DNA of 64,000 nt, from NCBI RefSeq assembly GCF_008642315.1, contig NZ_CP029192.1, positions 4,712,001 through 4,776,000 of the forward strand, in the 5' to 3' direction. Positions 1 through 64,000 of this stretch are shown piece after piece. The stretch is from Streptomyces venezuelae (GTDB lineage: Bacteria > Actinomycetota > Actinomycetes > Streptomycetales > Streptomycetaceae). A program made the position numbers and the translations under genes. The notes under the pieces were generated by a model. The model ran no database searches. It had not been told where the DNA came from and saw only the letters and a program-made list of their open reading frames with translations. Position 1 is the stretch's first letter; every line of letters starts with the position of its first letter.

Positions 1-1065
1 GGGCTCGTCATCGTGGGCCCCGAAGCCCCCCTCGTCGCGGGCGTCGCCGACGCCGTGCGCGCCGCGGGCATCCCGTGCTTCGGCCCCTCCAAGGAGGCCG
101 CGCAGCTGGAGGGCTCCAAGGCGTTCGCCAAGGATGTGATGGCGGGCGCGAGCGTGCCGACCGCCCGGTCGTACGTCTGCACCACCCCGGCCGAGATCGA
201 CGAGGCACTCGACGCCTTCGGAGCGCCGTACGTCGTGAAGGACGACGGGCTCGCCGCAGGCAAGGGAGTCGTCGTCACGGACGACGTCGACGTGGCCCGC
301 GCGCACGCCCTCGCCTGCGACCGCGTCGTCATCGAGGAGTTCCTGGACGGCCCCGAGGTGTCCCTCTTCGCCGTCACCGACGGCGAGACGGTCGTCCCGC
401 TCCAGCCCGCCCAGGACTTCAAGCGCGCGCTCGACGGCGACGAGGGCCCGAACACGGGCGGCATGGGCGCGTACTCGCCCCTCCCGTGGGCCGACCCGAA
501 GCTCGTCGACGAGGTCATGCAGAGCGTGCTCCAGCCGACCGTGGACGAGCTGCGCCGCCGCGGCACCCCGTTCGCGGGACTGCTGTACGCGGGGCTGGCG
601 ATCACGAGCCGCGGCGTGCGCGTCATCGAGTTCAACGCCCGCTTCGGCGACCCCGAGACCCAGGTCGTCCTCGCCCGCCTCCGGACCCCGCTCGCCGGGC
701 TCCTGATGGCCGCGTCGACCGGCAACCTCGCCGACCTGCCTCCGCTGCGCTGGAGCGACGACGCCGCGGTGACCGTGGTGGTCGCCTCGTACAACTACCC
801 GGGTACGCCGCGCACGGGCGACCCCATCGAGGGTCTGGACGAGGTCGCGGCGCAGGATGCCCCGGATGCGTACGTCCTGCACGCCGGAACGAGGCGCGAC
901 GGCGACGCCGTCGTCAGCGCGGGCGGCCGCGTGCTGTCCGTGACGGCGACCGGCGCGGGCCTCACCGAGGCGCGCGAGCGGGCGTACGCGGCGCTGTCCC
1001 GTATCCGTCTCGACGGGTCCCAACACCGCACCGACATCGCGGCGAAGGCCGCGGCGGAGGCGTGA
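1..1065 (+). CDS. purD: Phosphoribosylamine-glycine ligase (PurD), 5'-truncated
   Basis: GARS joins 5-phosphoribosylamine and glycine with ATP, the second step of purine synthesis in the cytoplasm. The reading frame is open from base 1, so the gene starts upstream of the window; 354 residues are present and about 60-65 N-terminal residues are missing compared with the usual 415-420. The ATP-grasp part is intact: a conserved [13 protein letters not shown] segment, [11 protein letters not shown], and the family signature RFGDPETQ near residue 214 of the visible part. It is the first visible pur gene and is followed by a perfect hairpin, so it is not co-transcribed with purC 4.7 kb downstream. 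Identity is certain from these motifs. Confidence 0.97.
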
Positions 1066-1109
1066 CGCACGCGGCTGCCGCGTGAACTTTCGGCCACCCC
1101 CGAACCCTC

Positions 1110-1143
1110 AGGGCCCCGGATCTGACACTGGATCCGGGGCCCT
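1110..1143 (+). terminator. Intrinsic-type terminator after purD
   Basis: Perfect 13-bp stem (1110-1122 pairs with 1131-1143) and an 8-nt loop, 45 bases past the purD stop. There is no T-run, as is common for Streptomyces terminators. The rest of the 308-base gap up to 1373 shows no gene and no promoter I would defend. Confidence 0.8.
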
Positions 1144-1373
1144 CTCGGCATCCAGCTTTAGCCAAAGCCATTCCATCGAGTGACCGGTGGCCCATCCGGC
1201 TGACGACGACCGGCGCCCCAACTAGGGTGCGGCGAAAGCGTTCAAGGCGCCCAGAGCCAAACAGACCACCGGCATTGCGATGTCGGTGGCGGGTGCCACA
1301 GTGGGGGAGTGAGCAAGACCAACGCCGTTGAAGTGCGCCGTCGGCTCCGGCCGGCGGCCGAACAGTAGGCAGC

Positions 1374-3653
1374 ATGGGGGTGCCATCGGTCGTGTCAGGT
1401 ACGGGTGTGGAGGTGGGCGCGCAGGCCGCGCGCTCCCGGGCCCTCGCCGTGCTGCGGCTGCGCAGCAGGGCGCTGGCCGTCGCCCTGCTGCCCGCGGCCG
1501 TCGCCGTCGTGCTGTTCGCGGCGGGGGCCACGGGGCATGCCGGTGGCGGGAGTTGGTACGTCGCGAGCTGGACCGTGACCGTCGTCGCGCTGCTCGTCCT
1601 GGTCGCCGCGGGCGCGGTCGGCCTGGTCGTCGCGCGGGCGCGGCCCGCTCTCAGTCCCACCGTCCCGATCGCCGAGGAGTCGGCCCCCGATCTGTATCGC
1701 CTGGTGCGGGACCTCGCCGACCGCCTCGACGTGCCCGCTCCCTCGGCGATAGCGCTCACCCCGGACTGCGACAGCTGGCTGGAGGACCGTACGCATCCGG
1801 CGCACGGGCCGTCGGGGCGGCGGGGGTGGGTGCGGGGTTCGGCAGCGCAGAACTCACCCGGCACCGGCCACGGCACCGGCACCGGGATGGCCACCGGCCC
1901 CACAGGCGGCGAAGGCGAAGGCGGGGCCACCGGCCCCATCGCCCCCGTCCTCGTCATCGGCTCCCCGTTCCTGTGGTGGATGCGCGTCGGCGAGCTCCGC
2001 GCGGTGCTCGCGCCGGTCGTTGCCGGTACGGGCCCCTCCGCGCACCCCGACATAGCCGCCGCCCGGCGCTTCGTGCGCGGGCTCGACGCGGCGGTCGCGG
2101 TCGCCTCGGCGCCGGGGCGCGGTCCGCTGGCCCGTGTGGCGCTCGGCGGCGTCGGGCGGGTCGCCAGGCTCCTGCTGCGCCACTGCAGGGTCCATGCCGC
2201 CGAGATGGAGCGCGGTGTGGCCGCGGCCGCGGCGGAACGCGCCCAGACGGTGGACTACGGCGTGCGGATCGTCGCCCAGGAGCAGGTCGGCCTCGCGTAC
2301 GCGGGCTGGGACCGCCTTCTCACCCGCGTCGCACTGCCCGCCTGGCGCATGGGCCGCTGGCCCTCGCGGCTCGACGCGGGCGTGGTCTCCGCGCTGACGG
2401 AGCTGTCGCGCAGGGACCGCCTGGCGGAAGGCTTCGCCTCACGCCTCGGCGAGCGCCCCGCCTGCGACCTCCTGGAGGAGCCGGGCTCGGTGGACGAGGC
2501 GGCGTCGCTCCTCGCCGCGCGGCTCTTCCACGGCGGTCCCGCGGAGTCGGGGCCGGACTGGGCGCCGGTGGCCTGGCAGGAGTATCCGGACGAGGTCGTC
2601 GACCGAAAATGGCGCATGGACGCGGCGCGGCTGCACCGGGTCCTGGACGCCCTGGAGGTCGACGGCGCGGCCGACCGAAGCGCCTCGGCCCCCAAGGGCC
2701 CCACGCTCGACCGAGTCCTGACGCACCTGACGACGGCCCCGCAGAACGCTACGGAGAGTAACCCGAACCCATACGAGCCCCCCACCCCACAGCCGACCAC
2801 CCCGGCCACCCCGACCGCCCGGAAGACGGCGAACACCTCGGACGCTCCGGCGGCGCCGGGCACCCCGGATGCTTCGGCCGCGCCGGACGCCGAGTGCTCC
2901 GCGGGCACCCCGGACACGGAGGATGCTTTGGCCGCTCCGGTTGCTCCGGTTGCCCCGGACGCCTCGGCCGCCCGGGACACTGCGGGCTCCGCGGGCACCC
3001 CGGATGCTCCGGTCGCCTCGGACGCGGCGGATGCTCTGGCCGCTCCGGACATCACGGGTACCCCGGACGCTCTGGCCACCCCGGACACCAAGGGCTCCGC
3101 GAGCACCCCGGCCGCCCCGGACACCCCGGCCGCTCCGTCCCCCACGCCCACCGAGACCTCCGACGCCCCGGACGCCTTGGACGCTCTGGACGCCCCCGAG
3201 CGCGCCGCCGCCCTCTTCCCCGAGGTCGACGAAGGCGCCGGCGAGGCCGACGACGAGAGCCGGAGCGGCAGGCTCGCCGCAGGGCTCACCGCGGAGATCG
3301 CCCGCGAGGAGGCCGCGACGCCCCCGCGCCCCGCCCCCACGGGGCAGGGTCCTGACGAAGCGCTCTGGGACGACGGCGCGCTGCCGCTCTTCCCGCTGCA
3401 GCCGCCCCGCACCGGCCGTGAGCTGCTCGTCGACCACGTCACGGCGATGGTGTGCTGCGCGGCCATCGACACCGCGGGCGCCGCTCCCGGCCTCGACTGG
3501 CTCGACGGCCCCGCCCTGCTGGTCGGCGGCGAGCGTGCGGCGGACCTCACGCCGCGCATCTCACGCCTCGTCGAGGACGGCGACCCGACCCCACTGCGCG
3601 ACTGGCTCACCCGCCAGGGAATCCGCCCCGAAAAACCGGTCCGCCTGGTCTGA
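1374..3653 (+). CDS. Membrane protein with degenerate M48-peptidase-like domain and Pro/Ala/Asp-rich linker
   Basis: 759 residues, function unknown. Two hydrophobic segments near residues 32-52 and 63-87 are followed by a region (about 100-230) laid out like an M48 peptidase: DLYRLVRDLADRLDVPAPSA, then VLVIGSPFLWW and ELRAVLA. Where M48 enzymes have the zinc motif HExxH directly after AVLA, this protein has PVVAG (about residues 213-218), so it cannot bind zinc there. Residues about 460-610 are a low-complexity linker of degenerate Ala-Pro-Asp-Ala/Gly-Thr-Pro-Asp units, followed by an acidic stretch and a compact C-terminal domain. The start is the ATG at 1374; the ribosome site is weak. The M48 relationship is inference from pattern; the absence of HExxH is directly visible. 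Confidence 0.75.
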   Translation: MGVPSVVSGTGVEVGAQAARSRALAVLRLRSRALAVALLPAAVAVVLFAAGATGHAGGGSWYVASWTVTVVALLVLVAAGAVGLVVARARPALSPTVPIAEESAPDLYRLVRDLADRLDVPAPSAIALTPDCDSWLEDRTHPAHGPSGRRGWVRGSAAQNSPGTGHGTGTGMATGPTGGEGEGGATGPIAPVLVIGSPFLWWMRVGELRAVLAPVVAGTGPSAHPDIAAARRFVRGLDAAVAVASAPGRGPLARVALGGVGRVARLLLRHCRVHAAEMERGVAAAAAERAQTVDYGVRIVAQEQVGLAYAGWDRLLTRVALPAWRMGRWPSRLDAGVVSALTELSRRDRLAEGFASRLGERPACDLLEEPGSVDEAASLLAARLFHGGPAESGPDWAPVAWQEYPDEVVDRKWRMDAARLHRVLDALEVDGAADRSASAPKGPTLDRVLTHLTTAPQNATESNPNPYEPPTPQPTTPATPTARKTANTSDAPAAPGTPDASAAPDAECSAGTPDTEDALAAPVAPVAPDASAARDTAGSAGTPDAPVASDAADALAAPDITGTPDALATPDTKGSASTPAAPDTPAAPSPTPTETSDAPDALDALDAPERAAALFPEVDEGAGEADDESRSGRLAAGLTAEIAREEAATPPRPAPTGQGPDEALWDDGALPLFPLQPPRTGRELLVDHVTAMVCCAAIDTAGAAPGLDWLDGPALLVGGERAADLTPRISRLVEDGDPTPLRDWLTRQGIRPEKPVRLV

Positions 3654-4060
3654 CCCCGGGCCCCCTACGCCCCAGGGAAAGACGTACCCCGACCCTCCCA
3701 ACCCGGCCCCCGCGGAACCCGGTCCCAACGGAATCAGGGCCCCTCCGAACCGGGCCCCACCAACCCCGGACCTTCCGAATCCGGGTCCACCAAACCCGTA
3801 CCAGCGTCGCTGGCGCTGCCCCGCACCACCGAACACCGCCCAGCGTCACCAGCACCGCCAAGCGCCACCAAACACCGCCCACCGCCACCGCCCACCCCCA
3901 AGCACCACCCCACACACCCCCAAGCCCAACCGCACGCCACCCCCACCCCACCCCCGCGTCACCCCACCTCAGCGCCACCCCACCCCGCCCCTCCCGGAGC
4001 ATCACGCTCCGTTCATATCAATTCGCGACGAACGGTGACGGGGTGCGTGCGTAATGTGAT
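3654..4060. other. Intergenic low-complexity stretch, C-rich on the plus strand
   Basis: No credible gene. From about 3660 to 4005 the plus strand is strongly C-rich and G-poor (many CCACC, CACCCC and AACC units), so the minus strand is a run of G-tracts. It directly follows the stop of the Pro/Ala-rich gene and may be a decayed extension of it. ORFs across it are mere consequences of the composition. Confidence 0.6.
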
Positions 4061-4132
4061 GTGCTGGGAGCGGCTGCCGGACCGGATGCACCACAGGCGC
4101 CGCAGGCTCGGGGGAGCGAGGGAGGGGCACAG

Positions 4133-5623
4133 ATGAGGTCGGAGCCGATCCGTCGATGGGAATCGGGTGCGCTGGCGCACGCCGTATCGGACCCTTTCGG
4201 CCAGGGCCCGCTGCCCTGGCTGCGCGGAGCCGAGCACTACTTCGACGACACGGGCCACGTCGTCCCCTGGTACATCGACCACGCCCCGGCCCCCGGCGCC
4301 GCCGACATCCCCGCTCCGCGGACCGGCGGTCCGCTCAACGCCGACGACGTGCACTGCCAGATCAAAGGGTTCACCTCGACCGGCGCCGCCGCTCCCGGCG
4401 AGGCCATCGACTTCCACGTCACCGTCGACCCGCCCCAGCAGTTCGGCGTCGACATCTACCGCATCGGGCACTACGGCGGTGACGGCGCCAGCAAGATCAC
4501 CACCAGCCCCCGGCTCTCCGGGATCGTCCAGCCCGCCCCCCTCACCGCGGACCGCACGGTCTCCTGCCACCACTGGTGGCTCTCCTGGCGGCTGCAGATC
4601 CCGAGCTACTGGAACGTCGGGGCGTACGTCGCGGTGCTCACCACCGCCGACGGGTACCGCTCGCACGTCCCCTTCACGGTCCGCGACGACCACCCCGCCG
4701 ACCTCCTCCTGCTCCTGCCCGACGTCACGTGGCAGGCGTACAACCTCTACCCCGAGGACGGCCGCACGGGCGCCAGCCTGTACCACGCGTGGGACGAGCA
4801 GGGCGGCCTGCTCGGCGAGAGCGAGGCCGCCGTAACGGTCTCCTTCGACCGGCCGTACGCGGGCGCGGGCCTCCCCCTGCACGTGGGCCATGCCTACGAC
4901 TTCATCCGCTGGGCCGAGCGGTACGGATACGACCTGGCGTACGCGGACGCCCGCGACCTGCACGCCGGCCGCGTCGACCCCACCCGGTACCGAGGTCTCG
5001 TCTTCCCGGGCCACGACGAGTACTGGTCGCCGAGCATGCGCCGCGCCACGGAGCAGGCCCGCGAGCACGGCACGTCACTCGTCTTCCTCTCCGCCAACAC
5101 CATGTACTGGCAGGTGGAGTTGAGCCCCTCCGCGTCCGGCGTCGAGGACCGTCTCCTCACCTGCCGCAAGCGCCGCGGCCCCGGCAAACCGACCCTGTGG
5201 CGGGAGCGGGACGGCGGCAAGGCGGCCGAGCAGCAGCTCCTCGGCATCCAGTACGCGGGCCGCGTACCCGAGCCGCGCCCCCTCGTCGTCCGCAACGCCG
5301 ACCACTGGCTGTGGGAGGCCACGGGGGCGCACGACGGCGACGAGATCGACGGCCTGGTCGCGGGCGAGGCCGACCGGTACTTCCCGAGGACGGCGCTCCC
5401 CGAGCACCAGGGCCGCATCCTGCTCGCCCACTCCCCGTACGAGGACACGGAGGGTGTCGTCCGCCACCAGGAGTCGTCGCTCTACCGCGCCCCGTCCGGC
5501 GCCCTGGTCTTCGCGTCCGGCACCTTCGCCTGGTCCCCGGCGCTGGACCGTCCAGGCCATGTCGACGCCCGTATCCAGCGCGCCACGGCCAATCTCCTGG
5601 ACCGCATCTGCAAGCGTGACTGA
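4133..5623 (+). CDS. N,N-dimethylformamidase large-subunit-like protein
   Basis: 496 residues from the ATG at 4133, which has GGAGGGG 6 bases upstream; in-frame codons back to 4061 lack a ribosome site. It resembles the large (beta) subunit family of N,N-dimethylformamidase, an iron-dependent amidohydrolase. Visible family landmarks are WQAYNLYPEDG (about residue 200), DRPYAGAGLP, YDFIRWAERYGYD and FPGHDEYWSPSMR (about residue 295). No small-subunit gene is next to it, and the true substrate is unknown; many actinobacteria carry such solitary homologues without known DMF use. It has no signal peptide, so it probably acts in the cytoplasm. Family membership is fairly sure, activity is not. Confidence 0.75.
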   Translation: MRSEPIRRWESGALAHAVSDPFGQGPLPWLRGAEHYFDDTGHVVPWYIDHAPAPGAADIPAPRTGGPLNADDVHCQIKGFTSTGAAAPGEAIDFHVTVDPPQQFGVDIYRIGHYGGDGASKITTSPRLSGIVQPAPLTADRTVSCHHWWLSWRLQIPSYWNVGAYVAVLTTADGYRSHVPFTVRDDHPADLLLLLPDVTWQAYNLYPEDGRTGASLYHAWDEQGGLLGESEAAVTVSFDRPYAGAGLPLHVGHAYDFIRWAERYGYDLAYADARDLHAGRVDPTRYRGLVFPGHDEYWSPSMRRATEQAREHGTSLVFLSANTMYWQVELSPSASGVEDRLLTCRKRRGPGKPTLWRERDGGKAAEQQLLGIQYAGRVPEPRPLVVRNADHWLWEATGAHDGDEIDGLVAGEADRYFPRTALPEHQGRILLAHSPYEDTEGVVRHQESSLYRAPSGALVFASGTFAWSPALDRPGHVDARIQRATANLLDRICKRD

Positions 5624-5695
5624 CCGTACTGACCGTTGAGTGACGCCGACCGACCGCCCCAGCCGAGCGCCCATTCGACCGCCCCACTCAACCCC

Positions 5696-5750
5696 TGGCC
5701 AAAACCACACCTCCCATACGGGAGAATCGACCTCACTTGGCCAGAACCAC
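5696..5750 (+). promoter_or_regulatory. Direct-repeat pair upstream of purC
   Basis: TGGCCAAAACCAC (5696-5708) and TGGCCAGAACCAC (5738-5750) differ at one base and start 42 bases apart, about four helical turns. A small inverted repeat CTCCC-ATAC-GGGAG lies between them. The second copy abuts the purC ribosome site. A repressor or activator site is inference. Confidence 0.35.
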
Positions 5751-5761
5751 GGGAGGGAACC

Positions 5762-6658
5762 GTGTCCGGATTCGTAGAAAAGCCCGAGCCGCTGCAAGTG
5801 CCGGGCCTGGTCCACCTCCACACCGGCAAGGTGCGCGAGCTGTACCGGAACGAGGCGGGCGAGCTCGTCATGGTCGCCAGCGACCGCATGTCCGCCTACG
5901 ACTGGGTGCTGCCCTCGGAGATCCCCGACAAGGGCCGCGTCCTCACCCAGCTCTCCCTGTGGTGGTTCGACCAGCTCGCGGACCTCGTGCCGAACCACGT
6001 CATCTCCTCGGAGCTGCCGAAGGGCGCCCCCGCCGACTGGGAGGGGCGCACGCTGGTCTGCAAGTCCCTGGAGATGGTCCCGGTCGAGTGCGTGGCCCGC
6101 GGCTATCTGACGGGCTCGGGCCTCCTGGAGTACGACGAGTCGCGTACGGTCTGCGGCCTCGCCCTGCCCGAGGGCCTGGTCGACGGCTCGGAGCTGCCCG
6201 CGCCGATCTTCACGCCCGCCGCGAAGGCCGCCGTCGGCGAGCACGACGAGAACGTGTCGTACGAGGAGGTCGCCCGCCAGGTCGGCGCGGAGACCGCGGC
6301 TCAGCTGCGCCAGACGACCCTCGCGGTCTACGGCAGGGCACTGGACATCGCACGCGAGCGCGGCCTGATCCTCGCCGACACGAAGTTCGAGTTCGGCTTC
6401 GAGGGGGACGAGCTCATCCTCGCCGACGAGGTCCTGACGCCGGACTCCTCGCGTTTCTGGCCCGCGGACCAGTGGGAGCCGGGCCGCGCCCAGCCGTCGT
6501 ACGACAAGCAGTTCGTGCGGAACTGGCTGACCTCGCCGGCCTCGGGCTGGGACCGCAGGAGCGAGCAGCCGCCGCCCGCGCTGCCGCAGGACGTGGTGGA
6601 CGCCACACGCGCCAAGTACATCGAGGCGTACGAGCGGCTCACCGGCACGCCCTGGTAG
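5762..6658 (+). CDS. purC: Phosphoribosylaminoimidazole-succinocarboxamide synthase (SAICAR synthetase)
   Basis: Condenses CAIR with aspartate using ATP in purine synthesis. The GTG start at 5762 gives 298 residues, the normal length, with GGGAGGG 4 bases upstream; upstream in-frame codons would add unrelated sequence. Signature regions are visible: SDRMSAYDW with PSEIPDKG near residues 38-58, VPVECVARGYLTGSG near 107-121, and LILADTKFEFG near 202. It stands alone between the DMFase-like gene and a bidirectional hairpin. The 13-base direct repeats just upstream may carry purine control. Confidence 0.97.
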   Translation: MSGFVEKPEPLQVPGLVHLHTGKVRELYRNEAGELVMVASDRMSAYDWVLPSEIPDKGRVLTQLSLWWFDQLADLVPNHVISSELPKGAPADWEGRTLVCKSLEMVPVECVARGYLTGSGLLEYDESRTVCGLALPEGLVDGSELPAPIFTPAAKAAVGEHDENVSYEEVARQVGAETAAQLRQTTLAVYGRALDIARERGLILADTKFEFGFEGDELILADEVLTPDSSRFWPADQWEPGRAQPSYDKQFVRNWLTSPASGWDRRSEQPPPALPQDVVDATRAKYIEAYERLTGTPW

Positions 6659-6685
6659 ACGAGGGCACCGCGGCTGAGAACGGAG

Positions 6686-6714
6686 AAGGCCCCGGTCCGA
6701 TGGACCGGGGCCTT
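6686..6714. terminator. Bidirectional terminator between purC and tRNA-Gly
   Basis: Perfect 13-bp stem (6686-6698 with 6702-6714), loop GAT. It serves purC on the plus strand and the tRNA-Gly transcript on the minus strand. Confidence 0.8.
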
Positions 6715-6722
6715 TCATCTGG

Positions 6723-6795
6723 AGCGGACGACCAGGTTCGAACTGGCGACCTCAACCTTGGCAAGGTTGCGCTCTACCAACTGAGCTACGTCCGC
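6723..6795 (-). tRNA. tRNA-Gly(GCC)
   Basis: Complete cloverleaf: acceptor GCGGACG/CGTCCGC, D-arm GCTC/GAGC with GG in the loop, anticodon loop TTGCCAA (anticodon GCC), T-loop TTCGAAC. The discriminator is T, and the three following bases (6722-6720) spell CCA, so the 3' end may be encoded. It lies 23 bases downstream of the response-regulator gene on the same strand. Confidence 0.97.
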
Positions 6796-6818
6796 GCTGC
6801 GCCGTGGCGCGAGGCCAA

Positions 6819-7427
6819 CTATACCCAACCTCGCTCGCGTGCGAGACGCACCGCGGCATGACGGTTCTCGGCGCCGATTTTGGTGGCGGCCGACGAGAGG
6901 TAGTTGCGGACGGTTCCCTGTGAGAGCGCGGCGCGCTCGGCGATCTCCGCGACGGGCGCCCCGTCGGCGGCGAGTTCGAGCACCTCGGCCTCGCGGGCGG
7001 TCAGCGGCGAGTCGCCGGCGGAGATGGCGTCGGCGGCCAACTCCGGGTCCACGTAACGGTTTCCGGCGTGCACGGTCCGGATGATCTCGGCGAGCCGCTG
7101 GGCGCTGACGGTCTTCGGCACGAAGCCGCGTACGCCCACCGCGAGGGCCCGTTTCAGATGTCCGGGTCTGCCATGACTCGTCACGATCATGGTCTTGCAG
7201 TCGGGGAGTTCGTCGCGCAGGGATGTGGCCACACTCACACCGTCGGCGCCCGGCATCTGCAGATCGAGGACGGCGACGTCGGGCCGGTGGGCCCGCGCCA
7301 TGGCGAGCGCCTCGGGCCCCGACGCGGCCTCGGCGACGACGACGAGATCGTCCTCCAGCGCCAGCAGCGCGGCGAGCGCGCCCCGAATGAGGTGCTCGTC
7401 GTCGGCGAGCAACACACGAAGACTCAT
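6819..7427 (-). CDS. NarL/DesR-family response regulator
   Basis: 202 residues. The receiver domain has D9/D10 and the phospho-acceptor D55 in VLDLQMPG; the C-terminal LuxR-type helix-turn-helix begins PLTAREAEVLELAADG, with recognition helix near SQGTVRNYLS. The start is the ATG at 7427, whose first bases overlap the TGA of the kinase gene (ATGA), indicating translational coupling. It is the last gene of the unit ABC ATPase - ABC permease - kinase - regulator, so it probably controls the exporter in response to the membrane sensor. Confidence 0.93.
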   Translation of the reverse strand: MSLRVLLADDEHLIRGALAALLALEDDLVVVAEAASGPEALAMARAHRPDVAVLDLQMPGADGVSVATSLRDELPDCKTMIVTSHGRPGHLKRALAVGVRGFVPKTVSAQRLAEIIRTVHAGNRYVDPELAADAISAGDSPLTAREAEVLELAADGAPVAEIAERAALSQGTVRNYLSSAATKIGAENRHAAVRLARERGWV

Positions 7428-8758
7428 GCCGCCGCCTCCCTGCCCGGACCGGGCCCCTGTTCCTGGCCCGCCCGCTCCCACGCACCCGGCCCCTGGGAAG
7501 GAGCCGGCAGCGGCACCTGCACGGCGAGTCGGAAGACCCCGTCGCCGGACGCGAAGTCCAGCGTCCCGCCCACCGCGGCGAGCCGCTCCCGCAGGCCCGC
7601 CAGACCGGAGCCGCGCCCCGTGAGGCCCGACCCGCCGCCCGCGAGACCGGAGCCGCTCCCCGTCGGCGCCGCTTCCGGCACCCCGTCGTTCTCCACGCTC
7701 AACGTCGCCCGTCCCTCACTCACCGCGACAGCGATGTCGCACCGCCCCGCGTCACCGTGCCGCAGCACGTTGGTCGCCGCCTCCCGCACGACCCACCCCA
7801 GCGCCGACTGCACCGACGCGGGCAGTGCCACCCCGGACCCGATGACCCGGCAGTCGATCCCGGCCGCCTCCAACACGCCCTGCGCACCGGCGAGTTCCAC
7901 CTTCAGGTCGACCTCGCGGTAGCCGCGTACGACCTCCCGTACCTCCCGCTGCGACTCCTGCGCGATCCGCTGCACCTCGACCATCTGGTCCACCGCCTCC
8001 GGGCGGCCCCGGCGGGCGAGCTGCACCGCGAGCTCGCTCTTGAGGGCGATGACGGCGAGGTTGCGGCCCATCACGTCGTGCAGGTCCCGCCCGAACCGCA
8101 GCCGCTCCTCGGCGACCGCGAGCCGGGCCTCGACCTCGCGGGCCCGGTCGGCCTCCCACATCACGGAGAGCGTCCAGGCGCCGCAGCGCGTGGAGATCAG
8201 CGCGAGGAGGCCCGCGAAAGCGATGATCACGCCGGTCGCGACGAGCTGCCCGCCGCGCGCCCCGGCGGCGGCGAAAGCGCCGACGGCCACGACGACGACC
8301 AGCGCCATACGGGCCGCGTAGCCGCGGATGGTGGCGGAGAAGGCGAGCGACTGGGCGAACGGTATCGGCACGAACAGGGCGGTGAGGCCCAGCATCTCCG
8401 AGGGCACGCCGTCCACCGCCTGAAGCCCCACGGCGAGGCCGAGGGTGACGGTCATGAGGACGCCCGCCACGACGAGATCGCGGCGCGGCAGCGGGGCCCG
8501 GCGCAGATAGTGGTCGACCGAGCGGCGCAGTGACCGGTTGGCCTGGAGGCACTGTGCGGCGCCCGACGCGATCAGCGTCCAGCCGAAGAGCTGCGGGGCG
8601 AGGTCGTGGCGCAGGCTCAGGCCGATCGGTACCGAGACCCAGCTGAGGAGGAAGATCCACGGCACCAGGTGCCAGGTCATCGTCGACTGGAACTCGACCT
8701 TCTCGATCTTGCTGCGCCCGTGCCAGCTCCGCTGCCAGGCCCGCATCCGGCCGACCAC
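7424..8758 (-). CDS. DesK-like sensor histidine kinase
   Basis: About 444 residues. N-terminal membrane segments (about five) are followed by a HisKA_3 dimerisation domain with the phospho-acceptor H227 in GRDLHDVMG, and a HATPase domain with N-box NVLRHG and G-box GSGLAGLRERL. The GTG at 8758 is chosen because GGGAGG lies 8 bases upstream; an ATG at 8746 is also possible, while the longest frame to 8800 would overlap the permease gene. An oddity is the ATP-lid, where the G-box-like unit GSGLxG occurs three times in about 20 residues. Family members sense membrane state or envelope-active compounds; the signal here is unknown. Confidence 0.92.
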   Translation of the reverse strand: MVGRMRAWQRSWHGRSKIEKVEFQSTMTWHLVPWIFLLSWVSVPIGLSLRHDLAPQLFGWTLIASGAAQCLQANRSLRRSVDHYLRRAPLPRRDLVVAGVLMTVTLGLAVGLQAVDGVPSEMLGLTALFVPIPFAQSLAFSATIRGYAARMALVVVVAVGAFAAAGARGGQLVATGVIIAFAGLLALISTRCGAWTLSVMWEADRAREVEARLAVAEERLRFGRDLHDVMGRNLAVIALKSELAVQLARRGRPEAVDQMVEVQRIAQESQREVREVVRGYREVDLKVELAGAQGVLEAAGIDCRVIGSGVALPASVQSALGWVVREAATNVLRHGDAGRCDIAVAVSEGRATLSVENDGVPEAAPTGSGSGLAGGGSGLTGRGSGLAGLRERLAAVGGTLDFASGDGVFRLAVQVPLPAPSQGPGAWERAGQEQGPGPGREAAA

Positions 8759-8772
8759 GTCCGTCGCCTCCC

Positions 8773-9552
8773 TCAGTGCCGGGGTTCCCACCGGAACCAC
8801 CGCCGTACAGCAAACACCGCGAGGACGGTCCAGGCCACCGCGGTGGCGGCGGCGCCGAGCGCGTCACCGGCGGAGAGGTTGCCGGCCCAGCCGCCGCGGA
8901 CCAACTCGATGACGGGCGAGAGCGGGAGCAGCTCGCAGACCGAGGCGAGCTTGTCGGGCATGACCTCCAGCGGGACGAAGAGGCCGGAGCCGAGCATCGA
9001 CACGAAGATCAGCGGCATCGACATGACCTGCGCGGACTCGGTGGACCTGCTGAAGCTCCCGGTGACGGCGGCCAGCGCGGCGAACATCACGAGGCCTGCG
9101 GCGATGCCGAGGACGACGAGGTGTGGCGCACTCGGCGCTCCCGTGTCGAGGAGGACCGCGCACCCCACGGAGAGGACGAGGCACTGCACGACGCCGATGA
9201 GGAGCGAGGGCAGTGCGGCGCCCGCCAGGATCTCGGGGTCCCGCAGCTCGCCGGTGCGCAGCCGCTTCAGTACGAGTTCCTCGCGCCGTGCGACGTAGAC
9301 GGCGGTCAGCGCCGAGTACACGGCGAAGAGCAGGGAGAAGCCGAGGGCGCTCGGCAGTACGACGGTGCCGACGTCGAGGCCGGTGCCCTTCAGGTCCATG
9401 CCGTCGGCGGCCTGCCGCATGGTGAACGGGATGATCAGCGGCACGAACAGCGCCGCGAACAGCGTGCCCTTGCTCCGCCCGAGCAGCGTCATCTCGGAGC
9501 GCGCGAGCGCCCGCATGCGCCCCGCGGGGGTCGTCATCGTCATCGTGCTCAT
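8773..9552 (-). CDS. ABC-2 type transporter permease
   Basis: 259 residues starting at the ATG at 9552, which overlaps the ATPase stop codon (ATGA); the much longer in-frame extension is antisense noise. Six hydrophobic segments can be drawn, beginning GTLFAALFVPLIIPF, and an ABC-2 pattern SMPLIFVSMLGSGLFVPLEVMP precedes the final segments. It forms the membrane half of an exporter with the ATPase encoded just before it. The linked DesK/DesR-type pair suggests a role in drug or lipid export under envelope stress, which is inference from context. Confidence 0.9.
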   Translation of the reverse strand: MSTMTMTTPAGRMRALARSEMTLLGRSKGTLFAALFVPLIIPFTMRQAADGMDLKGTGLDVGTVVLPSALGFSLLFAVYSALTAVYVARREELVLKRLRTGELRDPEILAGAALPSLLIGVVQCLVLSVGCAVLLDTGAPSAPHLVVLGIAAGLVMFAALAAVTGSFSRSTESAQVMSMPLIFVSMLGSGLFVPLEVMPDKLASVCELLPLSPVIELVRGGWAGNLSAGDALGAAATAVAWTVLAVFAVRRWFRWEPRH

Positions 9553-10538
9553 ACCGCCATCTCCTTGCTCTTCGCGCCGTTCCTGCCGCCCGCGTGCCGC
9601 GCGGTCCCCTCGTCGGTGCCGCTCTCGGCGGTGCGCGCGATCCGCAGGAACGCCTCCTCCAGGGACGCCGCCCGCACGTCGAGTCCGGTGAGCTCGACCC
9701 GTGCGTCCCTGGCCCACAACAGCAGCCCGGTGGCGGCGCGTTGGAGTTCGTTCGTACGCAGCCTGACCTGCCGCCCGACCGTCTCGTGGCCGCTCACGCC
9801 CAGCTCGCCGAGGGGCGGCAGGTCGCCGACGAAGTAGCCGTCGGGCAGCTCGAAGGAGATGTGCGAGGGCTGACTCGCGACCACGTCACGGACGCGTCCC
9901 TCGGCGGCGATCCGCCCTTCGTGCAGGATCGCGAGGCGGTCGGCGAGCGCCTCGGCCTCTTCCAGGTAGTGGGTGGTGAGCAGCACGGTCGTGCCGTTGT
10001 CGCGCAGGTCCTGCACCAACTTCCAGGTCTCGCGGCGCCCTTCGGCGTCGAGGCCGGTGGTGGGCTCGTCGAGGAAGAGCACCTCGGGCCTGCCGAGGAG
10101 GGCCATGGCGAGGTCGAGGCGGCGCTTCTCGCCGCCGGACAGCTGCTTCACCCGTACGCCGGACCGCTTGCCGATCCCGACGGCCTCCAGGGCCTCCCCG
10201 ACGGGCATGGCGCCGCTGGTGCACCCCGCCCACATGCGGGCGGTCTCCTGGACGGTCAACTCCGCGGGGAAGCCGCCTTCCTGGAGCATGACGCCGATGC
10301 GGGGCCGTACCTCGGCGCGTTCGGCGTACGGGTCGTGCCCGAGGACGCGCACGCGTCCGGAGGCCGGGGCGGCGAGCCCCTCGAGGAGTTCGAGGGTGGA
10401 TGTCTTGCCGGCGCCGTTGGTGCCGAGGAGCGCGAACAGTTCGCCGCGCCCCACGGCGAAGGAGATCCCGCGTACCGCCTCGAAACCTCCCCCGTACACG
10501 CGCCGCAGGTCGGTCACGTCGATCACTTGGTCAGTCAT
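9549..10538 (-). CDS. ABC transporter ATP-binding protein
   Basis: 329 residues. Walker A GTNGAGKT, Q-loop region, signature LSGGEKRRLDLAMAL, Walker B VLFLDEPTTGLD and the H-loop LLTTHYLEEAEALADR are all intact. A C-terminal extension of about 100 residues resembles the DUF4162-type regulatory tail of drug/antibiotic exporters. It is the first gene of a four-gene minus-strand operon with short or overlapping junctions. The ATG start at 10538 has GGGAGA-like pairing upstream. Confidence 0.93.
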   Translation of the reverse strand: MTDQVIDVTDLRRVYGGGFEAVRGISFAVGRGELFALLGTNGAGKTSTLELLEGLAAPASGRVRVLGHDPYAERAEVRPRIGVMLQEGGFPAELTVQETARMWAGCTSGAMPVGEALEAVGIGKRSGVRVKQLSGGEKRRLDLAMALLGRPEVLFLDEPTTGLDAEGRRETWKLVQDLRDNGTTVLLTTHYLEEAEALADRLAILHEGRIAAEGRVRDVVASQPSHISFELPDGYFVGDLPPLGELGVSGHETVGRQVRLRTNELQRAATGLLLWARDARVELTGLDVRAASLEEAFLRIARTAESGTDEGTARHAGGRNGAKSKEMAV

Positions 10539-10653
10539 GGTTCGAGCGTCTCCCGGCCGGGGAGCGGTCGGCAGTGCGCGTTGTCACCGGCCCGTATGAC
10601 AAATGTCAGAAGCGGCGCCGGGCCGCCGCAGGCATGGCGCGGGGGCACGAAGA

Positions 10654-10680
10654 AGGCCCCGGTCGAATCGACCGGGGCCT
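10654..10680 (-). terminator. Terminator after tRNA-Gly(GCC) copy 2
   Basis: 12-bp perfect stem (10654-10665 with 10669-10680), loop AAT. Nearly the same sequence as the 6686-6714 hairpin, placed at the same distance from a tRNA-Gly 3' end, so the two tRNA-Gly/terminator modules are probably duplicates. Confidence 0.75.
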
Positions 10681-10689
10681 CTCACATGG

Positions 10690-10762
10690 AGCGAACGACG
10701 AGGTTCGAACTCGCGACCTCAACCTTGGCAAGGTTGCGCTCTACCAACTGAGCTACGTTCGC
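10690..10762 (-). tRNA. tRNA-Gly(GCC), second copy
   Basis: Cloverleaf with acceptor GCGAACG/CGTTCGC, anticodon loop TTGCCAA (GCC) and normal T-loop TTCGAAC. It differs from the 6723 copy by compensated acceptor and T-stem changes. The bases following the discriminator T spell CCA. Confidence 0.97.
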
Positions 10763-10841
10763 ATTGCCTCCGACCAGCTCTCACTGATCGGCGCGAGCAC
10801 CAGCTTACCGCAACCGGAGGACCGGTCCGTGAGCGATGCAG

Positions 10842-10913
10842 AGCGGGTGACAGGAATTGCACACTGCGCCTTCCCCCTGGAAGGGGGATGTTCTACTACT
10901 GAACTACACCCGC
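10842..10913 (-). tRNA. tRNA-Gly(TCC) with aberrant D and T loops
   Basis: Acceptor GCGGGTG/CACCCGC, D-stem GTTC/GAAC and anticodon stem TCCCC/GGGGA are all perfect, and the anticodon loop CTTCCAG carries TCC. The D-loop is AGTAGTA, so the usual G18-G19 pair reads AG. The T-arm is abnormal: 5'-GCAG pairs with CTGT only over four bases, and the loop contains GTGCAATT instead of TTCRANY; there is also one extra base. CCA is not encoded. Intact stems argue against a decayed gene. It lies 79 bases upstream of tRNA-Gly(GCC) on the same strand. Comparable GUGC loops are known in staphylococcal tRNA-Gly species that serve peptidoglycan rather than protein synthesis. Confidence 0.85.
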
Positions 10914-11061
10914 ATGACTCCGTGAGGCCCGGCCTTTCGGCCTCGCCCCTCGGCGTGCTCCAGACTCTAGCTGACCAGCGGGGGTGCAGCGCAAGTCGGT
11001 TGTGCCGAGGGGCGCGGATCCGGCGCGGATCCGGCGTGGACCTGCGGGTTCGGGCGGCTGT

Positions 11062-11379
11062 TCAGTTGGCCGCTTCGAACGCCTCGTAGACCTTCTTCGG
11101 GATGCGGCCGCGCGGCGGCACGTTCATGTGGTGCGAGCGCGCCCAGGCGCGGACCGCCGACGGGTCGGGGGAGAGTGCCGTGTGCCGGAACGCGATGCCG
11201 GACCTCGACTGCTTGCGGGCGGCCTCCAGGTACGGGGCAAGTGCCCCGCGCAGTTTCTCTGCATTGGTTTGATTGAGGTCGATCTCGTACGACGTTCCGT
11301 CAAGACCGAACGCGACCGTTTCCGCCGCTTCCCCGCCGTCGATGTCGTCAAAGAGAGTGACCACGACACGTTGCGCCAC
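11062..11379 (-). CDS. lsrL: Lsr2-like nucleoid-associated protein
   Basis: 105 residues from the GTG at 11379 (VAQRVVVTLFDDIDGG), with GAAGGGA 9 bases upstream; earlier in-frame codons are outside the family. The N-terminal dimerisation/oligomerisation domain is followed by a C-terminal DNA-binding domain whose minor-groove motif RGR lies in NVPPRGRIPKKV. Lsr2 proteins coat AT-rich, often horizontally acquired DNA and silence it. Streptomyces have two paralogues; the position next to purS matches the second one (LsrL). The upstream region is markedly AT-richer than the surroundings, which would fit self-binding. The symbol is assigned by synteny memory. Confidence 0.9.
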   Translation of the reverse strand: MAQRVVVTLFDDIDGGEAAETVAFGLDGTSYEIDLNQTNAEKLRGALAPYLEAARKQSRSGIAFRHTALSPDPSAVRAWARSHHMNVPPRGRIPKKVYEAFEAAN

Positions 11380-11740
11380 GAATATCGGTCCCTTCGCGCG
11401 GCTCTCCCGCGTGTACCGCGTTGACATGCGGTGATGCCGACTGCCCGGATGTTTTCGGCAAAGTATCGACTATTGCCATTTCCTTTGTACAGTGCCCGGC
11501 AATGCATTGTGAAGCCTGTCCTAATACCTCCGCGTGTCAGGTTCCAATGACGAAGGGTGATCTTTCATGGATTCATCGTGAAGGTTCTCGGTTCGAAACC
11601 TGTTTGAGCACCGGAACGTGACCGTCATCTCGTAGGTTGCTACGAATCTACGCGAGTAGAATTTTTGTGCCGGTAGTCTGAAGGGACCTGCTCAGCACCT
11701 AGCAAGCAGCACACGCCAGCACCACACACCGGGAGTGCCA
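11380..11740. promoter_or_regulatory. Divergent intergenic region lsrL / purS
   Basis: 361 bases without a gene. Two comparatively AT-rich blocks (about 11440-11540 and 11545-11670) stand out in this genome. Close to purS there is a -10-like TAGAAT (11657-11662) overlapped by the small inverted repeat TCTAC-GCGA-GTAGA (11648-11661), itself preceded by CGTAG-GTTG-CTACG. A matching -35 is weak. These are candidates for the purSQL promoter and an operator. Confidence 0.4.
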
Positions 11741-11992
11741 GTGGCACGCGTCGTAGTCGACGTCATGCTCAAGCCGGAGATCCTCGACCCCCAGGGCCAG
11801 GCTGTGCAGCGTGCACTGCCGCGCCTCGGTTTCGAGGGCATCTCCGACGTACGTCAGGGAAAGCGGTTCGAACTCGAGGTGGAGGGGCCGGTCGACGAGG
11901 CCGCCCTCGCCCGTATCCACGAGTTGGCGGAAACCTTCCTCGCCAACACGGTGATCGAGGACTTCGTCGTAAAGGTGGAGGAAGAGAAGTGA
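11741..11992 (+). CDS. purS: Phosphoribosylformylglycinamidine synthase subunit PurS
   Basis: 83 residues, the normal size. PurS bridges PurQ and PurL in the FGAM synthetase complex. The sequence [20 protein letters not shown] and the C-terminal VIEDF are typical. Of the two GTG codons at 11735 and 11741, the second is preferred because GGGAG sits 5 bases before it and the family begins (M)ARVVVDV. The TGA overlaps the purQ GTG, so purS, purQ and purL are translationally coupled. Confidence 0.95.
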
Positions 11993-12665
11993 CTGCTCGA
12001 ATTGGAGTCGTCACTTTCCCGGGAACCCTCGACGACCGCGACACCCAGCGTGCCGTCCGTGTGGCGGGCGCCGAAGCCGTGCCGCTGTGGCACAAGGACA
12101 AGGACCTCAAGCAGGTCGACGCCGTGGTGCTGCCCGGCGGCTTCTCCTACGGCGACTATCTGCGGGCCGGCGCCATCTCGCGTTTCTCGCCGGTGATGGA
12201 GTCCGTCATCGAGCAGGCCAGGTCCGGAATGCCGGTCCTCGGCATCTGCAACGGCTTCCAGGTGCTCACCGAGACGCACCTGCTGCCCGGCGCGATGCTG
12301 CGCAACAACCACCTGCACTTCATCTGCCGCGAGCAGAAGCTGCGCGTGGAGAACGCGGAGACCGCCTGGACCGCCGACTACACGGCAGGCCAGGAGATCC
12401 TGATCCCGCTGAAGAACATCGACGGGCAGTACACCGCCGACGAGCGGACGCTGGACATGCTGGAGGCCGAGGGCCGCGTCGCCTTCCGCTACCTCGACGG
12501 CAACCCCAACGGCTCGCTCCGTGACATCGCCGGCATCACCAACGAGGCGGGCAACGTCGTCGGCCTCATGCCGCACCCCGAGCACGCCGTCGAGCCGCTG
12601 ATCGGGACCGGCCGCACCGACGGCCTCGGATTCTTCACCTCGATCCTGAAGAAGCTGGTCAACGC

Positions 12666-12669
<4 letters not shown>
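11989..12669 (+). CDS. purQ: Phosphoribosylformylglycinamidine synthase subunit PurQ (glutamine amidotransferase)
   Basis: 226 residues. Class I glutaminase that releases ammonia for PurL. The nucleophile Cys lies in [10 protein letters not shown] and the catalytic His/Glu pair in [10 protein letters not shown] near the C-terminus. The GTG start overlaps the purS stop (GTGA) and the TGA overlaps the purL ATG (ATGA), so subunits are made in stoichiometric coupling. Confidence 0.97.
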
Positions 12670-14915
<2,246 letters not shown>

Positions 14916-14926
14916 CGGTTCTCACC

Positions 14927-14967
14927 CCGCAGCCCCCGTTCGGACCTGGTCCGGGCGGGGGCTGCGG
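14927..14967 (+). terminator. Terminator of purSQL
   Basis: 12-bp GC-rich stem (14927-14938 with 14956-14967) with an inner CGGAC/GTCCG stem, 11 bases after the purL stop. Confidence 0.8.
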
Positions 14968-15001
14968 CGTGTCCTGGGCGGGGTCGGACAGCAGTACCGG
15001 G

Positions 15002-15030
15002 TTGCACGGAATTACGTAATTACGTAAGTT
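15002..15030 (+). promoter_or_regulatory. Promoter with embedded double palindrome upstream of ArsR-type gene
   Basis: TTGCAC (15002-15007), a 17-base spacer and TAAGTT (15025-15030) form a plausible housekeeping promoter. The spacer and -10 are occupied by TTACGTAATTACGTAA (15012-15027), a perfect 16-bp palindrome made of two adjacent TTACGTAA octamers. This position would let a bound dimer block RNA polymerase. Confidence 0.6.
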
Positions 15031-15036
15031 CAAGTC

Positions 15037-15543
15037 ATGGAACTGGAAGAGCGCGTCGCCCAGCTCGAACGACGCATGGCGGAGCTGGAGAGCGCGGGGC
15101 CGGCCGCGCCCGCCGTCGGAGAGGGCGACTTCTGGGCCCTCGACGCGCTGAAGGCCCGCCACCCGGTGACGGAGGACGCCGACGGCGCCGTCCTGTTCAC
15201 CGGGGCGGTGCGGGTGCCGACGGGGCATCGGTACGAGTGGCAGTACGGACTGCTCACCGAGTCCGTCTTCGAGGGCGACTGGTCCGAGGCGGCCGAGTCG
15301 TTCGCCGCGCTCGGCAACCCCGTACGGCTGCGGTTGCTGCGGGAGATCCTCGGCGGCCTGCGCACCGCCGCCGAGCTGGCCGCGCTCGACGACGTCGGCA
15401 CGACCGGCCAGATCTACCACCACCTGCGCCAGCTGACCGGCGCGGGCTGGCTGCACAGCACCGAGCGCGGGCGCTACGAGGTTCCGGCCGGACGGGTGGT
15501 GCCGCTGCTCGTGGTGCTCACGGCGGCGAAGCCGGTGACCTGA
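15037..15543 (+). CDS. ArsR-type winged-helix regulator with N-terminal coiled coil
   Basis: 168 residues. Residues 1-25 form a short heptad-rich helix (ELEERVAQLERRMAELE). The winged helix occupies about 85-160: SFAALGNPVRLRLLREILGG, recognition helix near GTTGQIYHHLRQL, wing near TERGRYEVP. No metal-binding Cys pair is visible, so a metal sensor is unlikely. It is followed after 25 bases by a membrane-anchored M23 peptidase gene, probably in the same transcript, and preceded by a striking palindrome, so autoregulation plus control of the peptidase is likely. Confidence 0.82.
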   Translation: MELEERVAQLERRMAELESAGPAAPAVGEGDFWALDALKARHPVTEDADGAVLFTGAVRVPTGHRYEWQYGLLTESVFEGDWSEAAESFAALGNPVRLRLLREILGGLRTAAELAALDDVGTTGQIYHHLRQLTGAGWLHSTERGRYEVPAGRVVPLLVVLTAAKPVT

Positions 15544-15568
15544 CCGTTTTCTGTACGAGGGGGAAGTC

Positions 15569-16420
15569 ATGTCCGTAGGCCAACGCAAGGCGGCGGCGCT
15601 GCTGCAGCGTCTGCTGCTGTTGTTCATCGCCGTGCATCTGATCGTCGTCTTCACCGGTGACCCGCCCTACCCGGGCTGGCTCGGCCCTGCCGCGGCCGCC
15701 GGGGTGTTCGGCCTCAGCCTCGCGCTCGGCGCCGACGCCCGGCGCGAGGCCAAGGGGTCGGAGCCTCCGGCCACCGTGGAGACCGCACCGCCGGTCACCG
15801 GCCGCTGGTCCGCGCTCAACAGCCCCGCCGACAAGGTGCCGAGCCACGGCACGCGGAGCCTCGGACAGGCCTACGCCATCGACATCGTCGCCGAACCGGC
15901 GGAGGGGGCGGGCCGGCCTGCGTTCGCCTGGCTCTGGCCTCTCGCGCGGGGCAACCGTGCCTTCCCCGCTTTCGGGGCACCGCTGCTGGCCGTCGCCGAC
16001 GCGACTGTCGTGCACGCGGAGGACGGCCAGCGGGACCACCTCAGCCGCAACTCCCTCGCCGGGATCCTGTACCTGATCGTCGTCGAGGGTTTCGGCAGGT
16101 CGCTGGGCGGCGCCCGCCGCATCGTCGGCAATCACGTGATCCTCGACCTCGGCGAGGGCACGTACGCCATGTACGCGCACGTCAAGCAGGGGTCGCTCGC
16201 CGTACGGGCGGGGGACCGGGTGACCGTCGGGCAGGAGCTGGGCCGGTGCGGGAACTCCGGCAACTCCACCGAGCCGCACGTGCACTTCCAGCTGATGGAC
16301 GGGCCGGACCTGGAGACGGCCCGAGGTGTCCCGTTCAGCTGGCGCGGCGTCGGGGTGCCCGCGAACGGCACGGTGTTCACGACCGACGCGACGACACACG
16401 TGGACCAGGTCAAGCAGTAG
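15569..16420 (+). CDS. M23-family peptidase, membrane-anchored
   Basis: 283 residues. Two N-terminal hydrophobic segments (about 11-29 and 38-56) are followed by an LytM-like domain. Zinc-ligand pattern: H93 and D105 in PSHGTRSLGQAYAIDIV, and H237-x-H239 in EPHVHFQL, with the typical NHVILDLGEGTYAMYAH strand between. M23 enzymes cut peptidoglycan cross-links, but the spacing HGTx8D is wider than the canonical HxGxD, so activity is not assured. It is encoded 25 bases after the ArsR-type regulator. Confidence 0.82.
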   Translation: MSVGQRKAAALLQRLLLLFIAVHLIVVFTGDPPYPGWLGPAAAAGVFGLSLALGADARREAKGSEPPATVETAPPVTGRWSALNSPADKVPSHGTRSLGQAYAIDIVAEPAEGAGRPAFAWLWPLARGNRAFPAFGAPLLAVADATVVHAEDGQRDHLSRNSLAGILYLIVVEGFGRSLGGARRIVGNHVILDLGEGTYAMYAHVKQGSLAVRAGDRVTVGQELGRCGNSGNSTEPHVHFQLMDGPDLETARGVPFSWRGVGVPANGTVFTTDATTHVDQVKQ

Positions 16421-16455
16421 CCCGGGTAAAAAATTCATCCTGGTACAGTGCGGTC

Positions 16456-17118
16456 ATGGCTGGGGCTGAAGCAGGCGTGACCGCGCAACCACTCGGGCTG
16501 CGCGAGCGCAAAAAGCGTCAGACCGCGACGCGGATCTGGCGCAGCGCGCTCGACCTGTTCCTGGAGCGTGGCTACGACAAGGTCTCCGTCGCGGAGATCG
16601 CCGCCGCCGCCGACGTCTCGAAGATGACGGTCTTCAACTACTTCGGCACCAAGGAGGACGTCCTCCTCGGCCCGGTGGAGGAGCACGTCTCCGACGCCGC
16701 CGACGCGGTGCGCGACCGGGCGCCCGGCGAGAGCGCGGTCGCCGCGCTGCGCCGCCAGTTCCTCGACCAGATCGAGGCCCGCGACCCCTCGATCGGCCTC
16801 TCCGGAGGCCCACGCCAGCTCCAGATGCGGCAGCTCATCAGCGACACCCCCGCCCTCGCGCGCCGGATGCTCATCTTCCGGATGCGCGGCGTCGAGCTCC
16901 TCGCGGACGTCCTCGCCGAGGAGACCGGCGACCGGCTCCTCGCGGGAGTCGCCGCCCACCAGCTCGTCGCCGCACGGGACGCGGTGATCCTGGAGAACCA
17001 CCGCAGGCTCCTCGCGGGCGACGACGTCGACGCCATGGCCGACGACTGCGCCGCCCTCGCCGAGCGCGCCTTCGACCTGGTCGAAAAGGGACTTCAGGAG
17101 TACCCCGGGAACGCTTAG
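16456..17118 (+). CDS. TetR-family regulator
   Basis: 220 residues. N-terminal helix-turn-helix: TRIWRSALDLFLERGYDKVSV ending in SKMTVFNYFGTKEDVL; the rest is the helical ligand-binding and dimer domain. The ATG at 16456 lies 7 bases after a -10-like TACAGT and has no ribosome site, so the message may be leaderless; a GTG at 16477 is an alternative. It sits 11 bases before the mycothiol-type enzyme gene, which it may regulate. Ligand unknown. Confidence 0.88.
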   Translation: MAGAEAGVTAQPLGLRERKKRQTATRIWRSALDLFLERGYDKVSVAEIAAAADVSKMTVFNYFGTKEDVLLGPVEEHVSDAADAVRDRAPGESAVAALRRQFLDQIEARDPSIGLSGGPRQLQMRQLISDTPALARRMLIFRMRGVELLADVLAEETGDRLLAGVAAHQLVAARDAVILENHRRLLAGDDVDAMADDCAALAERAFDLVEKGLQEYPGNA

Positions 17119-17128
17119 GCTCGGCGCC

Positions 17129-17929
17129 ATGCCCCCGGCCAAGAAGCGCACGCGCTCGTACGATTCCGCCAAGACCCGCGCCGCCGTCCTCGCCCAGTTC
17201 GGCAACGTACGCACCGCGGTCCGCACCCTCACCCCCGAGCAGCTCGGCCGCCCGACCCGGCTCGGGGACTGGACCGTGCGCGAACTGGCCGCACACCTCG
17301 CGATGGTCCTCGGCACCGTCCACCGCTACCTAGGCATGCCGGAACCGGCGAAGCACGAAGTGCCGCTCATGGACTGGCCGTTCGCCACGGTGACCGCGGC
17401 CGCGCAGGTCGACGAGGACACCCGGGCGATCGCGGAGACGGCGGGCGCGGACCTCGACGACCTGTTCACGCGCACGCTCACCGGCATCGAGGAGTCCCTG
17501 GCCGCCGCGTCGGACGACCGCCTGGTGCCCTCGCGCTTCGGCGCCATGACCCTCGGCGACTTCCTCGTCACCCGTACCGTCGAACTCATCGTGCACACCG
17601 ACGACTTGAACGACGCGGTGCCGGGCCTCGACGTGCCGTACGACCGGCAGGCCCTGGCCGCCTGTGCCCGGCTGCTCGCGGACGCCCTCGCGGTGAAGGC
17701 GCCGGGCGCGTCGACGGAGGTGCGCATTCCGCCGTACGCCGTCGTGCAGTGCGTCGAGGGTCCCCGGCACACCCGCGGCACCCCGCCCAACGTCGTCGAG
17801 ACCGATCCGCTCACCTGGATCCGCCTCGCGGCCGGGCGTACGGACTGGGCGACGGCCGTCGACGCGGCGCAGGTCAGCGCGAGCGGGGAGCGGGCGGACC
17901 TGTCGGGGCTGCTGCCGATCATGGGGTGA
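17129..17929 (+). CDS. Maleylpyruvate-isomerase/DinB-fold protein with sterol-carrier-like C-terminus
   Basis: 266 residues. The N-terminal half has the mycothiol-dependent maleylpyruvate isomerase fold: LGDWTVRELAAHLAMVLGTVHR, and a second His-containing helix RTVELIVHTDDL, giving the usual metal-site histidines. The C-terminal part (DPLTWIRLAAGRTDW) resembles the sterol-carrier extension seen in this family. Such proteins use mycothiol or bind hydrophobic ligands in actinobacteria. It follows a TetR gene by 11 bases. The reaction is not predictable. Confidence 0.75.
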   Translation: MPPAKKRTRSYDSAKTRAAVLAQFGNVRTAVRTLTPEQLGRPTRLGDWTVRELAAHLAMVLGTVHRYLGMPEPAKHEVPLMDWPFATVTAAAQVDEDTRAIAETAGADLDDLFTRTLTGIEESLAAASDDRLVPSRFGAMTLGDFLVTRTVELIVHTDDLNDAVPGLDVPYDRQALAACARLLADALAVKAPGASTEVRIPPYAVVQCVEGPRHTRGTPPNVVETDPLTWIRLAAGRTDWATAVDAAQVSASGERADLSGLLPIMG

Positions 17930-17988
17930 CGGCACCCGCGGGAGCGGAGAGATGGAACCGGGACCCCCACTTGTTCCGTCACACTGCC

Positions 17989-18867
17989 ATGCACACGCAG
18001 CGACTGACCCTCACCCTGACCGCGCTGGCCTCCGCGGGGCTGCTGCTCACGGCATGCGGCAGCGAGTCCGGAACCGGCTCCGACAGCGACTCCGGCGGCC
18101 GTTCCGTGGAGAGCGAGCAGGCACTCACCGGTGTCCGCTGGAACGTCGACAGCCTCACCGTGGGCGGCAAGAAGCAGGACGCCCCGGAAGGCGCCTACCT
18201 CAAGATCGGCAAGGACGGGAAGGCCGCCGGCAGCTACGGCTGCAACCAGGCGGGCACCACCGTGTCGATCAAGGGCGACACCGTGGACTTCGGCAGGACG
18301 CGGACGACGAGGATGGCCTGCGAGGGCGCGGGCCGCATGAAGTTCGAGGAGAACCTCACGCGCGCCCTCGGCGCGGGCAAGTTCACCGCGAAGGTGGACG
18401 GCGACCGCATGACCCTCACCACCGCCAAGGGAGACCGCGTGGACTTCACCTCCCGGCCCGCCGAACCCGACGCGCCGCTCACCGGCACCAAGTGGACGGT
18501 GAACGGCATCGGCGACGCCAAGACGGCCGCGACCCTGCCGAAGGCCGTGTCCGGCAAGGTCCACCTCACCTTCGGCGACGACGGCAAGGTCCGCGGCAAC
18601 CTCGGCTGCAACGACGTCTCCGCCAAGGCCGAGGCGAAGGACGGCCGCATCACCTTCGGCAAGCCCGCGACCACCCGGAAGATGTGCCCGGGCGACGCGA
18701 TGACGACCGAGCGCAAGCTGCTGAAGCTCTTCGACGGCGAGGCGCGCTACGAGGTGAAGCAGGGCGCACTGAAGCTCACCGCGGACGACGGCACGGTCAT
18801 CACGGCGGACGCCGCCGAGGGCAAGGACCAGCCCAAGGGCAAGGATCAGCCCGAGAGCAAGAGCTAG
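17989..18867 (+). CDS. Lipoprotein with two META/HslJ-like domains
   Basis: 292 residues from the ATG at 17989. A signal peptide ends in the lipobox LLTAC with C23 as lipidation site, so it is anchored outside the membrane. Two repeated META-type domains follow: about 45-150 (LTGVRWNVDSL, SYGCNQAG) and 160-270 (LTGTKWTVNGI, NLGCNDVS), each with the conserved Trp and Gly-Cys-Asn. The C-terminus is Lys/Gln-rich. META proteins such as HslJ are linked to stress and antibiotic resistance, without known biochemistry. Its TAG overlaps the TAG of the convergent sulfatase gene. Confidence 0.85.
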   Translation: MHTQRLTLTLTALASAGLLLTACGSESGTGSDSDSGGRSVESEQALTGVRWNVDSLTVGGKKQDAPEGAYLKIGKDGKAAGSYGCNQAGTTVSIKGDTVDFGRTRTTRMACEGAGRMKFEENLTRALGAGKFTAKVDGDRMTLTTAKGDRVDFTSRPAEPDAPLTGTKWTVNGIGDAKTAATLPKAVSGKVHLTFGDDGKVRGNLGCNDVSAKAEAKDGRITFGKPATTRKMCPGDAMTTERKLLKLFDGEARYEVKQGALKLTADDGTVITADAAEGKDQPKGKDQPESKS

Positions 18868-20315
18868 GCGTAGGGCAGCAGCCCCTCGTCCGTCCGCTCC
18901 CACGCCCGCCGCAGCTCGGCGAGGAGCCGCGGCTCCGCGGCGGCCCGGTCCGCCTGCTCGCGCCGGTCCTCGTCGAGGTCGAAGAGCTGGTCGGCGCCGT
19001 CCTTGCCCCGGTAGTACTTCCAGCCGCCGCGCCGCAGCGCCCGCTCGCCCCGTACCCGCCAGAACAGCTCCCGCTCGGCGAGCGCCTCGCCCTTCAGGAG
19101 GTACGGGGCGAGGCTGGTGCCGTCCAGCGGATGGGCGCGGTCCGGCCGGGCCCCGCCGATCTCCAGGAGCGTCGCCGTCCAGTCGGGCGTGTAGACGGGC
19201 TCGTCGCTGACCTGCCCGCCGTCGATCCGCGCGGGCCACCGCACGATGGTCGGCACCCGGATGCCGCCCTCCTTCAACGATCCCTTGTTGCCGGACAGCG
19301 GCCAGTTGTACGAGAAGCGCTCGCCGCCGTTGTCCGACGCGAAGAACACCAGGGTGTCCCGCTCCTGCCCGGACTTCTTCAGGGCGCGCAGCACCTCCCC
19401 GATGGAGCGGTCGAGGTCCTCGACCATCTCCTTGTACTTCGCCACGGAACCGCCGTCCCGGTGCTGCAGGGCACCCTTCTCGCCCGCCTTGATCCGGCGG
19501 ACGATCTCGGCGCTCTGCTCCTCGTCGCCGTCGGCTATCCAGGGCCAGTGGGGGGTGGTGAAGTTCAGGTTGAGCAGCCACGGCTTGGCGCCGTGGTCCC
19601 GCCGCACGTACTCGCTCGCCCGCTCGGTGAGGACGCGCGTGTAGTAGCGCAGGTCCTTGTACTCGGCGTCGCCTTCACGGACGGCGCCCTTGTAGAGGTC
19701 GTACTCCCCGGCGAGCCCCAGCTTCGAGTAGTACTCCAGGGCCCCGCCGAAGTTCCCGAAGAACTCGTCCCACCCGGACTTGGTGGGGGAGTAGTCCGGC
19801 AGATAGCCGCAGTGCCACTTGCCGATCAGCGCCGTCGCGTACCCGGCGTCGCGCAGCAGCGAGGCGAGCGTGGGGTGGGTCGGGTCGAGACCCACGGACC
19901 TGTCGGCGATCGGCTCGGCGAGCCCGCCCTTCGTACGGCCGGGGAAGCGGCCCGTGTACAGGCTGAAGCGGGTGGGCGAGCAGGTCGCGGACCCGGAGTA
20001 GGCATCCGTGAAGCGGACGCCCTCGCGGGCGAGCCGGTCCAGGTGCGGGGTCCTGATGTGCGGCGATCCGTAGGACGAGAGGTCGGCCCAGCCGAGGTCG
20101 TCGCCGAGGATGAACAGGATGTTGGGCCGCCGTCCGCCCCCGCACGCCGCCGCGCGGAACGGCTGCTCGTCGGCCCCGGTGCGGGCCTGCGCCCCGGCGG
20201 CCGGCAGACCGACGGCGGCAGCCGTCGCGGAGGCTCCGACGACGCCGCCGAAGGCGCGTCGGGAGAGTCGGGAAACGGACCTGTCGGACGTGCGGCCAGG
20301 CTTGTACGAAGACAC
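18864..20315 (-). CDS. Tat-exported arylsulfatase-type sulfatase
   Basis: 483 residues. The N-terminus has a twin-arginine signal, SRRAFGGVVGAS followed by an Ala-rich segment. Type I sulfatase features: metal-binding GDDLGW near residue 71, the formylglycine motif C112-S-P-T-R, ALIGKWHCGYLPD, and ASDNGGERF. Cys112 is converted to formylglycine by a separate enzyme, and the protein hydrolyses sulfate esters outside the cell. The start is a GTG at 20315 with GGAG upstream. Substrate unknown. It is convergent with the META lipoprotein, sharing a CTAG at the stop codons. Confidence 0.9.
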   Translation of the reverse strand: MSSYKPGRTSDRSVSRLSRRAFGGVVGASATAAAVGLPAAGAQARTGADEQPFRAAACGGGRRPNILFILGDDLGWADLSSYGSPHIRTPHLDRLAREGVRFTDAYSGSATCSPTRFSLYTGRFPGRTKGGLAEPIADRSVGLDPTHPTLASLLRDAGYATALIGKWHCGYLPDYSPTKSGWDEFFGNFGGALEYYSKLGLAGEYDLYKGAVREGDAEYKDLRYYTRVLTERASEYVRRDHGAKPWLLNLNFTTPHWPWIADGDEEQSAEIVRRIKAGEKGALQHRDGGSVAKYKEMVEDLDRSIGEVLRALKKSGQERDTLVFFASDNGGERFSYNWPLSGNKGSLKEGGIRVPTIVRWPARIDGGQVSDEPVYTPDWTATLLEIGGARPDRAHPLDGTSLAPYLLKGEALAERELFWRVRGERALRRGGWKYYRGKDGADQLFDLDEDRREQADRAAAEPRLLAELRRAWERTDEGLLPYA

Positions 20316-20643
20316 AACGCGCTCCTGAACGAGGGCAGGCGAAAGCAGGCGTGAAGGGGGCGGAAAAGCGTGTGTTCAGGCAGCGCGACAGATGGCGCTC
20401 GCGACACGGACCAGGTCAACGTGGCGGCGCCCCACGAGTGTGACCGTCGGGTCACCGGTGGACTGCATGCGCCGGAGCCTGTCCGAGAGCGCTTGTAGGT
20501 GTCAACGAAGGGGTTGATCTGTTCACGCGGAGTTCGCACTCGGCCCGGCCGGACGACGGCCGCAGCGCGTTCGCGATTACGGTCCGTGCAGGGCCCGTAT
20601 CCCCAATTCGGACCAGTGGTCGATCTCGCCTACACTCGATGCC
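20316..20643. promoter_or_regulatory. Divergent region sulfatase / purF with candidate leaderless purF promoter
   Basis: 328 bases without a gene. TTCGGA (20607-20612), an 18-base spacer and TACACT (20631-20636) precede the purF GTG (20644) by 7 bases, so transcription would start at or next to the start codon. No ribosome site is present, which supports a leaderless purF message. Confidence 0.5.
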
Positions 20644-22170
20644 GTGCCACGTGGTGACGGTCGACTCAATCACGATCTGCTTCCCGGCGAGAAGGGCCCC
20701 CAGGACGCTTGCGGCGTCTTCGGTGTCTGGGCTCCGGGTGAAGAGGTCGCAAAGCTCACGTACTTCGGGCTCTACGCCCTCCAGCATCGGGGCCAGGAAT
20801 CCGCGGGAATCGCGGTCAGCAACGGCTCCCAGATCCTCGTCTTCAAGGACATGGGCCTCGTGTCCCAGGTCTTCGACGAAACCTCTCTCAGCTCGCTCCA
20901 GGGTCATATCGCGGTCGGTCACGCCCGCTACTCGACCACCGGGGCCTCCGTATGGGAGAACGCCCAGCCGACGTTCCGTGCCACCGCGCACGGCTCCATC
21001 GCGCTCGGGCACAACGGCAACCTCGTCAACACCGCCCAGCTCGCCGAGCTGGTCGCCGCCCTGCCCAAGGAGAACGGCCGCGCGACCCAGGTCGCCGCGA
21101 CCAACGACACCGACCTGGTGACGGCTCTCCTCGCGGGCCAGGTGGACGACGACGGCAAGCCGCTGACCATCGAGGAAGCCGCCACCAAGGTCCTCCCGGA
21201 CGTGCAGGGCGCCTTCTCCCTCGTTTTCATGAACGAGCACACGCTGTACGCGGCCCGCGACCCGCAGGGCATCCGCCCGCTGGTCCTCGGCCGCCTCGAG
21301 CGCGGCTGGGTCGTGGCGTCGGAGTCCGCGGCGCTCGACATCTGCGGCGCCAGCTTCGTCCGCGAGGTCGAGCCCGGTGAGTTCATCGCGATCGACGAGA
21401 ACGGACTGCGAACGTCCCGATTCGCGGAAGCGAAGCCCAAGGGCTGTGTCTTCGAGTACGTCTATCTGGCGCGCCCGGACACGGACATCGCGGGCCGGAA
21501 CGTCTACCTCTCGCGCGTCGAGATGGGCAGGAAACTCGCCCAGGAAGCTCCCGTCGAGGCCGACCTGGTCATAGCGACGCCCGAATCCGGCACTCCCGCC
21601 GCGATCGGGTACGCGGAAGCGTCCGGCATCCCCTTCGGTGCGGGCCTGGTCAAGAACGCCTACGTCGGCCGGACCTTCATCCAGCCCTCGCAGACGATCC
21701 GCCAGCTCGGCATCCGTCTCAAGCTGAACCCCCTCAAGGAAGTCATCAAGGGCAAGCGCCTGGTGGTCGTCGACGACTCGATCGTCCGCGGCAACACCCA
21801 GCGCGCCCTGGTCAAGATGCTCCGCGAGGCCGGCGCGGCCGAGATCCACATCCGGATCTCGTCCCCGCCCGTGAAGTGGCCCTGCTTCTTCGGCATCGAC
21901 TTCGCGACCCGCGCGGAGCTCATCGCCAACGGGATGACGATCGACGAGATCGCCACCTCCATGGGCGCCGACTCCCTCTCGTACATCTCCATCGACGGCA
22001 TGATCGAGGCCACGACCATCGACAAGCCGAACCTCTGCCGTGCCTGCTTCGACGGCGAGTATCCGATGGATCTGCCCGACCCCGAGCTGCTCGGCAAGCA
22101 GCTCCTGGAGACGGAGCTGGCCGCGGGGCCGGCGTCCACGGCAGCGGCCGACGCGATCCGTCGCCCGTAA
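20644..22170 (+). CDS. purF: Amidophosphoribosyltransferase (PurF)
   Basis: 508 residues. First committed step of purine synthesis: PRPP plus glutamine to phosphoribosylamine. The N-terminal glutaminase nucleophile is C23 in QDACGVFGVW, behind a propeptide that is removed. The C-terminal PRTase has the PRPP loop VVVDDSIVRGNTQ. Cysteines suitable for the family's Fe-S cluster are present (PVKWPCFFG and LCRACFDGEYP). GTG start at 20644 with no ribosome site. purM follows after 36 bases, so the two are likely one unit. Confidence 0.98.
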   Translation: MPRGDGRLNHDLLPGEKGPQDACGVFGVWAPGEEVAKLTYFGLYALQHRGQESAGIAVSNGSQILVFKDMGLVSQVFDETSLSSLQGHIAVGHARYSTTGASVWENAQPTFRATAHGSIALGHNGNLVNTAQLAELVAALPKENGRATQVAATNDTDLVTALLAGQVDDDGKPLTIEEAATKVLPDVQGAFSLVFMNEHTLYAARDPQGIRPLVLGRLERGWVVASESAALDICGASFVREVEPGEFIAIDENGLRTSRFAEAKPKGCVFEYVYLARPDTDIAGRNVYLSRVEMGRKLAQEAPVEADLVIATPESGTPAAIGYAEASGIPFGAGLVKNAYVGRTFIQPSQTIRQLGIRLKLNPLKEVIKGKRLVVVDDSIVRGNTQRALVKMLREAGAAEIHIRISSPPVKWPCFFGIDFATRAELIANGMTIDEIATSMGADSLSYISIDGMIEATTIDKPNLCRACFDGEYPMDLPDPELLGKQLLETELAAGPASTAAADAIRRP

Positions 22171-22206
22171 GCCCACGTAGTAACGACACGAAAGTTCTCA
22201 CCACCC

Positions 22207-23280
22207 ATGTCTGAGACCACCGGTGCCAGCTACGCGGCAGCAGGCGTAGACATCGAAGCGGGCGACCGCGCCGTCGAGCTGATGAAGGAGTGGGTCAAGA
22301 AGACCCAGCGCCCGGAGGTCGCGGGCCTCGGCGGCCTCGGCGGCTTCGCCGGCCTCTTCGACGCCTCCGCCCTGAAGCGCTTCGAACGCCCGCTGCTCGC
22401 CTCCGCGACCGACGGCGTCGGCACGAAGGTCGACATCGCCCGCCAGATGGGTGTCTACGACACCATCGGCCACGACCTCGTCGCGATGGTCATGGACGAC
22501 ATCGTGGTGTGCGGCGCCGAGCCGCTCTTCATGACCGACTACATCTGCGTCGGGAAGGTCCACCCCGAGCGTGTCGCCGCGATCGTGAAGGGCATCGCCG
22601 AGGGCTGTGTCCTCGCGGGCTGCTCGCTCGTCGGCGGCGAGACCGCGGAGCACCCGGGCCTGCTCGGCCCGGACGACTTCGACGTCGCGGGCGCCGGCAC
22701 CGGCGCGGTCGAGGCCGACCGTCTCCTCGGCCCCGATCGCATCCGTAAGGGTGACGCGGTGATCGCCATGGCGTCATCGGGTCTTCACTCGAACGGGTAC
22801 TCGCTCGTCCGGCACGTGGTCTTCGACCGCGCGGGCTGGGCCCTGGACCGCCAGGTCGAGGAGTTCGGCCGCACGCTCGGCGAGGAGCTCCTGGAGCCCA
22901 CCAAGATCTACTCCCTGGACTGTCTGGCGCTCACCCGCACCACGGACGTCCACGCCTTCAGCCACGTCACGGGCGGCGGCCTCGCGGCCAACCTCGCCCG
23001 GGTGATCCCGGACGGCCTGCACGCCGTCGTGGACCGCGGGACGTGGGCCCCCGGCGCGGTCTTCGACGTGGTCGGCCAGGTCGGTCAGGTCGAGCGCCTG
23101 GAGCTCGAGAAGACGCTGAACATGGGCGTCGGCATGATCGCGATCGTCCCCGAGGAGTCGGCGGACGCGGCGCTCACCACCCTCGCGGACCGCGGCGTGG
23201 ACGCCTGGGTCGCGGGCGAGATCACGGACCGCGGCGAGCACGCGACGGGCGCCGCCCTGATCGGTGACTACGCCAAGTAG
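22207..23280 (+). CDS. purM: Phosphoribosylformylglycinamidine cyclo-ligase (AIR synthetase)
   Basis: 357 residues. Converts FGAM to AIR with ATP. Family markers: ATDGVGTKVDIA near residue 68, DDIVVCGAEPLFMTDYI near 98, and HVTGGGLAANLARVIPDG. It is 36 bases downstream of purF. Two hairpins follow the stop. The Shine-Dalgarno sequence is weak, which suggests dependence on purF translation. Confidence 0.97.
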   Translation: MSETTGASYAAAGVDIEAGDRAVELMKEWVKKTQRPEVAGLGGLGGFAGLFDASALKRFERPLLASATDGVGTKVDIARQMGVYDTIGHDLVAMVMDDIVVCGAEPLFMTDYICVGKVHPERVAAIVKGIAEGCVLAGCSLVGGETAEHPGLLGPDDFDVAGAGTGAVEADRLLGPDRIRKGDAVIAMASSGLHSNGYSLVRHVVFDRAGWALDRQVEEFGRTLGEELLEPTKIYSLDCLALTRTTDVHAFSHVTGGGLAANLARVIPDGLHAVVDRGTWAPGAVFDVVGQVGQVERLELEKTLNMGVGMIAIVPEESADAALTTLADRGVDAWVAGEITDRGEHATGAALIGDYAK

Positions 23281-23289
23281 GGACGCTGG

Positions 23290-23359
23290 TGCTGCCCTCC
23301 GGGGCAGCATCCGGGCAGCACAAAACCCGGTCCGGTGTGGTGACCACCCCGGACCGGGT
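23290..23359. terminator. Two hairpins between purM and the DUF3073 gene
   Basis: First hairpin TGCTGCC/GGCAGCA (23290-23296 with 23303-23309). Second, stronger: 11-bp stem 23325-23335 with 23349-23359 and an inner GTGG/CCAC. Convergent genes end on either side, so the second probably terminates both. Confidence 0.7.
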
Positions 23360-23424
23360 GAAGTGCAGTTGCTATGAGAACTGCGAATACTGCGTAGGCA
23401 ACAAATGCTGCGTATGCAACGAGG

Positions 23425-23679
23425 TCAAGCGCCGCGGCGCTGCGACGACGGACCGGACTCGTCGGAGTCCTCGTCCTCGTCGTCGTTGTACAGATCCGCG
23501 TACTGGGCGTACGGGTCGTCTTCCTCGTCGTCGTCCTCGAACGGCTCGCCATTCGGCGGCTGTTGCGAAGTCGAAGCGCCCAGCTCATTGGCCAGACGCG
23601 ACAGATCAGTCCCGCCGCTGCTGTACTTCAGCTGGCGGGCGACCTTCGTCTGCTTGGCCTTTGCCCGGCCGCGCCCCAT
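23425..23679 (-). CDS. DUF3073-family small protein
   Basis: 84 residues starting MGRGRAKAKQTKVARQLKY, with GAGGGGGTCG upstream; the longer in-frame extension to 23805 is not family sequence. The basic N-terminal half (to about residue 45) is highly conserved in actinobacteria; the C-terminal third is very acidic (EDDDEEDDPY, NDDEDEDSDE) and ends RRGA. No enzymatic motif is visible. Charge pattern suggests a nucleic-acid or ribosome-associated protein, but that is a guess. Confidence 0.85.
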   Translation of the reverse strand: MGRGRAKAKQTKVARQLKYSSGGTDLSRLANELGASTSQQPPNGEPFEDDDEEDDPYAQYADLYNDDEDEDSDESGPSSQRRGA

Positions 23680-24005
23680 GGCTCGACCCCCTCGGATACG
23701 GGGCTCGACGGCCCCAGAGTCTTGACACGCGTTCATGATCTGGAACGGACTCTCCGTGGAGAGACCGGTCCGTAGGGCTTCCACGGTACCTGCTCCTGCG
23801 GCCATACGGTACGTCGCCCGCAGGACGCGCCTCGGCGCACGACCCTCGAGGAGCCCCTTCCTCGCTGGTCAACTGCGATTTTAACCTCTTCTTGGCGGGC
23901 GACCCGCCGACGGGGGTGAGTCTTGTCTCTCCTGTACGTCGACGGGGCCCTGTCAAAACGTCACACAGTGCCGGAGCATCGAATTCCGGACTGTTTCGGC
24001 GCGCG
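23680..24005. other. Intergenic region between vdh and the DUF3073 gene
   Basis: 326 bases without a gene. On the minus strand a TTGACA (about 23951-23956, read in reverse) is a possible -35 for the DUF3073 gene, but no convincing -10 follows. No strong vdh terminator was found. Confidence 0.4.
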
Positions 24006-25082
24006 TCAGCGCCCCTCGGAGATGCGCTGTTCGGCGATCCTGTCGGCCGCCGCGGCCGGCGGGATGCCGTCCTCCTTTGCGCGAGCGAATATGGCAAGCG
24101 TGGTGTCGAAGATCTTCGACGCCTTCGCCTTGCACCGGTCGAAGTCGAAGCCGTGCAGCTCGTCGGCGACCTGGATCACGCCGCCCGCGTTCACCACGTA
24201 GTCCGGCGCGTAGAGGATCGACCGGTCGGCCAGGTCCTTCTCCACACCCGGGTGCGCGAGCTGGTTGTTCGCGGCGCCGCACACCACCTTCGCGGTGAGG
24301 ACGGGCACGGAGTCGTCGTTCAGCGCGCCGCCCAGCGCACAGGGCGCGTAGATGTCGAGGCCCTCGGTCCGGATCAGCGCCTCGGTGTCCGCCACCGCCG
24401 TCACCGACGGGTGCTTGTGGACGATCCGGGTCACCGACTCCTCGCGGACATCCGTGATCACGACCTCGGCGCCGTCCTCCAGGAGGTGCTCGACCAGGTG
24501 GTGGCCCACCTTGCCGACGCCCGCCACACCGACCTTGCGCCCGCGCAGCGACGGGTCGCCCCACAGGTGCTCGGCGCTGGCCCGCATGCCCTGGTAGACA
24601 CCGAACGCGGTGAGCACGGAGGAGTCGCCCGCGCCGCCGTTCTCGGGGGAGCGGCCGGTGGTCCAGCGGCACTCACGCGCCACGACGTCCATGTCGGAGA
24701 CGTACGTGCCGACGTCGCAGGCCGTCACGTAGCGGCCGCCGAGCGAGGCGACGCAGCGGCCGAAGGCGAGCAGCAGCTCCTCGCTCTTGATCCGGTCCGG
24801 GTCGCCGATGATCACGGCCTTGCCGCCGCCGTGGTCGAGGCCGGCCATGGCGTTCTTGTACGACATCCCGCGCGACAGGTTCAGGACGTCGGCGACGGCC
24901 TCTTCCTCGGTCGCGTACGGGTAGAAGCGGGTGCCGCCGAGGGCGGGGCCCAGGGCGGTGCTGTGGATGGCGATGACGGCCTTGAGGCCGCTGGCGCGGT
25001 CCTGGCAGAGCACTACTTGCTCGTGGCCTCCCTGGTCCGAGTGGAACAGGGTGTGCAGGACGCCGTTGTCTGCTTCGGTCAC
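24006..25082 (-). CDS. vdh: Valine (branched-chain amino acid) dehydrogenase
   Basis: 358 residues, GTG start. Leu/Phe/Val dehydrogenase family: oxidative deamination of valine to 2-oxoisovalerate with NAD+, feeding acyl-CoA precursors for fatty acids and polyketides. The catalytic Lys is K88 in [11 protein letters not shown]; the NAD-binding Rossmann motif is [12 protein letters not shown]. Position between the DUF3073 gene and a hypothetical gene upstream of bldC fits the S. coelicolor vdh locus. Confidence 0.95.
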
Positions 25083-25235
25083 TGTGGTGACTCCCGGTCA
25101 AGTGCGGCGGTTGGGAGGGCTCCCGTACGGGTGGCGGGGGCCCGATGGGCATGAGACTAGAGGCTGTCCACCGGCCTTGGCCTCCCGGTGCCGAGGATCA
25201 CGTTTTCCGGCGCGTCCGCGGGGGAGAGAGGAGCC

Positions 25236-26069
25236 GTGCCCAAGGTGTCTTCGGTGACGGTCCCGTACGCGTCCTACCTGCGTGTGTACGAGCCGCTGGC
25301 CGCTTTCCCCGAGCCGGAGCGCGGCCACTGGGCGCGCTACGCCCGCCGCCCCGACCTGCCCTCCTGTCAGGACGAACTCCGCCGCTCGCTGGCGGACCTG
25401 CTGCCCACGCCCCCGGTGCCCGTGCCGGTGCACGAGAGCGACGACGCGTTCGTGGCCGAGGTCGACGGAGTGCTGCACGTCTGTCCCTGGCGGACCCGGC
25501 TGCGGGGCTGGCAGGCGATGGAGGAGCTGGCGGGCCAGTTGCCCCCGTCGGTCCTGGACGCGGTGCTGCCCCCGGTGCTCCGCCGCCAGACGGTGGCGGA
25601 CTACGAACAGTGGCTGGCGCGCAACCCCGACGCGCGCCCCTGGATCCGTACGTCGACGTGGCAGGTGCCGCTGCACTGGTTCGTGCTCGTCTCCGACGAC
25701 GAGCGCAGCCACGAGAAGGGGGAGCCGCCGGGGCTCCGCTACCGCACGCCGATGGTGCAGGCGCGCCGCCGGGTCGCGCGCGGGCTGCGGGCGCTGCGGG
25801 ACGCGCTGGACGAGGGGCCGATCATCGAGGGGCTCGTGGACGTCGGCCGGTGGCTGGAGGAGTTCCACCCCCGCTCCCTGGTCGAGCTCGACTACGGCGG
25901 GCTCGTGCACGCGGTCTCCGCCGACGAGCTCGACGAGGACCACTCGGCGGCGGACGTCGCCGAGGGAATCGAGGCGCTGCGCGCCGGCGACGGCGAGGCG
26001 GCCGGCGAGGCGTATGCAAGGCTCGTGGAGCGATGGCGGGCGGTTCGGGACCTTCAGTTCGCGAACTGA
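25236..26069 (+). CDS. Hypothetical protein, unknown function
   Basis: 277 residues from the GTG at 25236 with GGAGAGAGGAG just upstream; earlier in-frame codons lack a ribosome site. I do not recognise the family. No signal peptide or membrane segment. Features: a Pro-rich stretch LPTPPVPVPVHE near residue 65, many Trp residues (PWRTRLRGWQAMEEL, RTSTWQVPLHWFVLVSDDE), and an acidic C-terminal half. It is divergent from vdh and 466 bases upstream of bldC. A soluble, actinobacteria-restricted protein is likely. Confidence 0.8.
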   Translation: MPKVSSVTVPYASYLRVYEPLAAFPEPERGHWARYARRPDLPSCQDELRRSLADLLPTPPVPVPVHESDDAFVAEVDGVLHVCPWRTRLRGWQAMEELAGQLPPSVLDAVLPPVLRRQTVADYEQWLARNPDARPWIRTSTWQVPLHWFVLVSDDERSHEKGEPPGLRYRTPMVQARRRVARGLRALRDALDEGPIIEGLVDVGRWLEEFHPRSLVELDYGGLVHAVSADELDEDHSAADVAEGIEALRAGDGEAAGEAYARLVERWRAVRDLQFAN

Positions 26070-26535
26070 GTCCTCTGGTCGCCCCGGCGTCAGGACGTAG
26101 GTCCCGATCCGGGCCTTTGCCTCAAGCGTGACGGACCGCACTAACTGCACCCTTGCGCCCATCACCCCTCCTCGTGCCAAAATAGGACAAGGAGTCCGGG
26201 GAGGGCTCCTTCCGCCCAACTACGGGCGGAATGCTCAGCATTGCACTCTATGGGGGGTCTGTTGACTCCTGATCGCTCTGTGACTGATCGTCACTGTGGC
26301 GTGACTGTCCGCTATGGCATGGTCCATCGGCTTCCGTCGGTGATGAACACCTGGGAGGGCAATTCCATCGGTTTGGCCGACGCGGCTGGACGGATGGTGT
26401 AGTTGTAGTGCCGAGGACAAGCCGTTCGTCCTATAACCGACTCGACTCGCGTCCGCCATTTCGGGCAACGCGGGTCAAGGTGCAGAATTTAGAGGAATGA
26501 ACCGAGAAGGTTCGGTTCTCCCGAGGAGGCCGCTC
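26070..26535 (+). promoter_or_regulatory. Long untranslated region upstream of bldC
   Basis: 466 bases without a convincing gene. GTGAC-TGATC-GTCAC (26280-26294) is a perfect 5-bp inverted repeat, followed by a further CGTGAC. TATAAC (about 26434-26439) is a possible -10 nearer the gene. The ribosome site GAGGAGG lies 7 bases before the bldC ATG. The length is unusual for a 68-residue gene and points to complex control. Confidence 0.45.
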
Positions 26536-26742
26536 ATGACCGCTCGCACCCCTGATGCCGAGCCGCTGCTGACCCCGGCTGAGGTCGCCACGATGTTCCG
26601 CGTCGACCCGAAGACGGTGACGCGCTGGGCCAAGGCTGGCAAGCTCACGTCGATTCGCACGCTCGGCGGACACCGCCGGTACCGCGAGGCTGAGGTCCGC
26701 GCACTGCTCGCGGGTATTCCGCAGCAGCGCAGCGAGGCCTGA
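26536..26742 (+). CDS. bldC: Developmental regulator BldC (MerR-like DNA-binding protein)
   Basis: 68 residues. BldC consists of a single MerR-type winged helix: LLTPAEVATMFRVDPKTVTRWAKAGKLTSIRTLGGHRRY is almost the whole protein, given here in part as TVTRWAKAGKLTSIRT and GGHRRYREAEVRALL. It lacks the dimerisation helix of classical MerR proteins and binds DNA as head-to-tail arrays on direct repeats; it holds back sporulation and controls antibiotic production. The ATG at 26536 has GAGGAGG upstream; the frame continues to 26497 but without family sequence. Confidence 0.97.
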   Translation: MTARTPDAEPLLTPAEVATMFRVDPKTVTRWAKAGKLTSIRTLGGHRRYREAEVRALLAGIPQQRSEA

Positions 26743-27254
26743 CGTACCGCTCAACCTGCAGTAACCCGCACAACTCGGGCGAAGAGCACCACTGCTGCCG
26801 GGTCCCCCAACCTGGCCGTACGTCCGACATATGGCTACACGCGACGAGGGTCTTGCCCCAACGGGGCCCACGCCTGACTCACTTGGGTGCGTCGTTTTCG
26901 ATCGCGCTGGACTCCGCCGGGTCCAGCGCGATCTTTTTTGTGTGCCGAGGACGCGCTGGTGGGCGGGGTCTGAGCGCCCTTGTTGGTCTCTGGGGGGTCT
27001 CGGGCGGGGCCCTGAGGGGAGAGCCGGGGGCGAGCCTCGGGGGTGGTGCAATTGCACATATTAAATTGGCCCGTTGTAGGGAGGGTGTAAGTTCCGGGGT
27101 TCCTGAAACTTGTTCGGTGACACCCGTCACACGTCGTGAAGCTTGTTGCGCACGACACCCCTGCGCTAGAGGGGTCGTGGCGCTCCGCGAAGCCGTGTGC
27201 CGCCCTACGCCTCTCAGCCTCCCACCGGGCCGGGGGCTCGCGCGGCGTCTTTGG
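26743..27254. other. bldC 3' region and intergenic stretch
   Basis: 512 bases with no credible gene. A strong terminator at 26900-26939 ends whatever is transcribed across 26743-26899. Further on, TTGCAC followed after 17 bases by TGTAGG (about 27053-27081) is promoter-like on the plus strand but leads to no recognisable gene. An imperfect hairpin near 27150-27180 could end the minus-strand DUF6274-like transcript. Confidence 0.4.
26900..26939 (+). terminator. Strong intrinsic terminator downstream of bldC
   Basis: Perfect 13-bp stem (26900-26912 with 26921-26933), 8-base loop, followed by six T residues. It is the only hairpin in the window with a classical T-run and lies 157 bases after the bldC stop. 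Confidence 0.9.
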
Positions 27255-27500
27255 TCATGCGTCGGGGGGACTTTCGTCCCCGGCCTCGGTGCGGGCGGCT
27301 GCGGCGCTCTCGCGCACGAAGGCCGCCTCGGGGGCCTCGCGCCCCCCGGAGGCGCGCTGAGAGGGCTCCAGGGCGAGCCTCAGCAGTCGGTGGCAGATCG
27401 GGCAGTGCCGGGTCACGTGGCGGTATCTGGTGGCCGCGGCGAGGTGCGCGCGCAGCAGGGCGCGCGTCTCGTGCCGCGCGGATGCCGGAGAAGCGGACAT
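27255..27500 (-). CDS. Small DUF6274-like protein with CxxC motif
   Basis: 81 residues, ATG at 27500 preceded by GGAGGTGAC. It starts with an Ala/His/Arg-rich helix (ARHETRALLRAHLAAATRYRH) given here as HETRALLRAHLAAATRY, then TRHCPICHRLLRL, a CPIC pair followed by His that could bind zinc. The rest is Glu/Ala-rich. I recall this as a small Streptomyces family next to bldC; role unknown. The plus-strand ORFs over the same bases are shadows. Confidence 0.7.
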   Translation of the reverse strand: MSASPASARHETRALLRAHLAAATRYRHVTRHCPICHRLLRLALEPSQRASGGREAPEAAFVRESAAAARTEAGDESPPDA

Positions 27501-27611
27501 GCGTCACCTCCTGGGGAGCCTCCCGCGGCTCCCTGGTGTCCGGGGTACCGGCGGAATGTGACGGAGTCAAGATGCGGGCACCACAACGGGCCGCATCCAC
27601 AGACACACGAA

Positions 27612-27666
27612 GAGGGGCCGCACCTTGGGTGCGGCCCTTCTTTTACTGCGGCCCTGACGGGATTTG
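27612..27666 (-). repeat. Duplicated terminator plus remnant of tRNA-Asp 3' end
   Basis: A 13-bp hairpin (27612-27624 with 27628-27640) followed by CTGCGGCCCTGACGGGATTTG (27646-27666), which repeats the last 18 bases and 3' flank of tRNA-Asp with one mismatch and then breaks off. The whole block repeats 27723-27780 about 114 bases away. It is a truncated tRNA copy, either a decayed tandem tRNA or an integration scar. Confidence 0.75.
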
Positions 27667-27723
27667 CTGTGTCTGGTTGCGGCTCCGCCGCGGGCGCGGC
27701 CTCGGAGTGGGCCGGGAACGCAG

Positions 27724-27754
27724 GAGGGGCCGCACCTTGACGGTGCGGCCCCTC
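27724..27754. terminator. Terminator adjoining tRNA-Asp
   Basis: Perfect 13-bp stem (27724-27736 with 27742-27754) with TTTT on the plus-strand side. It lies 8 bases beyond the tRNA-Asp 3' end and is the intact counterpart of the 27612-27640 hairpin. Confidence 0.75.
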
Positions 27755-27762
27755 TTTTGCTG

Positions 27763-27837
27763 CGGTCCTGACGGGATTTGAACCCGCGGCCTCCACCTTG
27801 ACAGGGTGGCGAGCACTCCAAACTGCTCCACAGGACC
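27763..27837 (-). tRNA. tRNA-Asp(GTC)
   Basis: Acceptor GGTCCTG/CAGGACC, anticodon loop CTGTCAA (GTC) in stem CCACC/GGTGG, T-loop TTCAAAT, discriminator G. CCA is not encoded. It lies downstream of hrpA on the same strand and is identical to the copy at 35413-35487. Confidence 0.98.
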
Positions 27838-27931
27838 TTGCTCGCGGCACTTGGTGTTGCGTTGTGCTGCGAGATGAGACTGTACAGCAGCGCAGGCCCA
27901 GCGGTCGAACTCACCCTGTGCGGTCGCCCGG

Positions 27932-30900
27932 TTACGGCACCGCCGCGTCGATCGCCTTCACGATCCGTTTGTCCGAGACGGGGTACGCCGTGCCCAGCGC
28001 GTGCGCGAAGTAGCTGACGCGGAGCTCCTCGAGCATCCAGCGGATGTCCAGGACCTCCTGCGGCACCGGCCTGCCCTGCGGCATCTGTTCGAGCAGCCAC
28101 AGGTACTCGTCGCGCATCTCGTGGACCTTCTCCATGCGAGAGGTGTCCCGCTGGACGTTCGTCGGCATCTGCTGCAGGCGCCGGTCCGCCGCGACCATGT
28201 ACCGCATCAGGTCCGGCAGCCGCCGCAGCCCGGTCTCCGTCACGAAGCCCGGCTTGATGAGGGAGTTCAGCTGCTCCCGCACGTCCGCGAGGTTCGCGAG
28301 GAGCGTCGGGCTCTTCGACGACTTCAGCCGGCGCTCGCACGCCTGCCAGGCGGCCAGGACCTGCTGCACCTGCCCGACCGCGTGCACGGTCGTGTCGACG
28401 ATCTCCGCCCGCACCTTGTCGAAGAGCTTGCGGTACGACTCCTCGTCCCAGACGGGCCCGCCGAAGTCCGCGATCAGCTTGTCCGCGGCGGCCATCGCGC
28501 AGTCGGCGAAGAGGGCCTGCACGGAGCCGTGCGGGTTCGCGGACAGGGCGATCTTCTGCTGGTTGCTCAGCTTGTCCGAGGCGAACTTGGCCGGATTGAC
28601 GGGGATGTTGCGCAGGATGAGGCGCCGCATGCCCCGCCACATGGCCTGGAGCTGCTCCGCCTCCGTGTCGAAGAGGCGTACGGAGACGGTGTCGCCGTCG
28701 TCGACCAGCGCCGGGTACGCCTTCACCGGCTGGCCCGCGCGGCGCGTCTCGAAGACGCGCGTGAGGGTGCCGAGCGTCCAGTCCGTGAGGCCCGTGCGCT
28801 CCACGGCCGCCCCGCCCGTCCGCTCGGCCGTCGCCGCGGCCGCCTGCGAGAGCGCCTTGCGGGCCTTCGGCTTCAGCCGGACCTTCAGGGCTTCCAGGTC
28901 CTTGTCCTCGGCGAGCTTCTTGCGCCGCTCGTCGGTGATCCGGAACGTGATCTTCAAGTGGTCGGGCACGCGCGTCAGGTCGAAGTCGTCCGGCGAGACC
29001 GGCACGCCGACCATCCGCTGGAGCTCGCGCGCCAGGGTGACGTGCAGCGGCTCCTGCAGCGGCACCGCACGCTCCAGGAACGCCTTCGCGAAGTTCGGCG
29101 CGGGCACGTAGTTGCGGCGGATCGGCTTGGGCAGGGAGCGGATCAGCTCGATGACCACGTCCTCGCGCAGGCCCGGGATCTGCCAGTCGAAGCCCTCGTC
29201 CGTGACCTGGTTCAGGACCTGGAGCGGGATGTGGACCGTCACGCCGTCCGCGTCCGCGCCCGGCTCGAACTGGTACGTCACCTTGAACTTGAGCTGCCCC
29301 TGCCGCCACGAGTCGGGGTAGTCGTCCTTGGAGACGTCCTGCGCCTTCTCGTTGATCAGCATCGACCGCTCGAAGTCGAGCAGCTCCGGCTCCTCGCGGT
29401 GTTTCTTCTTCCACCAGGAGTCGAAGTGCGCCCCCGACACGACGTGTTCGGGGACCCGCTGGTCGTAGAAGTCGAAGAGCGTCTCGTCGTCGACGAGGAT
29501 GTCGCGGCGCCGGGCCCGGTGCTCCAGCTCCTCGACCTCGGTCAGGAGCCTGCGGTTGGCGGCGAAGAACTTGTGGTGCGTGCGCCAGTCGCCCTCGACC
29601 AGCGCGTTGCGGATGAACAGGTCGCGGGAGACCTCGGGGTCGATGCGGCCGTAGTTCACCTTGCGGTCGGTGACGATCGGGACGCCGTAGAGCGTGACCT
29701 TCTCTATCGCCATGACCGCCGCCTGGTCCTTCTCCCAGTGCGGTTCGCTGTACGTGCGCTTCAGGAGGTGCTGGGCGAGCGGCTCGACCCACTCCGGCTC
29801 GATGCGGGCGTTCACCCGGGCCCACAGGCGCGAGGTCTCCACCAGCTCGGCGGACATGATGAAGCGCGGGGGCTTCTTGAAGAGCGCGGAGCCGGGGAAG
29901 ACGGCGAACTTGGCGTTGCGGGCGCCCAGGTACTCGTTGCGCCCGCCACCCCGCTGCTTGGGGTCGCTGTCCTTGGACTCCTTCACGTCCTTCATCCCGA
30001 TGTGGGACAGGAGGCCGGCGAGGAGGGAGATGTGCACGTGCTGCTCGGGGGCGTCCTCTTCGTTGAGGTGGATGCCCATCTGCTTGGCGACCGTGCGCAG
30101 CTGCGTGTAGATGTCCTGCCACTCGCGGATGCGCAGGAAGTTCAGGTACTCCGCCTTGCACATACGCCGGAAGGAGGAGGAACCGCGCTCCTTCTGCTGC
30201 TCCCTCACGTACCGCCACAGATTGAGGAAGGCGAGGAAGTCGCTCGTCTCGTCCTTGAAGCGGGCGTGCTGCTGGTCGGCCTGTGCCTGCTTCTCCGCCG
30301 GGCGCTCGCGCGGGTCCTGGATGGAGAGGGCCGCGGCGATCACCATGACCTCGCGCACGCAGCCGTTCTTGTCGGCCTCCAGGACCATCCGGGCCAGGCG
30401 CGGGTCGACGGGGAGCTGGCTGAGCTTGCGGCCCTGTTGGGTGAGCCGTTTCTTCGGGTCCTTCTGCGCCGGGTCGAGCGCTCCCAGCTCCTGGAGGAGC
30501 TGCACGCCGTCGCGGATGTTGCGGTGGTCCGGCGGGTCGATGAAGGGGAACTTCTCGATGTCGCCGAGGCCGGCCGCCGTCATCTGGAGGATGACGGACG
30601 CGAGGTTCGTACGGAGGATCTCGGCGTCCGTGAACTCGGGGCGCGAGACGAAGTCGTCCTCGCTGTACAGCCGGATGCAGATGCCGTCCGACGTACGCCC
30701 GCAGCGGCCCTTGCGCTGGTTGGCGCTGGCCTGGCTGATCGCCTCGATGGGCAGGCGCTGCACCTTCGTGCGGTGGCTGTAGCGGGAGATGCGGGCCGTG
30801 CCCGGGTCGATCACGTACTTGATGCCGGGGACGGTCAGCGAGGTCTCCGCCACGTTCGTCGCGAGGACGATGCGTCTCCCGGTGTGCTGCTGGAAGACGC

Positions 30901-31903
30901 GGTGCTGCTCGGCGTGCGAGAGCCGGGCGTAGAGAGGGAGGACCTCGGTGAACCGGAGGTTCTTCTTGTTCAGCGCGTCCGCCGTGTCGCGGATCTCGCG
31001 CTCTCCGGAGAGGAAGACGAGGATGTCGCCCTTGCCCTCGGCCTGGAGCTCCTCGACGGCGTCCGTGATCGCGGTGATCTGGTCGCGGTCGCTCTCTTCG
31101 CTGTCCTCTTCGAGGAGCGGGCGATAACGCACCTCCACGGGATACGTGCGTCCGCTGACCTCGACGATCGGCGCGTCCCCGAAGTGCCGCGAGAAACGCT
31201 CCGGGTCGATGGTCGCGGAGGTGATCACGACCTTCAGGTCCGGGCGCTTGGGCAGCAGCTGCGCGAGATAACCGAGCAGGAAGTCGATGTTGAGCGACCG
31301 CTCGTGGGCCTCGTCGATGATGATCGTGTCGTACGCGCGCAGCTCGCGGTCCGTCTGGATCTCGGCGAGCAGGATGCCGTCCGTCATCAGCTTCACGAAC
31401 GTGTCCGCGCCGACCTGGTCGGTGAAGCGGACCTTCCAGCCGACGGCCTCGCCCAGCGGGGTGTTGAGCTCATCCGCCACGCGCTCGGCGACCGTGCGGG
31501 CCGCGATGCGGCGGGGCTGCGTGTGGCCGATCATGCCGCGCACGCCCCGGCCGAGCTCCATGCAGATCTTGGGGATCTGCGTGGTCTTGCCCGAACCGGT
31601 CTCACCGGCGACGATCACGACCTGGTGGTCGCGGATCGCCTCGGCGATCTCGTCCTTCTTCTGGCTGACCGGGAGTTGCTCCGGATACGTGATCGCGGGC
31701 ATGCGGGAGCCGCGCTCGGCCATCCGCGCCTCGGCCTTCTCCACGTCCGCCGCGATCTCGGCGAGGACGGCGGCACGGGCCTCGGGCTTACGGATGCGGC
31801 GGGCACCCTCCAGCCGCCGGCCGATCCGGTGCTCGTCGCGCAGCGACAGCTCGGAGAGTCGGGGGGCGAGGGCGTCGAGGGCAAGGGCGGGCTGCGTAGA
31901 CAT
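27932..31903 (-). CDS. hrpA: ATP-dependent RNA helicase HrpA
   Basis: 1323 residues, typical full length of bacterial HrpA. DEAH-box helicase of RNA metabolism: Walker A GETGSGKT (100-107), motif Ia TQPRRIAA, DEAH 197-200 in IIIDEAHERS, SATID, and motif VI QRKGRCGR. The conserved C-terminal HrpA region extends to the end. It acts in the cytoplasm on structured RNA and mRNA processing. A 1452-residue antisense frame covers nearly the same bases but contains no known domain. Confidence 0.97.
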   Translation of the reverse strand: MSTQPALALDALAPRLSELSLRDEHRIGRRLEGARRIRKPEARAAVLAEIAADVEKAEARMAERGSRMPAITYPEQLPVSQKKDEIAEAIRDHQVVIVAGETGSGKTTQIPKICMELGRGVRGMIGHTQPRRIAARTVAERVADELNTPLGEAVGWKVRFTDQVGADTFVKLMTDGILLAEIQTDRELRAYDTIIIDEAHERSLNIDFLLGYLAQLLPKRPDLKVVITSATIDPERFSRHFGDAPIVEVSGRTYPVEVRYRPLLEEDSEESDRDQITAITDAVEELQAEGKGDILVFLSGEREIRDTADALNKKNLRFTEVLPLYARLSHAEQHRVFQQHTGRRIVLATNVAETSLTVPGIKYVIDPGTARISRYSHRTKVQRLPIEAISQASANQRKGRCGRTSDGICIRLYSEDDFVSRPEFTDAEILRTNLASVILQMTAAGLGDIEKFPFIDPPDHRNIRDGVQLLQELGALDPAQKDPKKRLTQQGRKLSQLPVDPRLARMVLEADKNGCVREVMVIAAALSIQDPRERPAEKQAQADQQHARFKDETSDFLAFLNLWRYVREQQKERGSSSFRRMCKAEYLNFLRIREWQDIYTQLRTVAKQMGIHLNEEDAPEQHVHISLLAGLLSHIGMKDVKESKDSDPKQRGGGRNEYLGARNAKFAVFPGSALFKKPPRFIMSAELVETSRLWARVNARIEPEWVEPLAQHLLKRTYSEPHWEKDQAAVMAIEKVTLYGVPIVTDRKVNYGRIDPEVSRDLFIRNALVEGDWRTHHKFFAANRRLLTEVEELEHRARRRDILVDDETLFDFYDQRVPEHVVSGAHFDSWWKKKHREEPELLDFERSMLINEKAQDVSKDDYPDSWRQGQLKFKVTYQFEPGADADGVTVHIPLQVLNQVTDEGFDWQIPGLREDVVIELIRSLPKPIRRNYVPAPNFAKAFLERAVPLQEPLHVTLARELQRMVGVPVSPDDFDLTRVPDHLKITFRITDERRKKLAEDKDLEALKVRLKPKARKALSQAAAATAERTGGAAVERTGLTDWTLGTLTRVFETRRAGQPVKAYPALVDDGDTVSVRLFDTEAEQLQAMWRGMRRLILRNIPVNPAKFASDKLSNQQKIALSANPHGSVQALFADCAMAAADKLIADFGGPVWDEESYRKLFDKVRAEIVDTTVHAVGQVQQVLAAWQACERRLKSSKSPTLLANLADVREQLNSLIKPGFVTETGLRRLPDLMRYMVAADRRLQQMPTNVQRDTSRMEKVHEMRDEYLWLLEQMPQGRPVPQEVLDIRWMLEELRVSYFAHALGTAYPVSDKRIVKAIDAAVP

Positions 31904-31986
31904 ACGGCGTCCAGGATCTCACCCGCGACTCGGCAGTGGCGAACCGATTTCTCTGGCGGGGCGCCCTTGCACGTACGATTCCGGGC

Positions 31987-32382
31987 ATGCCGACCCGCAC
32001 GCGCACGACCTGGAGCCCCCTCGCGGTGGTCTTCCTCGTCGTGCTCGGGCTCGGGATGTTCTGCGGACCCGCGGCCGCCGCGCAGCAGCCGGTGGCCACG
32101 GCCGTCGAGGCCACCGCGGCCGCCGAGGCGTTCGCCGCCCAGGCGGCCGACGTGCAGGGCTCGCCCGGCTGCGGCAAGGGCACCGACCGCGACGCCGACC
32201 AGACGCCGGGCACCCCGCAGCGCCCCGGAACGGCGTACGAACTGCTGCCCGCGCTGCACGACACCCGGGCCGCGTCCGGCTCGTGGGGCGCCGACCAGGC
32301 CGTGCTCCTGGTGGCACCGGGCCGGGCACCGCCCGCACTCACTCCGCCCTCACCGATAGATCTCTCGATCCTGCGCGTGTAG
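31987..32382 (+). CDS. Small secreted or membrane-anchored protein, unknown
   Basis: 131 residues from the ATG at 31987. A hydrophobic N-terminal segment (LAVVFLVVLGLGMFCGPAAAA) acts as signal or anchor, here given as LAVVFLVVLGLGMF, followed by an Ala-rich helix and a polar tail. A single Cys occurs in SPGCGKG. TACGAT ends 7 bases before the start, with no ribosome site, so the message may be leaderless. No family recognised. It is divergent from hrpA. Confidence 0.65.
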   Translation: MPTRTRTTWSPLAVVFLVVLGLGMFCGPAAAAQQPVATAVEATAAAEAFAAQAADVQGSPGCGKGTDRDADQTPGTPQRPGTAYELLPALHDTRAASGSWGADQAVLLVAPGRAPPALTPPSPIDLSILRV

Positions 32383-32384
32383 GA

Positions 32385-32404
32385 GGCCCCTGACTTCAGG
32401 GGCC
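32385..32404 (+). terminator. Hairpin between the small secreted protein and dsbA-like gene
   Basis: GGCCCCTG-ACTT-CAGGGGCC, 8-bp perfect stem, 3 bases past the stop codon. Confidence 0.6.
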
Positions 32405-32452
32405 CCTTCACCGACGTCACCGACGTACAACAGGACAAGAGAGAGCACTTCC

Positions 32453-33244
32453 GTGCCCAAGAACGGCAGCAAGCCTCAGAACAGCAGCAACAAGAGCCGC
32501 AACATCGCCATCGGCGCGGGTGTCGCCGTCGCCGCAGTGCTGCTCGGCGTCGCCTCGTACACGGCGACCAAGCCCGCCGGCTCCTCCGGCGGCGGCACCG
32601 TCAAGGAGGAGGCCGCGGGCGCCGCGCCCTCCACCGAGTCGCAGGCCGGTGTCTACCCCGAGCTGGAGAAGCTCGCCCGGCGCGACGCCAAGGACCCGCT
32701 CGCGCAGGGCCGCGCCGACGCACCCGTCGTGATGGTCGAGTACGCCGACTTCAAGTGCGGCTTCTGCGGCAAGTTCGCCCGCGACACCGAGCCGGGCCTC
32801 GTGAAGAAGTACGTCGACGAGGGCACCCTGCGCATCGAATGGCGCAACTTCCCGATCTTCGGCGCGGACTCCGAGCGCGCCGCGCGCGCCGCGTGGGCGG
32901 CGGGCAGGCAGGGGCGCTTCTGGCAGTTCCACGAGGCCGCGTACGCCGAGGGGTCCAAGGAGAAGGGCTTCGGCGACGGCCGTCTGAAGGAGCTCGCCAA
33001 GGACGCCGGGGTCGAGGACGTCGACAAGTTCGTCACCGACGCGGGCAGCGACGCGGCCAAGAGCGCCGTGCAGAAGGACCAGGAGGAGGCGTACGGCCTC
33101 GGCGCCGCCGCGACGCCCTCCTTCGTGATCAACGGGCGGCCCGTCTCGGGTGCCCAGCCGGACCAGGTCTTCCACCAGGCCATCGAGTCGGCGGCGAAGA
33201 GCGCGAAGGCGGCCGGCAAGGGCAAGGGCGGCGGTTCCGAGTGA
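32453..33244 (+). CDS. DsbA-like thioredoxin-fold protein, membrane-anchored
   Basis: 263 residues, GTG start at 32453. A single hydrophobic anchor (about residues 18-36) places the thioredoxin domain outside. The redox motif is C102-G-F-C105 in DFKCGFCGKF; the cis-Pro loop is ATPSFVINGRPVSG. The Gly/Ser linker 42-60 is flexible. It probably oxidises or reduces disulfides of exported proteins. The next gene overlaps by GTGA and encodes a CcdA/DsbD-like membrane protein, the likely electron partner. Confidence 0.9.
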   Translation: MPKNGSKPQNSSNKSRNIAIGAGVAVAAVLLGVASYTATKPAGSSGGGTVKEEAAGAAPSTESQAGVYPELEKLARRDAKDPLAQGRADAPVVMVEYADFKCGFCGKFARDTEPGLVKKYVDEGTLRIEWRNFPIFGADSERAARAAWAAGRQGRFWQFHEAAYAEGSKEKGFGDGRLKELAKDAGVEDVDKFVTDAGSDAAKSAVQKDQEEAYGLGAAATPSFVINGRPVSGAQPDQVFHQAIESAAKSAKAAGKGKGGGSE

Positions 33245-34110
33245 CCGCCGACGTCGGGTACTTCGCCGCGTTCCTGGGCGGCCTCCTCGCCCTGATCAGC
33301 CCGTGCAGCGCACTGCTCCTGCCCGCCTTCTTCGCCTACTCGATCGACTCCACCTCGCGCCTCGTCGCGCGCACCGGCATCTTCTACGCGGGACTCGCGA
33401 CGACCCTGGTGCCGCTCGGCGCCGCCGGGTCCTACGCCGGGCGGTTCTTCTTCGGCCACCGCGACCAGCTGGTGCTCGCCGCGGGCTGGCTGATCATCGG
33501 GCTCGGCGTGCTCCAGATCCTCGGCATGGGCTTCGCCTCGCGGCGGATGGCGGAGCTCTCCGGCCGCATCCGCCCGACCACGGCGTTCTCCGTGTACGCG
33601 CTGGGCGCGGTGTACGGGCTCGCCGGGTTCTGCGCGGGGCCGATCCTCGGCAGCGTCCTGACGGTGGCCGCGGTGAGCGGAAGCCCGGTGTACGGGGGGC
33701 TGCTGCTCGCCGTGTACGCGCTGGGGATGGCCGTGCCCCTCTTCGTGCTCGCCCTCCTCTGGGAGCGGTTCGACCTGGGGCGGCGCAGGTGGCTGCGGGG
33801 CCGGACGTTCCGGCTCGGACGGTTCGAACTGCACACGACGTCCCTGCTGTCCGGCCTGTTCTTCATCGCTCTGGGCGCGCTGTTCCTCGTGTACGACGGG
33901 ACGACGGCGCTGCCCGGCCTGCTCGGCGTGGACGACTCGTTCGCGGCGGAGCAGTGGGCGGGGGACCTCGGCCGGGCGGTGCCGGACTCGGTGCTGCTCG
34001 TGGGGGTCGTGGTGCTGGTGGGGGCCGTGCTCGGGGCACGCGCGTGGCGCAGGCGCGAGGGCAGTGCGCCCGAATCGCCCGTTAGCGAGGATTCGCCCGT
34101 TACCAAGTGA
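33241..34110 (+). CDS. CcdA/DsbD-like transmembrane thiol-redox protein
   Basis: 289 residues from the GTG at 33241 overlapping the upstream TGA; the open frame before this is a shadow. Six or more membrane segments. The CcdA cysteine pair is visible as C22 in LISPCSALLLP and C131 in LAGFCAGPILGS, each at the start of a segment. Such proteins carry electrons across the membrane to extracytoplasmic thioredoxin-like proteins for cytochrome c maturation or disulfide repair. Translational coupling with the DsbA-like gene supports a two-protein module. Confidence 0.9.
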   Translation: MTADVGYFAAFLGGLLALISPCSALLLPAFFAYSIDSTSRLVARTGIFYAGLATTLVPLGAAGSYAGRFFFGHRDQLVLAAGWLIIGLGVLQILGMGFASRRMAELSGRIRPTTAFSVYALGAVYGLAGFCAGPILGSVLTVAAVSGSPVYGGLLLAVYALGMAVPLFVLALLWERFDLGRRRWLRGRTFRLGRFELHTTSLLSGLFFIALGALFLVYDGTTALPGLLGVDDSFAAEQWAGDLGRAVPDSVLLVGVVVLVGAVLGARAWRRREGSAPESPVSEDSPVTK

Positions 34111-34121
34111 GAAGGATGTGT

Positions 34122-34139
34122 ATACGTGGTTTAGCGTAT
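34122..34139 (+). promoter_or_regulatory. Inverted repeat just before the DUF3533-like gene
   Basis: ATACG, 8 bases, CGTAT (34122-34126 with 34135-34139), ending 4 bases before the ATG. No ribosome site is present, so it may overlap promoter and start of a leaderless message and serve as an operator. Confidence 0.4.
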
Positions 34140-34143
34140 TCGT

Positions 34144-35259
34144 ATGCCTGATCATGAACCGGAGCCGCACCAGGACGGTGCACACCAGCACGAGCCGCAC
34201 CAGCACGGCGCGCACGGGCGCGTTCCCACCCGGAGCGAGCGGTGGGACGCGTTCAAGCAGTCGCCCTTCCTGCCCGCGATCGTGCTGGTGTTCATCCTGG
34301 CGGCCGCCGCCGGGCTCTTCGCCGGTTCGTACACGTTCTCCATGGCGAAGCCGACCCCGCACCACATCCCCACCGCGGTGGTCGACACCACGGACAAGGG
34401 CGACTCGGCCCGCGGCAAGGCCTTCCTCGACGGCATGGAGAAGGCCCTGAACGCCTCCCTGGAGGTGCACCGGTACGACAACCGGGAAGCGGCCAGGCTG
34501 GACGTGGAGGAACAGAAGGTCTTCGCGATCCTCGACGTGGCCCGCGGCGGCGGCAAGGTGACGCTGGACGTCTCCGGGGCGTCCGGCGCCTCCGTCGCGC
34601 AGGTGCTCGCGGAGACCGCGCCGAAGGTCGGCGAGAAGGTCGGCGTCCCCGTCACGGTGAAGGACATCAAGCCGCTCCAGGAGGGCGACCCGCGGGGCCT
34701 CGCCATCTTCTACATCTCCCTCGCCGCCGTGATCATCGGCTTCGTGGGAGCCATCCAGCTGAGCGTCCACGCGCGCGGCCTGAACCCGGCCGAGCGGATC
34801 GGGTTCACCATCCTTTACGCGCTGCTCGGCGCGTTCGTCATCTCGGCGGTCGTCGACTGGTGGCTGGGCGCGCTGGATCTGCCCTTCGTGGAGTCCTGGC
34901 TGATCCTCGCGCTGACGATGTTCGCGTCGGGCATGGTCTTCACGATGTTCAACACGCTGTTCGGGCGCTGGGCGATGATCCCGACGTGGGGCCTGATGGT
35001 GCTCCTCGGGAACCCGTCGTCCGGCGGCGCGGTGTCGTGGCCGCTGCTCCCCTCGGTGCTCGGCCACATCGGCCAGTGGCTGCCGCCGGGGGCGTCGGTG
35101 AACGCGCAGCACACGGCGGTCTACTTCGGCGGCCACCAGCACGCGTTCCCGTTCCTGGTGCTCGGCGCGTGGGCGCTGGTGTCCTCGACGGTGTTCTGGG
35201 TCTGGCGGCACCGCCATCCGGGCGGCCGGGTCTCGGCGCCGGCCCACGCGGGGGCGTGA
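34144..35259 (+). CDS. DUF3533/YhgE-like membrane protein with His-rich N-terminus
   Basis: 371 residues. The first 25 residues are His/Glu/Gln-rich (HQDGAHQHEPHQHGAHG), then one membrane segment (about 43-63), an extracytoplasmic domain of about 125 residues (starts KPTPHHIPTAVVDTTDKG) and five or so C-terminal segments. This layout is that of the ABC-2-like DUF3533/YhgE group of putative exporters and phage-infection-type proteins. The His-rich head could bind metal. An inverted repeat overlaps its start. Confidence 0.75.
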   Translation: MPDHEPEPHQDGAHQHEPHQHGAHGRVPTRSERWDAFKQSPFLPAIVLVFILAAAAGLFAGSYTFSMAKPTPHHIPTAVVDTTDKGDSARGKAFLDGMEKALNASLEVHRYDNREAARLDVEEQKVFAILDVARGGGKVTLDVSGASGASVAQVLAETAPKVGEKVGVPVTVKDIKPLQEGDPRGLAIFYISLAAVIIGFVGAIQLSVHARGLNPAERIGFTILYALLGAFVISAVVDWWLGALDLPFVESWLILALTMFASGMVFTMFNTLFGRWAMIPTWGLMVLLGNPSSGGAVSWPLLPSVLGHIGQWLPPGASVNAQHTAVYFGGHQHAFPFLVLGAWALVSSTVFWVWRHRHPGGRVSAPAHAGA

Positions 35260-35276
35260 CGGGGGACGGGAACGAC

Positions 35277-35303
35277 AGAAGCCCCGCCGGTGGCGGGGCT
35301 TCT
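35277..35303. terminator. Bidirectional terminator between DUF3533-like gene and tRNA cluster
   Basis: 12-bp perfect stem (35277-35288 with 35292-35303), loop GGT. It faces the gene end on the plus strand and the tRNA-Phe 3' end on the minus strand. Confidence 0.8.
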
Positions 35304-35311
35304 GGAAGAAG

Positions 35312-35385
35312 TGGCTGGGGCCGGGATCGAACCGGCGACCTATCGCTTTTCAGGCGATCGCTCGTACCAACTGAGCTACCCAGCC
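35312..35385 (-). tRNA. tRNA-Phe(GAA)
   Basis: Acceptor GGCTGGG/CCCAGCC, anticodon loop CTGAAAA (GAA) in stem ATCGC/GCGAT, T-loop TTCGATC, discriminator A. Last gene of a Glu-Asp-Phe cluster on the minus strand. Confidence 0.98.
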
Positions 35386-35412
35386 ACGCAGTTCGCCGAA
35401 GCGATCTGCAAG

Positions 35413-35487
35413 CGGTCCTGACGGGATTTGAACCCGCGGCCTCCACCTTGACAGGGTGGCGAGCACTCCAAACTGCTCCACAGGACC
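35413..35487 (-). tRNA. tRNA-Asp(GTC), second copy
   Basis: Identical over 75 bases to the tRNA-Asp at 27763-27837, anticodon GTC. It lies between tRNA-Glu and tRNA-Phe on one probable transcript. Confidence 0.98.
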
Positions 35488-35492
35488 AAGCG

Positions 35493-35517
35493 TTGTGCGA
35501 GCACTAGTCTCGCACAA
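35493..35517 (-). other. Hairpin between tRNA-Glu and tRNA-Asp
   Basis: TTGTGCGAG pairs perfectly with CTCGCACAA (35493-35501 with 35509-35517) around a 7-base loop. In the middle of a tRNA transcript it is more likely a processing signal than a full terminator, but either is possible. Confidence 0.55.
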
Positions 35518-35526
35518 GGTGTTGCG

Positions 35527-35599
35527 TGCCCCCAACGGGATTCGAACCCGTGCTACCGCCTTGAAAGGGCGGCGTCCTGGGCCACTAGACGATGAGGGC
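35527..35599 (-). tRNA. tRNA-Glu(TTC)
   Basis: Acceptor GCCCTCA/TGGGGGC with one G-T pair, anticodon loop CTTTCAA (TTC), T-loop TTCGAAT, discriminator A. First tRNA of the cluster. Confidence 0.97.
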
Positions 35600-35679
35600 T
35601 AAGAGGCCCGCCTGGGCGCTTTGCAGCGCGTCGGGGACGTGAGAAGCATATGGGATGCGGGGAGGTATCGCCAAAACGC

Positions 35680-37266
35680 TTATCCGGGCCCCGGGGACCG
35701 GCCCCCGGCGGACCGGTCGGAGGAGGGGTCGGGGGAGGTCGGAGCGGGGGGCGCGCCCGGGCGGTTCTCCTTGGGGAGATGGCGGCTGACCTCCGCCTTC
35801 GTCAGGCCGAGGCCGCCCAGCCTGATCTCGTCCCAGGCCTGCAGCCGTTTGGTCGTACGGTCCAGGTAGAGGACCGACGCCTCGACCGGGTCCGGGTACT
35901 TGTCCTCGACCGCCCGCAGCCCGCTGCCGCCCGTCGACCCCTCGATGCGCAGCCGTGTGCCCTTCTCCATGACCTCCATCTCCTGGTGGTGGACGTGCCC
36001 CGCGAGGACGAGCGGCACCTCGCCGTCGGTCTCCCGCGCCGCCGTCGGGTTGTGGGCGACGGCCACGTCGACCGGGGTGCCCGCCGCGCTCTCGGCGCGC
36101 AGGGCGGAGGCGAGCCGTATCCCCGCGAGGTGCTCGACCGCGTCGCCGCCCGTCTTCGCCGAGCGGTCCGGCGTGTACTGCGGGTCGCCGATGCCGGCGA
36201 AGCGCAGGCCCGCGACGGTCTCGGCCCTGCCGTCGTCGAGGACGTGGACGTTCTTGAAGCGCTCCAGGTAGCGCTGGGTGGTGTGCGAGTCGTGGTTGCC
36301 GCGCACCCATACGTAGGGCGCGCCGAGGTCCGCGATCGGGTCCAGGAAGCCGTTCTCGGTGGCCGAGCCGTGGTCCATGGTGTCGCCCGAGTCGACGATG
36401 ACGTCGATGTCGTACTGCTCGACGAGGGACGAGATGATCTTCCAGCCCGCCGGGTTCAGATGGATGTCCGAGACGTGCAGGACGCGCATCGTGGTGGGGT
36501 CCGGCTGGTACGCGGGGAGCGTGGACGTCACGTCGTAGAGCTTGGTGACGTTGGTGACCAGGCGCGCCAACTCCTGCTGGTAGACGTCGAATTCACTGAC
36601 GATGCTGCGGGCGTCGCCGACGACGGAGGGGGCGCTGCTGAGCAGTCCTGAGAACTTCGGTTCCAGGACGGACTTCGGGTTCCAGGTGGCGTACGCGGCC
36701 GTGCCGGACGCGGCGAGGAGGGCGAGCGCGAGGCCGCCCGCCGCCAGGGCGCGGCGCGGGCGGCGGTAGACGGCCAGGCCGAGTGCGGTCGCGCCGGAGA
36801 CGACGGCGACGCAGGAGCGCACGGCCAGGTCGAGCGTGCCGTGGCCGACGTCGCGCGCCACCTCGTCCTCCAGGCCGGAGAGCCGCTCGGGGTGGTCGAC
36901 GAGGGCCTGGGAGCGGACCGGGTCCAGGCGGTCCACGTCGACGTCCAGGCGGATGGGGGCCGTGTGGGAGCGGAGTTCCAGGGCGCCGAGCGGCGAGACG
37001 TCGATCTTCGTGCCGCCGGAGACGGAGGGGCGCAGGGTCATGCGGGTGTCCATCGGGCCAACGGGCGCGCGCACGCTGCCGACGATGAGGAGCCCGAGCC
37101 AGGCGCCGAGCAGGACGACCGTGATCAGGCCGAGGGCGCGGGCGTACGGGTGGGGCGGGCTGACCAGCTCGTTGACGGGGTGGGTGCGGCGAGCGCGGTA
37201 GTGGCCTACGAGGGCGCGGCCCGCCCTGCGTACGCCCTGGAGGACGACCGTGACGTCGCGGGCCAT
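35680..37266 (-). CDS. Metallophosphoesterase with N-terminal membrane domain
   Basis: 528 residues from the ATG at 37266; a longer frame would overlap the divergent gene. Two to three membrane segments lie within the first 230 residues (LGLITVVLLGAWLGLLIVG and an Ala/Leu-rich pair). The calcineurin-like domain has the metal-site motifs DIHLNP, DSGDTMDHG, GNHDSH and GHVHHQ in order. The C-terminus is Pro/Ser-rich. The phosphodiesterase probably faces outward; substrate unknown. It is divergent from the mini-metallopeptidase gene. Confidence 0.9.
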   Translation of the reverse strand: MARDVTVVLQGVRRAGRALVGHYRARRTHPVNELVSPPHPYARALGLITVVLLGAWLGLLIVGSVRAPVGPMDTRMTLRPSVSGGTKIDVSPLGALELRSHTAPIRLDVDVDRLDPVRSQALVDHPERLSGLEDEVARDVGHGTLDLAVRSCVAVVSGATALGLAVYRRPRRALAAGGLALALLAASGTAAYATWNPKSVLEPKFSGLLSSAPSVVGDARSIVSEFDVYQQELARLVTNVTKLYDVTSTLPAYQPDPTTMRVLHVSDIHLNPAGWKIISSLVEQYDIDVIVDSGDTMDHGSATENGFLDPIADLGAPYVWVRGNHDSHTTQRYLERFKNVHVLDDGRAETVAGLRFAGIGDPQYTPDRSAKTGGDAVEHLAGIRLASALRAESAAGTPVDVAVAHNPTAARETDGEVPLVLAGHVHHQEMEVMEKGTRLRIEGSTGGSGLRAVEDKYPDPVEASVLYLDRTTKRLQAWDEIRLGGLGLTKAEVSRHLPKENRPGAPPAPTSPDPSSDRSAGGRSPGPG

Positions 37267-37337
37267 TGGTCCCGTATGCCCGTCCGGGGCGGTCGGTATG
37301 CCGGGACGGGACGAGGGGTGTGGCTGACAATGGGGGT

Positions 37338-37688
37338 GTGCTGGAGATGACACGCGAGGAGTTCGAGGAACTGGTCGGCGAGGCGCTCGACCGGATTCCG
37401 CCGGAGTTGACCCGGCTGATGGACAACGTGGCCGTGTTCGTCGAGGACGAGCCGCCGGCCGAGGACCCCGAGCTGCTCGGGCTGTACGAGGGGACTCCGC
37501 TGACCGACCGGGGCGAGTGGTACGCCGGGGTGCTGCCGGACCGCATCACGATCTACCGGGGGCCGACGCTGCGCATGTGCGAGTCGCGCGAGGACGTCGT
37601 CGCCGAGACGGAGATCACGGTGGTCCACGAGGTCGCCCACCACTTCGGGATCGACGACGAGCGGCTGCACGCGCTGGGGTACGGGTGA
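37338..37688 (+). CDS. Minimal zincin metallopeptidase
   Basis: 116 residues with a GTG start at 37338; an ATG three codons later (37347) is the alternative. The motif HExxHxxGxxD is complete: H97-E98, H101, G104 and D107 in VVHEVAHHFGIDD. The family consists of small cytoplasmic zinc-protease-like proteins of about 110-140 residues that are widespread in actinobacteria, with no known substrate. Confidence 0.88.
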   Translation: MLEMTREEFEELVGEALDRIPPELTRLMDNVAVFVEDEPPAEDPELLGLYEGTPLTDRGEWYAGVLPDRITIYRGPTLRMCESREDVVAETEITVVHEVAHHFGIDDERLHALGYG

Positions 37689-37840
37689 GCGGGTACGGGT
37701 GACCGGGCGCGGGTCCCGCGGATGAGTTCCGGGGACGTGTGAGCGAGGGCGTACGGGCGGGAGTGCGGGGCGGGCCTGTGGGGGTTGCGGTCCGTGTCCT
37801 CTTGCGGGCCGCGGGAGTTGGGCAGGGCGTCTCGATTCGC

Positions 37841-38035
37841 AGAGCCTGTGTCATGACCCCGGCCGGGTGGTCGCCGCCTGGCACGCACGCTCGCCGCGTC
37901 GCCGAAACGCCCTGGTAGCTCCTCCCCCAGGCCTGAAGGGCCCGGGGGGACCCCCACCGAGGGCGCTCCGGCGCCTTGCGGGAGCACGCACCAGACGACG
38001 CCCACTGATCCGGCCGGGGTCATGACGCAGGCTCT
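37841..38035. mobile_element. Fold-back MITE-like element, about 195 bp
   Basis: The left end 37841-37866 (begins AGAGCCTGTGTCATGACC) and the right end 38010-38035 are inverted repeats of 26 bp with one mismatch. Beyond the ends the arms continue as an imperfect inverted repeat (for example GTGGTCGCCGCCTGG against GTGGGCGTCGTCTGG), so the element is one long near-palindrome with its centre around 37920-37960. No coding capacity. A clear target duplication is not visible. It lies 8 bases upstream of the ribosome site of the next gene. Confidence 0.65.
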
Positions 38036-38059
38036 CAGCGCCTCAGGAGGTGCTCGGCC

Positions 38060-38605
38060 GTGCGCCAGTTGTACGTTCCCGTCCGTTGGGCCGTGGTCGC
38101 GGTGGCCGTAGCGGCGACCGCGGGCTGCATGAGCATCGGTGACGACGGGAACGGCCCGGCGCCCGACCGTTCCGCGGGCCGGCACGGCGGTGCGGCCGCC
38201 CCCGACGGCGGCCCCGTGACGCAGGGCGGTGACGTCGACCCGGAGGACGAGCGCGGGCGGGCCGACGGGCGCGGCAAGGGCAAGAAGAAGGGCAAGGGCC
38301 GGTCGTCCCGCGGCGGCGAGGTGGAGCAGGGCGCCGCCGAGCCCTCGGAGTCCTCGTCGGCGACGAAGTCCGAGAGGCCGCCGAAGCCCGGCGGGCCGGG
38401 CAAGCCGGCCCCCACACGGCCGAGGCCCACGCCGACACGGACGACCCCGACGCCGGACCCGCCGAAGCCCACGCCGACCCCGACGCCGGATCCGACCACT
38501 CCGGAGCCGTCGTCCTCGGAGGGCTCGGGGCAGGACGCGCAGTTGCAGCGGCGGGACGGGGAAATCGTGGGCCGCGAGCCGTCGCCGCAGGTCGGGCCGC
38601 GTTAG
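38060..38605 (+). CDS. Pro/Thr-rich lipoprotein, unknown function
   Basis: 181 residues, GTG start with AGGAGGT 9 bases upstream. A signal peptide ends in the lipobox ATAGC with C23. The mature part is disordered: a Lys/Gly cluster (GRGKGKKKGKGR), then a Pro/Thr region with many TPTP and RPTPTR units, then a short Gln/Arg tail. It looks like a cell-wall spanning spacer. No domain recognised. A MITE-like repeat lies directly upstream and may carry or disturb its promoter. Confidence 0.7.
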   Translation: MRQLYVPVRWAVVAVAVAATAGCMSIGDDGNGPAPDRSAGRHGGAAAPDGGPVTQGGDVDPEDERGRADGRGKGKKKGKGRSSRGGEVEQGAAEPSESSSATKSERPPKPGGPGKPAPTRPRPTPTRTTPTPDPPKPTPTPTPDPTTPEPSSSEGSGQDAQLQRRDGEIVGREPSPQVGPR

Positions 38606-38663
38606 AGGGGGCAGGTGGACAGCGGGTGGACACCCCTCCCGGGTACCTCTGGGAGGGGGCGGT

Positions 38664-38693
38664 TTGCCATCCGGGGTGGGGGGTGCGTATGGT
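38664..38693 (+). promoter_or_regulatory. Candidate promoter of the DEAD-box helicase gene
   Basis: TTGCCA (38664-38669), 18-base spacer, TATGGT (38688-38693). It predicts a 5' leader of about 150 bases, long enough for RNA-level control, as is common for cold-inducible helicase genes. Confidence 0.5.
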
Positions 38694-38850
38694 GGTAGAT
38701 CGTTTGATCCCATTTGCCCGGCGCCGACACAGAAGAGCGCCGCGTGGCGCGTACTCTCCCTTGCCGTGGCTGACCGCATAGAGGCGGTCCATTGCGAAAT
38801 CACGGAGTTGACGGGCGCGTGCCGAGACTCCGGAAGGTTTCGCATTTCGC

Positions 38851-41076
38851 ATGTCCATTTCCAGTTCTGACCACGCCGTCCTGCCCGAGAACGAGATCGT
38901 CGAGTCCGTCGAGAACGACGCCGTAGAGGCCGTCGCCGCCGACATCGCCGAGACCGTCGAGGCCCAGGACGTCACCGAGGCCGACGCCTCCCAGGCCGAC
39001 GCCGACGCCGAGCCCGAGACCACCTTCGCGGACCTCGGTCTGCCCGAGGGCGTCGTCCGCAAGCTCGCGCAGAACGGCGTGACCACCCCCTTCCCGATCC
39101 AGGCCGCGACCATCCCGGACGCCCTGGCCGGCAAGGACATCCTCGGCCGCGGCCGCACCGGCTCCGGCAAGACCCTCTCCTTCGGTCTGCCGATGCTGGC
39201 GACGCTGGCCGCCGAGGGCCGCACCGAGAAGAAGAAGCCCCGCGGCGTCATCCTCACGCCGACGCGTGAGCTCGCGATGCAGGTCGCGGACGCCCTCCAG
39301 CCGTACGGCGACGTGCTCGGCCTGAAGATGAAGGTCGTCTGCGGCGGTACGTCGATGGGCAACCAGATCTACGCCCTGGAGCGCGGCGTCGACATCCTCG
39401 TCGCCACCCCGGGCCGTCTGCGCGACATCATCAACCGCGGCGCCTGCTCGCTGGAGAACACCCAGATCGCCGTCCTCGACGAGGCCGACCAGATGTCGGA
39501 CCTGGGCTTCCTGCCCGAGGTCACCGAGCTGCTCGACCAGGTCCCGTCCGGCGGCCAGCGCATGCTGTTCTCGGCCACGATGGAGAACGAGATCTCCACG
39601 CTGGTCAAGCGCTACCTGACCAACCCGGTGACGCACGAGGTCGACAGCGCCCAGGGCAACGTCACGACCATGACGCACCACATCCTGATCGTGAAGCCGC
39701 GCGACAAGGCGCCGGTCACCGCCGCCATCGCCGCCCGCAAGGGCCGCACGATCATCTTCGTCCGCACCCAGCTGGGCGCCGACCGCATCGCCGAGCAGCT
39801 CTGCGACTCGGGTGTGAAGGCCGACGCGCTGCACGGCGGCATGACGCAGGGTGCCCGCACCCGCGTCCTGGAGGACTTCAAGAAGGGCTACGTCAACGCC
39901 CTCGTCGCCACCGACGTCGCCGCGCGCGGCATCCACGTCGACGGCATCGACCTGGTCCTGAACGTGGACCCGGCCGGCGACCACAAGGACTACCTGCACC
40001 GCTCCGGCCGTACGGCCCGCGCGGGCCGCTCCGGCACGGTCGTCTCGCTCTCGCTGCCGCACCAGCGCCGCCAGATCTTCCGCCTCATGGAGGACGCGGG
40101 CGTCGACGCCTCGCGCCACATCATCAACGGCGGCGGCACCTTCGACCCGGAGGTCGCCGAGATCACCGGCGCCCGCTCGATGACCGAGGTCCAGGCCGAC
40201 TCCGCGGGCAACGCCGCGACCCAGGCCGAGCGTGAGGTCAAGGACCTCACCAAGGAGCTGGAGCGCGCCACGCGCCGCGCCGCCGAGCTGCGCGAGGAGG
40301 CCGACCGCCTCACCGCGCGTGCCGCCCGCGAGCGCGGTGACGACCCGGAGGTGGCGGTCGCCGAGGCCACCGCCGCCGCGGAGGCGATCGTCGAGGCCGC
40401 CGCCGTGTCGGTGCCGGAGCAGCCGGCCCCCGCCGCCGAGCGTTCCTCCTCGTACGACAACCGTCGTCCGCAGCGCGACGAGCGCGGCAACTACGAGCGC
40501 GACCGCCGTGGCGACAACCGTGGTGGCGGCTTCCGTCGCGACGAGCGCCGTGACGACAACCGTGGTGGCGGCTTCAGCCGTGACCGTCGTGACGACAACC
40601 GTGGCGGTGGCTTCAGCCGTGACCGCCGCGACGACAACCGCGGTGGCGGCTTCCGTCGCGACGACAACCGTGGTGGCGGTTTCAACCGTGACCGTCGTGA
40701 CGACAACCGTGGCGGTGGTTTCAGCCGTGACCGTCGTGACGACAACCGTGGTGGCGGCTTCCGTCGCGACGAGCGTCGTGACGACAACCGTGGTGGCGGT
40801 TTCAGCCGTGACCGCCGCGACGACAACCGCGGTGGCGGCTTCCGCCGCGACGACCGTCCCTCGGGCGGCTTCCGCCGTGACGACCGCCCGTCCGGCGGCC
40901 ACCGCGGCAGCGACCGTCCGTTCAACCGCGACCGCCGCGACGACCGTCCCTCGGGCGGCTACCGCTCCGGCGGCCACGACCGCCCGTCGTACAACCGCCG
41001 TGACGACCGCTCCGGCTCCGGCACGGGTTCGTTCGGCCGCCGCGACGACAAGCCGCGCTGGAAGCGCAACGGCTGA
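38851..41076 (+). CDS. DEAD-box RNA helicase with C-terminal RGG-type repeat tail
   Basis: 741 residues. After an acidic 55-residue N-terminus comes the helicase core: Q-motif FADLGL with TPFPIQ (Q84), Walker A GRTGSGKT (101-108), PTRELA, TPGR, DEAD 210-213, SAT, HGGMTQGAR and HRSGRTARAG. From about 440 an Arg/Glu coiled region leads into a low-complexity tail (about 530-741) of tandem DDNRGGGF-SRDRR units, then RPSGG units. The core unwinds RNA; the tail should bind RNA and may drive condensation. A 26-residue-scale repeat is also visible at DNA level. Followed by a 14-bp terminator. Confidence 0.95.
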   Translation: MSISSSDHAVLPENEIVESVENDAVEAVAADIAETVEAQDVTEADASQADADAEPETTFADLGLPEGVVRKLAQNGVTTPFPIQAATIPDALAGKDILGRGRTGSGKTLSFGLPMLATLAAEGRTEKKKPRGVILTPTRELAMQVADALQPYGDVLGLKMKVVCGGTSMGNQIYALERGVDILVATPGRLRDIINRGACSLENTQIAVLDEADQMSDLGFLPEVTELLDQVPSGGQRMLFSATMENEISTLVKRYLTNPVTHEVDSAQGNVTTMTHHILIVKPRDKAPVTAAIAARKGRTIIFVRTQLGADRIAEQLCDSGVKADALHGGMTQGARTRVLEDFKKGYVNALVATDVAARGIHVDGIDLVLNVDPAGDHKDYLHRSGRTARAGRSGTVVSLSLPHQRRQIFRLMEDAGVDASRHIINGGGTFDPEVAEITGARSMTEVQADSAGNAATQAEREVKDLTKELERATRRAAELREEADRLTARAARERGDDPEVAVAEATAAAEAIVEAAAVSVPEQPAPAAERSSSYDNRRPQRDERGNYERDRRGDNRGGGFRRDERRDDNRGGGFSRDRRDDNRGGGFSRDRRDDNRGGGFRRDDNRGGGFNRDRRDDNRGGGFSRDRRDDNRGGGFRRDERRDDNRGGGFSRDRRDDNRGGGFRRDDRPSGGFRRDDRPSGGHRGSDRPFNRDRRDDRPSGGYRSGGHDRPSYNRRDDRSGSGTGSFGRRDDKPRWKRNG

Positions 41077-41088
41077 CGCACAGCCATG

Positions 41089-41124
41089 AAGGGCCCGCCC
41101 GACACTCCAGTCGGGCGGGCCCTT
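41089..41124 (+). terminator. Terminator of the DEAD-box gene
   Basis: 14-bp perfect stem (41089-41102 with 41111-41124), 8-base loop. Confidence 0.85.
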
Positions 41125-41192
41125 CGGCGTAAACGGCGATACCCGATCGGATGTCGAGGCCCGTCCCGCTATGCTCGGGGGTGCACCGACGC

Positions 41193-41265
41193 GGACCGTT
41201 AGCTCAATTGGCAGAGCAGTGGACTTTTAATCCATTGGTTGTGGGTTCGAGTCCCACACGGTCTA
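41193..41265 (+). tRNA. tRNA-Lys(TTT)
   Basis: Acceptor GGACCGT/ACGGTCT (first pair G-T), D-arm GCTC/GAGC, anticodon loop CTTTTAA (TTT) in stem GTGGA/TCCAT, T-loop TTCGAGT, discriminator A. TATGCT (41170-41175) is a likely -10. Its last three bases overlap the stop of the convergent gene. Confidence 0.96.
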
Positions 41266-41925
41266 CGGGTGAAGCCCCCGGTCAGCCACAGGCAGGCCGG
41301 GGGCTTCGTCGTGCCGTGGGACGGATCTCTTCGCGGTGTGCCGGGTCAGGGACCGGCCGTCGCCGCAGCACGGGCCGCACTCCAGGCGTGGCTGTCCCGG
41401 TTCGCCGCCGATGTTGTAGGCCAGGCGCTGCTCGACGCCGCAGGTGCGCAGGTCGAATCCGCACCGGGCGCACAGGAGCCCCATCGCCGCGGCCTGTTCG
41501 GTCGTCCAGGTGGGCCACTCCGCGGCGAGGGACGGCAGGAGTTTCATCACCATGCCGGTGGGGCGTGCCTCGCAGTAGGGGAAGGGGAAGCCGAAGTGCG
41601 CGTCGGGGATCTCGTCGATCTGCTGCCGGAGCTGCGGCATCCAGCGGACCAGTCCGGTCAGGTCCGGGAAGGGGACGCGGACCTCCTGGCCCTTGCGCGG
41701 AGCCCCGTCGCGGCCCCGCGGCGGGCGGAACGCGACCACGATCGTGTGCGGCACCTTGAGGACGTCCAGGTCCCGGGAGAGCTCCGCCGCGGACAACGTC
41801 CACGGTCCGGTCCGGTACTCGCGCCACATCGCCAGGCCGCCACCGGTCAGCACGCTGTCGCTGCGCACCGCCGAACCGATCCTGCGCTGCGCGCCCTGTT
41901 CGTCCTCGGTTGCCACCTGTGCCAT
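41263..41925 (-). CDS. Hypothetical protein with C-terminal cysteine pairs, abutting tRNA-Lys
   Basis: 220 residues from the ATG at 41925 with AGGAGGT 6 bases upstream. Family not recognised. Visible features: GGLAMWREYRTGPWTLSAAE, an Arg/Pro-rich segment FRPPRGRDGAPRKG, and cysteines LLCARCGFDLRTCG and LECGPCCGDG that could form a zinc site. No membrane segment. The TAG stop lies inside the 3' end of tRNA-Lys, and the 3' part of the frame reads over the tRNA flank, an arrangement typical of genes left by elements integrated at tRNA ends; this is inference. Confidence 0.65.
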   Translation of the reverse strand: MAQVATEDEQGAQRRIGSAVRSDSVLTGGGLAMWREYRTGPWTLSAAELSRDLDVLKVPHTIVVAFRPPRGRDGAPRKGQEVRVPFPDLTGLVRWMPQLRQQIDEIPDAHFGFPFPYCEARPTGMVMKLLPSLAAEWPTWTTEQAAAMGLLCARCGFDLRTCGVEQRLAYNIGGEPGQPRLECGPCCGDGRSLTRHTAKRSVPRHDEAPGLPVADRGLHP

Positions 41926-42357
41926 GGGTGTACCTCCTGATCGCACGTACGACTGCTACGACTGCGCGGTGAAAAGGCGGCGCTGGCGTCGCGGATGTGC
42001 CTGGAGATGATGTTCGTCGCGGGGCGGCGGGCGGGCGCGTTCGTGCACGCCCGGGCGTCGGGTGGCAACGGTCGCCTCCGGGGTCTGGGGAAGCCGGCGT
42101 CTGTGCGCCACCGACCATCCTGCCCGCGGCGGCCGGGGGCCAGCCACAGCGACGCGGTCGCGTCTCGAATCGGCCGGGCGTTGGCGCGGGTGTCACTTGT
42201 GAGGGGGCGTTGCGGGTTCACTGTTCGCCCGTTGCGCACACCGTGCGCAGTGCGTACAGTGTTCGCAAGAAGAGCACGTCGTGCGCAACGCGACGGAGCT
42301 TCTCGCATTCGACGGATGTGCCCACGTCCCGCCGCCCACGTTCTGGGGGAGACCTCG
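41926..42357. promoter_or_regulatory. Divergent region with MFS promoter and operator
   Basis: 432 bases without a defendable gene. For the MFS gene: TTGCGC (42232-42237), 17-base spacer, TACAGT (42255-42260). Overlapping the -10 is TGCGTAC-AGT-GTTCGCA (42251-42267), a 7-bp inverted repeat with one mismatch, and several further GTGCGCA units flank it. On the other side TACGACTGC is repeated in tandem (41948-41965) before the minus-strand gene. Confidence 0.5.
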
Positions 42358-43887
42358 ATGGAAGAGCGCCGTAACCCGCGCCGCTGGCTGATCCTGATCG
42401 TGCTCTGCCTGAGCACCCTCGTCCTGGTCGTGGACAACATGGTCCTGACCGTCTCGGTCCCGCCGATCGCCGAGGACCTCGGCGCGGACGCGCAGGACAT
42501 CCAGTGGATCATCGAGTCGTACATCCTGGTCTTCGCCGGGCTGCTGCTCACCGCGGGCAGCCTCTCCGACCGGTTCGGACGGCGGCGCGTGATGATCGTG
42601 GGGCTCGCGCTCTTCGGCGCGGCGTCGCTCCTGGCCACCGTCGCCCAGAATCCCGAACAGCTCATCGCGGGACGGGTGTTGATGGGCATCGGCGGCGCCC
42701 TGATCATGCCGAGCACGCTGTCGATCCTCATCACCGTCTTCGACGACGAGGAGCGGCGCAAGGCGATCGGCGCCTGGAGCGCGGTCGCGGTGGTCGGCCT
42801 GGTCGGCGGGCCCGTCCTGGGCGGCGTCCTCATCGCCCACTTCTGGTGGGGCGCGGTGTTCCTGATGAACGTTCCGATCGCCGGCCTCGCCATCGTCGCC
42901 GCGCTCGTCCTGATGCCCGAGTCCAAGGGCCCGGCCCGCAAGGCCGACCCGCTCGGCATGGTCCTCTCCGTCGTCGGCATGACCGCGCTGGTCTGGACGA
43001 TCATCGAGTCCGCCGAGTCGGGCCCGGGCGACCCGAGTACGCAGCTGTCGCTCGCCGTCGCGGTCCTCGCACTGGCGGCCTTCGCCTGCTGGGAGATCCG
43101 CACGGACGCGCCGATGGTCCCGCTCTCGCTCTTCCGCAGCCGCGTCTTCAGCGGCGCCAGCTTCTCCCTCGTCCTGCTGACCTTCGCCAACGGCGGGCTG
43201 ATGCTCGTCCTCACCCAGTACCTCCAGTTCGTGCTCGGCTACTCGCCCGCCAGGACCGGCCTCGCCTTCGCCCCGATGGCCGTCGCCACGCTCGTCTTCA
43301 ACGGCATCGGCGCCACGCTCGGCAACAAGATCGGCAACCGCCCGATGACCGCGGCCGGCCTGGCCGTCATCGCCGCCGGCTTCGGCGCCCTCGCCTCCCT
43401 GCCCTCGGACGCCGGTTTCGCGATGCTCGCCGCGGCGATGGTCCTGATCGGCATCGGCGGCGGCCTGGCGATGCCCGCGGCGACCGCCGCCCTGATGAGC
43501 GCGGTGCCGGCCGAGCACGCCGGGGTCGGGTCCGCCCTCAACGACACGGTCCAGCAGGCCGGTGCGGCCCTCGGTGTCGCCGTCCTCGGCACCGTCCTCT
43601 CCCGCACCTACACCGACGCGATGCCCGACTCCGCCCCCGCCGAGGCCGGCCACTCCGTCTCGGACGCCCTGGCCCTGGCCGCCGCCACGCACGACGGCAC
43701 CCTCGCCACGACCGCCCGCGAGGCCTTCACCCAGGCGATGTCCGCCAGCTTCTGGGCAGGCGCGGCAGGCGTCCTGGCCGCGGCGGCCCTGGCCGTCGTC
43801 CTCATCCGCGACACCAAGAGCCCCGCACCAAAGGCGCGGCAGGACGACCTCACCCGGACCGGCACCGACCTGACCACGGCGGCCTGA
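42358..43887 (+). CDS. MFS drug-resistance transporter, DHA2 (14-TM) family
   Basis: 509 residues from the ATG at 42358 with GGGGGAGA upstream; the frame before it is a shadow. Motif A GSLSDRFGRRRVM follows the second segment, and motif C-like AVVGLVGGPVLGGVL marks an exporter; DNMVLTVSVPPIAEDL in segment one is typical of the EmrB/QacA group. About 14 membrane segments. It exports drugs or metabolites with proton antiport. A palindrome over its promoter suggests control by a TetR- or MarR-type repressor encoded elsewhere. Confidence 0.93.
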   Translation: MEERRNPRRWLILIVLCLSTLVLVVDNMVLTVSVPPIAEDLGADAQDIQWIIESYILVFAGLLLTAGSLSDRFGRRRVMIVGLALFGAASLLATVAQNPEQLIAGRVLMGIGGALIMPSTLSILITVFDDEERRKAIGAWSAVAVVGLVGGPVLGGVLIAHFWWGAVFLMNVPIAGLAIVAALVLMPESKGPARKADPLGMVLSVVGMTALVWTIIESAESGPGDPSTQLSLAVAVLALAAFACWEIRTDAPMVPLSLFRSRVFSGASFSLVLLTFANGGLMLVLTQYLQFVLGYSPARTGLAFAPMAVATLVFNGIGATLGNKIGNRPMTAAGLAVIAAGFGALASLPSDAGFAMLAAAMVLIGIGGGLAMPAATAALMSAVPAEHAGVGSALNDTVQQAGAALGVAVLGTVLSRTYTDAMPDSAPAEAGHSVSDALALAAATHDGTLATTAREAFTQAMSASFWAGAAGVLAAAALAVVLIRDTKSPAPKARQDDLTRTGTDLTTAA

Positions 43888-43912
43888 CCCCCCGCCCGCG
43901 CCGCGCTCCTCC

Positions 43913-43932
43913 AGGGCCCCTCAGGGGGCCCT
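43913..43932 (+). terminator. Terminator of the MFS gene
   Basis: AGGGCCCC-TCAG-GGGGCCCT, 8-bp perfect stem, followed by TCGG. Confidence 0.65.
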
Positions 43933-44046
43933 TCGGCGTTCCGTCGCCCGAACGGCCCAGCCCTGCCGTGCGCGGCCGCGGGGCGCGGGTGACGCTGAAC
44001 TGCCGGTGGCCGCCCGGAGGTCGGCGGCGCGGCGGGAGGTTCGGCA

Positions 44047-45276
44047 ATGGCAGCAGTGGCCCGTAGGCGACGACAGCACGTTCTCGTACTGCTCGTGGCA
44101 CCGCTTCTCCTCGTCCTCGCCGCGGGCTGCGGCGGCGGTGGTTCAGGTGAGGGCGGTACGCGGACCGCCGCCGCGCGACCCCTCGACCTCGCGTTCACGC
44201 ACCCCGGTGTGCTCGTCGGCAAGGAGCAGCTGGAGCGGGCGCGGGCCCGGGTGCGGGGGCGGGAGGAGCCCTGGTTCGCGGCGTACGAGCAGATGCGAAA
44301 GAGCAAGTACGCGGCCGACGACTACACCGCGAGGCCGTACGCCGTCGTGGAGTGCCCGCCCGACACGCGGCCCGGGCGGGGGTGCGTGGAGGAGCGTGAG
44401 GACGCGCTGGCCGCGTACACGCACGCCCTGCTCTGGAACGTCACCGGCGAGCGCGCCCACGCGGAGAAGGCCGTGCAGATCATGGACGCCTGGGCGAAGG
44501 TGATCACCCGGCACACCGAGGACAACGCCGGGCTGCAGACCGCCTGGGCCGCCTCGTCCTGGGCGCGTGCCGCGGAAGCCGTGCGCTACACGTACGACGG
44601 CTGGCCCGACGGACAGCTCCTGCGCTTCGAACGGATGCTGCGCAACGCCTACCTGCCCCAGGTCCGCGACGGCGCCGCCGAGCGCAACGGCAACTGGGAC
44701 CTGGTCATGGCCGACGCCACCATGAGCATGGCCGTCTTCCTCGACGACCACGCCACGTTCGAGAAGGCTGTACAGCACTTCAGGACGCGCGTGCCCGCGT
44801 ACTTCTACCTGGAGTCCGACGGGAAGCTGCCCGTCGCCCCGGCGGGCAGCACCATCGACACCGCCGCCGAGCTGAAGAAGTACTGGTTCGGGCAGGGCAC
44901 GTACGCCGACGGGCTCTCGCAGGAGACCTGCCGCAACTTCAAGCACGCGAGCTACTCGCTCGCCGCCACCTCGCACATGGCGGAGACCGCCCGGCACCAG
45001 GGCGTCGATCTGTACGCAGAGGTGCGGGACCGGCTGCGGGCGGCCTTCGAGTTCCACTCCAAGTACCAGCTGGGTGCGGCGGCGCCGGCCTGGCTGTGCG
45101 GCGGCAGGGTGCAGCGGGACATGGGGCCCGACACGGAGGTCGGCCTGAGCCATCTGCGGGGACGGCTCGGGCTGCAGATGCCGCAGACCGAGAGGTACAC
45201 GCGGGAGCGGCGGCCCGAGGGCACGGACGACCTCTTCGTGGCCTGGGAGACCCTCACGCACGCCGATGGCGCGTAA
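44047..45276 (+). CDS. Alginate-lyase-family lipoprotein
   Basis: 409 residues, ATG with GGGAGG upstream. A signal peptide ends in LAAGC (C28 lipidated). The mature domain resembles the alginate lyase (alpha/alpha toroid) family: AAYTHALLWNVTGE, NGNWDLVMADATMSMAVFLDD, and ETCRNFKHASYSLAATSHMAE, here shortened, with the His/Tyr expected near the active groove. It would cleave uronate-containing polysaccharides at the cell surface; substrate unproven. It is followed by tRNA-fMet without a strong terminator. Confidence 0.85.
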   Translation: MAAVARRRRQHVLVLLVAPLLLVLAAGCGGGGSGEGGTRTAAARPLDLAFTHPGVLVGKEQLERARARVRGREEPWFAAYEQMRKSKYAADDYTARPYAVVECPPDTRPGRGCVEEREDALAAYTHALLWNVTGERAHAEKAVQIMDAWAKVITRHTEDNAGLQTAWAASSWARAAEAVRYTYDGWPDGQLLRFERMLRNAYLPQVRDGAAERNGNWDLVMADATMSMAVFLDDHATFEKAVQHFRTRVPAYFYLESDGKLPVAPAGSTIDTAAELKKYWFGQGTYADGLSQETCRNFKHASYSLAATSHMAETARHQGVDLYAEVRDRLRAAFEFHSKYQLGAAAPAWLCGGRVQRDMGPDTEVGLSHLRGRLGLQMPQTERYTRERRPEGTDDLFVAWETLTHADGA

Positions 45277-45322
45277 GTGGTTCGACGCACCCCTCCGGAT
45301 GGCGTACTGTTGTGTTCACCGA

Positions 45323-45396
45323 CGCGGGGTGGAGCAGCTCGGTAGCTCGCTGGGCTCATAACCCAGAGGTCGCAGGTTCAAATCCTGTCCCCGCTA
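45323..45396 (+). tRNA. Initiator tRNA-Met(CAT)
   Basis: 5' CGCGGGG against CCCCGCT leaves the first pair C-T unpaired, an initiator feature; the anticodon stem CTGGG/CCCAG has the three G-C pairs of initiators; loop CTCATAA (CAT); T-loop TTCAAAT; discriminator A. Confidence 0.95.
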
Positions 45397-45403
45397 CTGA
45401 AGG

Positions 45404-45439
45404 CCTGAGGCCGGGAAGCATCAGCTTCCCGGCCTCAGG
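45404..45439 (+). terminator. Terminator of tRNA-fMet
   Basis: 16-bp perfect stem (45404-45419 with 45424-45439), ATCA loop, then TGTTTT. Confidence 0.9.
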
Positions 45440-45565
45440 TGTTTTCCCGGCCGTCTCGACCCCCTGCCGTAACCCGGTCGGCCCACACCAACTCGCACCC
45501 TCCCGCCGCTGCGGGAACCCTGAATGCAGCGCGGTGATGGGCGCGGAGTCGGCGGGAGACAAGCG

Positions 45566-46747
45566 GTGGGGCAGCGAGGAGGACCCGACGACAGGGGGAC
45601 CAGAGGAGCCAGGGGGGCCACCGGGCCCGAGCGGGCGTTCGTCCGCTCCCTGCCGCTCCTGCTGCTCGTCATCGGTGTCGTGTACGACGCGGCGACCCCC
45701 TCGGAGTTCACCGCGGCGCCCCTCTTCACCGCGGCCCCCCTCATCGCCGCCCCCTTCTACTCGCGGCTCAACACCGTCCTGACCGGCATCGCCGCCACGG
45801 CCGCCGTCCTCTTCCTGCACTACGGCAGCACCATCAACAGCCAGGTCGAGGCCGTCACCGAAGTGGTCACCGTGGTGACCGTCGCCGGGCTCGCGATCGT
45901 CATCAACCGCGTCGTGCGCCGCAGCAACGACCGGCTCGCCATCGCCCGCTCCATCTCCGAGGCCACCCAGCGCGCCGTGCTGCCCGAACCGGACCCGCGG
46001 ATCGGCGGGCTCGACTTCGCGGCGCGGTACGAGGCCGCGCAGGCCGACGCGTTCATCGGGGGCGATCTGTACGCGGTGCAGGACACCCCGCACGGCGTAC
46101 GCCTCATCGTCGGCGACGTGCGCGGCAAGGGAATGGGCGCGGTCGCCGCCGTCGCCGTCGTCATCGGCGCGTTCCGGGAGGCCGCCGAGCAGGAGGCGAC
46201 CCTGGAGGCGGTCGCGCAGCGCCTGGAGCGTGCGCTCGCCCGCGAGGGCACCCGGCGCGACGGGCTCGACGCGTTCGAGGGGTTCACCACCGCGGTCCTC
46301 GCCGAGATCCGGCACGGCGAGGGCTCTGTACGCCTCGTGAACCGCGGGCATCCGCCGCCGCTGCTGCTGCGCGGCGACGGGCGGCTCTGCGTCCTGTCGG
46401 CGAGCGAACCCGCGCTGCCGCTCGGCATGGGAGACCTCGGGGCCTGGCCGGACCGCGCGGACGAGACGGAGCTGCCGCCCGGCGGGCTGCTGCTCTTCTA
46501 CACGGACGGTCTCTCCGAGGCGCGGGACGCGGCGGGGGAGTTCTACGACCCCGCGGCCCGGCTCGGCGGGCGGATCTTCCCGGGGCGCGGCGGCCCGCAC
46601 GCGCTTCTCGCCGCGCTCGCGGGGGAGGTGCGGCGGCACACCGGGGGCGGCATGACGGACGACATGGCGCTGCTCGCGGTGCGGCGTCCGGCCGCCGGGG
46701 ACCCGGATGTCGAGGCGGATGGCCCCGACGTCACGACCGGTGACTGA
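45566..46747 (+). CDS. PP2C/SpoIIE-type phosphatase with N-terminal membrane domain
   Basis: About 393 residues from the GTG at 45566 (GGGAG upstream); an ATG at 45524 is an alternative, but codon use before about 45630 is atypical (AGA, CGA, GGA, AGG). Three hydrophobic segments lie in the first 110 residues. The phosphatase domain shows GGDLYAV, the metal Asp in LIVGDVRGKGM, VNRGHPPPLLLR, LPLGMG, LLLFYTDGLSEARD and TDDMALLAV. Such proteins dephosphorylate anti-sigma antagonists or related targets in sigma-factor partner switching. No anti-sigma gene is adjacent, so the partner is unknown. Confidence 0.9.
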   Translation: MGQRGGPDDRGTRGARGATGPERAFVRSLPLLLLVIGVVYDAATPSEFTAAPLFTAAPLIAAPFYSRLNTVLTGIAATAAVLFLHYGSTINSQVEAVTEVVTVVTVAGLAIVINRVVRRSNDRLAIARSISEATQRAVLPEPDPRIGGLDFAARYEAAQADAFIGGDLYAVQDTPHGVRLIVGDVRGKGMGAVAAVAVVIGAFREAAEQEATLEAVAQRLERALAREGTRRDGLDAFEGFTTAVLAEIRHGEGSVRLVNRGHPPPLLLRGDGRLCVLSASEPALPLGMGDLGAWPDRADETELPPGGLLLFYTDGLSEARDAAGEFYDPAARLGGRIFPGRGGPHALLAALAGEVRRHTGGGMTDDMALLAVRRPAAGDPDVEADGPDVTTGD

Positions 46748-46974
46748 AGTGCACCGCTCCGCATAACAACTGACGCTCTGTCAAGGGAATGTGAAGTTCC
46801 GGTGTTTAGGGAGGAGGGGTCAACTCGCCCCGTTAGGCCCCTTCGTGTCCCGGTACGTACGGCCGATGAGCGTTAACGATCAACCGGAACGGCTTGGAAT
46901 ACCGACCCGCTGTCTATTAACGTTCGATAACGCAGCGCGGTCGTCCCAGCCGTCACTAGAGGCGGCTCCGTGCG
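46748..46974 (+). promoter_or_regulatory. Upstream region of the c-di-AMP riboswitch
   Basis: No gene seen. The block 46870-46940 is AT-richer than its surroundings and contains GAGCGTTAACGATC and TATTAACGTTCGATAACG, related inverted GTTAACG units that could be a promoter or operator for the downstream riboswitch transcript. Confidence 0.35.
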
Positions 46975-47105
46975 CACGCGCCTAATCCCGCAAGGGAGCC
47001 GGGGAACCACGAACATGGGGTGAATCGGGCATCTGTGCATCCGTGCCAGGTGTTCGTAGGAGACCTTCCTGCTCCGAACCCGTCAGCTAACCCGGTAGGC
47101 GAGAA
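46975..47105 (+). promoter_or_regulatory. ydaO/yuaA-type (c-di-AMP) riboswitch
   Basis: The leader contains the conserved blocks of the family: GAGCCGGGGAACCACGAAC, GGGGTGAATCGGGC, and CCGAACCCGTCAGCTAACC ending GGTAGGCG, in the right order. The 5' CGCCT (46979-46983) can pair with AGGCG (47097-47101) to close the outer stem. The ribosome site AAGGAG follows immediately. In Streptomyces this class, sensing cyclic di-AMP, controls cell-wall hydrolases; the gene here is an M23 peptidase, matching that use. Confidence 0.9.
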
Positions 47106-47127
47106 GGAAGGAAAGGAGTGCGCCCCA

Positions 47128-48195
47128 GTGGCGTCCAACCGGCCTGCCCCCCAAGCCGTGTACGTTCCGAATGACGACGACTTCGGTTCGTACGACGAGG
47201 GCTCCTTCGAAGAGTGGAACCCCACCGAGGAGTCCGTCCGTCCCGTCCGCGGCAGGCACCGTGTGCACAAGAAGGGTGGCGGCGGGCTCGCCCGCAGCTC
47301 CACCGTCCTCGGCGTGGGCGTCATCGCCGCCGTCGGCGCGGGCGGCATCGCCACCGCGCAGGACGGCAAGCCGCCGGTCTCCATATCGATGCCCGACCTG
47401 GGCGCGGTCGCCGACTCGCTGCCCGAGGCCAAGTCCCTGCCGGGCGTCGGCTCGTTGATGTCCGACGACGATCCCACCGACACCGTCGTCGCCGCCTCGG
47501 CCCCCCTCACCGCCGCGGGCGTCAGCACCGCCGACGCGGAGCAGGGCACCACCGACGCGGGTGAGGCCCTGCGCGCCCGCATCATGCAGCAGGCCGAGAA
47601 CCAGCAGAACCAGGCGGACACCGCCGTGCGGACCGCGGCCGAGGACGCCGCCGTCAAGAAGGCCGCCGAGGAGGCCGCCGCACAGCAGCGGGCCGCCGAG
47701 AAGGAGGCCGACGCCAAGGCCGCCGCCAAGAAGAAGAAGGAGGAGGAGGCCCGGAAGGCGAAGGCCGAGGCCGCGCGCCTGGCCAAGCTCGCCAAGAGCT
47801 ACACCATTCCCACCTCCTCGTACACCCTCACCTCGCACTTCGGCGACGCCGGCTCCATGTGGTCCTCCGGCCACCACACCGGCCTCGACTTCGCGGCGCC
47901 CACGGGCACCCCGCTGAAGGCCGTGCACACCGGCACCGTCAAGGAGGCCGGCTGGGCGGGCGCGTACGGCTACCGCACGGTCCTCGAACTCGAGGACGGC
48001 ACGGAGATCTGGTACTGCCACCAGTCGTCGCTCAACGTCAGCGCCGGCCAGAAGGTCTCCACGGGCGACGTCATCGGCCGCGTCGGCGCGACCGGCAACG
48101 TCACCGGACCGCACCTCCACATGGAGGTCCACACGCCGGACGGCACGGGCATCGACCCGCTCGGCTGGCTGCAGGGCAAGGGCCTCAACCCCTGA
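47128..48195 (+). CDS. M23-family cell-wall peptidase under c-di-AMP riboswitch
   Basis: 355 residues from the GTG at 47128 with AAGGAG 9 bases upstream; the frame to 47020 runs into the riboswitch. An acidic N-terminus is followed by a hydrophobic segment (LARSSTVLGVGVIAAVGAG), here partly given, then a long Ala/Lys/Glu coiled coil (about 150-235), and a LytM domain. Zinc ligands are complete: H250 and D254 in HHTGLDFAAP, H329-x-H331 in GPHLHMEV. It should hydrolyse peptidoglycan peptides. Control by a c-di-AMP riboswitch links wall turnover to osmotic and turgor state. Confidence 0.95.
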   Translation: MASNRPAPQAVYVPNDDDFGSYDEGSFEEWNPTEESVRPVRGRHRVHKKGGGGLARSSTVLGVGVIAAVGAGGIATAQDGKPPVSISMPDLGAVADSLPEAKSLPGVGSLMSDDDPTDTVVAASAPLTAAGVSTADAEQGTTDAGEALRARIMQQAENQQNQADTAVRTAAEDAAVKKAAEEAAAQQRAAEKEADAKAAAKKKKEEEARKAKAEAARLAKLAKSYTIPTSSYTLTSHFGDAGSMWSSGHHTGLDFAAPTGTPLKAVHTGTVKEAGWAGAYGYRTVLELEDGTEIWYCHQSSLNVSAGQKVSTGDVIGRVGATGNVTGPHLHMEVHTPDGTGIDPLGWLQGKGLNP

Positions 48196-48296
48196 TCGTG
48201 CTTCCGCGCGGGCCCCGGCCGCCGATTGAATGGCGCCTGCACGGATGAATGGGGCCTGCACGGAATTCCGTTTCCGATGGGGGCGTTGAGGAGCGT

Positions 48297-49241
48297 ATGA
48301 CTTCTCTTCGCCCACTCGGCTCCTCCGACCTCGAGGTCTTCCCGCTCTCCCTCGGCGGCAACGTCTTCGGCTGGACCGCGGACCGGGCGGCGTCCTTCGC
48401 CGTCCTCGACGCCTACACCGCGGCAGGCGGCAACTTCATCGACACCGCCGACGCGTACACGGCCTGGATCGAGGGCAACAAGGGCGGCGAGTCCGAGACC
48501 CTCATCGGCGAGTGGCTCGCCGAGCGAGGCAACCGCTCCGACGTCCTCGTGGCCACGAAGGTCGGCGCCCACCCCGACTACAAGGGCCTGTCCGCCGCCA
48601 CCATCAAGGGCGCCGCCGACGCCTCCCTGCAGCGCCTCGGCACGGACTACATCGACCTCTACTACACCCACTTCGACGACACGTCGGTGCCCGTGGAGGA
48701 GATCATCGGCGCGCTCGACGAGCTGGTGCGGGCCGGCAAGGTGCGCGCCATCGCCGCCTCCAACATCTCCCCCGAGCGGCTCCAGGAGTCCCTCGACCTC
48801 TCCGACCGCGAGGGCCTCGCGCGGTACGTGGCGCTGCAACCGCACTACAACCTCGTCTCCCGCGACACCTACGAGGGCCCCCTCCAGGAAGTCGCCTCGC
48901 GCTCCGGGCTTGCGGCCGTCCCCTACTTCGGGCTCGCGGCGGGCTACCTCACCGGCAAGTACCGGGCGGGCGCGCCCGTCGAGGGCGCGCGCAGCTCGCG
49001 GGTCGAGGCGTACGTGGGGACGGAGCGGGGCGACCGTGTCCTCGCCGCCCTCGACGAGATCGCCCAGGCGCATGACGCGCAGGTCCCGACCGTGGCCCTC
49101 GCCTGGCTCGCGGCGCAGCCCACCGTGGCGGCGCCGATCGCTTCCGCGCGGACGGTGGAGCAGCTGCCCGCGCTCCTCGCGGTGGGGGAGCTGGAGCTGA
49201 CGGAGGCGGAGCTCGCGGCGCTGAACGCGGCGTCGGCGTAA
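48297..49241 (+). CDS. Aldo/keto reductase
   Basis: 314 residues from the ATG at 48297 (GAGGAG directly upstream). The TIM-barrel AKR motifs are visible: NFIDTADAYTAW with the catalytic Asp/Tyr, VATKVG with the Lys, DLYYTHFDD with the His, and APIASARTVEQL for NADP(H) binding. Cytoplasmic NADPH-dependent carbonyl reductase; natural substrate unknown. It is convergent with the PrsW-like gene, 17 bases apart. Confidence 0.93.
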   Translation: MTSLRPLGSSDLEVFPLSLGGNVFGWTADRAASFAVLDAYTAAGGNFIDTADAYTAWIEGNKGGESETLIGEWLAERGNRSDVLVATKVGAHPDYKGLSAATIKGAADASLQRLGTDYIDLYYTHFDDTSVPVEEIIGALDELVRAGKVRAIAASNISPERLQESLDLSDREGLARYVALQPHYNLVSRDTYEGPLQEVASRSGLAAVPYFGLAAGYLTGKYRAGAPVEGARSSRVEAYVGTERGDRVLAALDEIAQAHDAQVPTVALAWLAAQPTVAAPIASARTVEQLPALLAVGELELTEAELAALNAASA

Positions 49242-49258
49242 GAGGCGTCGGGGCGGCC

Positions 49259-50599
49259 CTAGGGGCGGTAGGGGTTGTACGTGGCCGGGTAGCCGTAGGC
49301 CGGGTGGGGCTGCGGGGGCCAGCCGTGCACCCCTGGTGCCCCGGGCGCCCCGTACATCCCGTACGGCATCGGGGGCATGACCGGCGCCGTCGCCTGTGCC
49401 GCGTAGGCGAGGGCGGGGCGGGCCGGTTCGCGGCGCTCCCACAGCTTCTCGAGGAGCTCCCGCTCGCGTACGACGAAGTCGGCACCGGCCCGTCCGCGGC
49501 GGCCGCGGTGGCGCAGGAACGCGAGGGACGTCGCGTACATCTGGTACTCCGCGACCGTGCGGGCCGCGGGCTTTCCCCAGGTGTACGCGGCGTAGTCGCG
49601 GGCCAGTGAGCGGGCGCGCATCGAGCCCAGCGCGAACGGTTCGGGCGGTGTGAGCCAGCCCGCCGCCGCGTACACGGGCAGCACCTCGCGGATCGTGCGC
49701 AGCTCGCGCTGGCGGGTCCAGATGGCCAGCCAGGTCAGCAGGCCGAACGCCGGGAGCATGAAGAGGGCGTACACGGTGAAGAACCCGAACTGCCCGAAGA
49801 CCGCGGAGCCGTTCCACAGGGCGTGCATGCCCATCGCGAGGAGCAGCCCGGTGAGCGGGAGCAGCACGCGGCGCACCATCTGCCGCTCGGCCGAGAGCGC
49901 GGCGATCCCGAAGCCGATGCCGGTCAGGACGGTGAAGAGGGGGTGCGCGAACGGCGACATGACGACGCGCACGAAGAAGGTCGCGGCGGTCACGGAGGCG
50001 AGGCCGCTCTCGCGGCTGAGCTGGTCGGTGACGAAGGCGTTGCCCAGGTAGAGGATGTTCTCGGTGAACGCGAACCCGGTCGCGGTCACCCCCGCTATGA
50101 CGACGCCGTCGACGATCCCGGTGAAGTCGCGTCTGCGGAAGAGGAAGACGAGGAGCACGGCGGCGGCCTTCGCGCTCTCCTCGACGATCGGGGCTATGAC
50201 GGTCGCGCCGATGTTGTCCGCGCTGCCGGGGTCGGCGGTGGCGGTCGCTATCCAGCGGATCGCGAAGCTGTTCGCCACGATCGCGACGAGCGCGGCCGCG
50301 CAGGCGCCCCAGGAGAAGGAGAAGAGGAGGTTCCGCCACGGGCCCGGTGCCACGCGGTCCAGCCAGCGGAACGCGGCGACGAGGAGCGGTACGGGGACGG
50401 TCGCGAGGCCGAGCCCGACGAGGAAGCCCTCGGTGCCGGTCTGCTCCCTCACCAGGGCGAGGATCACCAGGCCCGACAGGGTGAGCAGGGTGACGAGCGC
50501 GGCGACGCGTATCGCGCGCCGCTGCCACCAGCGGACACGGAGGAGCTCCCTCGGGGCGGGTGCCTCGGGGGGTATCGGATACGAAGAACCGGTGGCCAC
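49259..50599 (-). CDS. PrsW-family intramembrane protease-like protein
   Basis: 446 residues, GTG at 50599; the longer frame upstream is antisense to trmB. Eight or so membrane segments. PrsW signatures are present: APIVEESAKAAAVL, with the paired Glu, AFTENILYLG, and membrane histidines in SPFAHPLFT and MGMHALWNG. In Bacillus PrsW cuts an anti-sigma factor; the substrate here is unknown, though an anti-sigma domain is encoded 11 kb away. The C-terminus is a Pro/Tyr/Gly-rich cytoplasmic tail. Confidence 0.9.
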   Translation of the reverse strand: MATGSSYPIPPEAPAPRELLRVRWWQRRAIRVAALVTLLTLSGLVILALVREQTGTEGFLVGLGLATVPVPLLVAAFRWLDRVAPGPWRNLLFSFSWGACAAALVAIVANSFAIRWIATATADPGSADNIGATVIAPIVEESAKAAAVLLVFLFRRRDFTGIVDGVVIAGVTATGFAFTENILYLGNAFVTDQLSRESGLASVTAATFFVRVVMSPFAHPLFTVLTGIGFGIAALSAERQMVRRVLLPLTGLLLAMGMHALWNGSAVFGQFGFFTVYALFMLPAFGLLTWLAIWTRQRELRTIREVLPVYAAAGWLTPPEPFALGSMRARSLARDYAAYTWGKPAARTVAEYQMYATSLAFLRHRGRRGRAGADFVVRERELLEKLWERREPARPALAYAAQATAPVMPPMPYGMYGAPGAPGVHGWPPQPHPAYGYPATYNPYRP

Positions 50600-50642
50600 G
50601 GGGTCGACCCTAACGAGGGTTGGGGGTGGCCGCGACGGTGCC

Positions 50643-51506
50643 TCAGTCCTGGGCGGTCGCCGTGGCGGGGGCGACGCGTCGGAACAGCAGGTCGTGGACG
50701 ACGTGGCCCTTGTCCAGGCCCTGGCCCTCGAAGCGGGTGCGGGGGCGGAAGTCGGGGCGCGGCGCGTATCCGCCGTCGGCCTGCGTGTTCTCGAAGTCGG
50801 GGTGCTCGGTGAGCACCTCGAGCATCTGCTCGGCGTACGGCTCCCAGTCGGTCGCGCAGTGCAGCAGCGCGCCGGGCTTGAGGGAGGGCGCGGCGAGGTT
50901 GAGGAACTCGGGCTGGATGAGGCGCCGCTTGTGGTGGCGGGCCTTGGGCCAGGGGTCGGGAAAGTAGACGCGCAGCCCGGCAAGACACTCGGCCGGCAGC
51001 ATCTCCCGCAGCAGAATGATCGCGTCCCCGTTGGCGACGCGGACGTTGTCGAGGCCGGCGCGCTCGGCGAGGCCGAGGAGGTTGCCCTGGCCCGGGGTGT
51101 GCACGTCGACGGCGAGGATGCCGGTGTCCGGGTCGGCGGCGGCCATCTGGGCGGTGGCCTCACCCATGCCGAAACCGATCTCCAGGACGACGGGCAGGTC
51201 GGGGCGCGGCCCCTGCTCGTCGCCGAACAGCTCGGCGAGGTCGAGGGTGCGGAGCCCGTCGATGTCCAGCCCCCACGTGGGCCACAGCCGCCGCAGGGCG
51301 TCCCCCTGGCTGGTGGTCACCCGGCTCCGCCGGGGCTGGAAACTACGGATCCGCCGCTCGTGGTGCGACCCCGCGGGATCGGGCGAGGGGCCCCCGGGAA
51401 ACCGAGGAGCCGCCGTGACCCGCCCCCCACCGCGCGGCGGTTCAGAGGCGTCGGTCCGGCCGGGACGACCGTCGGGAGCATCGGCGTTACGAGATGAGTC
51501 AGACAC
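50643..51506 (-). CDS. trmB: tRNA (guanine-N7-)-methyltransferase TrmB
   Basis: 287 residues, GTG start. It methylates G46 of tRNAs with SAM. SAM motif LEIGFGMGEAT near residue 108, DVHTPGQGN, and the family signature DPWPKARHHKRRL. A 60-residue Arg/Pro-rich N-terminal extension is longer than in most TrmB proteins, as often seen in actinobacteria. It lies 43 bases upstream of the PrsW-like gene on the same strand. Confidence 0.96.
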   Translation of the reverse strand: MSDSSRNADAPDGRPGRTDASEPPRGGGRVTAAPRFPGGPSPDPAGSHHERRIRSFQPRRSRVTTSQGDALRRLWPTWGLDIDGLRTLDLAELFGDEQGPRPDLPVVLEIGFGMGEATAQMAAADPDTGILAVDVHTPGQGNLLGLAERAGLDNVRVANGDAIILLREMLPAECLAGLRVYFPDPWPKARHHKRRLIQPEFLNLAAPSLKPGALLHCATDWEPYAEQMLEVLTEHPDFENTQADGGYAPRPDFRPRTRFEGQGLDKGHVVHDLLFRRVAPATATAQD

Positions 51507-51548
51507 AGTGCCCCAATTTTACGCGCTGAGCCGCGGGGCGGGGGGCGT

Positions 51549-51730
51549 GAGGTGGACGACCTAGGGGCGCGGTGAACCGCGCGACCAGCCGAGACGGACC
51601 CGCACCCGGGAACGGGGCCGGTGGCGGGCCTCGCTGAGGGGTACGGGACTGAACGGCGGGCGCGAGGCGGACTACCTAGGGGCGCGGGAAACTGCGCGAC
51701 CAGCCCACACGGACCCGCACCCGGGACGGA
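51549..51730. repeat. Two tandem copies of a dispersed Streptomyces intergenic repeat
   Basis: Copy 1, 51549-51615, and copy 2, 51664-51730, are about 67 bp each, about 80-85 percent identical, and 115 bases apart. Both contain CCTAGGGGCGCGG, CGCGCGACCAGCC (copy 2 GCGCGACCAGCC) and ACGGACCCGCACCCGGGA. Each core folds into a hairpin: GCGCGG-TGAA-CCGCGC in copy 1 and GCGCGG-GAAA-CTGCGC in copy 2, so the stem is kept although loop and one pair differ. I recall very similar motifs scattered through Streptomyces intergenic DNA. No gene in this gap. Confidence 0.75.
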
Positions 51731-51738
51731 ACAGGCCC

Positions 51739-52962
51739 TCAGTTCCCCTCCGCATCCCGCAACGCGGAAACCGCCCGCCGGGCAACCTCCCTGCCGATCG
51801 GCAGAGACGCCGTCGCGGCCGGCGAGGGCGCGTTCAGAACGTGCACCGCCCGCGCCCCCTCCCGTATGAGGAAGTCGTCGACCAACGTCCCGTCCCGAAG
51901 CACCGCCTGCGCCCGCACCCCCGCAGGCGCAGCCACGAGATCATCGGCCCGCACGGCGGGCAACAACCTCCGCACCGCCTCGGTGAACGCGGACTTGGAC
52001 GCGGACCGCCGCAGCTCCCCCGCCCCGTACCGCCAGTGCCGCCGCGCCATGTGCCAGGACCCGGGCCACCCGATCGTCCCGGCGAGCTCACGGGGCCGGA
52101 CGACCGACCACCCGTACCCCTCCCGCGCCAGCGCCGGCACCGCGTTCGGCCCCACGTGGACGCCGCCGTCGATGCCCCGCGTGAGGTGGACGCCGAGGAA
52201 GGGGAACGCCGGATCGGGCACGGGATAGACGAGGCCCCGCACCAGCTCGGGCCTGGCCAGCTCGAAGTACTCCCCCCGGAACGGCACGATCCGCATCTCG
52301 GGGTCGTCCCCGGTGAGCCGCGCGATCCCGTCGCAGTGCAGCCCCGCGCAGTTCACGAGGACCTTGCCGCGCACGACGGCCCCGTCGGCGGTGAGGACGG
52401 CGACGCCCCGGTCGGCGCGGCGGTCGATCCGGACGACCTCGCCCCGGACGCCGTACCGGATCTCCGCCCCGGACGCCTCGGCCAGGCGCGCGGCCACCGT
52501 GCCGTAGTCACACGTCCCGGTCGTGCCGACGTGGATCGCGGCGAGTCCGCGGACCTCCGGTTCGTACTCGGTGATCTGCGCGGGCCCCAGCTCGCGCACC
52601 GGAATGCCGTTCTCCCTGCCGCGCTGGACCAGCGCGTGCAGCCGCGGCAGCTCGTCCCGCTCCGTGGCGACGATGAGCTTGCCGGTGACCTCGTGCGCGA
52701 CGCCGTACTCCGCGCAGAACTTGACCATCTCGGCGGCGCCACGGACCGCGTACCGCGCCTTGAGGGAGCCCGGGCGGTAGTAGATCCCGCTGTGGATCAC
52801 GCCGCTGTTGCGGCCCGTCTGGTGCCGGGCGGGGCCCGCCTCCTTCTCCAGAACCGTGACCCGCGTGCCGGGAGTGGTGCGCGTGAGGGCATACGCCGTC
52901 GCGAGCCCGACGATCCCGCCGCCGATCACCAGCATGTCGCAGTCGTACGCGACCTTCTTCAC
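51739..52962 (-). CDS. lhgO: L-2-hydroxyglutarate oxidase (LhgO-like)
   Basis: 407 residues, GTG start with GGGAGGTGAGG upstream. FAD-dependent oxidoreductase of the DAO fold: VIGGGIVGLATAYAL at the N-terminus, HQTGRNSGVIHSGIYYRPGS, VNCAGLHCDGIA, and a C-terminal NAPSPAATASLPIG that closes the FAD site. LhgO removes L-2-hydroxyglutarate, a by-product of central metabolism, passing electrons to the respiratory chain. HSGIYY and GSLKA are characteristic of this enzyme rather than glycerol-3-phosphate dehydrogenase. Confidence 0.92.
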   Translation of the reverse strand: MKKVAYDCDMLVIGGGIVGLATAYALTRTTPGTRVTVLEKEAGPARHQTGRNSGVIHSGIYYRPGSLKARYAVRGAAEMVKFCAEYGVAHEVTGKLIVATERDELPRLHALVQRGRENGIPVRELGPAQITEYEPEVRGLAAIHVGTTGTCDYGTVAARLAEASGAEIRYGVRGEVVRIDRRADRGVAVLTADGAVVRGKVLVNCAGLHCDGIARLTGDDPEMRIVPFRGEYFELARPELVRGLVYPVPDPAFPFLGVHLTRGIDGGVHVGPNAVPALAREGYGWSVVRPRELAGTIGWPGSWHMARRHWRYGAGELRRSASKSAFTEAVRRLLPAVRADDLVAAPAGVRAQAVLRDGTLVDDFLIREGARAVHVLNAPSPAATASLPIGREVARRAVSALRDAEGN

Positions 52963-53130
52963 CGCGCCTCACCTCCCACCACAGATACTGCCCTGCGCCA
53001 CTGACAACGCCGCCAAACCTCGGACGCCGGATCCTTGCCGCCCCGTAACCGACGCCCACCCAAGGGTTCACCCACGACCGGGCGGCCGTGACCGGCGCGA
53101 GCGCGACCGGGTACCAGGTCGGCGCAGGGA

Positions 53131-54579
53131 CTACGCCGGAGCCATCAGCAGAGGCCGCGCCCGCTCCCGCAGCTCGACCACCCGCGGCTCGTCCCCGTAC
53201 GGCTCCAGCCGGTGCAGCAGATCCTTCACGTACTCCGTGGTCCGCGCGGACGAGATCCGCCCGGCGACCTCAAGGGCACGCGTCCCCTGCTCGCACGCCG
53301 CGTCGAGGTTCCCGGACTCCAGCTCGGCGACGGCCGACACCACGAGCCGCAGGCCGTGCGAGCGCACGAACTCCTCCGTGGGGCGGGACAGCGCCTGCTC
53401 CGTGAAGCGCCGCACCTGCCGCGGCGCCTTCAGGTCGCGGTAGCACTCGGCGGCGTCGGCGGCGAAGCGGTCGTAGGAGTAGAAGCCGAGCCACGACGGG
53501 TCGTTGTCACCGTCACGGGCCCGCTCCAGCCAGCCCTCGGCGGCCCGCAGCGCCGCCCCCGCGGCCTGCGCGTCGTTGGCACGCGCGTGTGCCCGTGCCT
53601 CGACGAGGCGGAAGAAGCTCATCGTGCGCGCGGTCGCAAGACCCCTGTTCCGTTCCAGCGCGGCCTGCGCGAGGTCGACTCCCTCGTCCCCGAAGCCGCG
53701 GTAGGTCGCCTGGAGGGACATGGACGCCAATACGTACCCCCCGAGGGGGACGTCCGCCGCCGCGCGCGCGAGCCGCAGCGCCTGGATGTAGTAGCGCTGG
53801 GCGGCCTCCTGCTGGCCCGTGTCGAAGGCCATCCAGCCGGCCAGGCGCGTCAGCTCGGCGGAGGCTCCGAAGAGGGCACGTCCGACCTCGTCGGAGTACG
53901 AGCCGAGCAGCAGCGGCGCCGCCTCCACCCGCAGACACTCGGGGACCATCGAGGAGCGCCAGTCGCCGCCGCCGTACTTGGAGTCCCAGCGGCGCGCGTC
54001 CTCGGCCGCCTCCCGCAGCTTCAGTACGTCGCTGTGGCCGACCTTCATCGGCGCGCCGCCGTCGTCGGCGTGCACGGGGTCGCGGGGCACCTCGCGCGTG
54101 ACGTCACGCGCGACGGAGCTGTCCGCTGGGGTTATCAGCCAGCGTGAGGCGGGCGTCGCGTAGGCACTGACGGCGAAGGAGCCGGCCAGGGACTGCCAGA
54201 TCCCGCCGCCGCCCGCTCGCCGGCCCGCCAGATCGAGGCGGTACAGCTCGGTCGCGGACTTCACCGCCGCCCCCACGTCGCGCGGGAAGGCGAGGCCCAC
54301 CTCCGGAGCGGGGTCGGCGTCCGCGAGGCCGATCTCGTGCAGCGGCACCGGGCGGCCGAGCTTCTGCCCGATGGCCGCCGCGATCAGGTGCGGGGCGGCG
54401 CCCTGCGGCACCATGCCCTTGGACACCCATCGGGCCACCGACGTCTTGTCGTAACGGAGCGTCAACCCGCGTTGGGCGCCGAGGTCGTTGACCCGGCGCG
54501 CGAGTCCCGCATTGCTGATTCCCGCGAGGGCGAGAACGGTGCCGAGCTTTTCGTTCGGCCCGCGTTGCTCCCTGGACAT
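53131..54579 (-). CDS. NsdA-like regulator (XRE-type N-terminus, TPR-like C-terminus)
   Basis: 482 residues from the ATG at 54579 (GAGGGG upstream). The N-terminus is helix-turn-helix-like: [20 protein letters not shown] and [13 protein letters not shown]. The C-terminal two thirds are helical repeats with the look of TPRs ([35 protein letters not shown]). It belongs to the Streptomyces family that includes NsdA, a negative regulator of differentiation and antibiotic production; the homologue at this locus has been called a sporulation-associated protein. Probably cytoplasmic. Its own regulation is open; nearly 900 bases of noncoding DNA lie upstream. Confidence 0.85.
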
Positions 54580-55466
54580 GCGCCACCCCTCGACACAGAC
54601 GGCTGCCGGGCAGCGGCTGGACCGCACACGGCATTCGTGCCGTGTTCCCCGGGGGCGGTGGCCGGAAAGTCGGCCGCAAGCGCGTTTGGCCGATCCTCCA
54701 GGTATATGCCTCCGCGAAAACAACAGCACACACAGCGTAGTTCGCCGCATCCCAAGCGTTAAGAGCCCCAGTTCCGGATGGCGAGATTGTTGTCCGTACG
54801 TAGGTGCCTCGGCGGCGATGCGTGCTCCCGTCGTGTGGCCGTGCGCCCGTGCGTGCGCTCTTCTCCGGCCATGGCGGGAGGACTTCCATTGGCGATGCGT
54901 GGGTCGGCCCGCTGCGCTGGAGTCAGTGGGCTGGGGGACACCGCCGCCTCCATCCCCGCGGGCGGCGGACCGGTCCGGGAGGCGAACACCGCCTCCCGGG
55001 CTGTGTGTTGCCTTCGAACGGTTCCCTTCCGGGGCCGCGCCAGGCCGATTTGGCCGAAAACCACCCGTGTACAGAATCCGGCATAACGCCCATGACGGCG
55101 GTGTGCGCATGTGTCCGAGCGCGGTGTGCGCGTGCGTTCGGGTACGGCGTACGCCTGCTCCCGGGTGCGGCGCAGGCGTGCGCCTGTGACGGCTGAACGT
55201 GCCGAGCGCACAAGCCCGCACACCCCCTGTGCGCGGGCCCCGCACGAGCACCCGGGCGCTCCCCGGAAGTCTCACCAAGAAGCAGGGCACCGTTCTGCCC
55301 TCAACTACCGCTCACCTGGGGCGCATTCCAGGGGGCGCAAGCCGTCCCGTAGCCCTTCCCGCACGCCTCCTTCGTGGCAGCATGGGACCCCAGTTCTTCG
55401 GTGTACTGGTCGGCCGTGCCCGGCGGCGCTTCGCCGACGGCCCGTCCACAGCCTGTGGAGGCAGCG
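54580..55466. other. Long divergent intergenic region
   Basis: 887 bases with no credible gene; all ORFs have poor codon use. On the minus strand ATATACC (around 54706) is a possible -10 for the NsdA-like gene. Around 55099-55190 there is a TG/CG-rich block with near-repeats (GGTGTGCGCATGTGTCCGAG and GGTGTGCGCGTGCGTTCGGG; GGCGTACGCCTG and GGCGTGCGCCTG as inverted motifs). Nothing that looks like a lasso or other peptide precursor gene was found. Confidence 0.5.
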
Positions 55467-57551
55467 ATGCGGTGGTTGGTGGGGTGGAGCAGTACCGCCG
55501 CGAGATCCTCGACGGTGGGCTCGGCCGGGGCCACCGGTGAGGACGGCCGGACCGTCCATCCCGTGGGTTCCCAACTCCTGTGGGGCGACCCGGATCCGCT
55601 CTGGGCGGTCGGCGACTGGCGGGCCGACGAAGTACGGACAGTGACGGCCGACGAGCAGACCCGCATCGCCGTCCTCGGCACCTGCGGAGCCTCCGACGAG
55701 GAACTCAGGGTCGGCCTCCTCGCCGCACGCGGCGGCGCCCTGCGCCACCTGACCGCATGGTCCGGCAGCTACACGGCGGTCGTCCAGGTCGGCCGCCGCG
55801 TCATGGTCGCCGGCGACCTCGCGGGCGCCCGCCCCGTCTTCTACACCCCCTGGGCCGACGGCACGGCCTACGGAACCGCAGCCCTGCCGCTCGCCGACCT
55901 CATCGAGGCCCACCTGGACATCGGCCACCTCGCGGCGCTGCTCGCCGCCCCCGACGTACCCGAGGCCCTGCACGACTCCACTCCGTACCAGGGCGTGCGG
56001 CGCGTGCCCCCGGGGCACGCGCTGATCCTGCGCGCGGGCGCACGGGAGATCGCCGGGTACGAACCGGTGGCCTCGCTGGCCGTCGCCGCGGCCCCCACCG
56101 ACCCCGACAGCGCGGTCGACGGCGTCCGCGAGGCCCTCGTCGACGCGGTACGCGCCCGCCTCACCGCCCCCCGCCACGTACCCGGCACCGACATGGACCC
56201 CGGCCCGGTGCCCGGCATGGGCCCCGCCGAACGGCGCGCGGCCCGCGGCATGCCGGTGCCCGGCATCGGAGCCGACCTCTCCGGAGGACCCGCCTCGGGA
56301 ACCCTCGCCCTCCTCGCGGCCGGACTGCCCGGGATGCCCGGCACGGTGCTCGGCCACGGCACCGGAGCGGGGGAGCGGCTGCTCGCCGTCACCTTCAACG
56401 ACCTGGTCGTCAACGGCAGGGAGGCCGAACTGGAGCGGGCCGGCGCCATCGCCGCCAACCCGCGCCTGCACCACGTGGTCGTCGCGGCGGGCGAGGACGC
56501 GCTGCCCTACGCCGACCTGGACGGACCCCTCACGGACGAGCCGAGCGCCGTCCTGGTGGCCGCCCAACGCCACCGCGCCCGGCTCTCGTCGGGCAGCGCC
56601 GACCACTTCACCGGCTACGGCGCCCGGCAGGTCCTAGACGCCCACCCGGCCCGCCTCGCCGACCTCCTGATGGACCGCAAACGACGCCACATGGTGCGCC
56701 CCGTGGCGGCGCTTGCGAAGGCCGACGGCTCGGTGCTGGTCCCCGCGCGCGTGTACGGCGCCGCCCGCAAGCTCGCCCGCATGCCGCACCGCGCGGGCGT
56801 CGACTCGCTCGCCGAGCGCCTGTTGCAGCGCCGCTTCGACGAACCCGGCGGAGCCGTGGGCGCGTCACTCGCCGCCCTCGCGTGGGCCAGGCCCGGCCCC
56901 GCCGCACGCTGGCTGACCGGCGAGGCCCTCGCTGAAGTATCGGTTCGCCTGCATGACACCACCATGCGTCCCGGCGGGCCGGGACAGCGGCCCGGCGAGT
57001 TCCGCGCGCGGGCGGCCCTCGCCCGGCACGCCGCGGACCTGCGCGTCCTGGAACAGGCGGCCGAGGTGCGCTTCCAGCGCCTGCACGCGCCCTTCCTGGA
57101 CAACCAGGTCGTCCGCGCCTGCCGGGCGCTCCCCGAAGCCCTGCGCGTACAACCCGGGGCGCGGGCCTCGATCCTGCGCACCGTCCTCGAAGGCGCCGGG
57201 GTCGCCGAACTGCCCTCCGGCTGGGGCGCCCCCTCCCACGCCTCGAACGCGGCGGCCGCCCGCACCGGGCTGCGCATGGCGGTCGACGACCTCATCGCCC
57301 TCTTCGACACCCCGCTGCTCGCCCAGGCAGGCCTGGTCGAGGCCCGCGTGGTCCGCAAGGCCCTGCGCTCGGCCGCCGAAGGGGAACCGCTCCCGCTGGA
57401 CGGCCTGGCCGACCTGGTCTCCACCGAGCTGTGGCTGCGGCGACTCCTGTCGCGAAGAGGAACGTGCTGGACGGGGACTCCAGCACGGCAACGAGCTGTT
57501 CCCACGGGGAGTGTGGTTCCGCAAAGGGGAGCCCTAGGAGCGGGGCGCTGA
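55467..57551 (+). CDS. Asparagine-synthase/lasso-cyclase-like ATP-dependent amide-forming enzyme
   Basis: 694 residues from the ATG at 55467 with GGAGG upstream. The N-terminal part (to about 200) resembles the glutaminase domain of asparagine synthetase, but begins MRWLVGW, lacking the essential Cys2, so glutamine cannot be the nitrogen donor. The synthetase domain has the PPi-loop-like SGGPASG in place of SGGxDS, and later HAPFLDNQVVRACRALPE, as in the substrate region of asparagine synthetases and lasso-peptide cyclases (McjC type). No precursor peptide, RRE or protease gene is nearby, so it is an orphan. It probably forms an amide on an unknown molecule, if active. The SARP gene follows in the same direction. 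Confidence 0.8.
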   Translation: MRWLVGWSSTAARSSTVGSAGATGEDGRTVHPVGSQLLWGDPDPLWAVGDWRADEVRTVTADEQTRIAVLGTCGASDEELRVGLLAARGGALRHLTAWSGSYTAVVQVGRRVMVAGDLAGARPVFYTPWADGTAYGTAALPLADLIEAHLDIGHLAALLAAPDVPEALHDSTPYQGVRRVPPGHALILRAGAREIAGYEPVASLAVAAAPTDPDSAVDGVREALVDAVRARLTAPRHVPGTDMDPGPVPGMGPAERRAARGMPVPGIGADLSGGPASGTLALLAAGLPGMPGTVLGHGTGAGERLLAVTFNDLVVNGREAELERAGAIAANPRLHHVVVAAGEDALPYADLDGPLTDEPSAVLVAAQRHRARLSSGSADHFTGYGARQVLDAHPARLADLLMDRKRRHMVRPVAALAKADGSVLVPARVYGAARKLARMPHRAGVDSLAERLLQRRFDEPGGAVGASLAALAWARPGPAARWLTGEALAEVSVRLHDTTMRPGGPGQRPGEFRARAALARHAADLRVLEQAAEVRFQRLHAPFLDNQVVRACRALPEALRVQPGARASILRTVLEGAGVAELPSGWGAPSHASNAAAARTGLRMAVDDLIALFDTPLLAQAGLVEARVVRKALRSAAEGEPLPLDGLADLVSTELWLRRLLSRRGTCWTGTPARQRAVPTGSVVPQRGALGAGR

Positions 57552-57620
57552 CGGGCCCGGCGACGCGCGCCTCGAAAGAAAGCACGCGCCCTCGTGCACC
57601 CGGGCGGGGAGAATGACGAG

Positions 57621-60600
57621 GTGCGGTACCGAATCCTGGGCGCCACCGAGGCGTACGACGACCAAGGCGCCCCTCTGTCCGTAGGGGGCCAGCGGCTGCG
57701 TGCCCTGCTCGCCGCCCTCGCGCTCCAGGCGAACCGCACGGCGACCGTCGGCGCGCTCATCGAAGAGGTCTGGGCGGGAGAGCCGCCGGCCGACGCCCCC
57801 GCCGCGCTCCAGGCCCTGGTGGGCCGCCTGCGCCGGGCCATCGGCAAGGACGCCGTCGTGTCCGCACCCGGCGGCTACCGCCTGGCCGTGCCCCCCGACG
57901 ACGTCGACCTGTACCGCTTCGAGCGCCTCGCGCGCGAGGGAAGGGCGGCCCTGGACGGCGGCGACCCGGCCCTCGCCGCCCGCACCCTGCGCGACGCGCT
58001 CGCCCTGTGGCGCGGCCCCGCCCTCGCCGACCTGTCCGACCGCGCCGCCGCGGCGCGCCCCGAGGCACAGCGCGCGGAGGCCGTCCGTACCCGCATCGAG
58101 GCGGACCTCGCCCTCGGCCGCGCCCCCGACGTCGTACCGGAACTGCGCGAGCTGACCTCCTCCCAGCCGTACGACGAGGCACTGCGCGCCCTGCTCATCC
58201 GCGCCCTGCGCGACTCCGGCCGCGGAGCCGACGCCCTCGCCGCCTACGAAGAAGCCCGCCGCGCCCTCGCCGACGGCCTCGGCACCGACCCGGGCCCGGA
58301 ACTGCGCGCGCTGCACGCCGCATTGCTCGCGGGCCCGGACCTGCCCCGGCAGGAACCGGCGAGTCGGGGACAGCGGCAGGCGAGCCACGGACGGCAGGAC
58401 GCGAGTCGGGGGCAACGGCAGGCGAGTCAGGGACAGACGTACGCGAATCAGGGACAGTCACACCCGAGTCAGGGGCAGACGTACGCGAGTCAGGGACCCC
58501 GGCACGCCGACCACAGTCAGCAGCAGGCCCAAGCAGAGCCGGCACATCGACCGCCGCTGGACCAACAGCAGCCGCAACCCCAGCGGGCGGGACGCACCGA
58601 CCCGAACGGCAACATCCGCACCCGCCTGACCTCGTTCGTCGGCCGGGAACCCGAACTCGACGCCATCCGTTCAGACTTGCTAGGAGCCCGCCTCGTCACC
58701 CTCACCGGACCGGGCGGCTCCGGCAAGACCCGCCTCGCCGAGGAAGCCGCCGCCGGGCATCCGCAGGCATGGCTGGCCGAGCTCGCCCCGCTCGACCACC
58801 CCGAGGCGGTGCCCGGCGCTGTCGTCAGCGCGCTCGACCTGCGCGAGACCGTCCTGATGACCAGCGAACTGACCACCTCGCAGGACGACCCGGTCGCCCT
58901 GCTCGTCGAGTACTGCGCACCGCGCAGCCTGCTCCTGCTCCTTGACAACTGCGAACACGTGATCGGCGCCGCCGCCGAGCTCGCCGAGACCCTCCTCACG
59001 CACTGCCCGGGTCTCACCATCCTCGCCACCAGCCGCGAACCCCTGGGCGTGCCGGGCGAAGCGGTCCGCCCCGTGGAGCCGCTCCCGCCCGACCCGGCAC
59101 ACCGCCTGTTCACCGAGCGGGCCGTCGCGGTGCGGCCCGGCTTCGACCCGGAGGCGGACGCCGAGGCCGTCGCCGAGATCTGCCGCCGTCTCGACGGACT
59201 GCCGCTCGCCATCGAACTGGCCGCCGCCCGCCTGCGGCTGCTCACCCCGCGCCAGATCGCCGACCGCCTCGACGACCGCTTCCGTCTCCTGACCAGCGGA
59301 AGCCGCACGGCCCTGCCCCGCCAGCAGACCCTGCGGGCCGTCGTCGACTGGTCGTGGGAGCTCCTCGACGAGGCCGAGCGGGCCGTGCTGCGCGAGGCGT
59401 CCGTCTTCGCGGGCAGCTGGGACCTCCCCGCCGCGGAGGCCGTGTGCACCGCGCCCGCCACCGACCTCATCGGCGCACTCGTCGACAAGTCCCTGGTGGT
59501 CGCCGTCCCCTCCGCGAGCCCCGGCGGCGGCATGCGCTACCGCCTCCTGGAGACCATCCACGAGTACGCGACCGAGCGCGCCACCGAGACCCCCGACCTG
59601 CTCGCCGCGGCGGAGGCCCGCCACGCGGGGTACTTCCGGGAACTCGTCGCCCGCGCCGAGCCCCTGCTCCGCTCCGCGGAGCAACTCCCGTGGATCAGCC
59701 GCCTGGAGACGGACCTCGACAACATCCGGGCCGCACTGCAGCGCACCGCCGAGGCCGGTGACGCGGCGGGCGCCATCGACATGGCGCTGAACACGGGATG
59801 GTTCTGGTGGCTGCGCAACTACCGCAGGGAGGGCGCCGACTGGATGGCCCGCGTGCTGGAACTCGCGCCGCCCGGCCTCCCCGCCGAGGACGACCCCCTC
59901 TACTGGCCGTGGATGCGGCTCAAGCTGCTGCACCTGTGCCTGGTCGCGGAGTCCAGGCCCGCGGACTCGCCGGCCCACCACGAGGAGTGGACCGACTCGG
60001 CGCTCGTGGAGGGGCTGCGCGCCGCCTTCTCGCAGCCCCTGCCCGAGACCGCGCGCTTCCCCGGGCTGCTCTGGCCGTTCACCATCTTCTTCACCGGCGG
60101 TACCCACGAGGACGCGCTGGTCCCGCTGAACCGGACGGTCGAGAACTGCCGTCGCCACGGCGAGGACTGGGACCTCGGCGTCATCCTCATGTTCCGCACG
60201 CACATGGCCGTCGACATGCCGGGCAACCTCTCCGGCGTCGACGAGGACCTGGCGGAGCTGCGGGAGCTGAGCCGCCGGGTCGGCGACCGCTGGATGCGCG
60301 CCCAGGTGTGCAGTGCGGCGGGCGAGGCGGCCATGGCCCGCAGCAACCACGAAGAGGCCCGCGTCGAGTACGAGGAAGCGCTGCGCCTCGCCTATGAAGT
60401 GGGGGCGTTCGCCGAGTCCTCGTTCCTGCTCGCCCGGCTCGCCGAGGTCGCCTACCGCGAGGGCGACCGGGACGTGGCGACGAAGGTGCTCGACGAGGCA
60501 CGCCGGGAGGCCGATCGGTACGGGGTGACGGACTCACGCGCCTTCGTACGGCTCCTCGGGGCGCTGATCGCCCTGGACGAGGGGGACATCGACACGGCCC

Positions 60601-61061
60601 GCGCGCTGTGCGAGGCATCGCGGGCCGAGTCCGAGTACGGCACGCCGCCCCCGCAGTTCAGCGTCGCCCTGAGCGCCATGGAGTCCCGTGTCGTCGCGGC
60701 CGAGTCCGGTCCCGCCACGGGACTGCCCATCATCACCGGCGCTGTGCGCGAAGCGGTGGAGACCCGGTGCTCCGAGGTGATCGTCGCGTCGCTGGTGGAC
60801 GGCTCCGCGGCGCTGCTGAGCGACCTCGGCGAGCACACGCGCGCGGCCCGCGTCCTCGCCGCCGGCACCACCCTGCGCAACGGCAACGTGCGGCCCCACC
60901 CGGAGGACGCGCAGGCGGACCGCGTGGAACGCGCGGCCCTGACGGCGCTCGGCCCGGCCGCGTACGAGCGGGAGCGTGCCGCGGGCGGCGCGCTGACGAC
61001 GGACGAGGTGCTCGCGGAGCTGGAGCTCGCGGTAGGGGCCGTCGGAGACGCGAGCACCTAG
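57621..61061 (+). CDS. Giant SARP/AfsR-type transcriptional regulator
   Basis: 1146 residues from the GTG at 57621 (GGGGAG 8 bases upstream); a GTG at 57594 is an alternative. Domains in order: OmpR-type winged helix (about 1-90: VRYRILG, RLRALLAALALQANRT), BTAD (about 95-240, DVDLYRFERLAREGR), a Gln/Ser-rich repetitive linker (about 245-325), an NB-ARC ATPase with Walker A GPGGSGKT near 363 and LLLLLDNCEHV, and C-terminal TPR-like helices. Such regulators activate secondary metabolism. The linker is made of degenerate ASQGQTY-like units. It lies between the orphan amide synthetase and a convergent ECF gene. Confidence 0.94.
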   Translation: MRYRILGATEAYDDQGAPLSVGGQRLRALLAALALQANRTATVGALIEEVWAGEPPADAPAALQALVGRLRRAIGKDAVVSAPGGYRLAVPPDDVDLYRFERLAREGRAALDGGDPALAARTLRDALALWRGPALADLSDRAAAARPEAQRAEAVRTRIEADLALGRAPDVVPELRELTSSQPYDEALRALLIRALRDSGRGADALAAYEEARRALADGLGTDPGPELRALHAALLAGPDLPRQEPASRGQRQASHGRQDASRGQRQASQGQTYANQGQSHPSQGQTYASQGPRHADHSQQQAQAEPAHRPPLDQQQPQPQRAGRTDPNGNIRTRLTSFVGREPELDAIRSDLLGARLVTLTGPGGSGKTRLAEEAAAGHPQAWLAELAPLDHPEAVPGAVVSALDLRETVLMTSELTTSQDDPVALLVEYCAPRSLLLLLDNCEHVIGAAAELAETLLTHCPGLTILATSREPLGVPGEAVRPVEPLPPDPAHRLFTERAVAVRPGFDPEADAEAVAEICRRLDGLPLAIELAAARLRLLTPRQIADRLDDRFRLLTSGSRTALPRQQTLRAVVDWSWELLDEAERAVLREASVFAGSWDLPAAEAVCTAPATDLIGALVDKSLVVAVPSASPGGGMRYRLLETIHEYATERATETPDLLAAAEARHAGYFRELVARAEPLLRSAEQLPWISRLETDLDNIRAALQRTAEAGDAAGAIDMALNTGWFWWLRNYRREGADWMARVLELAPPGLPAEDDPLYWPWMRLKLLHLCLVAESRPADSPAHHEEWTDSALVEGLRAAFSQPLPETARFPGLLWPFTIFFTGGTHEDALVPLNRTVENCRRHGEDWDLGVILMFRTHMAVDMPGNLSGVDEDLAELRELSRRVGDRWMRAQVCSAAGEAAMARSNHEEARVEYEEALRLAYEVGAFAESSFLLARLAEVAYREGDRDVATKVLDEARREADRYGVTDSRAFVRLLGALIALDEGDIDTARALCEASRAESEYGTPPPQFSVALSAMESRVVAAESGPATGLPIITGAVREAVETRCSEVIVASLVDGSAALLSDLGEHTRAARVLAAGTTLRNGNVRPHPEDAQADRVERAALTALGPAAYERERAAGGALTTDEVLAELELAVGAVGDAST

Positions 61062-61125
61062 GGCCCGTGTCGGAAGTCCCGCCTGCCCCGCGGGCGGACG
61101 ACGGGACTTCCGACACAGGCCCTAG
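61058..61125. terminator. Shared hairpin of convergent SARP and ECF genes
   Basis: 24-base arms (61058-61081 with 61102-61125), one mismatch, 20-base loop. Each arm begins with CTAG, which supplies the TAG stop of the SARP gene on one side and of the ECF gene on the other. Confidence 0.85.
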
Positions 61126-62999
61126 CGGCAGGTCATGCGTGACTGCGCCCAGTCCGCGAGCGCCGTCGTGTCGAACGGCGTATGGGGTTCGACGACGAGC
61201 CTGACCGTCCTGCGCCCACTCAGGTCCACATGCACCGGCACCGCCGGGTCACCGCCCTTGACCAGCGGGGACTGCCACAACCGAGCCCCGTCCCCGTACA
61301 CGGAGAAGCGCACCTTGCCGAGGCCCATCGTCATGTCGTCGACACCGACGACCGCGTCGTACGTCGAGCAGCTGCGGTTGAGGTCGATGGTGACGGAGGA
61401 CCGGCCGTGCACGGTCACGCCGTGGGAGTACCGCTTGTCGCCGACCGACAGGCCCCAGCGCTGCCACACCCAGCTGCTCTCGGTGAGCCGCATCTCGGGC
61501 TTCGTGCCGTCGCCGGTGACGCCGTACTTCAGCTCGTTCCACTGGTAGACCCTGGGGGCAGGCGGCGGCGGGGGCGGCGGCTTCGGGGTCGGCTTCGGCT
61601 TCGGAGGGGTCGGTTTCGGCTTCGGGGCGGGCGGCGGCGTGGGCTTCGGCCGCGGCTTCTCCTCGGCGGGAGGCTTCGGCTTCGGCGTGGGGGTGGGAGT
61701 GGGCTTCGGGGTCGGTTTCGGGGCGGGCGGCGGCGGCTTCGGCTTGGCCTCCGGCTTCTCGGGCGGCGGCTTCCGCGGCACGACCGACTCGGAGACCACG
61801 GGTTCCTTGGCCGGCGGCGGGTCCGCCTTCGGCTTGCCGCCCCCTCCGGTGAGGGCGATCGCCGCCGCGACCCCGGCCGCCACGACGACGCCCGCCGCGA
61901 TACCGGCCTTCGCGGGCGCGCCGAGCCCCTCGGACGCGGCGGCACCACCCGCCGCGGACCCGCCCGTCGACCCGCCTGCCGCGGCCGCGCCCGCGGCCCC
62001 CGCGGCACCCGCTCCGACGGTGCCGCCGCCGACGAGCGCGGCCACCTTCGCGTACCCGGCGGCACCGAACCAGCCGATGACGGCGATCGGCACGACCGCG
62101 GGAATCCCGCTCGCGACGTCCTTGATCTGCCCGGCGGCGAGCCGGCACTTCGCGCACTCCTCCAGGTGCTTGCGCAGGCCACGCTCGGCGCGGGTGCGCA
62201 GACCGCCGCGCGCGTAGGCCCCGAGCCGGTCGGCGTAGCGCGCGCACTCCTCGCTCTCGGTGAGCGTGGCGCTGACGTGCGCCTGGAGGTAGGCCTGTTT
62301 GAGTCCCTCGCGGGCGCGGCTCGCGAGCACACGCGTGCCGTTCGCGTCGAGGCCGAAGAGCGTGGCGACGTCGCTGGGCGACTCGTCCTCGACCTCCGTG
62401 TGCCACAGCACGGCCTGCCAGCGCTCCGGCAGGCTCCGGAAGGCCTGCATGGCCATCGACTGCTCGGCCTCGTGCATCGCGCGGACGTCCGCGCCCAGAT
62501 CCAGGGTGGCGTCGTCGGAGACCTCGGTGCCCCGCGCGGCCTGCGCGGCGAACACCGCGAAGTCGTCGACCAGATGCTCGCGCTTCGCCGACTTCGTCCA
62601 GCCGGCGGCGACCCGGCGCACGGTGGTGAGCAGATAGGCGCGCACGGCGTGCTCGGGCCCGCTGCCGCCGCGCACCGCCTGCAGCATGCGGGCGAACACC
62701 TCGGCGGTGAGGTCGTCGGCGGTGTGGGCGTCACGGCAGCAGGTGCGGGCGTAGCGCCGCACGGCCTCGGCGTGGCGGCGGTACAGCTCCTCGTACGCCG
62801 AGTCGTCGCCCGAGCGCATCCGCGCGATCAGGTCGGCGTCGGGAACCGGTGTCTCGGCGCCTCCCGGAACCGAGGCACCCGCGCCGCCCTCGCGCTGCGG
62901 AGGCACGCTCGGGCCACCCGCGTCGGCGGCGCTGACGGGACCTCCCGCACCGCTGTCGGGACCGTCCTGGGACGCCTCGTCCCGACCGTCAACACTCAT
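61122..62999 (-). CDS. ECF sigma factor fused to anti-sigma zinc finger, membrane anchor and NPCBM domain
   Basis: 625 residues from the ATG at 62999 (GGGGG 9-10 bases upstream). Sigma region 2 (about 55-125: DSAYEELYRRHAEAVRRYAR, DDLTAEVFARML) and region 4 (about 175-235: LPERWQAVLWHTEVEDESP) are joined to a zinc-finger anti-sigma-like segment (HLEECAKC near 277), Ala/Gly-rich hydrophobic stretches (about 300-325 and 364-385), a Pro/Lys wall-spanning spacer (about 390-475) and an extracellular NPCBM-type sugar-binding domain (about 480-625). Sensor, anti-sigma and sigma thus sit in one chain. The S. coelicolor counterpart (SCO4117) is reported to affect development and antibiotics. Release of the sigma part would need proteolysis. 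Confidence 0.93.
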   Translation of the reverse strand: MSVDGRDEASQDGPDSGAGGPVSAADAGGPSVPPQREGGAGASVPGGAETPVPDADLIARMRSGDDSAYEELYRRHAEAVRRYARTCCRDAHTADDLTAEVFARMLQAVRGGSGPEHAVRAYLLTTVRRVAAGWTKSAKREHLVDDFAVFAAQAARGTEVSDDATLDLGADVRAMHEAEQSMAMQAFRSLPERWQAVLWHTEVEDESPSDVATLFGLDANGTRVLASRAREGLKQAYLQAHVSATLTESEECARYADRLGAYARGGLRTRAERGLRKHLEECAKCRLAAGQIKDVASGIPAVVPIAVIGWFGAAGYAKVAALVGGGTVGAGAAGAAGAAAAGGSTGGSAAGGAAASEGLGAPAKAGIAAGVVVAAGVAAAIALTGGGGKPKADPPPAKEPVVSESVVPRKPPPEKPEAKPKPPPPAPKPTPKPTPTPTPKPKPPAEEKPRPKPTPPPAPKPKPTPPKPKPTPKPPPPPPPAPRVYQWNELKYGVTGDGTKPEMRLTESSWVWQRWGLSVGDKRYSHGVTVHGRSSVTIDLNRSCSTYDAVVGVDDMTMGLGKVRFSVYGDGARLWQSPLVKGGDPAVPVHVDLSGRRTVRLVVEPHTPFDTTALADWAQSRMTCR

Positions 63000-63240
63000 C
63001 GCGGAACGCCCCCGGTTGCACACTCAGACCCGACCACCGGGAAAGCGTGCCACACGGTCGTGCCACGGCCGAGAGGGAAGACGTTCAACCACCCGTCCGG
63101 GGCGACTTCCCGCAATCGAGCACTACCGTTCACCCATTCGGGGAAGGTTCAACGTCCTTCGCGCACCGTGGAGTTGAACCTTCCGCCGCCTGGGCGCCGT
63201 GCACAACCGCCCCGGAGCCGAGCGGCGACGATCCGAACGG
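63000..63240. other. Region between AtrA-like gene and ECF gene
   Basis: 241 bases without a gene. It must hold the ECF-gene promoter on the minus strand. Two GGTTCAACG/CGTTCAACC-like motifs (around 63082 and 63145) are visible but of unknown meaning. Confidence 0.35.
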
Positions 63241-63930
63241 TTACGCGGGCCGCGACCGCAGACCCTCCAGCAGGATGTCGAGAAGCCGCGACGAGGCCGC
63301 CGCCTGCTGTGCCGCGTCCGGCAGCGAGGGCGCCGCCGTGGCGATCACCAGCAGGACGTCGGACACCGTCACGTCCGCCCGCAGCTCGCCCGCCTCACGG
63401 GCCCGCTCCACGAGACGGCCGACGACGTCGAGGAGCGTCGCCGCTCCCGTGTCGTCACCCAGGGAGGCCGACTCCTCGATGGGCGCCTGGCGCTGTTCGA
63501 CGAGACGCAGGTCGGGGGAGTCCGTGGCCGGCTGCCGCTGCTGCGGCACCCGCACCTCGTCCTCCTCGGCGCCGTCCTCGACGCTCACCCGCAGCACCTG
63601 CGGCGGCAGCAGCCGGCCCGCACCCGATGCCACGGACGTCCGCAGGAAGCGCGACAGCGCCGACCACGGCTCGTCCTCCTGCCCGAGCGCCGCACGCGCC
63701 TGGTCGGTCAGCCGGGAGGTCTCCTCCTCGGCTATCCGCCTGACCAGCACGTCCTTGCTCGGGAAGCGGCGGTAGACCGTGCCGACCCCGACCCGCGCGC
63801 GGCGCGCCACGTCTTCCATCGGCGCGCCGTAACCCAGCTCGCCGAAGACTTCGCGCGCCGCCCTCAGTACATGTTCGAGATTGCGCTGTGCGTCGACACG
63901 CAGCGGTGTCGTGCGCGCTCCTTCCCCCAT
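63241..63930 (-). CDS. atrA: TetR-family regulator, AtrA-like
   Basis: 229 residues from the ATG at 63930 (GGGAAC upstream); a GTG at 63972 would add 14 residues. The helix-turn-helix reads AAREVFGELGYGAPMEDVARRA and VGVGTVYRRFPSKDVLVRR, here split, followed by the helical ligand domain. AtrA activates actII-ORF4 in S. coelicolor and strR in S. griseus and adjoins an ECF gene of the same kind in S. coelicolor (SCO4118 beside SCO4117), which is the basis for the symbol. It likely links metabolism to antibiotic production. Assignment rests on synteny and length. Confidence 0.75.
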   Translation of the reverse strand: MGEGARTTPLRVDAQRNLEHVLRAAREVFGELGYGAPMEDVARRARVGVGTVYRRFPSKDVLVRRIAEEETSRLTDQARAALGQEDEPWSALSRFLRTSVASGAGRLLPPQVLRVSVEDGAEEDEVRVPQQRQPATDSPDLRLVEQRQAPIEESASLGDDTGAATLLDVVGRLVERAREAGELRADVTVSDVLLVIATAAPSLPDAAQQAAASSRLLDILLEGLRSRPA

Positions 63931-64000
63931 GTCGCGTCCGTTCCCGACCGGGCCGACGGCTGATGCCGACACGGCAGCGGAAGTCCAGTGAGTCTCCTGA

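Follow-up and report, generated by a model that had tools for sequence, protein, structure and literature searches.

EF-Tu grips tRNA at the 51-63 region of the T-stem and binds glycine weakly, the identity elements for GlyRS are G1-C72, C2-G71, C35, C36 and U73, and the glycine in the LL-DAP-Gly cross-bridge is put in place by FemX. The accessible part of PMC8007984 describes a UCC tRNA of S. aureus that supplies the pentaglycine bridge and that, although charged, is poorly recognized by EF-Tu. For Streptomyces, the accessible part of PMC4052509 states that S. coelicolor FemX and VanK take aminoacyl-tRNA, and the same part describes as "somewhat unclear", for most cases, how aminoacyl-tRNA is routed to the cell wall instead of protein synthesis. 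Here we analyze a tRNA-Gly(UCC) gene of Streptomyces venezuelae, found in a 64,000-nt stretch of its DNA (the window), which the first-pass annotation had proposed to be dedicated to peptidoglycan.

The gene and the glycine tRNAs of its genome

The gene occupies 10842..10913 on the minus strand, is 72 nt long, encodes no CCA and carries the anticodon UCC, all as first annotated. We refer to this type of tRNA-Gly(UCC) and its counterparts elsewhere as class A; labels beginning with G, L and g denote the genomes, loci and genera sampled here. The Rfam tRNA model (RF00005) gives the gene 53.5 bits against a gathering score of 29, the lowest of nine tRNA matches in the window, and ARAGORN does not call it. 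Applied to the complete 8.94-Mb genome, which is a single contig, the same model returned 69 matches, 66 of them above the cut-off, and overlooked one of the two copies of class B, a tRNA defined below; that copy was found afterwards. Two other structured RNAs were noted in the window, a c-di-AMP riboswitch (RF00379) at 46969-47116 and an Scr4115 RNA (RF02829) at 54897-55005.

The glycine tRNA set of the genome consists of several GCC tRNAs, one CCC, one canonical UCC (C1:5911310, L005), class A, and another odd tRNA-Gly(UCC) that we call class B (C1:7990966). In the stretches of this genome that were fetched, 53 of 54 ARAGORN tRNA strings, a few of which differ only at the CCA end, have a TTCRA T-loop, the lone exception being class B. 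The genome does hold another UCC tRNA, one with normal loops, a point on which the proposal of a dedicated tRNA had turned. Canonical tRNA-Gly(UCC) genes were likewise found elsewhere in 24/24 class A genomes tested, and GGA makes up only 103 of the 1427 glycine codons (7.2%) in 30 window ORFs, so that a second UCC tRNA appears to exceed the need for decoding. The canonical gene was not matched in nine genomes (g142, g145, g154); because four of these, all from g154, had no UCC tRNA at all by either pattern, the pattern evidently misses variants and the nine are not counted as evidence.

Conservation of class A and its locus

Class A was read in 37/37 genomes of the same genus, S. venezuelae included. 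With a strict pattern, a class-wide survey, in which this genus is the sole member of its family and which overlaps with the 37-genome set, found it in 40/40 same-genus genomes and in 0/354 genomes from 136 other genera, and a sample of the phylum gave 9/9 same-genus genomes and 0/287 others. Within the family, matches to the strict pattern came from 86/150 genomes, in 12/17 genera. One g147 genome with no match (G702) is only 71% complete, and in g143 class A has an altered acceptor pair in 5/5 genomes tested. The altered loops, which the first-pass annotation expected to recur in sister species, are kept throughout the genus and in 13 of the 17 sampled genera of the family, and some genomes have two or three class A copies in tandem.

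The surroundings of the gene are also conserved. Upstream is lsr2, which encodes a nucleoid protein (11062..11427, minus strand; Pfam Lsr2, 2.5e-27), and downstream is an ordinary tRNA-Gly(GCC) called by ARAGORN (10687..10762, minus strand). We compared 105 occurrences of the locus, comprising 102 of class A (tandem copies counted singly) and 3 orthologs with U55; lsr2 was located within 1500 nt upstream in all 105, and the GCC tRNA within 400 nt downstream in 104. In seven genomes of g142 and g145, the class A locus holds an ortholog that has the inserted T-stem U described below but G18, G19 and U55, and in 8/8 fetched loci from g151 and g154 genomes, the position of class A is taken by another ordinary tRNA-Gly(GCC), whose mature part is the same as that of the neighboring GCC tRNA. 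The locus counts leave aside G622 (g156), which was not resolvable. An origin of class A from a plasmid or phage was rejected, as no blastn match at E<=1e-5 was found in plasmid or phage collections and the chromosomal locus is fixed; that TTC T-loops occur in 41/41 tRNAs called in stretches read from two Streptomyces phages also counts against a phage origin.

A conserved block upstream of the gene contains a -35-like TTGCGC (10989..10994, minus strand) and, after a 19-nt spacer, a -10-like TAGAGT (10964..10969, minus strand). Of 93 related upstream stretches, 58 contain the pattern TTGNNN-n16-19-TANNNT, versus 0.4% of mononucleotide shuffles. The consensus of the 93 upstream stretches also indicates a 5' leader of ~50 nt (10914..10963, minus strand), strongly conserved in its upstream two thirds and with a small GGCC-GAAA-GGCC hairpin recognized by eye. 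Conservation of this promoter-like element argues for class A being expressed.

Stems, anticodon loop and T-arm

The acceptor, D and anticodon stems of the S. venezuelae gene are perfect, as the first-pass annotation had it. The 41 distinct class A sequences of 72 nt keep all acceptor and D pairs intact; two-sided changes are seen in all five anticodon-stem pairs, where the only unpaired cells are two at 27-43. Such pair-preserving changes, together with conservation across genomes and the near-uniform TTCRA T-loops of the other tRNAs called in this genome, rule out chance or artefact: the class A tRNA is a real gene. A18, G19, U33, the anticodon, A37, U54, G55, C56, A58 and U73 are invariant in the 41 sequences. 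The anticodon (10879..10881, minus strand) sits in a canonical loop, as U33, U34, C35, C36 and A37 are found in 41/41 and the U33 and purine 37 of canonical elongators are present in each. The glycine identity set given above is also present in 41/41 and, being invariant, suggests that GlyRS should charge class A.

The T-arm (10850..10867, minus strand; 18 nt) had been described as having a four-base stem. Based on pair counts, the reading that we prefer is GCAG-[U]-G / UGCRAUY / C-CUGU, with five pairs and one extra U, which in S. venezuelae is at 10863, with the loop UGCAAUU and G55 at 10860. On the five-pair reading, GUGC represents G53-U54-G55-C56, the staphylococcal-type register, and not 54-57. 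An 18-nt T-arm with an insertion was found in 42/42 distinct class A sequences, so the uninterrupted 5-bp T-stem of canonical elongators is absent from all of them; in the relative Mangrovactinospora (L221), the arm reads ACA-[U]-GG / UGCGAUU / CC-UGU and the insertion is shifted by one step. Pair 51-63 is A-U in 41/41 sequences, including that of S. venezuelae, and position 51 is G or C in the CCC, GCC and canonical UCC tRNA-Gly of the same genome. Pair 49-65 is G-U in 36/41, again including the S. venezuelae gene, and A-U in 5/41. The T-stem is so nearly invariant in class A that covariation is no proof of it.

The elbow and its counterparts in viral tRNAs

The altered loops reported initially were confirmed, with a D-loop AGTAGTA in which A replaces G18 and with GUGC in the T-arm, although the consequences drawn from them need revision. 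A18 (10897) and G19 (10896; both minus strand), G55 and C56 are present in 42/42 distinct class A sequences. Since G19 and C56 are both retained, the G19-C56 contact is not removed, as had been supposed, and the canonical G18-U55 pair has not simply been lost; it is absent, and A18-G55 replaces it in concert. No paper in the open literature that we searched was recognized as treating the class A tRNA or A18-G55.

Similar elbows were observed in viral tRNAs. We assembled 35 viral stretches with a GUGC tRNA-Gly and two cellular sequences, which yielded 20 distinct sequences. Seventeen of the 20, the two cellular ones included, have A18 G19 and resemble class A in combining A18-G55 with G19-C56; the other three have no G at 18-19 and are presumably of the staphylococcal type. 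Unlike class A, the viral GUGC tRNA-Gly(UCC) that were parsed have no T-stem insertion, and several belong to multi-isotype phage sets and presumably decode. Such phage tRNA sets with many isotypes, in which many tRNAs have A18 and G55, were noted (L313, L306, L298, and L288 with L305, the last on one 131-kb viral contig); comparison of the A18-G55 viral contigs with named phages by similarity gave short local matches and nothing longer. In the control, G18 G19 was present in 73/73 distinct viral U55 tRNA-Gly, drawn from the 80 stretches listed and used of at least 120.

Across all isotypes called by ARAGORN in the viral contigs, G55 was found with A18 in 80 distinct tRNAs and with G18 in 2; of the distinct tRNAs with U55, 408 had G18 and 3 had A18. 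These counts are from an automatic parse over the GUGC set and the listed U55 set, in which some rows are visibly misregistered, and they omit 8 G55 tRNAs without a base at 18, 37 U55 tRNAs with a different base or none at that position, and 15 parsed as C55; nor are they independent events, because the first set was picked for GUGC tRNA-Gly and the tRNAs within a phage are kin. Judged from these sequences, positions 18 and 55 nonetheless act as one pair that takes either of two states. As A18-G55 also runs through phage tRNA sets with a presumed decoding role, this elbow is no mark of leaving translation. Given the covariation of 18 and 55, the absence of G18 and U55 alone is no evidence for a non-ribosomal tRNA.

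Class B and other GUGC tRNAs

Class B is a second GUGC tRNA-Gly(UCC) family, with a pyrimidine at 37 and a short D-loop. Its copies in the S. venezuelae genome are at L063:9967-10036 (minus strand) and L243:9899-9968 (plus strand), and further loci are L109-L138 and L244-L262. The 19 distinct sequences all have U or C at 37 and A51-U63, and class B has G55; at position 37 it is nearer to the staphylococcal non-proteogenic tRNAs than class A is. DNA matches to class B at E<=0.01, some of them weak, were found in 108 of 199 genus genomes, often as several dispersed copies with differing neighbors, and a GC-rich inverted repeat was seen by eye 3' of the gene in copies whose flank was read. A conserved gene cluster around class B was rejected, as with rough gene calling the most widely shared protein families reach at most 5 of 21 loci. 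Among 123 of 139 selected neighbors scanned against Pfam, the commonest of 192 families had 4 members (25 families displayed, with no background set), and the class B pattern had no match in viral contigs. Genes for a PhyH dioxygenase, an MFS protein, an AurF-like N-oxygenase, a ferredoxin/oxidoreductase and an M24 peptidase lie near one copy (L063:1011-13377) and perhaps form a small biosynthetic cluster.

Additional GUGC sequences were noted. One family genome has a third type of GUGC tRNA-Gly(UCC), with A18 by eye (G664:C2:3885038-3885108, minus strand), and in genome G606 a partial 3' part of a CCC-type tRNA-Gly has GTGCGA (L207). Two MAGs, one from the Patescibacteria and one of a deltaproteobacterium, also have a GUGC tRNA-Gly(UCC) with A18 (L222, L223). 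The scan of genome contigs found three loci; it demanded a purine at 37 and is thus blind to staphylococci.

Possible functions of the class A tRNA

Our preferred reading, held tentatively, is that class A is a glycine donor with weakened binding to EF-Tu and with FemX as its likeliest user. Class A is a lineage-specific glycine tRNA that occupies a single locus in the Streptomyces family and should be charged by GlyRS. Its elbow is held by A18-G55 and G19-C56, and its T-stem carries one additional nucleotide and, where EF-Tu grips, the weak pair A51-U63. The charged tRNA would probably escape EF-Tu more than canonical tRNA-Gly does, and may act mainly as a donor of glycine off the ribosome, with FemX the most likely recipient. 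The redundancy of UCC tRNAs, the T-stem insertion, A51-U63 and the tandem copies suggest that class A is wanted beyond decoding, the simplest candidate role being glycine donation to FemX. The donor reading is also favored by retention of class A throughout the genus, and by A51-U63 and G55, which recur in staphylococcal donors and staphylococcal-type sequences, respectively.

Of the peptidoglycan-dedicated tRNA originally proposed, what holds is that a second UCC tRNA exists and that the loops are conserved. Several observations speak against a donor: U33 and A37 are invariant in a canonical anticodon loop, the elbow is swapped rather than lost and its A18-G55 form recurs in phage sets, a GCC tRNA can replace class A, and 36/41 sequences have G49-U65, a strong EF-Tu pair according to the accessible part of PMC4052509. 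FemAB bears on the question in both directions. Its presence in the S. venezuelae genome and in 37/37 family genomes tested speaks for a donor to FemX, but it is there whatever the class A locus holds, including 7/7 tested of the eight g151/g154 genomes with GCC in place of class A, and also in 13/23 genomes outside the family. Linkage of class A to femX was therefore rejected, as the one FemAB gene is ~200 kb away and FemAB presence does not separate class A genomes from others.

The main rival casts class A as an extra decoding tRNA of unusual build. In this additional UCC gene the inserted T-stem U and A18-G55 would be structurally compensated, and the tRNA would read GGA/GGG and raise the supply of tRNA-Gly. 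We consider this quite conceivable and rank it second. It would account for the canonical anticodon loop, the retention of G19 and C56, the joint change of 18 and 55, the same elbow in phage tRNA sets, the duplicate GCC tRNA in 8/8 genomes resolved, and the seven g142/g145 genomes in which that inserted U accompanies a normal elbow. However, a canonical UCC tRNA is already present in 24/24 class A genomes tested and GGA is rare, and A51-U63 with a T-stem insertion would be odd for the elongator of an amino acid that EF-Tu binds weakly.

A glycine donor for a different user of glycyl-tRNA, such as natural-product Fem-like enzymes or lipid/protein aminoacylation, is improbable. Such pathways are, as we understand them, strain-specific, whereas class A is in every sampled genus genome, even though the Streptomyces enzymes Orf11 (BD-12) and DhpK (dehydrophos) use Gly-tRNA, according to the accessible part of PMC12945691.

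More improbable still is a regulatory RNA or switch, acting through the conserved leader beside the promoter-like element and a hairpin alternative to the T-arm and not through glycine transfer. In the RNAfold minimum-energy fold of the single S. venezuelae sequence, GCGC does pair with GUGC and replaces the T-arm. This hairpin is, by eye, broken in L168, L170 and similar sequences, which retain the T-arm pairs, and it is not adopted by the U55 ortholog L225, whose minimum-energy fold has the bulged T-arm, of which the centroid holds part only. That class A is a decaying pseudogene, as its being missed by ARAGORN might suggest, is very improbable and is contradicted by its conservation, with two-sided changes in five anticodon-stem pairs and zero broken acceptor or D pairs in 41 sequences.

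A wider proposal, unlikely as a whole, is that A18-G55 could be a second, interchangeable elbow lock, reached independently in the Streptomyces family and in whole tRNA sets of phages; in the bacterial family it would mark a glycine tRNA partitioned from the ribosome to cell-wall glycine transfer, with the dispersed second GUGC tRNA-Gly family serving further non-ribosomal use. The presence of class A in all genus genomes of two overlapping samples (37/37 and 40/40), and the series at one locus of U55 ortholog, A18-G55 form and GCC duplicate, make the question of diversion from protein synthesis testable in laboratory strains that are easy to handle.

Comparison with known tRNAs

Class A shares with the canonical bacterial elongator tRNA-Gly(UCC) its acceptor, D and anticodon arms, U33/A37, G19, U54, C56 and A58, and differs in A18/G55 for G18/U55, in one inserted T-stem U and in A51-U63. 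The tRNA-Gly(CCC) of the same genome (L007) has the same acceptor stem and a near-identical D-arm and is perhaps a paralog, but it has the anticodon CCC, G18G19, GTTCGATT and no insertion.

With the staphylococcal non-proteogenic tRNA-Gly(UCC), the donors for FemX/A/B, class A has in common the UCC anticodon, U54-G55 and the presence of extra UCC gene(s) beside the normal one. L302 and L309, which we take to be staphylococcal-type sequences, have G55 as class A does, but C37 and no T-stem insertion in place of A37 and the inserted U. In the accessible part of PMC4052509, the staphylococcal donors have A51-U63, as does class A, but UU or CU at 18-19, where class A has A18 G19, and A49-U65, where class A mostly has G49-U65. 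On the basis of positions 18-19 and 49-65, we do not file class A as a staphylococcal-type non-proteogenic tRNA, although it may still work like one.
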